Under the pieces are notes generated by a model. It saw only the letters and a program-made list of their open reading frames with translations. It was not told where the DNA came from and did not search any database. Shown here piece after piece: positions 1 to 42,726 of a stretch of 42,726 nucleotides of DNA. Source of the stretch: Flavobacteriales bacterium (GTDB taxonomy: Bacteria > Bacteroidota > Bacteroidia > Flavobacteriales > Flavobacteriaceae). Numbering within the stretch: position 1 is the first letter of the stretch; each line of letters opens with the position of its first letter. Both the position numbers and the translations under genes were made by a program. The stretch spans positions 1-42,726 of the forward strand of contig JAMOMQ010000072.1 in NCBI GenBank assembly GCA_027066995.1, given 5' to 3'.

Positions 1-1
1 T

Positions 2-1312
2 AAAACCGTTAAGGAACAAGTAAAGCACATCAGGGCTATTTCAAAAGAATTAAATACGGCCATTGCCGTGTTGGCCGACTTGCAAGGTCCCAAATTAAGG
101 ATTGGCAAAGTGGCCGAAGGCACTTATCTTAAAGAAGGGGATATTCTAACCTTTACCACCAAAGATAAAGTAACTACCGATAACAATAACAAAACCGCTT
201 ATATTACTTACAAACAGTTGCCCAAAGATGTTTATTCGGGTGAAAATATTTTGATTGACGACGGTAAAATAGAAGTTAAAGTGTTGGAAACCAACAAAAA
301 AGATACGGTCAAGACCAAAGTGATTGAAGGCGGCCCGCTGTCGTCAAAAAAAGGAGTTAATTTGCCCAACACCAATATTTCTTTGCCGGCGCTGACCAAA
401 AAAGACAAAAAAGATTTAATGTTTGCGATCGATTTAAAAGTGGATTGGATTGCTTTGTCTTTTGTAAGATCGGCTGACGATTTGATTTTGATTAATCAGT
501 TGATACAAAAACATTCCGATTATAAAATCCCGGTGATTGCCAAAATAGAAAAACCCGAAGCGGTTCAAAATATTGATGAAATTATATTGCAAGCCGATGC
601 TTTAATGGTGGCACGCGGCGATTTAGGCATCGAATTGCCTTTGGAAGAAGTGCCTTTAATTCAAAAACGATTGGTGCATATTGCCAAGCTTTACCAAAAA
701 CCTATTGTCATAGCCACGCAAATGATGGAAAGCATGATTCAAAATGCCATCCCCACTCGTGCCGAAGTTAACGACGTGGCCAATTCGGTTATGGACGGCG
801 CCGATGCCGTGATGTTATCAGGAGAAACTTCCGTAGGAAAAAATCCCGTAAAAGTGATAAAACAAGTCACCAAAATTATTTTACAGGTCGAAAATTCCAA
901 TCTGATAAAAGTGCCTGAAATAGCCCCCATTCCCGAGCACAGAGACGAACGTTTTATTTCGCAAGTGGTTTGTTTCAATGCTTCCAAAATAGCAAAAGAT
1001 GTATCGGCCGCTGTCATCAGCACCTTTACGGCTTCGGGATTTAGCGCTTATAAAATTTCGGCACGCCGTCCCATGGCTGATATTTTGGTTTTTACGGCTA
1101 ACAAACGCATTTTAAATTCTATGGCATTGCTTTGGGGCGTCGTCCCTTTTTATTACAACAAAATGCTATCTACCGACGAAACCATCCGGGATATTGAAAA
1201 AATTGCCTGTCAAAATGATTACTTGCAAGATGACGAAATGATGGTGAGCGTGTTGTCTATGCCAATTACCGAAAAAGGAATGGTCAATACCATAAGAATT
1301 ACGCAGGCTTAA
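2..1312 (+). CDS. pyk: Pyruvate kinase, 5' end missing
   Basis: Catalyses the last step of glycolysis, transferring phosphate from phosphoenolpyruvate to ADP in the cytoplasm. The frame is open from base 2, so the gene enters from beyond the left edge; a GTG at 68 is internal, because the upstream codons already read as pyruvate kinase. About 436 residues are visible and roughly the first 40 are missing compared with the usual 475-480. Visible landmarks are ADLQGPKLRIG at the start of the B-domain region, IAKIEKPEA with the catalytic lysine, MVARGDLGIELP for metal and substrate binding, ATQMMESM, and LSGETSVGK. The C-terminal domain is complete and ends in a normal TAA. Family identity is certain; only the true start is unseen. 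Confidence 0.97.
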   Translation, partial: KTVKEQVKHIRAISKELNTAIAVLADLQGPKLRIGKVAEGTYLKEGDILTFTTKDKVTTDNNNKTAYITYKQLPKDVYSGENILIDDGKIEVKVLETNKKDTVKTKVIEGGPLSSKKGVNLPNTNISLPALTKKDKKDLMFAIDLKVDWIALSFVRSADDLILINQLIQKHSDYKIPVIAKIEKPEAVQNIDEIILQADALMVARGDLGIELPLEEVPLIQKRLVHIAKLYQKPIVIATQMMESMIQNAIPTRAEVNDVANSVMDGADAVMLSGETSVGKNPVKVIKQVTKIILQVENSNLIKVPEIAPIPEHRDERFISQVVCFNASKIAKDVSAAVISTFTASGFSAYKISARRPMADILVFTANKRILNSMALLWGVVPFYYNKMLSTDETIRDIEKIACQNDYLQDDEMMVSVLSMPITEKGMVNTIRITQA

Positions 1313-1385
1313 TAATTTATATGCTTCTGAAAATACCTATTGTGAAAGATAGTAACATTATAATACTAAATATCATATTGTTCCT

Positions 1386-1553
1386 TTAATCATTTTTATT
1401 AAGATTTTCAACGTATTTACCTATTAGATACGATGTTCCCATAAAAACAATGATGTATTTTTCAACTAACTCATGTAACTCTAATGAATATAATATTGTT
1501 ATTAAAATAGCCATACCCAATAAAGTAATAATATCATATTTGTCAAATTTCAT
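1386..1553 (-). CDS. Putative 55-aa membrane protein
   Basis: A short open frame with an ATG start and TAA stop that encodes 55 residues. It has a hydrophobic stretch at about residues 8-23 (containing LLGMAILITILYSL), a short acidic linker and a second, weaker hydrophobic stretch (YIIVFMGTSYLIG), so it could span the membrane twice. It lies 61 bp downstream of the similar-sized membrane ORF at 1615-1818 on the same strand, so the two could share a transcript. No family is recognised and no clear ribosome binding site is seen, which is usual for this phylum. Chance occurrence in AT-rich DNA cannot be excluded. Confidence 0.4.
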   Translation of the reverse strand: MKFDKYDIITLLGMAILITILYSLELHELVEKYIIVFMGTSYLIGKYVENLNKND

Positions 1554-1614
1554 ATTTTAGAATTTTTAACATTTCTTAACAATTACAAGTGCAAAAACAC
1601 AAAACCTATTAAAA

Positions 1615-1818
1615 TCACTTATTTTGTTTAAACTTATATAAAACTAATAAAATAGGCGGCATAAGAGAAATAAAACTTTGTAAAATGTATTTAAATATTT
1701 TTTGATTGGTTATAGTTTTATTACTGCCAAAAATAAAATCAATTCCGGCAAATCCAAATATTAAAATAATAAAGAGTATAAAGTATGATATGCTAATTAA
1801 TAATAATTTTTTTTTCAT
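1615..1818 (-). CDS. Putative 67-aa two-helix membrane protein
   Basis: The predicted protein starts MKKK and has a strong hydrophobic helix at about residues 5-30, a polar loop (SNKTITNQK), a second helix at about 42-62 and a basic end (YKFKQNK). That fits a small inner-membrane protein with both ends in the cytoplasm. It starts with ATG. No family is recognised. The next ORF on the same strand (1386-1553) is also a tiny putative membrane protein. No exact TAnnTTTG box is seen upstream. The charge pattern favours a real gene, but the function is unknown. Confidence 0.5.
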   Translation of the reverse strand: MKKKLLLISISYFILFIILIFGFAGIDFIFGSNKTITNQKIFKYILQSFISLMPPILLVLYKFKQNK

Positions 1819-2276
1819 ATCTATTTCTATGTTAGAAAACCATAAATATGATTAAGAAAACCTTTTTAATTTTAGGTTAAGTGTTTTTTCTTTTTTATAC
1901 CAACAAAGTTTAATAAAAAAATAAGATTTGTCAAGAACCAATCTTATTTTTACGAATTTTTTTTTAGGAGAAATATTGTATTATTTGTTTTAAACCGTTT
2001 GTAAATCAATAAGTTATAATTAAAAAAATATTTTTAATGTATTAATAAATCTAAAAAAAATAGTTTATTTTCTTGTGCAATATTGCATTATCCATAATAA
2101 ATATGTTAAAAATTAAATGCGCGAATGTTAATGAATTATTAATAGAAACATTTATTAAAGCGTTAATTAATAAATTATTTTTAAAACAATTGACGAAACA
2201 AAACATATAAACAACACTGATTGACCACCGGTGCTAAAATTTTATTAAAAATAAAGCTTATCCTTATATTTATTGT
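1819..2276. other. AT-rich gap with one hairpin
   Basis: This gene-free stretch separates the minus-strand small membrane ORF from the plus-strand DUF2723 gene. It is very AT-rich. The only clear structure is a perfect 12-bp inverted repeat at 1917-1951, listed separately. A 35-codon ATG frame at 2103-2210 has no other support and was not called. No tRNA, known RNA or repeat copy was recognised. Confidence 0.6.
1917..1951. terminator. Terminator-like AT-rich hairpin
   Basis: Arms AAAAATAAGATT (1917-1928) and AATCTTATTTTT (1940-1951) are perfectly complementary over 12 bp around an 11-nt loop. Each arm ends in an A or T run, so the hairpin could terminate transcription in either direction. 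It does not sit at the end of any called gene: the flanking genes point away from each other. Confidence 0.35.
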
Positions 2277-2284
2277 TATTTTTG
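2277..2284 (+). promoter_or_regulatory. -7 box for the DUF2723 gene
   Basis: TATTTTTG matches the Bacteroidota sigma -7 consensus TAnnTTTG and lies 37 bp before the ATG at 2322. No clear -33 TTTG is seen. Confidence 0.5.
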
Positions 2285-2321
2285 TAACTGACAACAATAA
2301 TCGTTTATAAAAATTGTATCA

Positions 2322-5300
2322 ATGAAACAATTATCTTTTCGTAAATGGGAAATCATTTTAAGTATCACCGTTTTTTTGGTGAGTCTTTTTACGTATATAT
2401 CAACCTTGGAACCGACCGTTAGTTTTTGGGACTGCGGTGAATATATAGCCACTTCAACCAAACTGCAAGTAGGACACCCGCCCGGGGCACCTTTATTTCA
2501 AATGTTAGGCGCTTTCTTTGCCATGTTTGCTAGCAGCCCGTCCAAAATTGCCTATATGGTCAATATGATGTCGGCTTTTTTCAGTGCTTTGACCATAGTG
2601 TTCTTATTTTGGACTATTGTTCACATATTGGTCAAATATATAATTAGAGATGAAAATTTATCCGTTACGCAGCAAATTATCGTTTTGGGCAGTGCCACAG
2701 TCGGATCATTGGCTTTTGCTTTTTCGGATTCTTTTTGGTTTTCGGCCGTAGAAGCCGAAGTTTATGCAGCAGCCATGTTTTTTACCTCGGCATTATTCTG
2801 GTTGGGTCTAAAATGGGTTGACAGCCTCGACAAACCGCGTGGTAACCGTTGGTTGATATTGATGGCTTTTGTCATCGGTTTGTCTTTTGGCGTGCATTTT
2901 ATGGCATTACTGGTCATACCGGCTATCGGTATGTTGTATTATTTTAAAACAGCCGAAGAAATTACACCCAAATCTTTTATCATTGCCAATGCCGTCGTAT
3001 TTGGTATATTGCTGTTTATTTTTAAACTTTTATTGCCTTGGGCAATGAAGTTTTTCAGTTTTTTCGAAATTACCTTTACCAATACTTTCGGCTTGCCGTT
3101 CAATACGGGAACGATCATAGCCGGTTTTATCACCATAGGTGTTTTTTATTATCTGATAAAAAAAGCTCACGAAAAAAACAATCAATTGATGGAAGCTCTC
3201 GTGCTGTCGGTTTTATTTATCTTGATTGGTTTTTCCACTTGGATTATGCTACCGATCCGTGCCAACGCCAATACGGTGATTAATGAAAATGCCCCGACCA
3301 ATGCCCGCGAATTGTTGGCATATTACAACCGTGAACAATATGGCGAAACGCATTTGTTTTACGGTCCTTATTACTCGGCTTATTACCACGGATTAGACGA
3401 GCAAGAACCCTATGTTGACGACAAACCCAAATACGAACAAGATAAGAAATTGGGCAAATATGTTATTGTCAACAATTATAAAAAAGCCAAGCAAAATTTT
3501 ACCCATAAACACTGGGGTATATTGCCGCGTATGTGGGATGCCGCCAGCGCCGATAATTACAAAATGTTGGCCGGCATACCCAAGAACAGCACCCGAAAGC
3601 CGACCTTTTTTGAGAATATGAAATTTATGTTCAATTACCAATTCGGCTATATGTATTGGCGTTATTTGATGTGGAACTTTGTAGGACGACAAGACGATAT
3701 ACAAGGGCGTATGGACAACCATGGCAATTGGCTCAGCGGTATTAAATTTATAGACCAAATGCACCTGGGCAGTCAAGATAATTTGCCGTCCGATGTTTTG
3801 AATAACAAAGCCCGTAATACCTATTTCTTTTTACCGTTTTTATTGGCTTTTATCGGCATATTATATCATTCTTCTAAAGATTGGAAAAGTTTTTATGTGG
3901 TTTTGGTCGCTTTTCTCATGACCGGCTTGGCCATTGTATTTTATACCAACGTGCGTCCGTTTGAGCCACGTGAGAGAGATTATGCCGTGGTTGGTTCGTT
4001 TTATTTCTTTGCGCTGTGGCTGGGCATGGGCGTTTATGCCGTTTATGATTATTTGAAAAGATATGCACCACATAAACTTCTAGCTATCAGTGTCGTCCTT
4101 TTAAGTTTGTTGGCAGCCCCTATTTTGATGGCCAAGCAAAATTGGGACGATCATGACCGGTCGCAAAAATATTCGGCTCTGACCAATGCCAAGTCCTATT
4201 TGAATTCGTGTCAAAAAAATGCCATTTTATACACCGTCGGTGATAACGACACTTTCCCGTTGTGGTATGCCCGCGATGTTGAAGGTATTAGAAACGATAT
4301 GCGTATCATCAATACCAGCTTACTCAATACGGATTGGTATATTGACCAAGCCAAACGAAAAGTTTATAAAGCCGATCCTATAAATATCAAAATTCCGCAT
4401 AAAAAATATGTCTATGGTACGCGCGATGCATTGTATCCTAACTTTTTAAAGGACACATTGGATATTAAAGATTTTGTCAAATTGGCTTTAAACGACAAGT
4501 TCACTACTGTAAATCCGGATAACGGCCAAACCATGTATCTGTATCCTTCGCGCTATATACGTGTCCCGGTCAATAAAGAAAATGTGTTGAAATACGGTAT
4601 AGTCGCCCCCGAAGATTCGGCAAAAATTGTCAAAGAAATGATTTTGGATGTAGGCGAAAACGGTATTTACAAAGCCGGATTAGCCATGTTAGACCAATTG
4701 GCCAACAACGATTGGAAACGCCCCATATATTTTACCGGTGGCAGTTTTAAAGATGAAGATTATTTATGGGCCAAAAACTATTTACAATTGGACGGTTTGA
4801 CCTATAAATTAGTGCCTATCTATACGCCGTATAAAGGTATTGATTACGGTCATATCAATACTAATGTTATGTATAATAATGTTAAAAAATGGGACTGGGG
4901 CAATATGAATAAAAATATTTATCTTGACCCCGAAACCCGCCGTAATTCATTGACCTACCGCAATAATCTATACCGCTTGGCCGATTCCTTGTTTGTAGAA
5001 GGTAAAAACAAAAAAGCCGAAGAAATATTAGATTTGTCCATCAACAAAATGCCGGTTGATAAATTTGGGTTTTATTCGTCTTTGCTTGATTATATTGATT
5101 TGTATTACAAGCTGGGCAAACAGGAGAAGGCAAGACGTGTCGCTTCTCAATTGTTACACAAGTTTAAAGAGTATTTAGACTACTATGCCGGCTTGCCTTT
5201 ACAAGACAAATACAAAAATTTTGATGATATAGAACGTAACTTTTTATTATACCGCGAAGTTTTAAAGATGGCTGCTCAAAACCAAGACAGCCAATTTGCA

Positions 5301-5399
5301 GACGATAAAATGAAAGAGTTTGAAGGCCTGATGAACAAATATCAAGATATGCTGCAAGAAGAACCCGAACCGGTTTCACAGCCGCAGTCCGGCAAATAG
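2322..5399 (+). CDS. DUF2723 / GT117-family multi-membrane protein
   Basis: A 1025-residue integral membrane protein of the DUF2723 family, which databases place with GT-C type glycosyltransferases (GT117). The hallmark sits in the first loop: FWDCGEY (residues 35-41) followed by GHPPGAP (51-57), the acidic loop expected of a GT-C enzyme using a lipid-linked sugar. About ten or more hydrophobic helices follow to around residue 620. Then comes a soluble part with a VGDNDTFPLWYARDVEG segment and TPR-like helices at about 890-1000, ending in a Pro/Glu-rich tail. GT-C folds generally place the active site on the periplasmic side. Acceptor and donor are unknown; transfer of sugar to exported protein is an inference. 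The gene is monocistronic, with its own -7 box. Confidence 0.88.
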   Translation: MKQLSFRKWEIILSITVFLVSLFTYISTLEPTVSFWDCGEYIATSTKLQVGHPPGAPLFQMLGAFFAMFASSPSKIAYMVNMMSAFFSALTIVFLFWTIVHILVKYIIRDENLSVTQQIIVLGSATVGSLAFAFSDSFWFSAVEAEVYAAAMFFTSALFWLGLKWVDSLDKPRGNRWLILMAFVIGLSFGVHFMALLVIPAIGMLYYFKTAEEITPKSFIIANAVVFGILLFIFKLLLPWAMKFFSFFEITFTNTFGLPFNTGTIIAGFITIGVFYYLIKKAHEKNNQLMEALVLSVLFILIGFSTWIMLPIRANANTVINENAPTNARELLAYYNREQYGETHLFYGPYYSAYYHGLDEQEPYVDDKPKYEQDKKLGKYVIVNNYKKAKQNFTHKHWGILPRMWDAASADNYKMLAGIPKNSTRKPTFFENMKFMFNYQFGYMYWRYLMWNFVGRQDDIQGRMDNHGNWLSGIKFIDQMHLGSQDNLPSDVLNNKARNTYFFLPFLLAFIGILYHSSKDWKSFYVVLVAFLMTGLAIVFYTNVRPFEPRERDYAVVGSFYFFALWLGMGVYAVYDYLKRYAPHKLLAISVVLLSLLAAPILMAKQNWDDHDRSQKYSALTNAKSYLNSCQKNAILYTVGDNDTFPLWYARDVEGIRNDMRIINTSLLNTDWYIDQAKRKVYKADPINIKIPHKKYVYGTRDALYPNFLKDTLDIKDFVKLALNDKFTTVNPDNGQTMYLYPSRYIRVPVNKENVLKYGIVAPEDSAKIVKEMILDVGENGIYKAGLAMLDQLANNDWKRPIYFTGGSFKDEDYLWAKNYLQLDGLTYKLVPIYTPYKGIDYGHINTNVMYNNVKKWDWGNMNKNIYLDPETRRNSLTYRNNLYRLADSLFVEGKNKKAEEILDLSINKMPVDKFGFYSSLLDYIDLYYKLGKQEKARRVASQLLHKFKEYLDYYAGLPLQDKYKNFDDIERNFLLYREVLKMAAQNQDSQFADDKMKEFEGLMNKYQDMLQEEPEPVSQPQSGK

Positions 5400-5440
5400 T
5401 AAACGGATTTAGGTATGATAATTCATAAGAGAAACTTTTA

Positions 5441-5810
5441 AACTTCAGTGTTCCTTCGGTGTCTTGGGTGATGGAAAATGCCGGATGCTTGATGACCGAT
5501 GGCGGAGGTGGCGAGAGAAATATTTTGGAATGGCAAACTTTGATTATCGAGTGAGTTTTATGACAAAATATTAAAATTTGTATTTTAGGGACGGTGGCTT
5601 CGATATACCCCGAAGCAAGTTCGGAGCACTCAGCCATCTATATGCAGAAATAAAGGTTACTGAGTGAATTTTATGACGAAGGAATAAAATTTGTATCGAA
5701 GTGACCGGATTAGAAATAGATAAGTTATAACCTTCGGTGCTCCTTAGGTGTCTTGGGTGGTGTAAAATGCCGGATGCTAGATGACGGATGACCGATGCCG
5801 GATGTAGTGT
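5441..5810. repeat. Decayed dispersed repeat with two related units
   Basis: The gap between the DUF2723 gene and the propeller gene (5400-5915) has no credible ORF but contains repeated blocks. One block, built on GTGTCTTGGGTG followed by AAATGCCGGATGC, occurs near 5459-5492 and again near 5748-5781. A second, containing GAGTGA.TTTTATGAC then AAAATTTGTAT, occurs near 5550-5584 and 5662-5695. A run of degenerate GATG-containing 7-10-mers follows at 5768-5808. A short inverted repeat, GCTTCG...CGAAGC, lies at about 5597-5616. The blocks look like remnants of an interspersed element rather than coding DNA. Confidence 0.55.
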
Positions 5811-5856
5811 CAGATCAGGTGATTTAATCAAGTTTATGTAGCATCTCTTTTTTGAT

Positions 5857-5864
5857 TATATTTG
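5857..5864 (+). promoter_or_regulatory. -7 box for the T9SS propeller gene
   Basis: TATATTTG is an exact TAnnTTTG match 51 bp before the ATG at 5916. It lies just after the repeat-rich gap. Confidence 0.55.
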
Positions 5865-5915
5865 TTTGGTGTATGTATGAATACAACCCTATAAATCATT
5901 TTAAAAACTTATTTT

Positions 5916-7607
5916 ATGAAAACAAATCTGTTACTTCCGGCTTTATTTTTTATTACATCATTTCTTTGGGCACAAAATCCATCGGTTGAATGGGTCAACA
6001 GTGCAGGCAGTAGTGATTCGGATAAAGCTTATGCCGTAACCACCGACAGTCAGTCCAATGTAATTGTTACCGGTTATTTTCATAATACGGCTGATTTTGA
6101 TCCTGGTCCCGGTGAATTAAACCTCACATCCAATGGCAATGAAGATATTTTCATACAAAAATTAGATGCTGACGGTCATCTGATATGGGCCAAACAAATA
6201 GGCGGTTCTAACAACGATAGTGGCGTTTCGGTTGTTACCGATGCTAATGACAATATTTATGTAACCGGTTGGTTTTCAACGACTGTCGATTTTGATCCGG
6301 GCACAAATACTTTTGATTTGGTATCGGCCGGTTCGTGGGATATTTTTGTTCTCAAACTAGACACCAACGGAAATTTTGTGTGGGTAAAACAATTTGGTTC
6401 CTCTAATTTGGACTATGCCGCCGGACTTGTTTTAGACAGTGCCGGTAATATTTATCTTACGGGTATGTTTAAAAACACCATTGATTTTGACCCGGGTTTT
6501 GATGTGTTTACTTTAACACCGCAAAGCTGGGATGTTTTTGTTTTAAAATTGGATAATGACGGCCGGTTTCAATGGGCACAAAAATTTGGTGGCAGTTCCT
6601 ATGACAAAGCAAGAGCCATAGCCATTGACACTAATGATAACATTTATATAGGCGGACAGTTTAAAGATACTGTCGATTTTGACAATAGTAATAACACTTA
6701 CGAACTGACTTCGGCGGGATTATATGACGCTTTTGTTTTAAAATTGGATAATAACGGCAATTTTGTATGGGTAAAACAATTTGGAAGCAATCAAAACGAA
6801 GATACAACCGCACTGACTACCGATGATAATAACAATGTTTATATAGCCGGTTATTTTAAAGAAACGGTAGATTTTGATCCCGGCGCCGGTGTTTTTAACA
6901 TCTCAACTTCGGGAGAAGAAAATAGTTTTTATGTAAAATTGGACATCAATGGTGATTTTCAATGGGCTACTTCATTGCCGGGCACTGATGACAACCGCAC
7001 TTTTGGCATGGATTTAGGAGCCAATGACCAATTGTTTTTATGCGGTTATTTTAAAGATACCGTTTCGCCTTCTTGGGTTTCCGGTTATACCGCTTTTACT
7101 TCTCATGGATTTAATGACGCTTTTATTGCGGGCATAAATCAATCGGACGGCGGTTACCGGTATTTTAAACAAATAGGTGGCAGTGGATATGATTATGCGT
7201 ATCATGTGTATGCTAAGCAACCAAATGCTTTATATGTCAGTGGCACCTATGAATATACAGTCAATTTTAGCGACACTTCTAACGATACAACTTATGAACA
7301 GACTGCCGTTGATGACAACGATATCTTTGTGCTGAAATTAAATTTAGATACCAATACGATATTAAACCAAGCCTTTACAGACATAAAAGTATATCCTAAT
7401 CCGGCGCACGATTATGTTGTTATAGATTTAGGCCAATATATGGCGGCCAGAATCAAGCTTTATGATGCTTATGGGCGGGAGATTTATAATATTCCTTCCA
7501 TATTAAACAAAAGTGTTTCTATGCCGTTGCCCGGTTTAAAAGGACTTTACTTTTTGGAAGTTCAAGCCGGCGGACAAAGCAAAAGATATAAAATAATTAA
7601 AAAATAA
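5916..7607 (+). CDS. Secreted seven-repeat beta-propeller with T9SS tail
   Basis: A 563-residue protein with an N-terminal signal peptide (cleavage probably after LWAQ at about residue 20). Seven repeats of about 55-65 residues follow, of the SBBP / beta-propeller type. A unit reads roughly: DNIYVTGWF, a VDFDPG turn, DIFVLKLD, then DTNGNFVWVKQFG. Several units carry a D-x-[DN]-G loop that may bind calcium. The last ~75 residues (from DIKVYPNPAHDYVVIDLG to a GLYFLEVQ-type strand and a basic end, KRYKIIKK) match a type A T9SS sorting domain. The protein should therefore cross the outer membrane by the type IX system and be attached or released. Seven units suggest one closed propeller. Ligand unknown. 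Confidence 0.9.
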   Translation: MKTNLLLPALFFITSFLWAQNPSVEWVNSAGSSDSDKAYAVTTDSQSNVIVTGYFHNTADFDPGPGELNLTSNGNEDIFIQKLDADGHLIWAKQIGGSNNDSGVSVVTDANDNIYVTGWFSTTVDFDPGTNTFDLVSAGSWDIFVLKLDTNGNFVWVKQFGSSNLDYAAGLVLDSAGNIYLTGMFKNTIDFDPGFDVFTLTPQSWDVFVLKLDNDGRFQWAQKFGGSSYDKARAIAIDTNDNIYIGGQFKDTVDFDNSNNTYELTSAGLYDAFVLKLDNNGNFVWVKQFGSNQNEDTTALTTDDNNNVYIAGYFKETVDFDPGAGVFNISTSGEENSFYVKLDINGDFQWATSLPGTDDNRTFGMDLGANDQLFLCGYFKDTVSPSWVSGYTAFTSHGFNDAFIAGINQSDGGYRYFKQIGGSGYDYAYHVYAKQPNALYVSGTYEYTVNFSDTSNDTTYEQTAVDDNDIFVLKLNLDTNTILNQAFTDIKVYPNPAHDYVVIDLGQYMAARIKLYDAYGREIYNIPSILNKSVSMPLPGLKGLYFLEVQAGGQSKRYKIIKK

Positions 7608-7609
7608 AA

Positions 7610-8161
7610 TTATTTGGAAATTCTTTGTTTGATAAACAACATTAATACCGCCAAAAAACTTAATAATGTTATAGGCGGCATACCGCCATACCATGTATGC
7701 GGATGTATCCAACCATGCCACCCCATGGCGACCAAATGAAGTGTTATGAAAGCCCATAAAACAATTATTAATTTGTTTGTGGCAAATTGATAAGGTGTTT
7801 TAAACAACATGATAGCGGCTGTCAAGCTGCCAAACAACAAGCTGATATTGGCCGAAAAAGTAAAAGAAGTGCCGTCAAAAAAGTTTTTTAAATAGTAAGG
7901 TTTTAAAACCAAAAGACTAAGAACTACATGAGACGCTACGGATAGTAATACCAGTTTTTGCAATAATTGTTTTTCTTGTCGGGTCAAACCTATTATATTT
8001 TGCAATACTAAAAAAATAATAGCACTAAAAATCAAAATTTTATTCAGGGTAAACAACGGTAAATCTTTCCATAAAACTGGCCCGTAAATATGATACCTGG
8101 TAATGGCATATATACCGGTAAAACCATAGACAGACACTAAGATTTTGTAAATTCTTTTCAT
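7610..8161 (-). CDS. Membrane protein, possibly ferric-reductase-like
   Basis: A 183-residue integral membrane protein with about five or six hydrophobic helices. I start it at the ATG at 8161 (MKRIYKIL); an upstream TTG at 8176 is less likely. Helix pairs carry histidines in SHVVLSLL (His78) and LHLVAMGWHGWIHPHTW (His142, 149, 153, 155). With the GLTRQEKQLLQK loop before the first histidine, this resembles the layout of the ferric reductase / MsrQ transmembrane domain, which binds haem by paired histidines. That assignment is an inference by eye; no flavin or NAD domain is attached and no MsrP-like partner is nearby. The gene converges on the propeller gene with a 2-bp gap. Confidence 0.6.
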   Translation of the reverse strand: MKRIYKILVSVYGFTGIYAITRYHIYGPVLWKDLPLFTLNKILIFSAIIFLVLQNIIGLTRQEKQLLQKLVLLSVASHVVLSLLVLKPYYLKNFFDGTSFTFSANISLLFGSLTAAIMLFKTPYQFATNKLIIVLWAFITLHLVAMGWHGWIHPHTWYGGMPPITLLSFLAVLMLFIKQRISK

Positions 8162-8199
8162 CCTTACAAATTTCAAAGCGCTAAAATAAACAATTTTAC

Positions 8200-8207
8200 T
8201 ACCTTTG
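8200..8207 (+). promoter_or_regulatory. -7 box for the 75-aa membrane protein
   Basis: TACCTTTG matches TAnnTTTG exactly and ends 13 bp before the ATG at 8221. This supports that start over a longer overlapping frame beginning at 8205. Confidence 0.55.
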
Positions 8208-8220
8208 CACTCTTATAAAA

Positions 8221-8448
8221 ATGTTAAATATGAACGAGAATTTAGTAGAATGGGTCGGCTATGCCGCCATGTTAACTTTGATGATATCCTTTATGATGAA
8301 GGATATGAAAAAATTAAGAATTATAAACACCATTGGCTGTCTGCTTTTTGTAGCCTACGGTTTTATGTTGGGGTCTTATCCTATTATTATTACCAATGCT
8401 TTTATTACTATGGTCAATTTTTATTACTTGTTTGTCAAAAAAAATTGA
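8221..8448 (+). CDS. Small three-helix membrane protein, YgjV/SemiSWEET-like
   Basis: A 75-residue protein that fits three transmembrane helices: WVGYAAMLTLMISFMM, LRIINTIGCLLFVAYGFML and IIITNAFITMVNFYYLF, ending in KKN. The first-helix pattern, the conserved KKLRIINTIG loop and the SYPIIITN turn resemble the Imp-YgjV / SemiSWEET-like small proteins common in this phylum. SemiSWEETs dimerise to carry sugars, but the substrate here is unknown. The start is fixed by the -7 box just upstream; a second Met at codon 4 is an alternative. The competing 86-aa frame over the same DNA lacks any such pattern and was rejected. Confidence 0.75.
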   Translation: MLNMNENLVEWVGYAAMLTLMISFMMKDMKKLRIINTIGCLLFVAYGFMLGSYPIIITNAFITMVNFYYLFVKKN

Positions 8449-8508
8449 TGTCAATTGCAAATTGACTAATATTATTGGTAAACATAAAGGGTAAGTTTTT
8501 TGCCGTTT

Positions 8509-9087
8509 TTACAAAAGCTCTTTAATATTTGTCACAAACAGTTTAACCGAGATAGCCAACAAAATAATACCGAAAACTTTACGGATGACCCCGATACCGG
8601 CTTTGCCTATAAAATGTTCTATTTTTTGTGACGATTTTAAAACCGCATATACAAATATCATGTTTAAAATAATGGCAATCAGTATATTAACTGTATGAAA
8701 TTCTGCTCTTAAAGATAGTATGGAAGTCAAACTACCGGCGCCGGCAATCAGTGGAAATGCCAAGGGCACAACCGATGCCGATTCGGGTTCATCGTCTTTA
8801 AATAAAGTAATGCCCAAAATCATTTCAATAGCTAAGAAAAATAATACAAATGAACCGGCTACGGCAAAAGACCCGACGTCAATACCGACCAAATTCAAAA
8901 TTTGTTTTCCGATAAATAAGAAAACAATCATAATCACAGCCGAAACTATAGAAGCTTTTTCAGATTGGATATGCCCGACTTTGCGTCGTAAATCAATGAT
9001 AATGGGAATGCTGCCCAAAATATCAATAACCGCAAACAAAACCATAGTAGCGGTTAATATTTCGTTAAAATCAAAATGTAAATTCAT
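8509..9087 (-). CDS. MarC family membrane protein
   Basis: A 192-residue integral membrane protein of the MarC / UPF0056 family, with six predicted helices. Typical family features are FAVIDILGSIPIII in the first helix, GSFVLFFLAIEMILG, and PLAFPLIAGAGSLTSIL, the conserved P-x-x-x-P-x-x-x-G-x-G region. Family function is not settled; an early link to multiple antibiotic resistance was not upheld. I chose the ATG at 9087 over the TTG at 9096; a -7 box at 9109-9116 fits it. It is the next gene after gldE on this strand but has its own promoter. Confidence 0.9.
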   Translation of the reverse strand: MNLHFDFNEILTATMVLFAVIDILGSIPIIIDLRRKVGHIQSEKASIVSAVIMIVFLFIGKQILNLVGIDVGSFAVAGSFVLFFLAIEMILGITLFKDDEPESASVVPLAFPLIAGAGSLTSILSLRAEFHTVNILIAIILNMIFVYAVLKSSQKIEHFIGKAGIGVIRKVFGIILLAISVKLFVTNIKELL

Positions 9088-9108
9088 TAAATACAATTTT
9101 TAAGCCGG

Positions 9109-9116
9109 CAAAAGTA
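9109..9116 (-). promoter_or_regulatory. -7 box for marC-family gene
   Basis: Read on the minus strand this is TACTTTTG, an exact TAnnTTTG match 21 bp before the ATG at 9087. Confidence 0.5.
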
Positions 9117-9167
9117 GAAAGAAATTGTTTAATTATTAATTATTTATGTTAAATTTTTATTAATTAT

Positions 9168-10451
9168 TTACAGCTTTTCCACTTTGATTTTTTTGATGCG
9201 TTTACCATCTAAAGACGTGGCTGTCAAACGCAAATTTCCTATACTGATTTGGTCATTTTTAGAAGGAAAGTGTCCTGATTGTTCCAATAAAAATCCCGCC
9301 AAACTTTCGGCATCACCTTTTTTATTTTCAAAGAGTGTTTCTTCGGTTTCGGTCAAATCCATAATTTTATAAAAATCTTTTAAAGAAATTTTACCGTCAA
9401 ATTCGTAAGTATTATGATTCAGGCGGGTAAACTGGTGTTCGTCGTGGTCATATTCATCGGTAATTTCGCCTACAATCTCTTCTATGACATCTTCCAAAGT
9501 GATGATGCCTGATGTGCCGCCATACTCGTCGACAACAACAGCCAAATGGGTTTTTTTATCTTGAAAATCGCGCAACAAGTCGTCCAATTTCATATTTTCG
9601 GGCACAAAAAACGGCTCACGAAGCAGTGTCAACCAATCAAAATGCTCTTGATTGAGATAAGGTAACAAATCTTTGGCAAACAGTACACCGCTAATATTAT
9701 CAATATTTTCATGATATACGGGAATCCGCGAAAAACCCTTCCGGCTGACTTGTTTTAGCACTTCGGTATATGGCAAGTCGTCACTGAGTGCAAATACATC
9801 AATGCGCGGTCGCATAATTTGACGGGCTTCGGTTTCTCCAAAGGATATGATGCCTTCCCACAAATCTTTTTCTTCTTGAGTGGTATCTTCGCCGCCGGTC
9901 AATTCTAACACCTGTGACAGGTCTTCCATACTGACTTGTTCGTTTTTTTTGTGCAATTTTTGTTCGACCAAATGACTTGATTTGACTAAAAATACAGATA
10001 TGGGATAAAATAATTTTTTTAAAAACAGAAGCGGTGTGCCCATAAACAAGGCAAATTTTACGGGATTGCGATTGGCATATACCTTTGGTAATATTTCGCC
10101 GAAAAGCAAAATTAAAAAAGTAACCAAAACCACTTCTATGGCAAACTTCCACCAACCGTCCACATTTTTTAATAAAATGGCCGTGGTATAAGTCGATAAA
10201 ATGACAATACCTATATTAATAAAATTATTAGCCACTAAAATAGTAGCCAACAGTTCTTTGGGTTTTTGCAATAATTTTTTGATGATTAAACCTTTATTTT
10301 CTTTTTCAAGACTATGAATATGACTTGGTGTCAAAGAAAAAAAAGCAATTTCGGATCCGGAGACCAAAGCCGAAAGCATCAATAAAACTATAATGGCGGT
10401 TAAATAAGGTAATATTTCAATAAATTGGGATAAACTATCCGGGTCGTCCAT
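9168..10451 (-). CDS. gldE: Gliding-motility protein GldE (CNNM/CBS protein)
   Basis: A 427-residue membrane protein. Residues ~15-200 form a CNNM (DUF21) transmembrane domain (SALVSGSEIAFFSLTPSHI; FGEILPKVYANRNP). Two CBS motifs follow (IMRPRIDVFALSDD and VVDEYGGTSGIITLEDVIEEIVGEI), then a CorC/HlyC-type transporter-associated domain to the end. The general family is CorC/CNNM, linked to divalent cation handling. The mutY-ssb-gldE order on one strand is the arrangement described for Flavobacterium johnsoniae gldE, a gene needed together with gldD for gliding and T9SS function. The start lies 12 bp after the ssb stop, so the two are probably co-transcribed. The expected gldD is not next to it. 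Confidence 0.88.
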   Translation of the reverse strand: MDDPDSLSQFIEILPYLTAIIVLLMLSALVSGSEIAFFSLTPSHIHSLEKENKGLIIKKLLQKPKELLATILVANNFINIGIVILSTYTTAILLKNVDGWWKFAIEVVLVTFLILLFGEILPKVYANRNPVKFALFMGTPLLFLKKLFYPISVFLVKSSHLVEQKLHKKNEQVSMEDLSQVLELTGGEDTTQEEKDLWEGIISFGETEARQIMRPRIDVFALSDDLPYTEVLKQVSRKGFSRIPVYHENIDNISGVLFAKDLLPYLNQEHFDWLTLLREPFFVPENMKLDDLLRDFQDKKTHLAVVVDEYGGTSGIITLEDVIEEIVGEITDEYDHDEHQFTRLNHNTYEFDGKISLKDFYKIMDLTETEETLFENKKGDAESLAGFLLEQSGHFPSKNDQISIGNLRLTATSLDGKRIKKIKVEKL

Positions 10452-10463
10452 TGGTTTTACGGT

Positions 10464-10913
10464 TTAAAATGGTAAATCGTCTTCGGGCACACCGGTATCG
10501 TTGCCGCCAGAATCGTTGGTTGCCGGAGTGGTGCCTGTTGATGCCGGCGGTTGTGTGCCGGATTGATTGTCTTTAGGTTTTGGGGTCAAAAAGGTAAATT
10601 CGGTTACATGCACTTCGGTAGTGTAGCGGTCACGACCGTCTTCACCGGTCCATTTACGGGTGCGTAAACGTCCTTCTAAATAAACTTTATCGCCTTTACG
10701 GGCATATTTTTCAAATATTTCGGCTAATTTATTTCTAACAACGATATTGTGCCATTCGGTATTAACGACTCGCTCTCCTGTTTGTTTATTGACATAACTG
10801 TCGTTAGTTGCCAGAGGAAAACGGCCAATAGCATTGCCGCCTTCAAAATAGTGCATTTTGACATTGTCGCCCAAATGGCCGATTAAGATTACTTTGTTAA
10901 TGGTTCCGTTCAT
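10464..10913 (-). CDS. ssb: Single-stranded DNA-binding protein
   Basis: A 149-residue SSB. The N-terminal ~105 residues form the OB fold (NKVILIGHLGDNVKMHYFEG; NTEWHNIVVRNKLAEIFEKY; KGDKVYLEGRLRTRKW). A Gly/Thr/Pro-rich linker leads to the acidic tip PEDDLPF, which in this family recruits replication and repair proteins. It protects single-stranded DNA in replication, recombination and repair. It has its own -7 box in the 55-bp gap after mutY and is followed closely by gldE. Confidence 0.97.
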   Translation of the reverse strand: MNGTINKVILIGHLGDNVKMHYFEGGNAIGRFPLATNDSYVNKQTGERVVNTEWHNIVVRNKLAEIFEKYARKGDKVYLEGRLRTRKWTGEDGRDRYTTEVHVTEFTFLTPKPKDNQSGTQPPASTGTTPATNDSGGNDTGVPEDDLPF

Positions 10914-10958
10914 AATGTATTAATTTATTGTGCTTTAAATAATAATTGAATTGAAAGT

Positions 10959-10966
10959 CAAAGGTA
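10959..10966 (-). promoter_or_regulatory. -7 box for ssb-gldE
   Basis: The minus strand reads TACCTTTG, an exact TAnnTTTG match 45 bp before the ssb ATG, in the gap between mutY and ssb. It would allow ssb-gldE expression independent of mutY. Confidence 0.55.
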
Positions 10967-10968
10967 TA

Positions 10969-11997
10969 TCATAAAATATTATTTTCCAAAAATTTTGCAA
11001 TAACCGCCGGCACCGGATAATTTTTTAGCTTTGATACCGGCACATAATTTTTAGGTTTATGACTGCTATCTATTTGCCAAAAATTGATATGCAAATGCTG
11101 ATGTGTTAATTTATGTTTGGTTTGTGCTATTAATTTTGGCGGATTATCAAATAATATATCCAAGTGTCCGGTCATAGCCGTTAAGACTTTATGAGTTGGA
11201 AAATCTTTGTTTGTTTGTTCAATCAATGGCAATTGATATAAGTTTTGCCAAATACCTTTACTTTCACGTTTTTGTAATATAATACCGTTTTTATATTTGA
11301 CAAGATAAAAATTCAAATATCTATGTTTAACTTTCGTTTTTGACAATTTTACCGGCAAATTACCAACTTGTCCTGTTTGATAGGCTATACAATCTGACAA
11401 GAGAGGACAACTTTCACATTTAGGAACTGCCGGTGTGCAATGCAAAGCTCCGAATTCCATAATAGCCTGGTTATAAACGGCAGGTTGTTGCCGGTCTAAT
11501 TGATCCTGTGCCAATTGTTTAAAATATTTTTGGCCTTCTGTGGTGTTTATCGGCGTGTCTATACCAAAAATACGTGACAATACACGATAGACATTACCGT
11601 CTACTACGGCTACCGGTTCATTATAACAAAATGAGGCGATGGCTGCTGCCGTGTAAGGACCGACACCTTTTAATTTCAATAAACTTTTGTAAGTTTTTGG
11701 AAACAGTCCTTGATAGTTGGTTACTATATCACGGGCTGTATAGTGCAAATTGCGTGCGCGCGTATAATAACCCAGTCCTTGCCATAAATTTAAAACCTGT
11801 TGCTCAGTGGCAGCGGCCAATTTATTGACCGTTGGAAATTGTTTTATAAATGCTTGATAGTAGGGTAAACCTTGCACAACTTGCGTTTGTTGTAAAATGA
11901 TTTCGGACAACCAGATTTTATAAGGCTCTTTGGTGTCTCGCCAAGGTAATTTACGATGATGATTTTGATACCATTCAATTAATTTATTTGTATCCAT
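10969..11997 (-). CDS. mutY: Adenine DNA glycosylase MutY
   Basis: Removes adenine mispaired with 8-oxoguanine in base excision repair. The 342-residue protein has the helix-hairpin-helix LLKLKGVGPYTAAAI (106-120), the catalytic acid in SEIILQQTQV (Glu32) and Asp133 in VVDGNVYRVLSR. The [4Fe-4S] ligands are Cys187, 194, 197 and 203, with the C-x6-C-x2-C-x5-C spacing of the family. The C-terminal third is the NUDIX-like domain that reads 8-oxoG. Starts with ATG 6 bp after the GHMP kinase stop, so it is probably part of the same transcript. Confidence 0.97.
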   Translation of the reverse strand: MDTNKLIEWYQNHHRKLPWRDTKEPYKIWLSEIILQQTQVVQGLPYYQAFIKQFPTVNKLAAATEQQVLNLWQGLGYYTRARNLHYTARDIVTNYQGLFPKTYKSLLKLKGVGPYTAAAIASFCYNEPVAVVDGNVYRVLSRIFGIDTPINTTEGQKYFKQLAQDQLDRQQPAVYNQAIMEFGALHCTPAVPKCESCPLLSDCIAYQTGQVGNLPVKLSKTKVKHRYLNFYLVKYKNGIILQKRESKGIWQNLYQLPLIEQTNKDFPTHKVLTAMTGHLDILFDNPPKLIAQTKHKLTHQHLHINFWQIDSSHKPKNYVPVSKLKNYPVPAVIAKFLENNIL

Positions 11998-12003
11998 GGC
12001 GGT

Positions 12004-12963
12004 TTACAAGATTTCGGGATAACCGATTATAGTTTGATAACCTTTGTTATAAAAATAAGCAGGGGCATCTTTTCCGGTTGCCAATATAAAATCACCGCCC
12101 CAAGCTCCCAAACTTTTGATGGTGCCGGGATAGTCTTTAAACAATATTTGCTTAATAGTCGGTTGGTTAATCATGCTTGATATGATATGTTCATGACGAT
12201 TTAAAAGCTCTACAAATAGTTCATAATCAACATCTTTGTTAAATAACTTCTCGCTAATCCGGCTGATTTCATGCAAGTCGGCTTGTGTAACGGTGCGTTT
12301 TTTAAAATTTTGAACGGCTTGCCGGCTGCTTTGTTTCTTATTCAAATAAACCAACCAAAGTTTGTCTTCAAAACCAAAGGATTTATTTTGATTGATTTGC
12401 CAAAGGGGTAGCAAATTAACATCATTGTATCCGGTTTTATAGCCGTAGTTGTATGCTGTGTTTTGTAAATTTATTTGGTCTGGTGTTACCAATTGATACA
12501 ATATGGGTTGACCGGCCAAACCTACAGCAATATCATAACCGCTGCCACCAAAACTTATGTTTAAGAGTTCAAAAGCATTGACGCCACTCCATTTATACAG
12601 ATTAACCAATAAAGTTGACGACGACCCCAAGCCCCATAAGCGGTTGTAGTCCAATTGGGTTATAAAAGACAAAGCGGATTTAAACAAATTAGATTTTTTC
12701 TGTTGAATATATTGCAAAATTTTTTGCAAGAGTTTCGCTTTTTCCGGTTCGTTGGTTTGAATAATCCGGTTCAAGTTCAAAGAAAAATCTACTTCAAACC
12801 ACATACCTTGCAAGTCATAACTGCGCCATTGATGCCGGTTTGTATGGTTTGGCTTAACTTCCAAACTTTGACCGTATTTTGCAGGTATGGCATAAGCTTT
12901 AGCGCCTTTTAATACGGCATATTCTCCGGTGAGTAGTAATTTTCCTTTGGTGTAGTAGGTCAT
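12004..12963 (-). CDS. GYDIA-type GHMP kinase
   Basis: A 319-residue GHMP-superfamily small-molecule kinase. The N-terminal GKLLLTGEYAVLKGAKA is typical of mevalonate-pathway GHMP kinases, LWGLGSSSTLL (from about residue 114) is the phosphate-binding loop, and GGSGYDIAVGLA contains the GYDIA motif that names this Bacteroidota subfamily. The C-terminal LGAWGGDFILA is the third GHMP motif. The substrate is not established; a mevalonate or phosphomevalonate role is the usual guess from the family. It lies 5 bp after the AstE-like gene and 6 bp before mutY, which suggests one transcript. No other mevalonate gene is in the window. Confidence 0.85.
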   Translation of the reverse strand: MTYYTKGKLLLTGEYAVLKGAKAYAIPAKYGQSLEVKPNHTNRHQWRSYDLQGMWFEVDFSLNLNRIIQTNEPEKAKLLQKILQYIQQKKSNLFKSALSFITQLDYNRLWGLGSSSTLLVNLYKWSGVNAFELLNISFGGSGYDIAVGLAGQPILYQLVTPDQINLQNTAYNYGYKTGYNDVNLLPLWQINQNKSFGFEDKLWLVYLNKKQSSRQAVQNFKKRTVTQADLHEISRISEKLFNKDVDYELFVELLNRHEHIISSMINQPTIKQILFKDYPGTIKSLGAWGGDFILATGKDAPAYFYNKGYQTIIGYPEIL

Positions 12964-12968
12964 TGTAT

Positions 12969-13868
12969 TTATTTTTCTTTGACGATAAAAAAACCGTCGC
13001 TGCCTTTTTTTTGATACAATGGCATCAACATAAAACCGGATTCGGGACTTTTGATAACCGATTGATTTTGAACGGCTAAATTTTCTGCTTTTTTAACCGG
13101 TTTGAAATTAAAATAGCCGTCGTTCATTTTAAACCTGTGGTAATCGTTTAATTTGTGACGGTAAATCAGCTCTAAATGATGCGGTAAAGATTCGGATATT
13201 TTTTCCAGATGTGACCGGCTTTTAACAACTTGTGGCAAATCCGGTTTAATAAAACCCAAATAAGCCAAACTGTGCCATAAGCCGGCTTCCAAATTGTCGG
13301 TAGCCTCTGCAGACCGGTGTGTGCCGCCTTCAAAAACAACGGAAGTCATACCCAAACGGCCAAAATAACTTAAAGCGGTGCCCGGCAGACTCTCAGATAA
13401 TTTTTCTATAAACGGCACCCCGAATGATTTGGCAAAATCGATACTTTTTTGATTGCACGCAGGTATGGCAAATATACCGCTTTGGGCCGAAAATGTATGC
13501 AAATCTAAAAAACTGCATTGTTCAAATTTTCCTTGACAAATATCATTTACAATCAAATCGTGTAAGGTATGCAAAGCTTTAAAATCGGCAACCTGACCTA
13601 CCGGTTTTTGAATGTTATCTTCTAACCACAGACGGTTTAAATCTTGTTCAATAAATCGTTCTCCGGTTTGTAAGGCTTGCAAATTACCTTTTAAAAAATA
13701 AATAGTGCCGTTTGTTTTATCCAAAACTTTTTCAAGTTGAGGAATCAGTCGTTTTATAGCTTCAACACCATTGATTTCATTGCCATGCATACCACCGACG
13801 ACAATTAATTTACGATGAGGATTGTGACCGGTTATATGAATGATATGCGCATTTTTTTCTTCTGTCAT
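12969..13868 (-). CDS. AstE/aspartoacylase-family zinc deacylase
   Basis: A 299-residue protein of the succinylglutamate desuccinylase / aspartoacylase family (zinc carboxypeptidase fold), which hydrolyses N-acyl amino acids or similar amide bonds. Zinc ligands are His28 and Glu31 in GGMHGNEINGVEA and His124 in LDLHTFSAQSG; the candidate catalytic Glu180 lies in SVVFEGGTHRS. I use the ATG at 13868 (MTEEKNAHI). A TTG at 13898 would lie on top of the -7 box at 13896-13903. Its neighbours are a GCS2-type ligase 47 bp upstream and a GHMP kinase 5 bp downstream. Pairing an amide-bond former with an amide-bond breaker suggests a shared gamma-glutamyl or acyl-amino-acid substrate, which is inference. 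Confidence 0.85.
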   Translation of the reverse strand: MTEEKNAHIIHITGHNPHRKLIVVGGMHGNEINGVEAIKRLIPQLEKVLDKTNGTIYFLKGNLQALQTGERFIEQDLNRLWLEDNIQKPVGQVADFKALHTLHDLIVNDICQGKFEQCSFLDLHTFSAQSGIFAIPACNQKSIDFAKSFGVPFIEKLSESLPGTALSYFGRLGMTSVVFEGGTHRSAEATDNLEAGLWHSLAYLGFIKPDLPQVVKSRSHLEKISESLPHHLELIYRHKLNDYHRFKMNDGYFNFKPVKKAENLAVQNQSVIKSPESGFMLMPLYQKKGSDGFFIVKEK

Positions 13869-13895
13869 CTGTTTTTCTTTTAGAGAAAAGAATGA

Positions 13896-13903
13896 CAAAA
13901 ATA
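13896..13903 (-). promoter_or_regulatory. -7 box for the AstE-like gene
   Basis: The minus strand reads TATTTTTG, matching TAnnTTTG, 27 bp before the ATG at 13868. It lies in the 47-bp gap after the GCS2-CBS gene and rules against the TTG start at 13898. Confidence 0.5.
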
Positions 13904-13915
13904 CAATTTATTTTA

Positions 13916-15823
13916 TCAAAACCGTTCAAAAAGTCGACGGCTCAAATGAAAATATTCGGTTTCGGTCAAAATACCGACTAACTTATTATTTTGAACTACC
14001 GGCAAACTACCTAATTTATTTTCATCCATTATTTTAATGGCTTCTTTGAGTTTTTGGTCGGGTTGTATGGTAACGACATTATCTATCATAATATCTTTGA
14101 CTCTGAAATCTTTCAATTTTTGCTCGTGTGACAAGCGACGTAATACTTTAAGCAATGAACGGGTGGTAACCAAACCTACAAATTGGCCTTTTTCATCTTC
14201 AACCGGCACATACCGCAGTTTGGCCCAGTCCATCATATCGGCAACAAATTCAACGATATCATCGGGTTGTACCGAGAGCACATCGGTTTTCATGACTTCT
14301 TCTACCAGCAATTGTGACGGATGCCAATGCGGTAAATCTTTTAATTGTGGAATTTTCCATTGGTGCACCGGCAAGTCTTTCTTTTGGTTTTTTATAGTAT
14401 GCATACTGATGGTGCTCAATATCTCTTCTTTAGAAGCCTTGTCTTTTATCTGATTAAAAGTCTGCAACATCCATGTGGCGCCGGTAATTTCTTTTTTAAC
14501 ACGTTTTTCTATGACACTTAGATACATATCTATGTCTTTCTCGTTAATTTGACGCAGTTGCAAGCCTTTGCGGGCTACCGGTAACAATTCTTTTAAAATC
14601 AAATCTTTGGCATAATATTTTTTACCGTTAAACCAATTGTATTGTTTGCTCATTCCGCCGCGGGCAGCTGCATAAAAATTGGCTTTGGCTTGATCAAAAG
14701 TCATATATTTGGTAATATCATCTATACTATCGGCATAACCTTCCATCAGGCCTAACCAAAAAGCGGCATTGGCCATTTCGTCTAATACCGAAGGGCCTGC
14801 CGGAAACATACGGGCTTCTATACGCAAGTGTGGTTTGCCATTGCCGGATATTCCATATACGGGGCGGTTCCAACGGTAAATCGTGGAATTGTGCACGGTA
14901 AGGGCTTTGAGTTTTGGTGTTATACCTTTTTCGACCATTTGCAAACTGTCTTCTTCAAAATCGGCGCCTAGGAGCACACGGTAACGCAGAATATCTTCTT
15001 TAAAAATATCCATAATATCATTTTTGACCCAATCGGTGCCAAAAGTAACGCGTGGATGCCGGTCACGAATATGCTCGTCGCTGACGCGGGTATCAATAGC
15101 TTGTTGAAACAGTGCAATACGTGTCTCGTGCCAGAGTCGTTTTCCAAATAACAGTGGAGAGTTTACGGCGCTAGCCAAAACAGGGCCTGCTATGGCTTGG
15201 GCAATATTGTATTTTTTGGCAAAATCTTCCGGATCGACTTGTAAATGTACCTGAAAACCGGTATTGGCAGCTTCAATCATACCACTGTTTAGCTTGATAT
15301 TCAACTCGTCAATACCGTTGATGTTGATTAAGAACTCTTCACCGCGCATATCCCGTAAGGCATCCATTAAGGCAAAATACCGGTCGATTGGGGTGATATG
15401 ATCTCTTTCAATATCAAATTTGCGAACCGTAGGTAAAATACCCGTCAAAATAATACCGGCATCAAATTTTTTGGCGACTTTTTCCACTTTTTTTAAGTCG
15501 TCATTGATTTCTTTGTGCATTACCGATAAAGCTTTGTCTTTAAAATCTTGCGGATTGGCATTGGTTTCCAAATTAAATTTGGCCAATTCGGGACTGAGAT
15601 TATCCATCTTGGCTTTGTTCAAAACTTCCAAATTAATAGGAAAAGGTTTATAATTTTTATCTACCAAACAAAATTCTTGCTCGGCACCAATCTTATAAAC
15701 TCCTTTTTCAAACCAATTGTTTTGTAGCATTAACTCAAAAGCCTGCACATCTTTGAGCAAATTTTTGGTAAATTTTTTGATTTCTTCCTTGCTACTTGCC
15801 AATTTTACATTAAAATCTCCCAT
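13916..15823 (-). CDS. GCS2-type glutamate-cysteine ligase fused to two CBS domains
   Basis: A 635-residue protein. Residues ~1-480 resemble the GCS2 carboxylate-amine ligase family: YKIGAEQEFCLVD (43-55) with the metal-binding glutamates, MIEAANTGFQVHLQVDP, and HLRIEARMFPAGPSVLDEM. The C-terminal ~130 residues are two CBS domains (from EEVMKTDVLSVQPDD and from VKDIMIDNVVTIQPDQ), which usually bind adenine nucleotides and act as regulators. The family joins a carboxylate of glutamate or a relative to an amine using ATP. True glutathione synthesis is not shown: no gshB is nearby. The neighbour is an AstE-like deacylase, so a small dipeptide or modified amino acid is a plausible product. Starts with ATG; no exact TAnnTTTG box seen upstream. 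Confidence 0.85.
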   Translation of the reverse strand: MGDFNVKLASSKEEIKKFTKNLLKDVQAFELMLQNNWFEKGVYKIGAEQEFCLVDKNYKPFPINLEVLNKAKMDNLSPELAKFNLETNANPQDFKDKALSVMHKEINDDLKKVEKVAKKFDAGIILTGILPTVRKFDIERDHITPIDRYFALMDALRDMRGEEFLININGIDELNIKLNSGMIEAANTGFQVHLQVDPEDFAKKYNIAQAIAGPVLASAVNSPLLFGKRLWHETRIALFQQAIDTRVSDEHIRDRHPRVTFGTDWVKNDIMDIFKEDILRYRVLLGADFEEDSLQMVEKGITPKLKALTVHNSTIYRWNRPVYGISGNGKPHLRIEARMFPAGPSVLDEMANAAFWLGLMEGYADSIDDITKYMTFDQAKANFYAAARGGMSKQYNWFNGKKYYAKDLILKELLPVARKGLQLRQINEKDIDMYLSVIEKRVKKEITGATWMLQTFNQIKDKASKEEILSTISMHTIKNQKKDLPVHQWKIPQLKDLPHWHPSQLLVEEVMKTDVLSVQPDDIVEFVADMMDWAKLRYVPVEDEKGQFVGLVTTRSLLKVLRRLSHEQKLKDFRVKDIMIDNVVTIQPDQKLKEAIKIMDENKLGSLPVVQNNKLVGILTETEYFHLSRRLFERF

Positions 15824-16026
15824 AATTGTTATTTTAAAAAAACGAATGTAAAATATTTTTTTAATTTCAAGACAGTATTTTTAAAAAATTTTACATAACC
15901 GGTAAATATGCTTAAATTTAATGTTAATTTTTTAATTAAATATCAACAAATGCACAGTTCTTGTTACGTATATCAAATCCTGTCATGAACATTTTTCGTG
16001 AAATAATTATCTCTTTAAAAAATCGT

Positions 16027-16034
16027 TATATTTG
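16027..16034 (+). promoter_or_regulatory. -7 box for ricT-gldH-pbp1A
   Basis: TATATTTG matches TAnnTTTG 47 bp before the ricT ATG. An 8-codon frame (MTKMQIER) at 16059-16085 lies between them and its stop overlaps the ricT start as ATGA, so translational coupling is possible. Confidence 0.55.
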
Positions 16035-16081
16035 TAAATTGTATTTTAAATGTCATTTATGACCAAAATGCAGATTGAACG

Positions 16082-17413
16082 ATGATAGAAAATATACCAA
16101 TGAAAATAGACACTTGCGATTTAGCAATTCAAAATAATCAAACGCCGGGCTGTTCCAAAATAGGGACTTGTGATATGAAAGGTTGTCATAAACTTACCAG
16201 TTTTGACTGGTTGGTTGATATTCCTTTGGCCAATGGCGAAAACCCTTTTCCTTATGTGGAAGTTAGGTTTAAAAATTCGAGAAAAGAATTTTTTTCGGTT
16301 AACGGATTGGAATTATATGTAGGCGATACGGTAGCAGTTGAAGCCAAATCAGGGCACGATATAGGTGTGGTGTCTATGACCGGCCGCTTGGTACGCTTGC
16401 AAATGAAAAAGAAAGGTGTCGATTACGAAAATCAAGAATTGTTTAAGGTTTACCGTAAGGCGACCCAACGTGATATAGACAAATGGCAACAACTGCGGCT
16501 TAAAGAGGAGGAAGTTAAACACATAGCCCGTAAATATGTTATTGCACATCAGTTGCAAATGAAAATTTCAGATGTGGAATACCAAGGTGACGGAACCAAA
16601 GTTACTTTTTATTATACAGCAGACAGTCGCGTAGATTTTAGAAGTTTGATCAAAGACTTGGCTCGAGAATTTTCAACCCGCATTGAAATGCGTCAAATAG
16701 GTTTTAGACAAGAAGCCGCGCGTTTGGGAGGTATCGGCTCGTGCGGTCGTGAGCTTTGCTGTTCGTCGTGGATGACTGATTTTAGAAGTGTCAGCACATC
16801 GGCAGCCAAGTATCAGCAACTGTCTTTAAATCCGCAAAAACTGGCCGGTCAATGCGGTAAACTCAAATGTTGTTTAAATTTTGAATTGGACTCTTATGTC
16901 GATGCACTTGCCGATTTTCCGGCACATAATGTGCAATTGGATACCGAAAAAGGAACCGCCAAGTGGATCAAATCGGACATCTTTAAAGGGCACCTGTGGT
17001 ATGCCTACACCGATTACAAAGAGAATGGTAATACTTGGCATAAATTGACCTTGGAACAAGTTAACGAAATTATAGATTACAATAATCAGGGACAAAAAGT
17101 AGCCAGCTTGGAAGAATATGCAGCCGAACTATCAATGCAGGAAATAAAACCGGTCGAGTCTTTTGAAAATGTGGTCGGACAGGACAATATTAACCGTTTT
17201 GATGAAGTAAAACGAAAAAAACGTAAGAAAAAAAGGCGCAAGTCGTCACATAAAAACACTCGTCAATCACAAAATGCAGGCAATGGAAAAAGCACTGCAA
17301 AATCTAATGACAATAAAAACGCCGGAGCTAACAATCAAAAAAAACGGTATAAAAACAAACGCAAAAATAACACGAATCATTCTAAAAACAATCATAAAAC
17401 CAATGAAAATTAG
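16082..17413 (+). CDS. ricT: PSP1-domain protein RicT
   Basis: A 443-residue protein of the PSP1 / RicT (YaaT) family. In Bacillus, RicT works with RicA and RicF in an iron-sulfur complex that promotes RNA maturation. The N-terminus carries an extra cysteine set (Cys12, 24, 30, 35; C-x11-C-x5-C-x4-C), and the PSP1 core holds GSCGRELCCSSW and GQCGKLKCCLNFE, the conserved cysteine pairs. From about residue 370 the protein turns into a long Lys/Arg/Asn-rich tail, common in Bacteroidota copies and perhaps RNA-binding. The stop overlaps the gldH start by 11 bp. RicT next to gldH and a class A PBP is a common order in Bacteroidota. Confidence 0.92.
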   Translation: MIENIPMKIDTCDLAIQNNQTPGCSKIGTCDMKGCHKLTSFDWLVDIPLANGENPFPYVEVRFKNSRKEFFSVNGLELYVGDTVAVEAKSGHDIGVVSMTGRLVRLQMKKKGVDYENQELFKVYRKATQRDIDKWQQLRLKEEEVKHIARKYVIAHQLQMKISDVEYQGDGTKVTFYYTADSRVDFRSLIKDLAREFSTRIEMRQIGFRQEAARLGGIGSCGRELCCSSWMTDFRSVSTSAAKYQQLSLNPQKLAGQCGKLKCCLNFELDSYVDALADFPAHNVQLDTEKGTAKWIKSDIFKGHLWYAYTDYKENGNTWHKLTLEQVNEIIDYNNQGQKVASLEEYAAELSMQEIKPVESFENVVGQDNINRFDEVKRKKRKKKRRKSSHKNTRQSQNAGNGKSTAKSNDNKNAGANNQKKRYKNKRKNNTNHSKNNHKTNEN

Positions 17414-17891
17414 TTGCCGGATTTTATTACTAATAAGTTTGTTACAGGTTATTGCTTGTCACAATCCGGTTGTCTTTGAGCAGACCAAAGATATCAATAC
17501 AACGGCTTGGCATAAAGACAGTATTGTGCAGATGCAATTTGTGCCGCAAGATACCGTAAAGGCTTATGATATATTCTTTTTGATTCGCAATGACAATGCT
17601 TATCCGTATGCCAACCTTTTTTTGATTGCAAAAATGGACAATGGAAAGCAAACGCTTGTTGATACACTGGAATATGCTATGGCCGACGAAAAAGGCCGGT
17701 GGTTGGGTAGCGGTATTTGGGATCTAAAGGAAAGTAAATTAATATACAAACAAAATTACCGGTTTAAAGACACGATTCCCGTAAAAATCAGTTTGCAACA
17801 AGCTGTCAGAAAATCGGGACAAATACTCGGTGATGAAACATTACCCGGAATTAAAACAGTTGGTATCATTATTGAAGAAGCAAATAAATAA
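17403..17891 (+). CDS. gldH: Gliding-motility lipoprotein GldH
   Basis: A 162-residue lipoprotein. I start it at the ATG at 17403 (MKISCRILLL), inside the last codons of ricT, because this gives a clean signal peptide with lipobox VIAC (Cys19); the longer frame from 17274 only reads ricT sequence out of phase. The body is beta-rich, with FFLIRNDNAYPYANLFL, DTLEYAMADEKGRWLGSG and a C-terminal GIKTVGIIIEE, as in GldH proteins. GldH is needed for gliding in Flavobacterium johnsoniae, but its molecular job is not defined. Its position between ricT and PBP1A supports the name. Confidence 0.88.
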   Translation: MKISCRILLLISLLQVIACHNPVVFEQTKDINTTAWHKDSIVQMQFVPQDTVKAYDIFFLIRNDNAYPYANLFLIAKMDNGKQTLVDTLEYAMADEKGRWLGSGIWDLKESKLIYKQNYRFKDTIPVKISLQQAVRKSGQILGDETLPGIKTVGIIIEEANK

Positions 17892-17905
17892 TTATTACAG
17901 TATCA

Positions 17906-20230
17906 ATGGCAAAAAAAACAAAAAACAATTATAAAAAATACATAAAATGGTTTTGGCTGACTTTTTTGGCCGGACTTTTGGGTGTTATTTTGATTTTATT
18001 TTTAGCCGATCGTGGCTATTTGGGGTATATGCCTGATTTTGAAGTGCTTGAAAACCCTAAATCCAATTTATCCACCCAAATTTTTTCTGATGACGGCAAG
18101 GTTATCGGAAAATTTTATATCAAAGAAAACCGCACACCGGTGCGCTTTGACGAATTGTCGCCCTATTTGTCCAAAGCTTTGGTAGCTACCGAAGACGAAC
18201 GTTATTATTCGCACTCGGGTATTGATTTTAGGAGTTTGACCCGGGCCATTGCTTATCTTGGCAAAAAAGGTGGTGGTAGCACCATTACACAACAATTGTC
18301 CAAATTGCTGTTTCACAAACGTGAAAATGCCAATTTCTTTAAAAAAGTTATTCAAAAAATAAAAGAACAAATTATAGCTGTTCGTTTGGAGCGTCAATAT
18401 ACCAAAGACGAAATTATTGCAATGTATCTCAACCAATTTGACTGGCTCAATCAAGGCGTAGGAATAAAGTCGGCTTCCCGTATTTATTTTAATAAAGAAC
18501 CCAAAGATTTGAATATAGAAGAAGCCGCCACTTTGGTTGGTATGCTTAAAAATCCGGCTTATTACAGACCTATCAGCCGTCCCGAACGCACCAAAAAACG
18601 TCGCAATGTGGTCTTGCACCAAATGGCTAAAAACGGTTATATCACCGAAAAGGAAAAAGACTCGTTGCAAAAGCTGCCGTTAAAGTTAAATTTCAGACCC
18701 GAACGTCACGATGAAGGCATGGCTACTTATTTGCGAGAATATATCCGTAAATTTGTTGGCAATTGGGCCAAAAAACATCCCAAACCCGATGGTAGTCATT
18801 ACAGTATTTATACCGACGGTTTAAAAATTTATACCACAATTGACTCCCGTTTACAAGCCAATGCCGAAGCGGCGGTCAAAGAACATATCAAACGTTTGCA
18901 AGCAGTCTTTGACAAGCAAGCAAAAAAGTTTAAAAATGCGCCGTTTTATTTTCCCAAATTAGGCCCCAAAGCCACCCAAAAAGAAATATCCAAAATCATG
19001 AAAACCGCCATGCGTCGTTCCGAACGTTGGCGGGTGATGAAAAAAGCCGGTTTGAGTGATAAAGAGATAGAAAAAAGCTTTCACCAAAAAACCAAAATGC
19101 GGGTATTCTCTTGGAATGGCGACATCGATACCATAATGACGCCTTATGATTCCATCAGATATTACAAACGTTTTTTTCAAGCCGGTTTAATGTCTATGGA
19201 GCCATCTACCGGACACATAAAAGCATGGGTGGGTGGTATCAATTTCAAGCATTTTAAATATGATCATGTCAAGCAAGGGGCAAGACAGGTAGGATCAACT
19301 TTTAAACCTTTTGTGTATGCCACGGCTATCAATCAAAAACATTTGTCGCCTTGCGATTCGTTCCCTAATGTGCCTTATACCATAGAAGCAGGTCGTTGGG
19401 GCTTGCAAAAACCCTGGTCGCCCAAAAACGCCGGTGGTCAATACGGAGGCAAGTTGACTTTAAAACAAGCCTTGGCCAACTCTATCAATGTTATTACCGC
19501 CCAATTAATAGACATGGTCGGCCCGCAACCGGTAGTCAACTTGGCCAAAAATTTAGGCATCAAACATGAAATTCCGCCCGTGCCTTCTATTGCTCTTGGA
19601 ACACCCGAAATTTCTTTATACGAAATGGTGGGCGCTTTAAACGGTTTCTCAAACAAAGGTGTTTATATTGAACCTTATGTCATTAGTCGTATTACCGATA
19701 AAAACGGTGTGGTATTATATGAAAAAATTCCCGAATCAAAAGAAGTTTTGAGTCCCGAAATTGCTTATACCGTTATTAATTTAATGGAAGGCGTAACCAA
19801 ATACGGAACCGGTTCACGCTTACGAGGCAGTTGGGCTAAAAACACCAAATTTTATAAAGAAATCATGACCGGTTATCCGTATAATTTTACCAACGAGATA
19901 GCCGGTAAAACAGGCACTACGCAAAATCAGTCCGACGGATGGTTTATGGGAATGGTGCCGAACTTAACTACCGGGGTTTGGGTGGGTGCCGAAGACCGGG
20001 CAGTGCATTTTAAAAGTGTAAAATACGGGCAAGGCGCCACCATGGCTTTGCCTATTTGGGGCACTTATATGAAAAAAAATTATGCCGACAAAGACTTAGG
20101 TATATCTAAAAAACCTTTTCCAAAACCGGCTCATGTCGGTATTAGGTTGGATTGTGACAAAAAAACAGATAAAAAAGATGATAAGCCAGATTCTAAACCG
20201 GAAGATGATGATGACGGTTTGGACGAATAA
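17906..20230 (+). CDS. Class A penicillin-binding protein (PBP1A type)
   Basis: A 774-residue bifunctional peptidoglycan synthase anchored by one N-terminal helix (residues ~13-33). The GT51 glycosyltransferase domain shows EDERYYSHSGID (catalytic Glu near residue 96) and GGSTITQQLSKLL. After a ~150-residue linker rich in Lys/Arg comes the transpeptidase domain with STFK (near 462), SIN (near 526) and KTGTT (near 667), the SxxK, SxN and KTG motifs. The tail is an acidic, Lys/Asp-rich low-complexity stretch. It polymerises and cross-links glycan strands in the periplasm. It follows gldH by 14 bp in the ricT operon. Confidence 0.96.
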   Translation: MAKKTKNNYKKYIKWFWLTFLAGLLGVILILFLADRGYLGYMPDFEVLENPKSNLSTQIFSDDGKVIGKFYIKENRTPVRFDELSPYLSKALVATEDERYYSHSGIDFRSLTRAIAYLGKKGGGSTITQQLSKLLFHKRENANFFKKVIQKIKEQIIAVRLERQYTKDEIIAMYLNQFDWLNQGVGIKSASRIYFNKEPKDLNIEEAATLVGMLKNPAYYRPISRPERTKKRRNVVLHQMAKNGYITEKEKDSLQKLPLKLNFRPERHDEGMATYLREYIRKFVGNWAKKHPKPDGSHYSIYTDGLKIYTTIDSRLQANAEAAVKEHIKRLQAVFDKQAKKFKNAPFYFPKLGPKATQKEISKIMKTAMRRSERWRVMKKAGLSDKEIEKSFHQKTKMRVFSWNGDIDTIMTPYDSIRYYKRFFQAGLMSMEPSTGHIKAWVGGINFKHFKYDHVKQGARQVGSTFKPFVYATAINQKHLSPCDSFPNVPYTIEAGRWGLQKPWSPKNAGGQYGGKLTLKQALANSINVITAQLIDMVGPQPVVNLAKNLGIKHEIPPVPSIALGTPEISLYEMVGALNGFSNKGVYIEPYVISRITDKNGVVLYEKIPESKEVLSPEIAYTVINLMEGVTKYGTGSRLRGSWAKNTKFYKEIMTGYPYNFTNEIAGKTGTTQNQSDGWFMGMVPNLTTGVWVGAEDRAVHFKSVKYGQGATMALPIWGTYMKKNYADKDLGISKKPFPKPAHVGIRLDCDKKTDKKDDKPDSKPEDDDDGLDE

Positions 20231-20235
20231 ATTTT

Positions 20236-21096
20236 TTATCGACCAATCACATAAATCAAAGAAGAATATTGCCCGCTACGGCGGGCTTTTATATTGGATT
20301 TAAGACCCGTCCAAAAAGCCGGTAACAAACGCTTATGTCCGGTTTTGTATTGTTCGGATAGTAAACTGACATAAAAACTGTCAAAAAATAAAGGTTTTTG
20401 TGCTAAAACTGTCAAACCGTGCTTGTAAAATAATTTTTCAATAGCCAAAGGAGAAAAATGCCATAAATGCCGAGGGACATCATAAGCCCCCCAATATTTT
20501 TTGTAATATCTGGCATCGTAAGATTTAAAATTGGGAACTGCGACTAAAATAATACCATCGGGTTTTAAATGTTGTCGTAGTTTTACGACCAGTTCTTCCA
20601 AATTTTTGATATGTTCCAAGACATGCCACAGGGTAATAACATCAAATTTTTTGTCTATCTCGTCAATGGAAACTCTCACATTATTTTCTAACAGCTTATT
20701 TGCATATTGTCTTGCTTTATTATTAGGCTCTACGCCGGAAACTTCAAAAGTGTTTTGTGATAAATATGCTAAAAATTCACCTGTTGCCGTGCCATAATCC
20801 AATACCGATTGAGCTTTGGGATGAAAAGCTTTTATAAGGTTGCGCTTATAAGCATAATTACGTTGTCTTATAAAACGATACACGTAATCAAAAACAGTCT
20901 TTTTTTTGGGTTGATGAGGTTTATAGTTTTCAGATTGGTAATACGGCGCCAAATCTTTGGGCACCGGATAGGTAAGCATCATATCCCAATCTTCGTCGTA
21001 ATACAGATCAAAATCTTCTTGACTGACCAAATAATCTTTGACACTTAAAACTTTCTTTAAAAGGTTTTCGGATAAAGGCGAATACAGGTCAGGCAT
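20236..21096 (-). CDS. Class I SAM-dependent methyltransferase
   Basis: A 286-residue methyltransferase. The SAM-binding motif I is SVLDYGTATGEFLAYLS, followed by VSGVEPNNKARQYA (acidic end of strand 2), FDVITLWHVLEHIKNLEE (motif IV) and ILVAVPNFKSYDARYYKKYW, a pattern typical of Methyltransf_23-like enzymes acting on small molecules or glycolipids. The N-terminal ~90 residues contain no zinc motif. I chose the ATG at 21096: the alternative TTG at 21126 lies upstream of the -7 box at 21113-21120. The target is unknown. The gene converges on PBP1A with a 5-bp gap. Confidence 0.85.
   Translation of the reverse strand: MPDLYSPLSENLLKKVLSVKDYLVSQEDFDLYYDEDWDMMLTYPVPKDLAPYYQSENYKPHQPKKKTVFDYVYRFIRQRNYAYKRNLIKAFHPKAQSVLDYGTATGEFLAYLSQNTFEVSGVEPNNKARQYANKLLENNVRVSIDEIDKKFDVITLWHVLEHIKNLEELVVKLRQHLKPDGIILVAVPNFKSYDARYYKKYWGAYDVPRHLWHFSPLAIEKLFYKHGLTVLAQKPLFFDSFYVSLLSEQYKTGHKRLLPAFWTGLKSNIKARRSGQYSSLIYVIGR
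20271..20292 (+). terminator. Hairpin that may end the ricT-gldH-pbp1A transcript
   Basis: GCCCGC and GCGGGC form a perfect 6-bp GC stem with a 4-nt loop, followed by TTTTAT. It starts 40 bp after the PBP1A stop, inside the last codons of the convergent methyltransferase. It has the form of an intrinsic terminator on the plus strand only. Confidence 0.45.
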
Positions 21097-21112
21097 AGGT
21101 AAACTTTTTTGA

Positions 21113-21120
21113 CAAAAATA
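21113..21120 (-). promoter_or_regulatory. -7 box for the methyltransferase gene
   Basis: The minus strand reads TATTTTTG, an exact match, 16 bp before the ATG at 21096. Confidence 0.5.
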
Positions 21121-21205
21121 AATCAAATTATTTTAATGTAACCTGAGTTTGATATAAGAATCGGGTATAAAATTCAATAAACGCATGAGATACATGTTAT
21201 AAATA

Positions 21206-21296
21206 AGGCTGTCTCAAACGAGTGAATTATCTGTCATTCCATACACAGTGAGGAATCTCATGCCTGATAATCAACAACTTATTATTTCAATATTAT
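21206..21296. repeat. Truncated copy of the 129-bp inverted-repeat element
   Basis: Starts with AGGCTGTCTCAAA, the terminal repeat of the element at 41239-41367. It matches the reverse complement of that element along its length, about 85 percent by eye, up to TTTCAATATTATA. It then stops exactly where the ATACCAAA element begins, so the second terminal repeat is missing. Confidence 0.75.
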
Positions 21297-21367
21297 ACCA
21301 AAAATCTTTTGTGACCGAAGCTTCGGAACCAAAATATTTTGGACTATTTTTTAAACCAATTTGGTAT
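21295..21367. repeat. Short element with ATACCAAA ends
   Basis: A 73-bp unit bounded by ATACCAAAAAT and AATTTGGTAT, imperfect inverted repeats. It contains a perfect palindrome (CCGAAGCTTCGG, 21315-21326). Its right end, read in reverse, matches the left end of the unit at 39935-39988 (ATACCAAATTG.TTTA.AAAATA). A further TTTTGGTAT occurs at about 21395, possibly part of a decayed neighbour. Confidence 0.55.
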
Positions 21368-21437
21368 AAAACAGAAACGGAATGCCGGACTAAATTTTGG
21401 TATTAAGTGTATATGCCGCCGTTAGATAATAAATTTG

Positions 21438-21445
21438 TATTTTTG
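21438..21445 (+). promoter_or_regulatory. -7 box for prfC
   Basis: TATTTTTG matches TAnnTTTG 22 bp before the prfC ATG at 21468. Confidence 0.55.
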
Positions 21446-21467
21446 CCCACTTATTAATTAATGGAAT

Positions 21468-23054
21468 ATGAGTTTAAAACAAGAGATTGCCAAACGGCGC
21501 ACTTTTGGTATTATTTCGCATCCCGATGCCGGAAAAACCACATTGACCGAAAAATTGTTGTTGTTTGGCGGCGCTATTCAAGAGGCCGGTGCTGTCAAGT
21601 CTAATAAAATCAAAAAAACAGCTACGTCCGATTTTATGGAAATTGAAAAGCAACGGGGAATATCGGTAGCGACTTCAGTTTTGGCTTTTTATTATAAAAA
21701 TAAGAAAATCAACATATTAGACACGCCCGGACACAAAGATTTTGCCGAAGATACCTACCGCACATTAACCGCTGTTGATAGTGTCATTGTAGTGGTTGAT
21801 GTCGCCAAGGGGGTAGAAGAGCAAACCGAAAAACTGGTGCAAGTTTGCCGTATGCGTAATATTCCCATGATTGTATTTATCAACAAATTAGACCGCGAAG
21901 GAAAAGACGCTTTTGAATTGTTGGACGAAATTGAACAAAAATTAGGACTTACCGTAGCACCCTTGAGTTTTCCCATAGGTATGGGCAGCGATTTTAAAGG
22001 GGTTTATAACATTTGGGAACAAAAACTTAAATTGTATTTTGGCGACAATAAACAACAAATAGCCGAGTCGGAAGAAATAACCGACTTGGACGATACGCGC
22101 TTGACAGAACTTTTGGGTCAAGACACGGTTGAAGAACTCAAAGAAAATTTGGAATTGGTCGCAGGTGTTTATAATCCGTTTGATCATCAAGCCTATTTAG
22201 ACGGCCGTTTACAACCGGTATTTTTCGGTTCGGCTTTAAATAACTTCGGGGTGCAAGAACTACTCGACTGTTTTGTAGAAATAGCACCGCCACCGCAACC
22301 CAAAGAGTCGGATGTGCGCTTGGTTTATCCCGACGAACCTAAAATGACCGGTTTTGTTTTTAAAATACATGCCAATTTAGATCCCAAACACCGTGACCGT
22401 TTGGCTTTTGTCAAAATAGTTTCCGGCACTTTTAAACGCAACACACCGTATTTTCATACGCGCTTAAAGAAAAATTTTAAATTTTCGAGTCCCAATACTT
22501 TTTTTGCCCAAAAAAAACAAGTGGTGGATGAATCCTTTCCCGGTGATATAGTTGGTTTGCACGATACGGGAAACTTTAAAATAGGGGATACCTTTACCGA
22601 AGGCGAATTGCTCAATTTTAAAGGCATTCCTAATTTTTCGCCCGAACATTTCCGGTATATCAATAATGCCGACCCCATGAAATCAAAACAATTGGCCAAA
22701 GGCATTGACCAGTTGATGGACGAAGGAGTGGCACAATTGTTTACGCTGGATTTAAACGGTCGTAAGGTGATTGGCACGGTGGGGGCTTTGCAGTATGATG
22801 TTATCCAATACCGTTTGGAACACGAATACGGTGCCAAATGCACATACGAACCGCTCAATGTATATAAGGCTTTTTGGGTAGAACCCGAGGATGAAAACAA
22901 TGCCGAATACAAGGATTTTAAACGGGTTAAACAACGTTATTTGGCCAAAGATAAATACGGCAAACAAGTCTTTTTGGCCGATTCACCCTTTTCTTACGAA
23001 ATGACCAAAACCAAATATCCGACCGTCAAACTGCACGAAAAGTCCGAGTTTTGA
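21468..23054 (+). CDS. prfC: Peptide chain release factor 3
   Basis: A 528-residue translational GTPase that recycles class I release factors from the ribosome after termination. The GTPase domain has G1 SHPDAGKTTLTEKLL (residues 17-31), G2/switch I with RGISVATSV, G3 DTPGHKDFAEDTYR, and G4 FINKLDREGKD. The region after ~275 is the EF-Tu-like beta-barrel domain and the C-terminal RF3 domain (LQYDVIQYRLEHEYGA, shared with EF-G-like factors). Length and order match RF3. Starts at ATG 21468; an earlier out-of-frame ATG at 21461 is not used. Single-gene unit. Confidence 0.96.
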   Translation: MSLKQEIAKRRTFGIISHPDAGKTTLTEKLLLFGGAIQEAGAVKSNKIKKTATSDFMEIEKQRGISVATSVLAFYYKNKKINILDTPGHKDFAEDTYRTLTAVDSVIVVVDVAKGVEEQTEKLVQVCRMRNIPMIVFINKLDREGKDAFELLDEIEQKLGLTVAPLSFPIGMGSDFKGVYNIWEQKLKLYFGDNKQQIAESEEITDLDDTRLTELLGQDTVEELKENLELVAGVYNPFDHQAYLDGRLQPVFFGSALNNFGVQELLDCFVEIAPPPQPKESDVRLVYPDEPKMTGFVFKIHANLDPKHRDRLAFVKIVSGTFKRNTPYFHTRLKKNFKFSSPNTFFAQKKQVVDESFPGDIVGLHDTGNFKIGDTFTEGELLNFKGIPNFSPEHFRYINNADPMKSKQLAKGIDQLMDEGVAQLFTLDLNGRKVIGTVGALQYDVIQYRLEHEYGAKCTYEPLNVYKAFWVEPEDENNAEYKDFKRVKQRYLAKDKYGKQVFLADSPFSYEMTKTKYPTVKLHEKSEF

Positions 23055-23150
23055 TAGATGCACATAAAAAACCGGATTATTTAAAGACCAAATTTATAGC
23101 AGTCCCAAACAATCCGGATCAGATGATATCAATGTTTTTTATCTATTATA

Positions 23151-23393
23151 GGGCTTGCTGAAAAGCTCGGAAGCACAATAGATTTTTAATTTGTGAATTG
23201 CAGATGTATATAGATGCTTCAAAATGAACAAGTTGAAAATCTATTGTGCTTCCGAGCAGCAGAAATATTAAATTTACGCATTTTACAAGTGTAAGGAATT
23301 TTATACTTTTATGTGAAAAAATCATACATTTCTCATCGAACACCCGATTATATTATATTGAAATTCAACATTTAAGCGTTTTTCAGCAAGCCC
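23151..23393. mobile_element. Non-autonomous inverted-repeat element with TA duplication and internal hairpin
   Basis: The ends are perfect inverted repeats, TAGGGCTTGCTGAAAA (23149-23164) and TTTTCAGCAAGCCCTA (23380-23395). The outer TA on each side probably is a target duplication, leaving a 243-bp element. Inside, 23165-23186 and 23236-23257 are a perfect 22-bp inverted repeat around a 49-nt loop, directly next to the left end. There is no transposase; the overlapping minus-strand 65-codon frame is only a by-product. TA duplication is typical of IS630/Tc1-type transposition. The right end overlaps the stop codon of the DUF4177-like gene. It also fills most of the gap after prfC. Confidence 0.7.
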
Positions 23394-23854
23394 TATTGTA
23401 AGGGTCTTCTAAAAATATAACGGGTGATAAAAATACCTTTACCGTCCCCTTTACCGGCATCACTTTCTACACCGCTGGCCACAGTAAAAAGTTCCCATCC
23501 TTCTTTGGACATGTCGGTCAATTTTGATGAAACCAATGCATCATTAGAAGCAATATTTTGAAAATTAATACCCACCATAGAATAGAAGTTCAACAATTTG
23601 GTCTCGTTAAAACTTTTGATTTTTAAACTTTTTCTTTTGGTTTTGTTTTTCTTAAACTTGTTAGCTTCTTCACGAGTTGAGGTTGCTACTTTGTAATCCA
23701 TAGGCACATTGTGTTCCACTATACGCGAACGCCCGACTCCCATAGGCACAATAGATTCTACCGTAGTGATAATTTTGTATTCGTAGGCTTGCTGGGCAGC
23801 CATTTCAAATCCGAATAGCATAAAAGCTGTAATTAGAACAATAGTCTTTTTCAT
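23393..23854 (-). CDS. Secreted DUF4177-like protein
   Basis: A 153-residue exported protein. The signal peptide (MKKTIVLITAFMLFGFEMAA) is followed by AYEYKIITTVE at the mature N-terminus. The C-terminus has LTDMSKEGWELFTVASGV and a final YIFRRP, which is the DUF4177 pattern (YEYK... EGWEL... YIFKR). A basic, Lys-rich segment lies between. The function is unknown; the protein is probably periplasmic. The TAG stop shares its bases with the terminal repeat of the adjoining element, so the original C-terminus was probably slightly different. It is divergent from the sigma factor gene. Confidence 0.7.
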   Translation of the reverse strand: MKKTIVLITAFMLFGFEMAAQQAYEYKIITTVESIVPMGVGRSRIVEHNVPMDYKVATSTREEANKFKKNKTKRKSLKIKSFNETKLLNFYSMVGINFQNIASNDALVSSKLTDMSKEGWELFTVASGVESDAGKGDGKGIFITRYIFRRPLQ

Positions 23855-23881
23855 AATTATTAGGTTTTTGATTAATATTTA

Positions 23882-23889
23882 CAAATGTA
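23882..23889 (-). promoter_or_regulatory. -7 box for the DUF4177-like gene
   Basis: The minus strand reads TACATTTG, an exact TAnnTTTG match 27 bp before the ATG at 23854. Confidence 0.5.
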
Positions 23890-23963
23890 AGTAATTGTTT
23901 GTCAATTTAACTGTAACAAAACGATTTTTAAAGTATCTTTAAAATGAAAATGTTAGAACCCAA

Positions 23964-24521
23964 TTGGAAAGTCGAGAGGACATAACAGAATTGTTGGAGG
24001 CTTGCAAGCACCATGATCAAAAAGCGATGATGACAGTCTATCACAGATATGCCAAGGCTATGTATCATACAGCTTTGCGTATTGTGGGTGATAGTGACGA
24101 CGCCGAAGATGTCATGCAAGAAGCTTTTATCAAAGCCTTCGACAAATTGGATAGCTATAAGGCAACGGCAACTTTTGGCGCTTGGCTCAAACGAATTGTG
24201 GTTAATGAGAGCTTGTCTTGGTTGCGAAAACATAAAAATTTTGAATGTTTATCGGATAATTTAAAAGCTGTCGAACCGGAAACCGGTTTTGAAATAGATG
24301 AAAAAAACGTGAGGTTGGAAATACTTTTGGACACTATTAACCGACTTAAAGACAATTATAAATTAGCTTTTAATTTGTATTTTATTGAAGGTTATGATTA
24401 TGAAGAAATGATGGATATATTAAACTTGTCTTATGCCAATGTGCGCACTTTGGTGTCTCGGGCTAAACAACAATTAAAAGATATATTAAAAACAAATTAT
24501 CCGGAATATATAAAAAAATAA
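23964..24521 (+). CDS. ECF-type RNA polymerase sigma factor
   Basis: A 185-residue sigma-70 family (extracytoplasmic function) sigma factor. Region 2 is at about residues 24-90 (ALRIVGDSDDAEDVMQEAFI with the DAEDVMQE core, then FGAWLKRIVVNESLSWLRK). Region 4 is at 120-175 (AFNLYFIEGYDYEEMMDIL, then ANVRTLVSRAKQQLK as the -35 recognition helix). The start is uncertain: the only in-frame start before region 2 is a TTG at 23964; ATGs at 23944 and 23950 lie in another frame and stop after 14 codons. A near-consensus -7 box, TATCTTTA, lies at 23934-23941. It heads a four-gene operon with a membrane protein, a DUF4097-like protein and a barrel protein. Confidence 0.9.
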   Translation: MESREDITELLEACKHHDQKAMMTVYHRYAKAMYHTALRIVGDSDDAEDVMQEAFIKAFDKLDSYKATATFGAWLKRIVVNESLSWLRKHKNFECLSDNLKAVEPETGFEIDEKNVRLEILLDTINRLKDNYKLAFNLYFIEGYDYEEMMDILNLSYANVRTLVSRAKQQLKDILKTNYPEYIKK

Positions 24522-24524
24522 AAA

Positions 24525-25046
24525 ATGAAAATAAAGACATTTTTTGACAAAAACCGTTCAAATATTGATATTTATGACCTAAAACAAGGTCATGATGACC
24601 GGTTTTTGCAAAAATTACAGAAAAAACAGAAATCTAAAAAAGGTTTTGATTATAAAAAATATTTGGTGGCAGCCTCTCTATTGTTGTTATTTGGTCTGTT
24701 TTGGCAATACATGTCTTTTCAGTGGCAACAACAACAAATCAACCGGGAATTGATGCAAAACGAACAATATTTTTCCAATATTATTAAAGCCGAAATGCAA
24801 GCGGTAAAAGCGGAGGAAACACCGGAAACCAAAAAAGTATTTAATGATGCTCTACAACAAATTCAAATACTTGAAAAGGATTATCAAAAACTGGTTAACG
24901 ATTACAAAAACAATCCTGATAAATATATATTAAACGCCATGATTCAAAACTTTCAAAAACGTATAGATATTTTGCAAGATATTAAAATGCAAATCAAACA
25001 AATTAAAGACTCTAAAACCTATCAAAATGAAAAACATAGGGCTTAA
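24525..25046 (+). CDS. Membrane-anchored putative anti-sigma factor
   Basis: A 173-residue protein with one transmembrane helix at about residues 47-65 (LVAASLLLLFGLFWQYMSF). The cytoplasmic part contains YDLKQGHDDRFLQKLQKKQ; a short GHxxRF..KL-type motif just before the helix is common in Bacteroidota anti-sigma factors next to ECF sigma genes. The periplasmic part is Gln/Lys-rich and helical, probably a coiled coil (NDALQQIQILEKDYQKLVND). The gene starts 3 bp after the sigma factor and overlaps the next gene by 20 bp. Role as the sigma regulator is inferred from position, membrane anchoring and that motif. Confidence 0.7.
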   Translation: MKIKTFFDKNRSNIDIYDLKQGHDDRFLQKLQKKQKSKKGFDYKKYLVAASLLLLFGLFWQYMSFQWQQQQINRELMQNEQYFSNIIKAEMQAVKAEETPETKKVFNDALQQIQILEKDYQKLVNDYKNNPDKYILNAMIQNFQKRIDILQDIKMQIKQIKDSKTYQNEKHRA

Positions 25047-26106
25047 CATATTATTAATTTTATTGCCGTTTTTGGTATTTGCAAATCGTCCCCAAGGGGC
25101 TATTAAGAAAACCAAAGTGATACAACGCCGGTTTGAAGCCGGGGCTGCCGGTCAGGTTTATATTGACAATATGTATGGTAATATCCATGTGATAACCGGC
25201 ACGCAATCTCATGTGAGTATTACTGTAGAAATATCGGTTGACGGCGATTCTAACGAGGCGGTTCAAAAAACTTTTGAACGTATTGATGTCAATATCATTA
25301 AACAAGGCAGTCAAATTACCGGCAAAACCCTGGTGCAAAGCAAGCGGCAATCATGGAATCTTTTCTCTTTGGTTTTTGGCAGTAGTTCAAACAACACCAA
25401 TTTTAAAATCAATTACACAATTAAAATGCCCGAGCAATGGGATTTGAAAATCAATAATGATTACGGGCATATATTTATCAACCGCTTGACAGGTGATTTG
25501 GATTTAAATGCCGACTACGGTCACTTTGAAATCGGGCAATTACTCGGCTCACACAACCGGATTAATATCGATTATTTTTCAAAATCGGGTATTGAGTTTG
25601 TCAAACAAGCCACAATCAATGCCGATTATAGCAAAATTAGTATTGATATGGCTTACCGGTTAAATTTGAATTGTGATTATACCACCGTAAAAATAGGTAA
25701 TGTCCGCCAATTACATTTTAATAACGATTACGGCAGCCTGCATGTAGATAATGTTAAAGAGGTCAACGGTTCGGGCGACGGTCAAGCACGCTATTTCGGA
25801 CAAGTGCATAGTCTGCGGTTTAGTGGCGACTACGGATCGGTTACTATAGATGGTCTATTGCCCGGTTTTGACCGGATTGATTTGGAATGTGACTATACCA
25901 CCATTAAGATTTATAACCGAAAAAAAGTGCCTTACCGTTTGAATATTTTACAAGAATACGGTTGTTTTAAATACGAAAACCTGACCGTATACAGAGAAGT
26001 GATTGATGGCGGCGATAAAGATATCAAAGCTTTTTATTTAGACCGGAACAGTTCTTCTACTATTGATATTACCGAGGATTATGGCTGTATTAAAATATAT
26101 AATTAA
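25027..26106 (+). CDS. Secreted DUF4097-like beta-helix protein
   Basis: A 359-residue protein with a signal peptide (MKNIGLNILLILLPFLVFA). The mature part is a series of short repeats built on DYG: NNDYGHIFI, NADYGHFEI, NADYSKISI, NCDYTTVKI, NNDYGSLHV, SGDYGSVTI, ECDYTTIKI and TEDYGCIKI, one every ~20-25 residues. That is the beta-helix pattern of DUF4097-type putative adhesins, often encoded with ECF sigma operons in Bacteroidota. The location is probably periplasmic or cell-surface. It overlaps the preceding gene by 20 bp. No catalytic residues are evident. Confidence 0.8.
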   Translation: MKNIGLNILLILLPFLVFANRPQGAIKKTKVIQRRFEAGAAGQVYIDNMYGNIHVITGTQSHVSITVEISVDGDSNEAVQKTFERIDVNIIKQGSQITGKTLVQSKRQSWNLFSLVFGSSSNNTNFKINYTIKMPEQWDLKINNDYGHIFINRLTGDLDLNADYGHFEIGQLLGSHNRINIDYFSKSGIEFVKQATINADYSKISIDMAYRLNLNCDYTTVKIGNVRQLHFNNDYGSLHVDNVKEVNGSGDGQARYFGQVHSLRFSGDYGSVTIDGLLPGFDRIDLECDYTTIKIYNRKKVPYRLNILQEYGCFKYENLTVYREVIDGGDKDIKAFYLDRNSSSTIDITEDYGCIKIYN

Positions 26107-26128
26107 CCGCATTTGTAAATATAAGAAT

Positions 26129-27136
26129 ATGAAAACACGATTTTTTTTGATTATCATAAGTATTTTATGGAACTATCATAGCATACTGGCCCAATCGGCT
26201 ATTGACCGGCAACTTTTACAAATCAACCGGCAAATTGACAGTATCATCAAAGTGAAAGTCACCGATTTTAAGCAACAGCTGAAAGATATTAACCGGCGTT
26301 TGGCACAAAAAGTCATTGACCGGCAACAGGCCGAAGCCGAAAAAAAGGAACTGGCCAAGCGTTATGCCGAAGATTTGGACTATACCGTTTTTAAATTGAC
26401 CAACGACTTAAAACGTGCCGGCAAAGGTCAATATATTATGGACAGTGTGTCGGCAGCCCCTTCAACTACCGCTTATAATGTGCGTAAAGTTATTATGTAT
26501 CGCAAGCATTATTATGATAAAAAGGTGCATAAAAACAAACAAACATTTGCGTATTTGTTTGTCTCGGCAGGATTTAATAATCTTATTGACAACGATCAAG
26601 TGCAAAGTCTCGAATTTAGCCCTTACGGTTATTTGCAATCCCGATTTTTTGAATTGGGCATTGATTGGAAAACCAATATTATACATCAAAAAGTATTTGT
26701 GAATTACGGCGCGTCTTTTATATGGCATACCCTCAAACCAACCGATAACAAATTCCATGTTATTGACAATAACCAAGTGGTTCTGGTAACGCATCCTTAC
26801 GATTTGGAAACATCAAAACTGCGTCATATTTGGCTGCGATTACCTTTGCAACTCGAACTCAATTTTCCTAATGCCAATCGTGGTCATTTGCATTTGACCG
26901 GAGGTTTTTACGGTAAGTTTCGTTTGACTACCAAACAAAAATTGACTTATGTAGCCGGTAATGACAATCATGATGAGGTTATAAAAAACAGTTATTTGAT
27001 GCCGAGCTTTGCCTATGGCATATCAGGTGGTTTTGGCGGTTCCGATTGGGAGATTTTTGCACAGTATGATATAACGCCACTATTTAAATACAGTCAAAAA
27101 CATTTGGTAAGTTTGGGCTTTAAATGGCGATTGTAA
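26129..27136 (+). CDS. Outer-membrane beta-barrel protein with coiled-coil N-terminus
   Basis: A 335-residue exported protein. I start it at the ATG at 26129 (MKTRFFLIIISIL), which begins a signal peptide ending near ILAQS; the longer frame from 26063 only reads the preceding gene out of phase. Residues ~25-100 are a charged coiled coil (INRQIDSIIKVKVTDFKQQL; DRQQAEAEKKELAKRYAED). From about 150 onward, alternating strands such as YLQSRFFELGIDWKTN, LRLPLQLELNF, HLHLTGGFYGKFRL and a terminal LVSLGFKWRL, ending in an aromatic/basic strand, look like an 8-strand barrel of the PorT-like type. It is the last gene of the sigma operon. Confidence 0.7.
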   Translation: MKTRFFLIIISILWNYHSILAQSAIDRQLLQINRQIDSIIKVKVTDFKQQLKDINRRLAQKVIDRQQAEAEKKELAKRYAEDLDYTVFKLTNDLKRAGKGQYIMDSVSAAPSTTAYNVRKVIMYRKHYYDKKVHKNKQTFAYLFVSAGFNNLIDNDQVQSLEFSPYGYLQSRFFELGIDWKTNIIHQKVFVNYGASFIWHTLKPTDNKFHVIDNNQVVLVTHPYDLETSKLRHIWLRLPLQLELNFPNANRGHLHLTGGFYGKFRLTTKQKLTYVAGNDNHDEVIKNSYLMPSFAYGISGGFGGSDWEIFAQYDITPLFKYSQKHLVSLGFKWRL

Positions 27137-27190
27137 TTTTAGAATCAACAAGTTACGTTATTTTATTTTTTTATATGATGCTCACGTTGA

Positions 27191-27880
27191 TTAGGACTCT
27201 CTATTGATTTCATCACTAACCACCAGGCCGTCTTTAAGTCTGATAATACGTTTGGCATGTTCGGCAATATCTTCTTCGTGGGTAACCAAAACAATAGTAT
27301 GCCCTTTTTTATGCAATTCATCAAAAAGTGCCATAATTTCTTCCGATGTTTTCGAATCTAAATTCCCCGTAGGCTCATCGGCCAATATAATAGACGGATT
27401 GTTAACCAAAGCCCGGGCAATAGCTACTCTTTGGCGCTGTCCACCCGACAGTTCGTTGGGTTTATGTGTCATCCGGTCTTGGAGACCGACCATTTTTAAA
27501 ACTTCTTCGGCACGTTTGATGCGTTGTGCTTTTGACTTGCCGGCATATACTAAGGGTAGGGCTACATTTTCCAAAGCGGTAGTGCGCGGCAAGAGATTAA
27601 AAGTTTGAAAAACAAAGCCTATTTCTTTATTTCTGATTTTGGCCAGTTCGATATCTGATAATTGTTCTACCGCTTGGTTATTGAGCCGGTATTTGCCTTT
27701 GGTGGGCGTATCTAGAGCGCCAATAATATTCATCAAAGTTGATTTGCCACTTCCCGAAGGTCCCATCAAAGCCACGTATTCGCCTTTGTCGATATCCAAA
27801 TTGATACCGCGCAAAGCCTTAACGGTTTCGTTGCCCATTTTAAAATGTCTTTGAATATTTTTGAGCTCAATAACTGCCAT
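27191..27880 (-). CDS. ABC transporter ATP-binding protein, LolD/MacB type
   Basis: A 229-residue ATPase. Walker [10 protein letters not shown] (near 41), signature [15 protein letters not shown] (near 142), Walker [15 protein letters not shown], and the H-loop VTHEED are all present. The [17 protein letters not shown] form with [19 protein letters not shown] is the MacB/LolD group, which pairs with a separate FtsX-like permease to move lipoproteins or peptides. No permease is next to it; the upstream neighbour 10 bp away is panC. The permease is probably elsewhere. Confidence 0.92.
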
Positions 27881-27890
27881 ATACTATATT

Positions 27891-28736
27891 TTAAAGTTGA
27901 ATATTATCAATTAATCTGACATCACCTGCATATACAACGATAAAACCGCGGTATTTGTTACCGGCTATTTTTTGTTTGGCAGGTTTGAGTGTTTTTTCGT
28001 CTGCTATTTCAAAATATTCTAATTTGAGCAAAGGGTGGGCTGTCATGGCATTGGTTACAAATTCTTTAACATCTTCTATGTTTTTGTAGGCGAATAAGGT
28101 TTTTGCTTGTTTGAGCACTTGATAGATATAAGGTGCCGCCGCGCGGTGTTCTGTTGTTAATCGCTTATTGCGCGAGCTCATAGCCAAACCGTCCGCTTCG
28201 CGGTATATGGGAATGGGTATAATGTCTACCGGAATTTGTTCTTTTTCAACCAATTTTTTAATAATTTGCAATTGTTGAAAATCTTTTTCGCCAAAGTAAG
28301 CCCGGTCCGGTTGCACAATTTCAAATAACTTTTTAACCACCGTGCCGACACCGTCAAAATGTCCCGGACGGTGCTTACCTTCCATTTCCAACTCTAATCC
28401 GTCAAAATCAAACGATTGACTGGCAACCTGGCCGTCGTAAAAATCTTGTGCGTCGGGGTAAAAAACGATTATATCGTCAGAGAGATTTTGCAATAAAGCC
28501 AAATCGGTTTCAAAAGTGCGCGGATATTTGTTTAGGTCATCGGGATTGTCAAATTGGGTAGGATTGACAAAAATACTGACCACCGTCACTTCATTATCTT
28601 TTAACGAAGCCTTTACCAAGGCTAAATGTCCTTGATGCAAGGCACCCATAGTCGGCACAAAACCGATACTTTTTTGCGCCTTTTTTAAGGAAGTTATTTG
28701 ATTTTTAAGATTTTTTTTTAAGCGGAAGACTTTCAT
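27891..28736 (-). CDS. panC: Pantoate-beta-alanine ligase
   Basis: Joins pantoate and beta-alanine with ATP in pantothenate (coenzyme A) synthesis. The 281-residue protein shows GFVPTMGALHQGHLALV (the HIGH-like motif), VSIFVNPTQFDNPDDLNKYP, GHFDGVGTVVKKLF, YFGEKDFQQL and the KMSKS-like MSSRNKRL. Length and motifs fit the family. It is followed 10 bp later by the ABC ATPase. Divergent from the starch-synthase-like gene across a 92-bp gap with two back-to-back -7 boxes. Confidence 0.96.
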   Translation of the reverse strand: MKVFRLKKNLKNQITSLKKAQKSIGFVPTMGALHQGHLALVKASLKDNEVTVVSIFVNPTQFDNPDDLNKYPRTFETDLALLQNLSDDIIVFYPDAQDFYDGQVASQSFDFDGLELEMEGKHRPGHFDGVGTVVKKLFEIVQPDRAYFGEKDFQQLQIIKKLVEKEQIPVDIIPIPIYREADGLAMSSRNKRLTTEHRAAAPYIYQVLKQAKTLFAYKNIEDVKEFVTNAMTAHPLLKLEYFEIADEKTLKPAKQKIAGNKYRGFIVVYAGDVRLIDNIQL

Positions 28737-28774
28737 TATGAAAAATTTAACTACTGCAATTAGGTTAAAGCCTT

Positions 28775-28782
28775 CAAATATA
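28775..28782 (-). promoter_or_regulatory. -7 box for panC
   Basis: The minus strand reads TATATTTG, an exact match 38 bp before the panC ATG. The plus-strand box for the divergent gene begins 13 bp further on. Confidence 0.55.
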
Positions 28783-28795
28783 CATCAAAAATTCG

Positions 28796-28803
28796 TATCT
28801 TTG
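28796..28803 (+). promoter_or_regulatory. -7 box for the starch-synthase-like gene
   Basis: TATCTTTG matches TAnnTTTG 25 bp before the ATG at 28829. The two divergent promoters must share the upstream DNA, so the two operons may affect each other. Confidence 0.55.
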
Positions 28804-28828
28804 TAAATCAATAACAATACTCTTTTTT

Positions 28829-29659
28829 ATGAAAGGTAAGAATTTTTTAATCGCTTCATCGGGGATTTATCCCTATATCAATAATAGCGATACCGCTAAT
28901 TTGGCCTACAAAATTGCCCGTTCGGCCAATAGTAAAGGCAGTCAAATACGTATGTTTATGCCGCGCTTTGGTGTGGTTAACGAACGTAAGCACCAGTTGC
29001 ATGAAGTCATACGTTTGTCCGGCGTCAATATTGTAATTAATGATGACGATATGCCGTTAATTATAAAAGTGGCTTCAATTCCCAAAGAACGCATGCAAGT
29101 TTACTTTATAGATAATGACGAATTTTTTAAGCGTAAATTTGTTTTTACCGGTGAAGATGACGAGTTGTTTGAAGACAACGACAGTCGCGCTGTATTTTTT
29201 GCCAAAGGCATTGTTGAAACCGTAAAAAAATTAAAATGGCGCCCCGATTATATATTAGTATTTGACTGGTTTACCAGCTTATTGCCTTTATACATTAAAA
29301 CTTACTATAAAAACGAGCCATTGTTTCATGATGCCAAAACCTATGTGGTGATTACGGATGAAACCTTTAAAACACCAATGTCAAACGATTTAAAAGATAA
29401 ACTGATATTTGACGAATTGCCACAAGAGTTTATAGACAAATACCAAGAACCTACCGAAATAAACTTGATAAAAAATGCCATAGACCTGGCAGACGGTGTT
29501 ATTTTACGCACGACCAATATACCGGAAGATATTGCCCGTCATTTAGAAGACAAAGATTTGGACGTGGTGGATTTGTCCGGTATTGATTTAGAAGAAAATG
29601 AAGCGGAATTAAAAGCCAAAGTAATAGAAGCTTTCGGAGAAAAATCACCGTCCAATTAA
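28829..29659 (+). CDS. Starch-synthase N-domain-like protein
   Basis: A 276-residue protein that resembles only the N-terminal (GT5) half of glycogen/starch synthase: MPRFGVVNERKHQLHEVIR, VYFIDNDEFFKRKFVF, DDSRA-like EDNDSRAVFFAKGIVETVKK, and WRPDYILVFDWFTSLLPLYI. The C-terminal Rossmann half that holds much of the active site is absent, and the end is an acidic Glu-rich helix (LEENEAELKAKVIEAFG). Databases call such Bacteroidota proteins glycogen/starch synthase, and they sit between panC and a DUF4270 gene as here. Whether it is an enzyme is doubtful. It starts at ATG 28829. Confidence 0.8.
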   Translation: MKGKNFLIASSGIYPYINNSDTANLAYKIARSANSKGSQIRMFMPRFGVVNERKHQLHEVIRLSGVNIVINDDDMPLIIKVASIPKERMQVYFIDNDEFFKRKFVFTGEDDELFEDNDSRAVFFAKGIVETVKKLKWRPDYILVFDWFTSLLPLYIKTYYKNEPLFHDAKTYVVITDETFKTPMSNDLKDKLIFDELPQEFIDKYQEPTEINLIKNAIDLADGVILRTTNIPEDIARHLEDKDLDVVDLSGIDLEENEAELKAKVIEAFGEKSPSN

Positions 29660-29691
29660 TTTTAATTTATCAAAAAAAATTGAAAAAATTT

Positions 29692-31251
29692 ATGTTAAAC
29701 AAACGATTCGGTTTAATCATGATGTTTATGCTCTTGATTATAACCACCTCATGCAGAAAGGAATTTACAACCATAGGCAATCAACTGATAGACAAACCCG
29801 ACTTTGAAGGCAAACTATATGAAACCGCCACTGTAAGAATATACGATGAAAGAATAGAAAAAGTTTTTTCGTCCCATTCTTATTTGAATTTATACAGTAA
29901 TCTGCCGGCTGCTTCATTAGGTTTTTATAATGATGGTAAATTTGGTAATCTCGAAGCCGATTTAATATCCGATTTAAGCTATGATTTTAAGTTGGCTGAC
30001 GATTTGGGTGATAATATAAAAATATTGGGTGCCCAATTGGTTGTGCCTTATTTTTCAACTACTCAAACTGACAGTCAAGGCAATAATTATTACGAATTGG
30101 ATTCTATATACGGTAATCAGCCGTTTGAAATTAAAATACACGAATTGACTTATTTACTACAATCTTACGATCCGGACAACGATTTGGAAACTTTAAGGAG
30201 TTATTATTCCGACTTTGACTTTACCCCATACAAAGGTGCGGTGATAGGTGACAGTCTTGATTTTGAGGTCAGCAATGAGCCTTACATCACTTATAAACGC
30301 AATAAAGACGGCACTTTTGAACTGAACGATGATGATGAAAAAATTATCAAAGATTCTCTGGGACCGCATATGATTATCAAATTGGATACTACTTATTTCA
30401 GACAAAAAATCTTTGACCGTTCCGGTGAAGATGTTTTAACCGGCGAATCTCATTTTAAAGATTATTTTAGAGGAATTTATATTGATGCCATCAGTAATAA
30501 TGGAGACGGAACTTTTGTTTTGATGCCATTTAATCAAGGTAAAATAATTATTCAATATACTTTTGATCAAACCGATGATAATGATACACCCAATGACACT
30601 TCTGATGACACCGTTGAAACCATCTATAGAGAAATAGTTTTAAATTTGGGTAGTATTATGGTTAATCATTATGAGAATAACTTGACCAATTATGCACAGA
30701 CAGCTTTAAATAACAGTGATATGATTAACGGTGACGATGAAATTATATTAAAAGGCGATGCCGGAGCCGGGGCTGTGGTGCAATTATTTGACGAACAAGA
30801 TTTAAGAGACCTGCGTTTAAAAGACTGGATGATAAATCAAGCCGAGCTTTATTTTTACGTCGATAAAACACAAACCGAAGAAATGTTGGCGCAAGCACCG
30901 CGTTTGTATCTTTATAACTATGACGACGAAAAAAACTTATTGGATATTTTTGCTCCGGAAAACAATCCGGATTATGACTATAAAACCTATGACGGCAAAT
31001 TGCATACCGACGAAAACGGAGACATGTACTACCGTTTTGGTATCACACGACACATTCGAAATGTTTTAAAAAACGACTCTACCAATGTTAAATTGGGTTT
31101 ACGTATTTGCACAAATATACCTAAACCTTTAAAAACCGGTGATATTTTTAGAGACCCCGACGCTTACAATCCGACGGGTGTCATATTGTATGGTAATCAA
31201 TCGGGCGTAAAGCCGCCGGTGTTAAAAATACGTTACACCGATCCGGAATAA
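29692..31251 (+). CDS. DUF4270 lipoprotein
   Basis: A 519-residue lipoprotein. The signal peptide (LIMMFMLLIITTSC) ends in a lipobox with the cysteine near residue 21. The mature part begins KEFTTIGNQLIDKPDFEG and is beta-rich, with an Asp-rich loop (DQTDDNDTPNDTSDDTVE) and a C-terminal GVILYGNQSGVKPPVLKIRY, the DUF4270 ending. Function unknown; probably on the outer membrane. The ATG at 29692 is preferred; the TTG at 29680 adds four residues (MKKF) and is equally hydrophilic. It follows the starch-synthase-like gene and converges on the methyltransferase with a 2-bp gap. Confidence 0.88.
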   Translation: MLNKRFGLIMMFMLLIITTSCRKEFTTIGNQLIDKPDFEGKLYETATVRIYDERIEKVFSSHSYLNLYSNLPAASLGFYNDGKFGNLEADLISDLSYDFKLADDLGDNIKILGAQLVVPYFSTTQTDSQGNNYYELDSIYGNQPFEIKIHELTYLLQSYDPDNDLETLRSYYSDFDFTPYKGAVIGDSLDFEVSNEPYITYKRNKDGTFELNDDDEKIIKDSLGPHMIIKLDTTYFRQKIFDRSGEDVLTGESHFKDYFRGIYIDAISNNGDGTFVLMPFNQGKIIIQYTFDQTDDNDTPNDTSDDTVETIYREIVLNLGSIMVNHYENNLTNYAQTALNNSDMINGDDEIILKGDAGAGAVVQLFDEQDLRDLRLKDWMINQAELYFYVDKTQTEEMLAQAPRLYLYNYDDEKNLLDIFAPENNPDYDYKTYDGKLHTDENGDMYYRFGITRHIRNVLKNDSTNVKLGLRICTNIPKPLKTGDIFRDPDAYNPTGVILYGNQSGVKPPVLKIRYTDPE

Positions 31252-31253
31252 TT

Positions 31254-32408
31254 TTAAGACGCGTTTTTTTTAGAACCTTGATATAATAAATATTGTACCA
31301 AGCGGGCTTCGAGTTTGCCGTTAAAGAGTTTGATGCGTTTACTTGGCCTGAGTCCTACAAATTTGAGTGCTTGCAAATTGCCTACCAACAGCCAGGCTTC
31401 CGTATCCGGATAATGATGTTTTAAGGTGTCACCTGTTTTTTTATAAAAGCTTTTGGTGTCTATTGACAAGCGCTCGTCATAGGGCGGGTTAAACAACAGA
31501 AGCGTATCCTCTTGAGGTCTGACTGTTTTGAAAAAATCGGCTTGTTTGACACTGATAAAATCTTCCAAATTGGCATTTTTTATATTTATAAGGGCTTTTT
31601 CAATAGCCGAAGGCGCTTTATCATACCCCAGTAGTTTGATATTTTCCGGCAATTCTCTAATTTTTTTCAGGCTTGAGTTTTTAATCACTTCAAATAAACC
31701 GGCGTTATAATCGGGCCAATTTTGAAAGCCGAAAGTTTGACGGTTGACGGCAGCCGGAATTTTCATAGCCCACATAGCCGCTTCAATCAGAATAGTGCCG
31801 GAACCACACATGGGATCCAGTAAATTTTTACGGCCTTGCCAGCCGCTTAAGGCTACAATACCGGCCGCCAATACTTCGTTGAGCGGTGCAATGTTGGTCA
31901 TAGTGCGATAACCGCGTTTATGCAATGAATCACCGGAACTGTCGAGTAAAATATGGAGTTGTTGATCTTGAAAATGTAAAACAATTCTCAAATCAGGTTT
32001 TTTTAAATCAATATCGGGTCGTTTTTGCGTGCGATTTCTAAACCGGTCCACAATGGCATCTTTGGCTTTTAAGGCTATAAAACGGGTGTTTTTAAAATAT
32101 TTGGTTTGTCCGCTGACATCAATTCTAAAACTTTGTTCAACAGACATGTATTGTTCCCAATCAATACCCGATACAATCTTATATAAGTCATTTGCTTTAT
32201 AAATACGGTTAGAGCCTGCAATTTTTCGCAAAACACGTAAAGCCGTATGCAAATTATAATTGGCTTTATACATAAAACCCAAGTCGCCTTCAAAATGTAC
32301 AGCTCTGTTGGCTTTGGTGATGTTTTGGGCGCCCAATTGCAGTAATTCTTGAGCTAAGACGTCTTCTAATCCGAAAAATGTGGTTGCCGTAAGTTTTAAA
32401 TTATTCAT
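31254..32408 (-). CDS. THUMP-domain RNA methyltransferase, RlmL type
   Basis: A 384-residue class I methyltransferase. Residues ~5-155 contain the THUMP RNA-binding domain (TATTFFGLEDVLAQELLQLG; FRIDVSGQTKYFKNTRFIALK). The catalytic half has LLDPMCGSGTILIEAAMWAM (SAM motif I) and LLFNPPYDERLS, the NPPY motif of N-methylation. This is the N-terminal-half type of E. coli RlmL, which makes N2-methylguanine (m2G2445) in 23S rRNA; the exact site here is not proven. It is downstream of the DUF456 gene by 20 bp, probably in a ruvC operon. Confidence 0.88.
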   Translation of the reverse strand: MNNLKLTATTFFGLEDVLAQELLQLGAQNITKANRAVHFEGDLGFMYKANYNLHTALRVLRKIAGSNRIYKANDLYKIVSGIDWEQYMSVEQSFRIDVSGQTKYFKNTRFIALKAKDAIVDRFRNRTQKRPDIDLKKPDLRIVLHFQDQQLHILLDSSGDSLHKRGYRTMTNIAPLNEVLAAGIVALSGWQGRKNLLDPMCGSGTILIEAAMWAMKIPAAVNRQTFGFQNWPDYNAGLFEVIKNSSLKKIRELPENIKLLGYDKAPSAIEKALINIKNANLEDFISVKQADFFKTVRPQEDTLLLFNPPYDERLSIDTKSFYKKTGDTLKHHYPDTEAWLLVGNLQALKFVGLRPSKRIKLFNGKLEARLVQYLLYQGSKKNAS

Positions 32409-32428
32409 AAAAAGAAAAAGGTATACAC

Positions 32429-32935
32429 CTAAAACAATTGTTTAATGGTTTCCCAGTGGTCGGTTAACATTTTAAAATAAAGTGCCAAAAATACCAAACT
32501 GGCAATTAGTTGCATACCGGTAGAAACCAAAAAACCTATAAAGGCACCGAAAGCGGCTTTTAAAGCTTGTGATGCATCACTGTTTTTGATATACTCTCCT
32601 ACGAATGCTCCGGCAAAGGCACCTACAATGATGCCTCCCGGAATGGGCGCAAATAAGCCTACAATGACACCGATGATTGCGCCGAATGTACCATATTTGC
32701 TACCGCCGAATTTTTTGGTACCTACTGCCGGTATTATATAGTCCAAAACGGTAATAATCAATACCACGGCAAAGGATACGGCTATAAAAGACCAATCGTC
32801 GGGAATGACTTTGGCCCACATGGTTACGACCAATCCGAACCAAGCTGTCAGCGGCCCCGGTAATCCCGGTAAAATACAACCGATAATACCCGCTATAATT
32901 AAGATTAAGCCCAAAATAATGAGTAAGACATCCAT
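32429..32935 (-). CDS. DUF456 membrane protein
   Basis: A 168-residue membrane protein of the DUF456 family, with about four to five helices. The family pattern is clear: GCILPGLPGPLTAWFGL near the N-terminus, DYIIPAVGTKKFGGSKYG in the middle and a Gly-rich GVIVGLFAPIPGGIIVGAFAG helix pair. Function unknown. It lies 70 bp downstream of ruvC and 20 bp upstream of the THUMP methyltransferase, all on the minus strand. Confidence 0.92.
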   Translation of the reverse strand: MDVLLIILGLILIIAGIIGCILPGLPGPLTAWFGLVVTMWAKVIPDDWSFIAVSFAVVLIITVLDYIIPAVGTKKFGGSKYGTFGAIIGVIVGLFAPIPGGIIVGAFAGAFVGEYIKNSDASQALKAAFGAFIGFLVSTGMQLIASLVFLALYFKMLTDHWETIKQLF

Positions 32936-33005
32936 AGGTTTAAACGCTTTATTTAGTTTGAATAAAATTAATAAAAAAAATTGATCTAATAGTTGCTTTT
33001 CCGTT

Positions 33006-33578
33006 TTATTTTATGCGTTTGGGATTGTCATTGATAAAACTTTTCCAACTGCCGTATTTTTTCTTGGTTTGATCGTTGCCGTTATTAAAATAATGACAAA
33101 CAGCTACTGCAAGACCGTCGGTGGCATCCAATTTGGTGGGTAAAACGGAAATATTTAACAAACGTTTGAGCATGGCAGCCACTTGTTCTTTGCTGGCGTT
33201 ACCATTGCCGGTAATGGCCATTTTAACTTTTTTCGGCAAATATTCCGTGATGGGCACTTCACGGTATAAACCGGCGGCCATAGCCACACCTTGTGCACGC
33301 CCCAATTTTAACATAGATTGTACGTTTTTGCCGAAAAAAGGTGCTTCAATGGCTAATTCATCAGGGTGAAATTCGTCAATGAGTTGCAAAGTGCGCTCAA
33401 AAATTTTTTTAAGTCGTAAACTGTGGCTGTCGTATTTGTTTAAGATGAGTTCGTCCATCAAGATCAATTGCAATGTTTTGCCCGTGACGCTGATCATGCC
33501 AAAACCCATGACTGTAGTGCCGGGGTCAATTCCTAATATGATGCGTTCGGTTTTCAATTTTTTTTGTGTATTTTGCAT
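33006..33578 (-). CDS. ruvC: Holliday junction resolvase RuvC
   Basis: Cuts Holliday junctions in recombinational repair, working with RuvAB. The 190-residue protein has the four acidic catalytic residues: Asp18 in ILGIDPGTT, Glu78 in [11 protein letters not shown], and Asp151 and Asp154 in [12 protein letters not shown]. Other family marks are [18 protein letters not shown] and the [14 protein letters not shown] segment. The C-terminal tail is short and basic ([19 protein letters not shown]). Only 8 bp separate its ATG from the ATG of the divergent membrane-protein gene. Confidence 0.96.
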
Positions 33579-33583
33579 TGCTT

Positions 33584-33591
33584 CAAATGTA
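33584..33591 (-). promoter_or_regulatory. Possible -7 box for ruvC
   Basis: The minus strand reads TACATTTG, matching TAnnTTTG, and ends 5 bp before the ruvC ATG. It overlaps the start codon of the divergent gene. If real, the ruvC transcript would be nearly leaderless. Confidence 0.35.
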
Positions 33592-34504
33592 TAAACTTAT
33601 CTTTAAATATCATAAAATTATTTTAAACGGTTTTAAAGTTTTAACCGTCTTTTTGGCCTTGTATTATTTATGGCGGCAACGCGAGATTTGGTCGGCTTTT
33701 ACTTTACCGGCCGGAGTCGAAATTTTTAAAATATTGCTTATTCTCACCGGTTTTAGTTTGTTAAACTGGTTTTTTGAAATTAAAAAATGGCAAGGTTTAG
33801 CCGGACATATCCGCACTATAACTTGGACGGAAGCCGCCAAACAAACTTTGATGAGTTTTAGTGTGTCGTTATTGACACCCAACCGGATTGGTGAATACGG
33901 CGCCAAATCTGTTTTTTATGCCCAACCCGATTACAAAAAAGTTTGGGCTTTGACTTTTGCAAGTAATTTTGCCCAACTGTTTTGGACATTTATTATGGGA
34001 GTGGCCGTGCTACTGTTTTGGTGGCAACATCCTGCCGTAAAAGCCTATATCAGCCAATGGCATTTGCCTTTTAATGCTGTTTTTTTAGGGATTATTGCCA
34101 TAGGCTTAATTGCATTTGTAATTTATATAAAGCATTTGAAGTCCAAAAATTACCTCTTGCTGCATAAAACTGTTTGGCAGCAAAGTTTGTTTTATGCCGG
34201 TGTGCGGTATGCTGTTTTTTCAAGCCAGTTTGCTTTACTGTTATATTTTTTAAGTCATAATATCGGTCTGAACTTTATATATCCTGCAGTTTTTTTAAGC
34301 TATTTTATGGCCAGTCTTATACCTGTATTGGCCTTTTTTGATTGGGCGGTCAAAAGCAGTGTGTCCGTATTGGTTTTCGGCATGATAAACATGCCGGGCG
34401 CTTTGGTTTTTAACGTGGTATCTTTAATGTGGTTGGCCAATTTTTTAATCCCCTTTTTAGCGGGATTGGTTTTGATATGGCATTTTAAATTTCATATCAA
34501 ATGA
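33587..34504 (+). CDS. UPF0104 / LPG-synthase-like membrane protein
   Basis: A 305-residue membrane protein with about eight helices, similar to the UPF0104 / lysylphosphatidylglycerol-synthase transmembrane domain family. The family signature is visible: [20 protein letters not shown] (the T-P-x-R-x-G-E motif), then long hydrophobic helices. It lacks the aminoacyl-transfer domain. I prefer the ATG at 33587 to the GTG at 33566, which lies inside ruvC. The stop overlaps the glycosyltransferase start by 4 bp (ATGA), so the two are translationally coupled. Pairing with a GT2 enzyme suggests a role in glycolipid export, which is inference. Confidence 0.78.
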
Positions 34505-35574
34505 TAGTGGGCGCCATGATATTATTTATTTATGCCGTTTTTGTTTTATGGTTGATTTGGGGCATTGTAAAAACCCAAACTTTTCAAATTGAAAGGTCGT
34601 TCAAGCCCCAAACGACCTTTAGCATCATTATTCCGTTTAAAAATGAAGTTCAAAATTTAGGGGCGTTATACCATTCCTTACAAAAATTGGATTACCCCAA
34701 TGACTTATTCGAAGTATTGATGATAAATGACCATTCTACAGATGCTTCTACTGACATGGTTCGTCGATTTAATGAAGTAAAACTTTTGACCAATACCGGT
34801 CAGGGAAAGAAAAAGGCTTTACAAACCGGTATTTTGCAAAGTAAGTTTTCTTGGATAGTAACCACAGATGCCGATACTGTTTTGCCCGAAAATTGGTTAA
34901 AAATATTAGATGCTTTTATTCAACAATACAAGCCTAAAATGGTGTTAGGACTCGTAAATTTTTTTGATGACAGCCGGTTTATCACGCAATTTCAGCAAAT
35001 AGAATTTTTGATCTTGCAAGCTCTGACCATGGCCGGTTTAAAAGCGGGAAAGCCTTTTTTGGCCAACGGAGCCAATTTGGCTTTTACCAAAGAAGTTTTT
35101 GAACAAGTAGGGGGTTATAAAGGCAATGCGCATATAGCTTCGGGGGATGATGTGTTTTTGTTGGAAAAAATACACCGGAAATATCCTGATAAAATATGCT
35201 TTTTAAAATCGCAACAAGCCATTGTGCAAACCCACGCTATGTCATCTTGGCGCCATTTGTGGCAGCAAAAAATTCGTTGGGCGGCCAAAACCAAACATAT
35301 CAAAAATACTTTGGCATGGCTTAGCGGATTACTTATTTTATCAGTTCAATTAACCGTATTATGGGCTTTTTGGCATTATAAACCGTATGCTTGGTTTATA
35401 GCCGGCAAACTTTTTTTAGATGCTTTATTATTGGTAGTGGTCAACCGGTTTTATAAGGCACGCATTCATCCTATATATTTTATACTGTCATTTTTATGGT
35501 ATCCTTTTTATTTTATTGTAACAGCTTTAGGTGCTTATAGAGGTAAATATATATGGAAAGGTCAATCGTATTAA
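34501..35574 (+). CDS. Family 2 glycosyltransferase, membrane-bound
   Basis: A 357-residue GT2 enzyme with an N-terminal helix (1-22) and about three C-terminal helices, so the GT domain faces the cytoplasm. Motifs: FSIIIPFKNEVQNLGALYHS (nucleotide-sugar binding), LMINDHSTDAS, TTDADTVLPENWL (metal-binding D-x-D), GGYKGNAHIASGDDVFLL (base acid) and QQKIRWAAK (Q-x-x-RW). The Q-x-x-RW motif occurs in processive enzymes and some lipid glycosylators. Acceptor and sugar are unknown. Overlaps the preceding gene by 4 bp. Confidence 0.9.
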   Translation: MIVGAMILFIYAVFVLWLIWGIVKTQTFQIERSFKPQTTFSIIIPFKNEVQNLGALYHSLQKLDYPNDLFEVLMINDHSTDASTDMVRRFNEVKLLTNTGQGKKKALQTGILQSKFSWIVTTDADTVLPENWLKILDAFIQQYKPKMVLGLVNFFDDSRFITQFQQIEFLILQALTMAGLKAGKPFLANGANLAFTKEVFEQVGGYKGNAHIASGDDVFLLEKIHRKYPDKICFLKSQQAIVQTHAMSSWRHLWQQKIRWAAKTKHIKNTLAWLSGLLILSVQLTVLWAFWHYKPYAWFIAGKLFLDALLLVVVNRFYKARIHPIYFILSFLWYPFYFIVTALGAYRGKYIWKGQSY

Positions 35575-35624
35575 TCTTTTATAATGCAAACAGAACTAAT
35601 AAGTAATGTTTAATCGGTTTAAGT

Positions 35625-35672
35625 TTTAATTTGATATTTTGTAGGTCGTTTTGGTATTACTTGCATAAGTTT
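35625..35672. repeat. Remnant of the ATACCAAA element
   Basis: TTTGTAGGTCGTTTTGGTAT near 35640-35659 matches the right end of the 39935-39988 element (TTTGTATGTCGTTTTGGTAT) at all but one base. Its left half is decayed and shows no ATACCAAA end. It lies 90-100 bp before the stomatin-like gene. Confidence 0.45.
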
Positions 35673-35691
35673 ATAAAAATTATGTCAAAAG

Positions 35692-35725
35692 TTTGTAACA
35701 ATATCACAAATTATTCGTATTTTTA
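35692..35725 (+). promoter_or_regulatory. Promoter of the stomatin-like gene
   Basis: TTTG at 35692-35695 and TATTTTTA at 35718-35725 are spaced by 22 bp, near the -33/-7 layout (the last -7 base is A rather than G). It ends 27 bp before the ATG. Confidence 0.35.
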
Positions 35726-35752
35726 ATAACTAATCTTAAAAAACAACATCTC

Positions 35753-36670
35753 ATGATTGCAACCCCCATTTTAATTTTTTTAATCATTATCTTATTGGCA
35801 ACCGGTTTATTTATTGTAAAACAACAAACCGCCGTAGTGGTAGAACGTTTGGGTAAATTTCATTCGGTGCGTTATGCCGGATTAAATTTTAAAATTCCGT
35901 TGATTGATACCAAATCGCGACCTATCAATTTGCGTATTCAACAACTGGATGTAATAGTTGAAACCAAAACCAAAGATGATGTGTTTGTGCATTTAAAGGT
36001 TTCGACCCAATTTCAAATACCTAAAGACCGTGTAAAAGATGCCTATTATAAGTTGGAAGATCCTGCTGCACAAATCACCTCTTATATATTTGATGTTGTG
36101 CGGGCTGAAGTTCCCAAAATGCGTTTGGACGATGTTTTTGAACGTAAAGACGATATTGCCATAGCCATTAAAGGAGAACTCAATGATGCCATGATGGAAT
36201 ACGGTTATAATATTATCAAAACTTTGGTAACCGACATAGATCCCGATGCACAAGTAAAAGCTGCTATGAACCGTATTAATGCTGCCGAGCGCGAAAAAGT
36301 CGCCGCCCAATATGAAGGTGATGCCCAACGGATTCTTATTGTGGAACGCGCCAAAGCCGAGGCCGAAAGCAAGCGTTTGCAAGGTAAAGGTATTGCCGAT
36401 CAACGCCGTGAAATAGCCCGCGGTTTAGAAGAGTCGGTTGATGTGTTGAACCGTGCCGGTATCAATCCGCAAGAAGCCTCTGCTTTGATTGTAATCACGC
36501 AACACTATGACACTTTGCAAGCTATAGGTCAAGATACCAAATCTAACTTGATATTATTACCCAATAATCCGAATGCTGCCAGCGAAATGCTGAACGATAT
36601 GGTTGTGTCTTTGGTTGCTGCCAATAAAATAAGCGAAGCGGATAATGCAAAAGAACAAAAAGAAAAATAA
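35753..36670 (+). CDS. SPFH/stomatin-like protein
   Basis: A 305-residue membrane-anchored protein of the SPFH / Band 7 family, slipin group. An N-terminal helix (residues ~3-22) is followed by IVKQQTAVVVERLGKFHSV and the Band 7 domain, with RIQQLDVIVETKTKDDV, FDVVRAEVPKMRLDDVFERK and a helical coiled-coil segment (AAEREKVAAQYEGDAQRILI; ERAKAEAESKRLQGKGIAD). Such proteins form oligomers on membrane microdomains and often work with an NfeD protein or protease; no nfeD is seen next to it. It has its own promoter after a GT2 gene. Confidence 0.94.
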   Translation: MIATPILIFLIIILLATGLFIVKQQTAVVVERLGKFHSVRYAGLNFKIPLIDTKSRPINLRIQQLDVIVETKTKDDVFVHLKVSTQFQIPKDRVKDAYYKLEDPAAQITSYIFDVVRAEVPKMRLDDVFERKDDIAIAIKGELNDAMMEYGYNIIKTLVTDIDPDAQVKAAMNRINAAEREKVAAQYEGDAQRILIVERAKAEAESKRLQGKGIADQRREIARGLEESVDVLNRAGINPQEASALIVITQHYDTLQAIGQDTKSNLILLPNNPNAASEMLNDMVVSLVAANKISEADNAKEQKEK

Positions 36671-36754
36671 ATAAAAGATTATGATATAATAATGAAAACT
36701 ATAACCAACTTGTTTTTGTTATAAACAACAGTTAATTATTTTATTAATAGTAAC

Positions 36755-37422
36755 ATGTTTAAAACTAACCTTTTAATAATTATTAGCTTACTATTCTTTT
36801 TAACAGGATGTAAAAAAGAAGAAAATATTTCCAATCCGGCAAACTCATATTGGCCTTTAGAAATAGGTAATAAATGGGATTTTAATTTTCAATCTGTTGA
36901 AAATGTAGATGTTCCTGCCAATTATTTACATCAATCCATAAAGGTTATTGGAAATCAGGAAATAGATGGCAAAGATTATTTTAATTAAAATACCTTTCCA
37001 ACGTAATAGATAACAACATCAATTCAAATGTTTTTGTAAGAGAAGATACAACTGGGCTTTTTTGCGAATGCATAACCATTATGAAGGTGCACCATCAGAT
37101 ATGTTTGAATTAAACATATTAAATAACAACCTTTCTGTTGGAGATGTATGGGAAGAAACAAAAAGAATTTATTATAACAGTCCAATAAATGATATTATTG
37201 AAACGCATTCATTATACCTATGAGGTTAAAGATATATATCCAAGTTTTGAAGTTAATGGTGAATCGTATCCAGATGTCGTTAGAGTATCAATTCAGTCCG
37301 AAAGTCGTTATAATGGATTATATAGAGTAAATGTTTCATATATGTTTTTTTCATATAATATTGGTCCGGTAAAGATTTTACTCGATGGCAATTATTATAT
37401 TGAGTCATATGATTTACAATAG
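36755..37422 (+). pseudogene. Lipoprotein gene broken by three frame changes
   Basis: The reading starts with a clear lipoprotein signal, LLFFLTGC, then ENISNPANSYWPLEIGNKWD. The frame is lost at about 36982-36988 (a TTTTAATTA run), continues as YLSNVIDNNINSNVFVREDT in frame +2, shifts again in six T's at 37058-37063 to LRMHNHYEGAPSDMFELN, and again near 37205-37223 to TYEVKDIYPSFEVNGESYP. The last segment, ending YNIGPVKILLDGNYYIESYD, runs to a TAA at 37422. Together the pieces give one protein of roughly 220 residues. All shifts are single-base type, so decay is more likely than a fusion, but a sequencing error is possible at the T run. Function unknown; it may be a secreted or surface protein. 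Confidence 0.75.
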
Positions 37423-37708
37423 ATATTAGCTTAAAGACAGTATAATTACTTTAAACCTTTTGGTTTTGTTTAATATTTTGCAATCAAGAAAAGCTATGCA
37501 CTTTGAGATTTGAAATACTCGGTGTTATTAGAGCGCAGGTTTATGCTTTTATCCAAAAAAATCTATCAACTTATCAAGTTTTCTCCCTATATAATTGATT
37601 TAAAACGACTTTTAATCATAAAAAAAATAAAATAGGATAAACAAGTAATTTTGCCAAACTTTAATTATAAAAATTAGTTTTCTAATATGTTTTATATCTA
37701 ATTTTGTT
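37423..37708. other. AT-rich gap
   Basis: Between the pseudogene and the DUF5687 gene no ORF of note, repeat or RNA gene was recognised. The -7 box of the DUF5687 gene is at its right end. Confidence 0.5.
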
Positions 37709-37716
37709 TATATTTG
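37709..37716 (+). promoter_or_regulatory. -7 box for the DUF5687-ABC operon
   Basis: TATATTTG is an exact TAnnTTTG match 45 bp before the ATG at 37762. Confidence 0.55.
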
Positions 37717-37761
37717 TAATATTAAAAAATAATTGACTATCATACAAATGTTTAAAAACTT

Positions 37762-39237
37762 ATGATAATAAAATTTCTAAGTTTACAATACAAGCAGTTT
37801 TTCCGGTCGTCATATTGGCAACGCACCTTGGTTTTAAATATTTTGATGGGCTTTTTAGCTTTATATATGTTAGTGGTGTTTTTATCTATTGGATTAAGCG
37901 CCTATTTTATTTTAAAAGAAAAATTTCCCAATCAAGATCCCTTGTATTTGATTAACTCTTTTTTGATTTTTTGGTGGATAGGCGATTTGCTTATGCGCTA
38001 TTTCGGACAAAAAATACCCGAAATGGCATTTCGTCCCTTTTTAATATTACCGCTTAAAAAACGGAAAATCGCCCAATATATTTTGCTTAAATTAAGCTTG
38101 TCATTTTATGTGTTTTTACCGTTGATACTTTTTACGGGATTGGCTGGTGTTTTGGTTTATAAATCGTATGATTCTTTTTATATAAGTATTTGGTTTTTAA
38201 CAATTTTACTTCTGATTTTAGGCAATAACTATTTAAATTTGGTCATCAATAACAATATCAAAATACGGAATATATTTCTGGTATTGTTTGCAGGCGGTGT
38301 ATTATTGTATTTATCTCATATAGTTCCGTTAACACAATGGTCTGCCGGTTTTTTTGAACGGTTGCATAACAGTCCGTGGTTGGTTGGTGTGGCTGTTTTT
38401 TGGGCTGTTTTTTGGTTATGGGCCGCTTATCATACTATCAAAGACAAATTGTATTTAGATGCTTTATTGGGGCATACGGCGCAACAAGTCCAAACTTATG
38501 ATTTTAAATTTACCGACCGGCTGGGAGAAACCGGCTTGTATTATAAGAACGCTTTAAAAAAAATATGGCGCAATAAACGCACCAGAGCTTATGTTTATAA
38601 TTTGATTTTTGTATCATTAATTGGACTGTTTTATATCAAACTGTTGCCCGGTAAAACCCCTGATGATACCCTGCGAAAATTTGTTATGGCGGCATTTTTT
38701 ATGACTATTTTGGTCAGTTCCAGCTATGGCCAAATGATTCCGTCATTTGACAGTGCTTATTATCCGTTTTTAATGGCTCAAAAAGTCAATTTTAAAAAAT
38801 ATTTAAAAGCCGAATATTTGATTATGACCACTATGAATTTGATTGTTTTGTCCTTATCTGTTTTTTATATGTTCTTTAGTTGGAAATATTTTGTTGTTTT
38901 ATTGGCCTTTACTACATTTACCATAGGTATTATAAACCCTTTTTTGTTGTGGAATGGCGCCTATAATACCAAACGTATCGATTTAAACAAAAAAAGTTTT
39001 GGTAATAGTCAAGGCATTAGCGGGCGTTTGCTTTTGATTAGTTTTTTATTGGGGTTATTACCTTTTCTTTTATTTTTTGTTTTGCTGGTAAAGGTAGGCT
39101 TTTTGGCTGCAGTTATTGTCTTTACAAGCATTGGATTGTTAGGCATTTTGTTCCATGACTATTTGATTAATAAAATAACAGGTTTGTATATCAAGAAAAA
39201 ATATAAAACTTTACACGGATTTAAACAACTCAATTAA
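37762..39237 (+). CDS. DUF5687 membrane protein, ABC permease-like
   Basis: A 491-residue protein with about 11-12 helices, of the DUF5687 family found mainly in Flavobacteriia. Conserved stretches include NILMGFLALYMLVVFLSIGL, ILKEKFPNQDPLYLINSFL and PLKKRKIAQYILLKLSLSF. It is followed after 2 bp by an ABC ATPase, so it is very likely the permease half of an ABC system, as is usual for this family. The transported molecule is unknown. Starts at ATG 37762 with its own promoter. Confidence 0.88.
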   Translation: MIIKFLSLQYKQFFRSSYWQRTLVLNILMGFLALYMLVVFLSIGLSAYFILKEKFPNQDPLYLINSFLIFWWIGDLLMRYFGQKIPEMAFRPFLILPLKKRKIAQYILLKLSLSFYVFLPLILFTGLAGVLVYKSYDSFYISIWFLTILLLILGNNYLNLVINNNIKIRNIFLVLFAGGVLLYLSHIVPLTQWSAGFFERLHNSPWLVGVAVFWAVFWLWAAYHTIKDKLYLDALLGHTAQQVQTYDFKFTDRLGETGLYYKNALKKIWRNKRTRAYVYNLIFVSLIGLFYIKLLPGKTPDDTLRKFVMAAFFMTILVSSSYGQMIPSFDSAYYPFLMAQKVNFKKYLKAEYLIMTTMNLIVLSLSVFYMFFSWKYFVVLLAFTTFTIGIINPFLLWNGAYNTKRIDLNKKSFGNSQGISGRLLLISFLLGLLPFLLFFVLLVKVGFLAAVIVFTSIGLLGILFHDYLINKITGLYIKKKYKTLHGFKQLN

Positions 39238-39239
39238 CT

Positions 39240-39935
39240 ATGTTACAAGTCAATAATCTTACAAAAAAATACAATGGCAAGACCGTATTAAACATGCCGG
39301 AACTTAACATACCTAAAGGTCAAAGTTTTGGTTTGGTGGGCAATAACGGTGCCGGTAAAACCACTTTTTTCAATTTGGTTTTGGATTTAATCCGGCCAAC
39401 AACCGGTCAAGTGCTTAATAATGATATAGTGGTAAATCAAAGTGAAGACTGGAAAAAACATACATCGGCTTATATTGATGACAGTTTTTTGATAGGCTAT
39501 TTAACGCCCGAGGAGTATTTTTATTTTGTAGGCGAATTGAGAGGGCAAAATAAAGCCGATATAAATTCTTTTTTGGGTCAGTTTGATGAGTTTTTTAATG
39601 ATGAAATACTCAATCAAAAAAAATATCTGCGCGATTTGTCCAAAGGAAATCAAAAGAAAGTAGGATTGGTAGCAGCATTAATTGGATCCCCTGAGGTTAT
39701 TATACTTGACGAGCCCTTTGCCAATTTAGACCCTACCACTCAAATACGTCTAAAAAAATTATTAAAACAATTATCTGCAAAACAAGACAAAACTTTATTA
39801 ATTTCCAGTCATGACTTAGGACATATTACCGAAGTAACCAATCGTATAGTGGTATTAGACAAAGGCGATGTGGTTAAAGATATCCAAACCACGCCCGAAA
39901 CTTTAAAAGAATTGGAACGGTTTTTTACGGTTTAA
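39240..39935 (+). CDS. ABC transporter ATP-binding protein partnering DUF5687
   Basis: A 231-residue ATPase: Walker A GNNGAGKTTFF (near 33), signature LSKGNQKKVGLVAAL (near 138), Walker B VIILDEPFANLDPTT and H-loop SSHDLGH. The signature starts LSKGN rather than the usual LSGGQ, as in many ABC-2-type exporters. It starts 2 bp after its DUF5687 partner. The stop TAA shares a base with the left end of the short repeat at 39935. Confidence 0.93.
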   Translation: MLQVNNLTKKYNGKTVLNMPELNIPKGQSFGLVGNNGAGKTTFFNLVLDLIRPTTGQVLNNDIVVNQSEDWKKHTSAYIDDSFLIGYLTPEEYFYFVGELRGQNKADINSFLGQFDEFFNDEILNQKKYLRDLSKGNQKKVGLVAALIGSPEVIILDEPFANLDPTTQIRLKKLLKQLSAKQDKTLLISSHDLGHITEVTNRIVVLDKGDVVKDIQTTPETLKELERFFTV

Positions 39936-39988
39936 TACCAAATTGATTTATAAAATATTTCGGACTATTTTGTATGTCGTTTTGGTAT
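39935..39988. repeat. 54-bp element with ATACCAAA ends
   Basis: ATACCAAA (39935-39942) and TTTGGTAT (39981-39988) are perfect 8-bp inverted repeats around AT-rich DNA. The unit is related to the 73-bp unit at 21295-21367 and the remnant near 35640. It begins within the ABC ATPase stop codon and ends 7 bp before the rsmG -7 box. Confidence 0.6.
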
Positions 39989-39995
39989 GACCTTG

Positions 39996-40003
39996 TATCT
40001 TTG
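39996..40003 (+). promoter_or_regulatory. -7 box for rsmG
   Basis: TATCTTTG matches TAnnTTTG 15 bp before the ATG at 40019. It lies after the ATG at 39974, which therefore would not be in the transcript. Confidence 0.55.
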
Positions 40004-40018
40004 TATAAAAATAACGTT

Positions 40019-40660
40019 ATGCAAAGTCGAATCATCCAAAAATATTTTGATTTAACACCAAAACAAATCGATCAATTTGAGCGGTTATACCCTCTGTATA
40101 AAGATTGGAACAGTAAAATAAATGTGATATCGCGTAAAAATATCGATCAATTATACACCAATCATGTTTTGCATTCGTTAGGTATTGCCAAAGTTATTGA
40201 TTTTTTGCCCGGTGCAGATGTTTTAGATGTCGGTACCGGCGGCGGTTTTCCGGGTATTCCTCTCGCTATTTTATTTCCCGACACCAATTTTCATTTGGTG
40301 GATAGTATTGGTAAAAAACTCAAGGTCGTAGATGCCATAGCTCGTGAAACAGGTCTTGATAATATAAAAACCACCCATGACCGTGTGGAAAATATTAAGG
40401 ATACATACGATTTTATCGTAAGTAGAGCCGTTACGCAAATGCCGGATTTTGTCAAATGGGTTAAAGGTAAAGTAAAAAAAGAATCTAAGCATCCGTTAAA
40501 AAACGGTATACTATATCTCAAAGGAGGTGATTTGACCAAAGAGCTGGCACCTTATAAAAATGTCAGGATATATGATCTTAAAAATTATTTTGACGAGGAT
40601 TTTTTTGACACTAAAAAAGTGGTTTATTTGCCATTAAAATATCGAGCCCCCGTTATTTAA
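40019..40660 (+). CDS. rsmG: 16S rRNA m7G527 methyltransferase RsmG
   Basis: A 213-residue SAM-dependent enzyme that methylates N7 of G527 in 16S rRNA; loss gives low-level streptomycin resistance in other bacteria. The SAM motif VLDVGTGGGFPGIPLAI (from 68), LVDSIGKKLKVVDAIA and VSRAVTQMPDFVKW match the family. I start it at the ATG at 40019 (MQSRIIQKYF); the longer frame from 39974 would put 15 extra residues inside the repeat element and upstream of the -7 box. Its 3' end overlaps the cytochrome gene by 8 bp. Confidence 0.95.
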   Translation: MQSRIIQKYFDLTPKQIDQFERLYPLYKDWNSKINVISRKNIDQLYTNHVLHSLGIAKVIDFLPGADVLDVGTGGGFPGIPLAILFPDTNFHLVDSIGKKLKVVDAIARETGLDNIKTTHDRVENIKDTYDFIVSRAVTQMPDFVKWVKGKVKKESKHPLKNGILYLKGGDLTKELAPYKNVRIYDLKNYFDEDFFDTKKVVYLPLKYRAPVI

Positions 40661-41030
40661 GACTTATAATATATTTAGCTATGGCTTCCACCTCTTCTTT
40701 TGGAGTGTGTTTTAATTGATTTAAAACCGGTTTCATAAATTGAAATTCCTCCGGACGCACTATAGGCTGAGCTTTTCCATTTAAAAATTTAAGCAATTTG
40801 TCGTGATTACCCTCATATGCAACGGCTATTTCTTTAAAACTCGGACCGACAATTTTTTTCTCGGGATTATGACAAAGCGTACAACCTTTTTTTACGGTAA
40901 GTTCTTTACCTTCGGTATTAATGTTGGTTTTGGTTACAATAAGTTGATGATTTTGATGAGATTTTGGACTTAAAAAAGCTGTGCTTAATAGAAATATACC
41001 AAATATTAAAACTATATGTTTTATTTTCAT
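40653..41030 (-). CDS. Exported monohaem cytochrome c
   Basis: A 125-residue protein with a signal peptide (MKIKHIVLIFGIFLLSTAFL), one haem-binding CTLCH (Cys50, Cys53, His54), VGPSFKEIA after it, and Met99 in FMKPVLNQL as the likely sixth ligand, the layout of class I cytochromes. It ends AIAKYIISLK. It probably carries electrons in the periplasm. No oxidase or reductase gene is next to it. Convergent with rsmG, with an 8-bp overlap. Confidence 0.88.
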   Translation of the reverse strand: MKIKHIVLIFGIFLLSTAFLSPKSHQNHQLIVTKTNINTEGKELTVKKGCTLCHNPEKKIVGPSFKEIAVAYEGNHDKLLKFLNGKAQPIVRPEEFQFMKPVLNQLKHTPKEEVEAIAKYIISLK

Positions 41031-41052
41031 ATGTGTTGTTATTTTAATTAAA

Positions 41053-41060
41053 CAAAGATA
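41053..41060 (-). promoter_or_regulatory. -7 box for cytochrome c gene
   Basis: The minus strand reads TATCTTTG, an exact TAnnTTTG match 22 bp before the ATG at 41030. Confidence 0.55.
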
Positions 41061-41238
41061 ATAAATATTGGTTTACAATCAAGTGATGTTAGTTACGCAA
41101 ACATAAATTTTTTTTAAAATCCTGATTTTTTTCATAAAATTATCAAAAAATATAACAAATAACGTTAATTTGATAGTTTTAAAAGCTTTTTTTGATCATT
41201 ATACAAACAATAAGTTTGTCAATTACTGATATTAAAAA

Positions 41239-41367
41239 GAGGCTGTCTCAAAAGTATTTTTCATAAATGCTGCATATAATATTGAAACTATATGTTATTG
41301 ATTATCAATGTTGAGATTCCTTACTGTGTTAGGAATGGCAGATAATTCATTCTTTTGAGACAGCCTC
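41239..41367. mobile_element. 129-bp MITE-like element with 16-bp ends
   Basis: GAGGCTGTCTCAAAAG (41239-41254) and CTTTTGAGACAGCCTC (41352-41367) are perfect 16-bp inverted repeats. The interior has no ORF; a small inverted repeat, ATTCCT...AGGAAT, lies at 41316-41336. No target duplication is evident. A 5'-truncated relative lies at 21206-21296 in opposite orientation. GGCTGTCTCAAA-type ends occur on some Bacteroidota insertion sequences, so a full-length IS elsewhere in the genome may mobilise it; that is inference. Confidence 0.7.
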
Positions 41368-41412
41368 ATGCCGGGAAAATGATTCTTTTCGACAGCTTTT
41401 TAATGTATGGTA

Positions 41413-42726
41413 TTAATAGCCCCGTACAGCTTTTAAGGCATCAATATTTCCATAACCAAAGTCACTGTTTTTGTAAGGATAAAAATGAGCGGATCGTTTT
41501 AAGCGGTCAAGCACTTGTGATCTTGACCAATAAGGATAACGTGCCCAGACTAAGGCTGCAATACCGGCTGTAGAAGCCGTGGCTACCGAGGAGCCTCCAA
41601 AATAATTGGCTGTATTGTTATAATAGCCGTCCACGGGTTGATGATGGTTATTGCCACGTTCCATAACATAGGTAAAATCTATTTTGCTACCCGTATGACA
41701 AACATCGCATTCATTATATCCCGATCCTTCTTCAATACCGGTAACCGCTACGGTTTCACTCATACTGGCCGGAAAAATAACCGGATACCAATTAGTATAT
41801 GATGTGGAGGTACCACCGGCGGCAAAAATCAGTTTGCCATGATTGTAAGCATACTTAACGGCATCTTTTATATTACCGATAGACCAAGGGTAACCTATTG
41901 ACATAGAAATAATTTTGATATCACTTCTCCTGGCCAATGCCTTTAGCGCCATTGTTACTCCTTTGCGTTCGTGGTAATCGTTTAAAACCACATCGGCAGT
42001 GCCACGGTAAGACACTAAATTACACTCATAAGCCACACCAACAGGCAGGTGATTATTATTATTGGGGGCAGCTACAGCGGAATTGGAACTGGTGCCATGC
42101 CCGCATTTGTCATGATAGCCGTCGTAATTAGTTGACCAATACCAATTGGAATCGATATACGTGCCATATTTTTGCACATAACGGCCACTGTAATAATCGT
42201 CAAATTTGTAACCCAAATTAGGTTGATAATCAGATATGCCGGTATCAATCACACCAACGCCTATGCCGCGTCCTTTACTATATCGCCAAGCTTGATTTAT
42301 TTTATGAATATAATAGTTCCAAGGCACTTTGGCCCCTGATGGCAATGTGCCATAATCTGCAGAAGAAATATAATCCGAACCGGTGCTGCAACCCGAGTTG
42401 CTTTTGGTTTCGATATAAGAAAAGTAATCATAACCGGTAGGTTCTACATACCGGAGATCTTTTCTTTGTTTTAGGGCTTCAATACTTTCTAACTTTGTCA
42501 CCAAAACATCTACATAATGCAAGTCGTTGTCTTGATAAATTAAGATATCCGATACGGCTTTACCTTCAATGTCACTTAAAGTATTCAGAATAGTTTTGAC
42601 ATCAGGGCGGTTAGAACCTTTGCCGGTGTCTTTACCAATACCGATAGAAATAATGTTTTGTCCTGATAAGGCGGCACTCCATAATGCTAAGTTGTCAGCC
42701 ATAGACCAATCAAAACCATTGTTGAG
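41413..42726 (-). CDS. Subtilisin-family (S8) serine protease, N-terminus beyond the window
   Basis: The frame is open from the right edge: LNNGFDWS precedes the first visible ATG (42702), so the N-terminus is missing. 437 residues are visible. An N-terminal propeptide-like region (ISIGIGKDTGKGS to RKDLRYVEPTGY) leads to the catalytic domain with Asp in GVGVIDTGIS, His in CGHGTSSNSAVAAP and Ser in GGSSVATASTAGIA. The protein ends just after LKAVRGY without a T9SS tail. The oxyanion-hole asparagine is replaced: AAGG stands where AAGN is expected. Probably secreted if a signal peptide lies outside the window. Confidence 0.88.
   Translation of the reverse strand, partial: LNNGFDWSMADNLALWSAALSGQNIISIGIGKDTGKGSNRPDVKTILNTLSDIEGKAVSDILIYQDNDLHYVDVLVTKLESIEALKQRKDLRYVEPTGYDYFSYIETKSNSGCSTGSDYISSADYGTLPSGAKVPWNYYIHKINQAWRYSKGRGIGVGVIDTGISDYQPNLGYKFDDYYSGRYVQKYGTYIDSNWYWSTNYDGYHDKCGHGTSSNSAVAAPNNNNHLPVGVAYECNLVSYRGTADVVLNDYHERKGVTMALKALARRSDIKIISMSIGYPWSIGNIKDAVKYAYNHGKLIFAAGGTSTSYTNWYPVIFPASMSETVAVTGIEEGSGYNECDVCHTGSKIDFTYVMERGNNHHQPVDGYYNNTANYFGGSSVATASTAGIAALVWARYPYWSRSQVLDRLKRSAHFYPYKNSDFGYGNIDALKAVRGY

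What the first reader, a model, noticed from the sequence alone, without database searches (positions are those of the whole stretch)
23964..27136. Sigma, anti-sigma, beta-helix and barrel operon
An ECF sigma factor, a single-helix membrane protein with an anti-sigma-like motif, an exported DYG-repeat beta-helix protein and an outer-membrane barrel overlap or lie within a few bases of each other. This is a likely complete envelope signalling unit, with the beta-helix and barrel as either sensors or outputs. Their function has not been described as far as I know.
Basis: partly seen in the sequence, partly recalled or inferred. Interest (0 to 1): 0.5.

Follow-up and report, generated by a model that had tools for sequence, protein, structure and literature searches.

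The report
Self-regulating sigma operon making beta-helix proteins
A bacterial gene switch and its membrane-bound brake share one operon with an exported ladder-shaped protein and an outer-membrane protein, and promoter patterns suggest the switch turns on itself and other ladder-shaped envelope proteins, a widespread arrangement that seems not to have been described.

Summary
The four-gene unit at 23964-27136 is real: an ECF sigma factor, a single-pass membrane protein with a ~44-residue cytosolic end, an exported beta-helix with the Toastrack/DUF2807 fold, and a probable outer-membrane barrel. Genes 1-3 are a fixed module (38 of 39 relative loci, 78 of 80 further loci; the exceptions are cut by contig ends) that reaches Parabacteroides.

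New here: (i) an ECF-type promoter, TGTAACA-N16-ATCTTTA, ends 22 bp before gene 1; it is found within 2 mismatches in 76 of 78 further loci (controls 0-4 of 78), so the operon is probably autoregulated; (ii) gene 2's cytosolic end belongs to an uncatalogued family found beside ECF sigma genes, and is probably the anti-sigma; (iii) the usual next gene, a DUF2807 beta-helix, is missing here but lies elsewhere in the genome behind a promoter-like site; (iv) in the family the same promoter precedes units with other DUF2807 genes at 7 of 27 non-sigma sites.

The beta-helix proteins are best read as outputs; the barrel is a genus-level addition. Not shown: sigma binding, promoter use, signal, function. 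Three of 12 same-genus genomes gave no match to the operon. Verdict: a new variant of a known kind, moderately interesting.

The parts
23912..23941 (+). predicted ECF promoter TGTAACA-N16-ATCTTTA (probable autoregulation)
   Evidence: Exact match, the only exact one in the own genome; conserved within 2 mismatches upstream of sigma in 76 of 78 named-genome loci and 23 of 29 first-set loci of this type
23964..24521 (+). ECF sigma factor (185 aa)
   Evidence: Pfam Sigma70_r2 and Sigma70_r4_2 over cut-off; TIGR02937 88.1 bits, cut-off 42.9
24525..25046 (+). probable single-pass anti-sigma factor (173 aa)
   Evidence: Adjacent to sigma in 38 of 39 loci; alignment of 39 homologues; class-wide profile search and neighbours
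24525..24656 (+). cytosolic sigma-binding segment, residues 1-44 (inferred)
   Evidence: Consensus motif FD...P..GH..RF..KL; model pLDDT 88-98 up to residue 33 and about 75 after it
24657..24710 (+). membrane helix, residues 45-62
   Evidence: Kyte-Doolittle windows
25027..26106 (+). exported beta-helix protein of Toastrack/DUF2807 fold (359 aa)
   Evidence: AlphaFold and PDB fold matches
26129..27136 (+). probable outer-membrane barrel with long N-terminal helix-like region (335 aa), genus-specific member
   Evidence: PF13568 below cut-off; orthologues 46-63% identical in 6 same-genus loci

Best explanation
An autoregulated envelope-response unit. At rest the cytosolic end of gene 2 holds the ECF sigma factor at the inner membrane. 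An unidentified envelope signal, received by the helical periplasmic part of gene 2, releases sigma. Sigma then transcribes its own operon from TGTAACA-N16-ATCTTTA and a small set of other genes, prominently further exported DUF2807 beta-helix proteins, so the output is mainly ladder-like beta-helix proteins outside the cytoplasm. In this genus a barrel is co-made, and a 417-aa exported protein encoded elsewhere is a further target. Shown by sequence: gene order, promoter conservation, predicted folds, recurrence of the promoter before DUF2807 genes. Inferred: sigma binding by gene 2, promoter use, direction of control, signal release. Unknown: the signal and what the beta-helix proteins do.
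For: Module in 38 of 39 and 78 of 80 loci. Promoter in 76 of 78 with controls of 1, 0, 0 and 4 of 78 and 3 of 390. 60 exact sites against 7 reversed-pattern controls in 120 family genomes, 33 before the sigma gene; 7 of the 27 others lead units holding a DUF2807 gene. Own-genome DUF2807 orthologue behind a 2-mismatch site. 417-aa target: 8 of 8 genus homologues. Gene-2 profile: sigma next door in 16 of 16 strong and 11 of 13 weaker loci examined, two of the latter with RskA_C or FecR domains. Fused model close to SigW of SigW-RsiW and CnrH of CnrH-CnrY.
Against: No binding or expression data. Free SigG1 also matches the compact sigma shape (7qh5, Z 13.4), and RseA- and MucA-bound sigmas match poorly (rmsd 14-20), so the shape is weak proof. 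In the own genome, 2-mismatch sites (62) are only 1.5 times the control (42). Promoter missed or weak in 6 of 29 first-set loci of this type. The 417-aa homologues outside the genus lack the promoter, 4 of 4. Genome G007 has the 417-aa gene with an exact promoter but no operon was found in it. G001, G007 and G010 gave no gene-3 match.
Confidence: 0.6

Rival explanations
1. The beta-helix (and here the barrel) are part of the sensor: the beta-helix docks on the periplasmic helices of gene 2, and its loss or displacement during envelope damage frees sigma, so it is both product and negative-feedback sensor.
For: Gene 3 always directly follows gene 2 in loci that show both and overlaps it here, whereas the DUF2807 gene can leave the operon. 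Autoregulated sensors are common in ECF systems (recalled).
Against: Loci were found through gene 3, so its constancy is partly built in; one of 16 strong gene-2 loci shows no gene 3 in the stretch held (L391). No interaction was modelled. Many other sigma targets of the same fold look like plain outputs.
Confidence: 0.25
2. Sigma and gene 2 are a pair, but the downstream genes are merely co-transcribed cargo, for example surface adhesins, with no tie to sensing or envelope stress.
For: A DUF2807 protein of Porphyromonas gingivalis is reported as an adhesin (PMC10949514, passages). The fourth gene varies between lineages: DUF2807, small barrel or the window's barrel.
Against: Gene 3 stays with the pair into other orders; the same promoter recurs before dispersed DUF2807 genes, which argues for a purpose, though an adhesive output would fit that too.
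Confidence: 0.3
3. Gene 2 is not an anti-sigma factor; sigma is controlled at the level of its own transcription or by another protein.
For: No known anti-sigma Pfam or NCBIfam model is reached by gene 2; no zinc Hx3Cx2C motif.
Against: N-terminus conserved and recurring beside ECF sigma genes in proteins with different outer domains; model contact and sigma shape.
Confidence: 0.08

Closest known systems
Dma/Das of Bacteroides thetaiotaomicron (ECF21 sigma with dual membrane-spanning anti-sigma; PMC13088901, passages seen)
   Same: Bacteroidota ECF sigma with an adjacent anti-sigma that has a short N-terminal sigma-binding part and one membrane helix; outer-membrane barrel involved; own operon among the most induced genes in the dma2 mutant
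   Different: In Dma the barrel is the C-terminus of the anti-sigma itself, behind a disordered tether; here anti-sigma, beta-helix and barrel are separate genes, and most relatives lack this barrel
CnrYXH and SigW/RsiW type sigma-anti-sigma pairs
   Same: Modelled sigma is closest to SigW of SigW-RsiW (TMt 0.73) and among the closest to CnrH of CnrH-CnrY (TMt 0.66); short two-helix cytosolic segment as recalled for CnrY
   Different: No sequence match of gene 2 to either family; periplasmic part is a different, helical domain; two exported beta-helix proteins in the usual operon
Toastrack proteins and the PSP/Lia systems (PMC11237479, passages and section 27)
   Same: Beta-helix fold unifying DUF4097, DUF2154 and DUF2807; that paper mentions an operonically linked sigma factor in passing
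   Different: No PspA in the 13 genus genomes; the beta-helix here has an export signal, whereas the paper predicts Toastrack to be intracellular
DUF2807 putative adhesins (PGN_1547 of Porphyromonas gingivalis, PMC10949514, passages; PDB 3ljy, 3pet, 4opw)
   Same: Fold of gene 3 and family of the usual following gene
   Different: Gene 3 reaches no Pfam cut-off; the passages seen describe no sigma factor for PGN_1547 and say that it has its own promoter

Membership tests
ECF sigma factor | Sigma-70 regions 2 and 4 only, over curated cut-offs | tested here: met
   Sigma70_r2 62.5 (24) and Sigma70_r4_2 41.9 (25.7) bits, 185 aa
Anti-sigma factor (any class) | Binds and inhibits the cognate sigma | not testable with these tools
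   Only indirect: gene order and fused model
Class I zinc-binding anti-sigma domain | Hx3Cx2C motif (PMC7406223, passages) | tested here: not met
   No cysteine in gene 2
Class II (CnrY-like) anti-sigma | Short helical segment wrapping sigma (recalled) | tested here: inconclusive
   Helices at gene-2 residues 3-9, 11-14 and 23-37 in the model; sigma shape near CnrH; CnrY itself was not compared
Dma dual membrane-spanning anti-sigma | C-terminal barrel in the same polypeptide (PMC13088901, passages) | tested here: not met
   Gene 2 ends after a helical periplasmic part; barrel is a separate gene
FecI/FecR | FecR domain in the anti-sigma | tested here: not met
   No FecR match to gene 2 at E up to 1
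[quoted passage not shown]
   Model matches 3ljy, 4opw and 3pet at Z 16.0, 15.8, 14.4 and 4qrk at 11.3; fold of a predicted model only
Pfam DUF2807, DUF4097 or DUF2154 (gene 3) | Score over the family cut-off | tested here: not met
   Best related match Toast_rack_N 14.8 bits, cut-off 22
PSP system | PspA/IM30 present | tested here: not met
   0 of 13 genus genomes match PF04012

The most novel reading that the evidence does not exclude
The unit is a split, trans-envelope version of the Dma design: outer-membrane barrel with a periplasmic helical region, beta-helix ladder, and inner-membrane anti-sigma with periplasmic helices form a chain across the periplasm that reports envelope integrity to a sigma factor whose regulon is largely devoted to making exported Toastrack ladders. 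This would be a Bacteroidia-wide envelope response built on extracytoplasmic Toastracks and independent of PspA.
Probability: 0.15. Interest if true: 0.72.

Novelty: new variant of a known kind. Interest (0 to 1): 0.52.

Why it matters
It gives a probable regulator, and a readable promoter motif, to exported DUF2807-type beta-helix proteins, which are common in these bacteria (3 to 14 matches in each of 22 genomes) and otherwise known mainly as putative adhesins. It points to an uncatalogued anti-sigma family. It bears on the published prediction that Toastrack domains are intracellular, since the ones here start with export signals. In the window genome the DUF2807 gene is outside the operon yet sits behind a promoter-like site, a natural test of co-regulation.

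Tried and rejected
Barrel kinship: the window's barrel family and the small barrel of the second operon copies (L066-L071) are not shown to be homologous; hhalign aligned 30 columns of the signal-peptide region, probability 15. Sequence kinship of gene 3 with DUF2807 proteins: hhalign probability 42, not convincing; the link rests on folds. PDB sequence search with gene 3: 0 matches. Genome-wide regulon in the own genome: 62 sites at up to 2 mismatches against 42 control; of the 30 given loci many lie inside long open frames, so only sites backed by relatives are used. A TonB-type receptor gene at C67 (2 mismatches, 22 bp before its start) was not followed up. Extension of the 417-aa target outside the genus failed, 4 of 4; two short G007 fragments listed were not examined. 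Of the gene-2 profile matches only those with loci (30, window included) could be examined; 29 were. In one search five DUF2807 rows start at a contig edge and gave no upstream test, and the two G012 rows returned the same gene, so 9 in-operon rows are 8 genes. The window row of the first upstream listing came out blank; the window's site was read and confirmed. The first alignment of the sigma/gene-2 fusion misplaced gene-2 rows and was discarded; five loci were left out when testing its replacement.
Full report
The observation. Four genes on the + strand at 23964-27136 encode an ECF sigma factor, a 173-aa single-pass membrane protein, a 359-aa exported repeat protein and a 335-aa probable outer-membrane barrel, spaced +3, -20 and +22 bp. 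The sigma factor is certain (Pfam regions 2 and 4 over cut-off). Genes 2 and 3 reach no Pfam or NCBIfam cut-off; the barrel is a sub-threshold match (17.7 bits, cut-off 27). The window is contig C72 of a 2.3-Mb, 187-contig genome. Its family is taken to be Flavobacteriaceae because same-family genome G036 has a contig of exactly the length of record QXCW01000002.1, Flavobacteriaceae bacterium MAR_2010_72, with an identical gene 3.

The module. Searching 60 genomes (the window's included) with gene 3 gave matches in 33; of the 12 same-genus relatives G001, G007 and G010 gave none, nor a close sigma match. I took 39 loci. Sigma, gene 2 and gene 3 stand in the same order in 38 of 39, the last being a contig fragment. 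A DUF2807 (PF10988) gene lies downstream in 33 of 39. The window's barrel is in 6 of 39, all same-genus, after the DUF2807 gene; in the window there is no room for a DUF2807 gene between gene 3 and the barrel. Six second-copy operons (L066-L071) carry a different small barrel after gene 3, 6 of 6, and then a DUF2807 gene of the same cluster in 5 of 6. Genera include Psychroserpens, Lacinutrix, Gelidibacter, Formosa, Winogradskyella, Algibacter and Bizionia. In a Parabacteroides distasonis record the three genes are also adjacent, annotated as sigma factor, hypothetical, hypothetical, and score 176, 55 and 229 bits against the three profiles.

The promoter. Upstream sequences share TGTAACA-N16-ATCTTTA; in the window it is exact, at 23912-23941. 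In the 78 named-genome loci with sigma it occurs within 2 mismatches in 76 (27 exact, 39 with one, 10 with two). Controls on the same stretches at up to 2 mismatches: reversed motif 1 of 78, antisense 0 of 78, spacer 15 0 of 78, spacer 17 4 of 78, shuffled motifs 3 of 390. In the first set, 23 of 29 loci of this type have it within 2 mismatches; the other 6 have 3-5, at least two for plain reasons seen by eye (a 17-bp spacer in L048, an over-long ORF start in L058). Three more distant loci (L072-L074) have 4-5. The six second-copy operons have instead TGCAACC-N15-TGTC, 6 of 6, so the two copies seem to use different promoters. The F. psychrophilum start-site study describes an ECF-type class with a CGT box at -10 (PMC9723704, passages), a different element. 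An element so fixed before the sigma gene is best explained by autoregulation; its use is not shown.

The regulon. In 120 family genomes, window included, the exact 14-base element occurs 60 times in 45 genomes, the reversed pattern 7 times. I fetched 56; the other 4 are sigma promoters already seen. The sigma gene follows in 29 of 56, so 33 of 60. Of the 27 others, 21 are intergenic and 6 lie inside an ORF. Five directly precede a DUF2807 gene. In two more (G120, G097) a DUF2807 gene is the second gene of the unit by coordinates: 7 of 27. With about 6 DUF2807 matches per genome (134 in 22 genomes; the script used 133; some genes count twice) and an assumed 3200 genes per genome, about 0.1 is expected (Poisson P about 2e-11). 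The family was picked after seeing the hits, so this is only a guide. Three sites precede DUF5694 lipoproteins and two precede beta-lactamase-fold hydrolases; the others are single cases.

In the own genome the DUF2807 gene most like the operon copies lies after trpA, split over contigs C36 and C35, with a 2-mismatch element 45 bp before its start. The 9 in-operon rows (8 genes) have 3-5 mismatches and 16 other DUF2807 genes with a testable upstream have 3-6. At the genome-wide rate of such sites (62 in both strands) about 0.002 would be expected there. A 417-aa exported protein (C33:4199-5452, no Pfam match) has the element within 2 mismatches before 8 of 8 genus homologues and 0 of 4 outside. 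Against this: in the own genome 62 sites face 42 in the control; and G007 has the 417-aa gene with an exact element although no sigma operon was found in it. That genome is in some 400 contigs, and a DUF2807 gene of the operon type starts at the edge of what was held, so a gap is possible but not shown.

The anti-sigma. Gene 2 has a conserved cytosolic consensus (FD...P..GH..RF..KL), one membrane helix and a helical periplasmic part. In 149 class-level genomes its profile matches 42. Of the 29 loci examined, the 16 strong ones have sigma next door in 16 and gene 3 in 15; the 13 weaker ones, mostly matching only the cytosolic and membrane part, have sigma next door in 11. Among the latter the outer domains differ: VWA (L395), trypsin (L400), RskA_C (L401), PKD/SprB/CHU_C (L403), FecR (L406). 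RskA and FecR are established sigma regulators (recalled). Some weak matches may rest on the membrane helix alone. A model of sigma fused to gene 2 (60-row alignment, stop read as glycine) has pLDDT 90.5 and pTM 0.64. Gene-2 residues 1-33 lie at 88-98; the next ten are near 75. The only two strands in the model are in sigma's inter-domain linker (110-111) and at gene-2 residues 1-2 (188-189), and so must pair; no coordinates or PAE were available. Foldseek puts SigW of SigW-RsiW (TMt 0.70-0.73), RpoE of RpoE-NepR and CnrH of CnrH-CnrY (0.66 each) well above RNA-polymerase-bound ECF sigmas (0.31-0.41, rmsd 22-28), but RseA- and MucA-bound sigmas are also low (0.44-0.49, rmsd 14-20). VIA-align: SigW Z 15.0 (rmsd 3.3, 151 aligned), CnrH Z 12.5 (4.3, 150), and free SigG1 Z 13.4 (3.7, 151). 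The compact shape therefore supports but does not prove binding.

The beta-helix. The gene 3 model (pLDDT 90.6, pTM 0.84) matches the DUF2807 structures 3ljy, 4opw and 3pet at Z 16.0, 15.8 and 14.4, two other Parabacteroides proteins, 3jx8 and 3lyc, at 16.5 and 16.4, and a chain of the Legionella Dot/Icm complex (7muc_AM) at 16.9, tied with them. DUF2807 belongs to the Toastrack class of PMC11237479 (passages and section 27). That paper predicts Toastrack to be intracellular; gene 3 and the DUF2807 genes here begin with signal-peptide-like ends (hydropathy for gene 3; by eye for the others). PspA is absent from 13 of 13 genus genomes, so this is no classical PSP operon.

Interpretation. The best reading is an autoregulated ECF unit whose brake is gene 2 and whose products are extracytoplasmic beta-helix proteins, with lineage-specific barrels. 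The nearest described design seen is Dma/Das of Bacteroides (PMC13088901, passages), in which the barrel is fused to the anti-sigma; membership fails on that feature, while working alike remains possible. PMC12596196 and PMC13114119 (passages) describe other Bacteroidales sigma pairs. Searches listed no paper that I could recognise as about this operon; the Dma1 paper PMC10927553 is not held.

Verdict. A real, conserved, apparently undescribed variant of a known kind: well supported as a unit, moderately in mechanism, open as to signal and function.

Noticed in passing
L066-L071: Six larger family genomes carry a second sigma-gene 2-gene 3 operon with a different small barrel and a different promoter element, TGCAACC-N15-TGTC, 6 of 6: a possible natural pair of insulated signalling copies.
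   Followed up: partly
L403 247-1737 (-); L395 1501-3261 (+); L400 841-1938 (-): Proteins encoded beside ECF sigma genes that match the N-terminal part of the gene-2 profile carry PKD/SprB/CHU_C, VWA or trypsin-like domains.
   Followed up: partly
G000 contig C33:4199-5452 (L141): 417-aa exported protein with no Pfam match, predicted member of the regulon in this genus.
   Followed up: partly
L330, L348, L358: The same sigma-type promoter precedes DUF5694 lipoproteins in three family genomes, a possible further shared target.
   Followed up: partly
G000 contigs C35, C36, C51, C186 (ends): Four of the five DUF2807 matches in the own genome lie at contig ends, as if assembly broke inside these repeat proteins.
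   Followed up: no
window 23393-23854 (-): Divergent 153-aa exported gene (weak DUF4177 resemblance) shares the promoter region and is conserved beside the operon in 4 of 39 loci.
   Followed up: no
L407 (NZ_OY725768.1): A 388-kb Parabacteroides distasonis record labelled plasmid carries lpxB and surE beside the module, so it may be chromosomal sequence.
   Followed up: no
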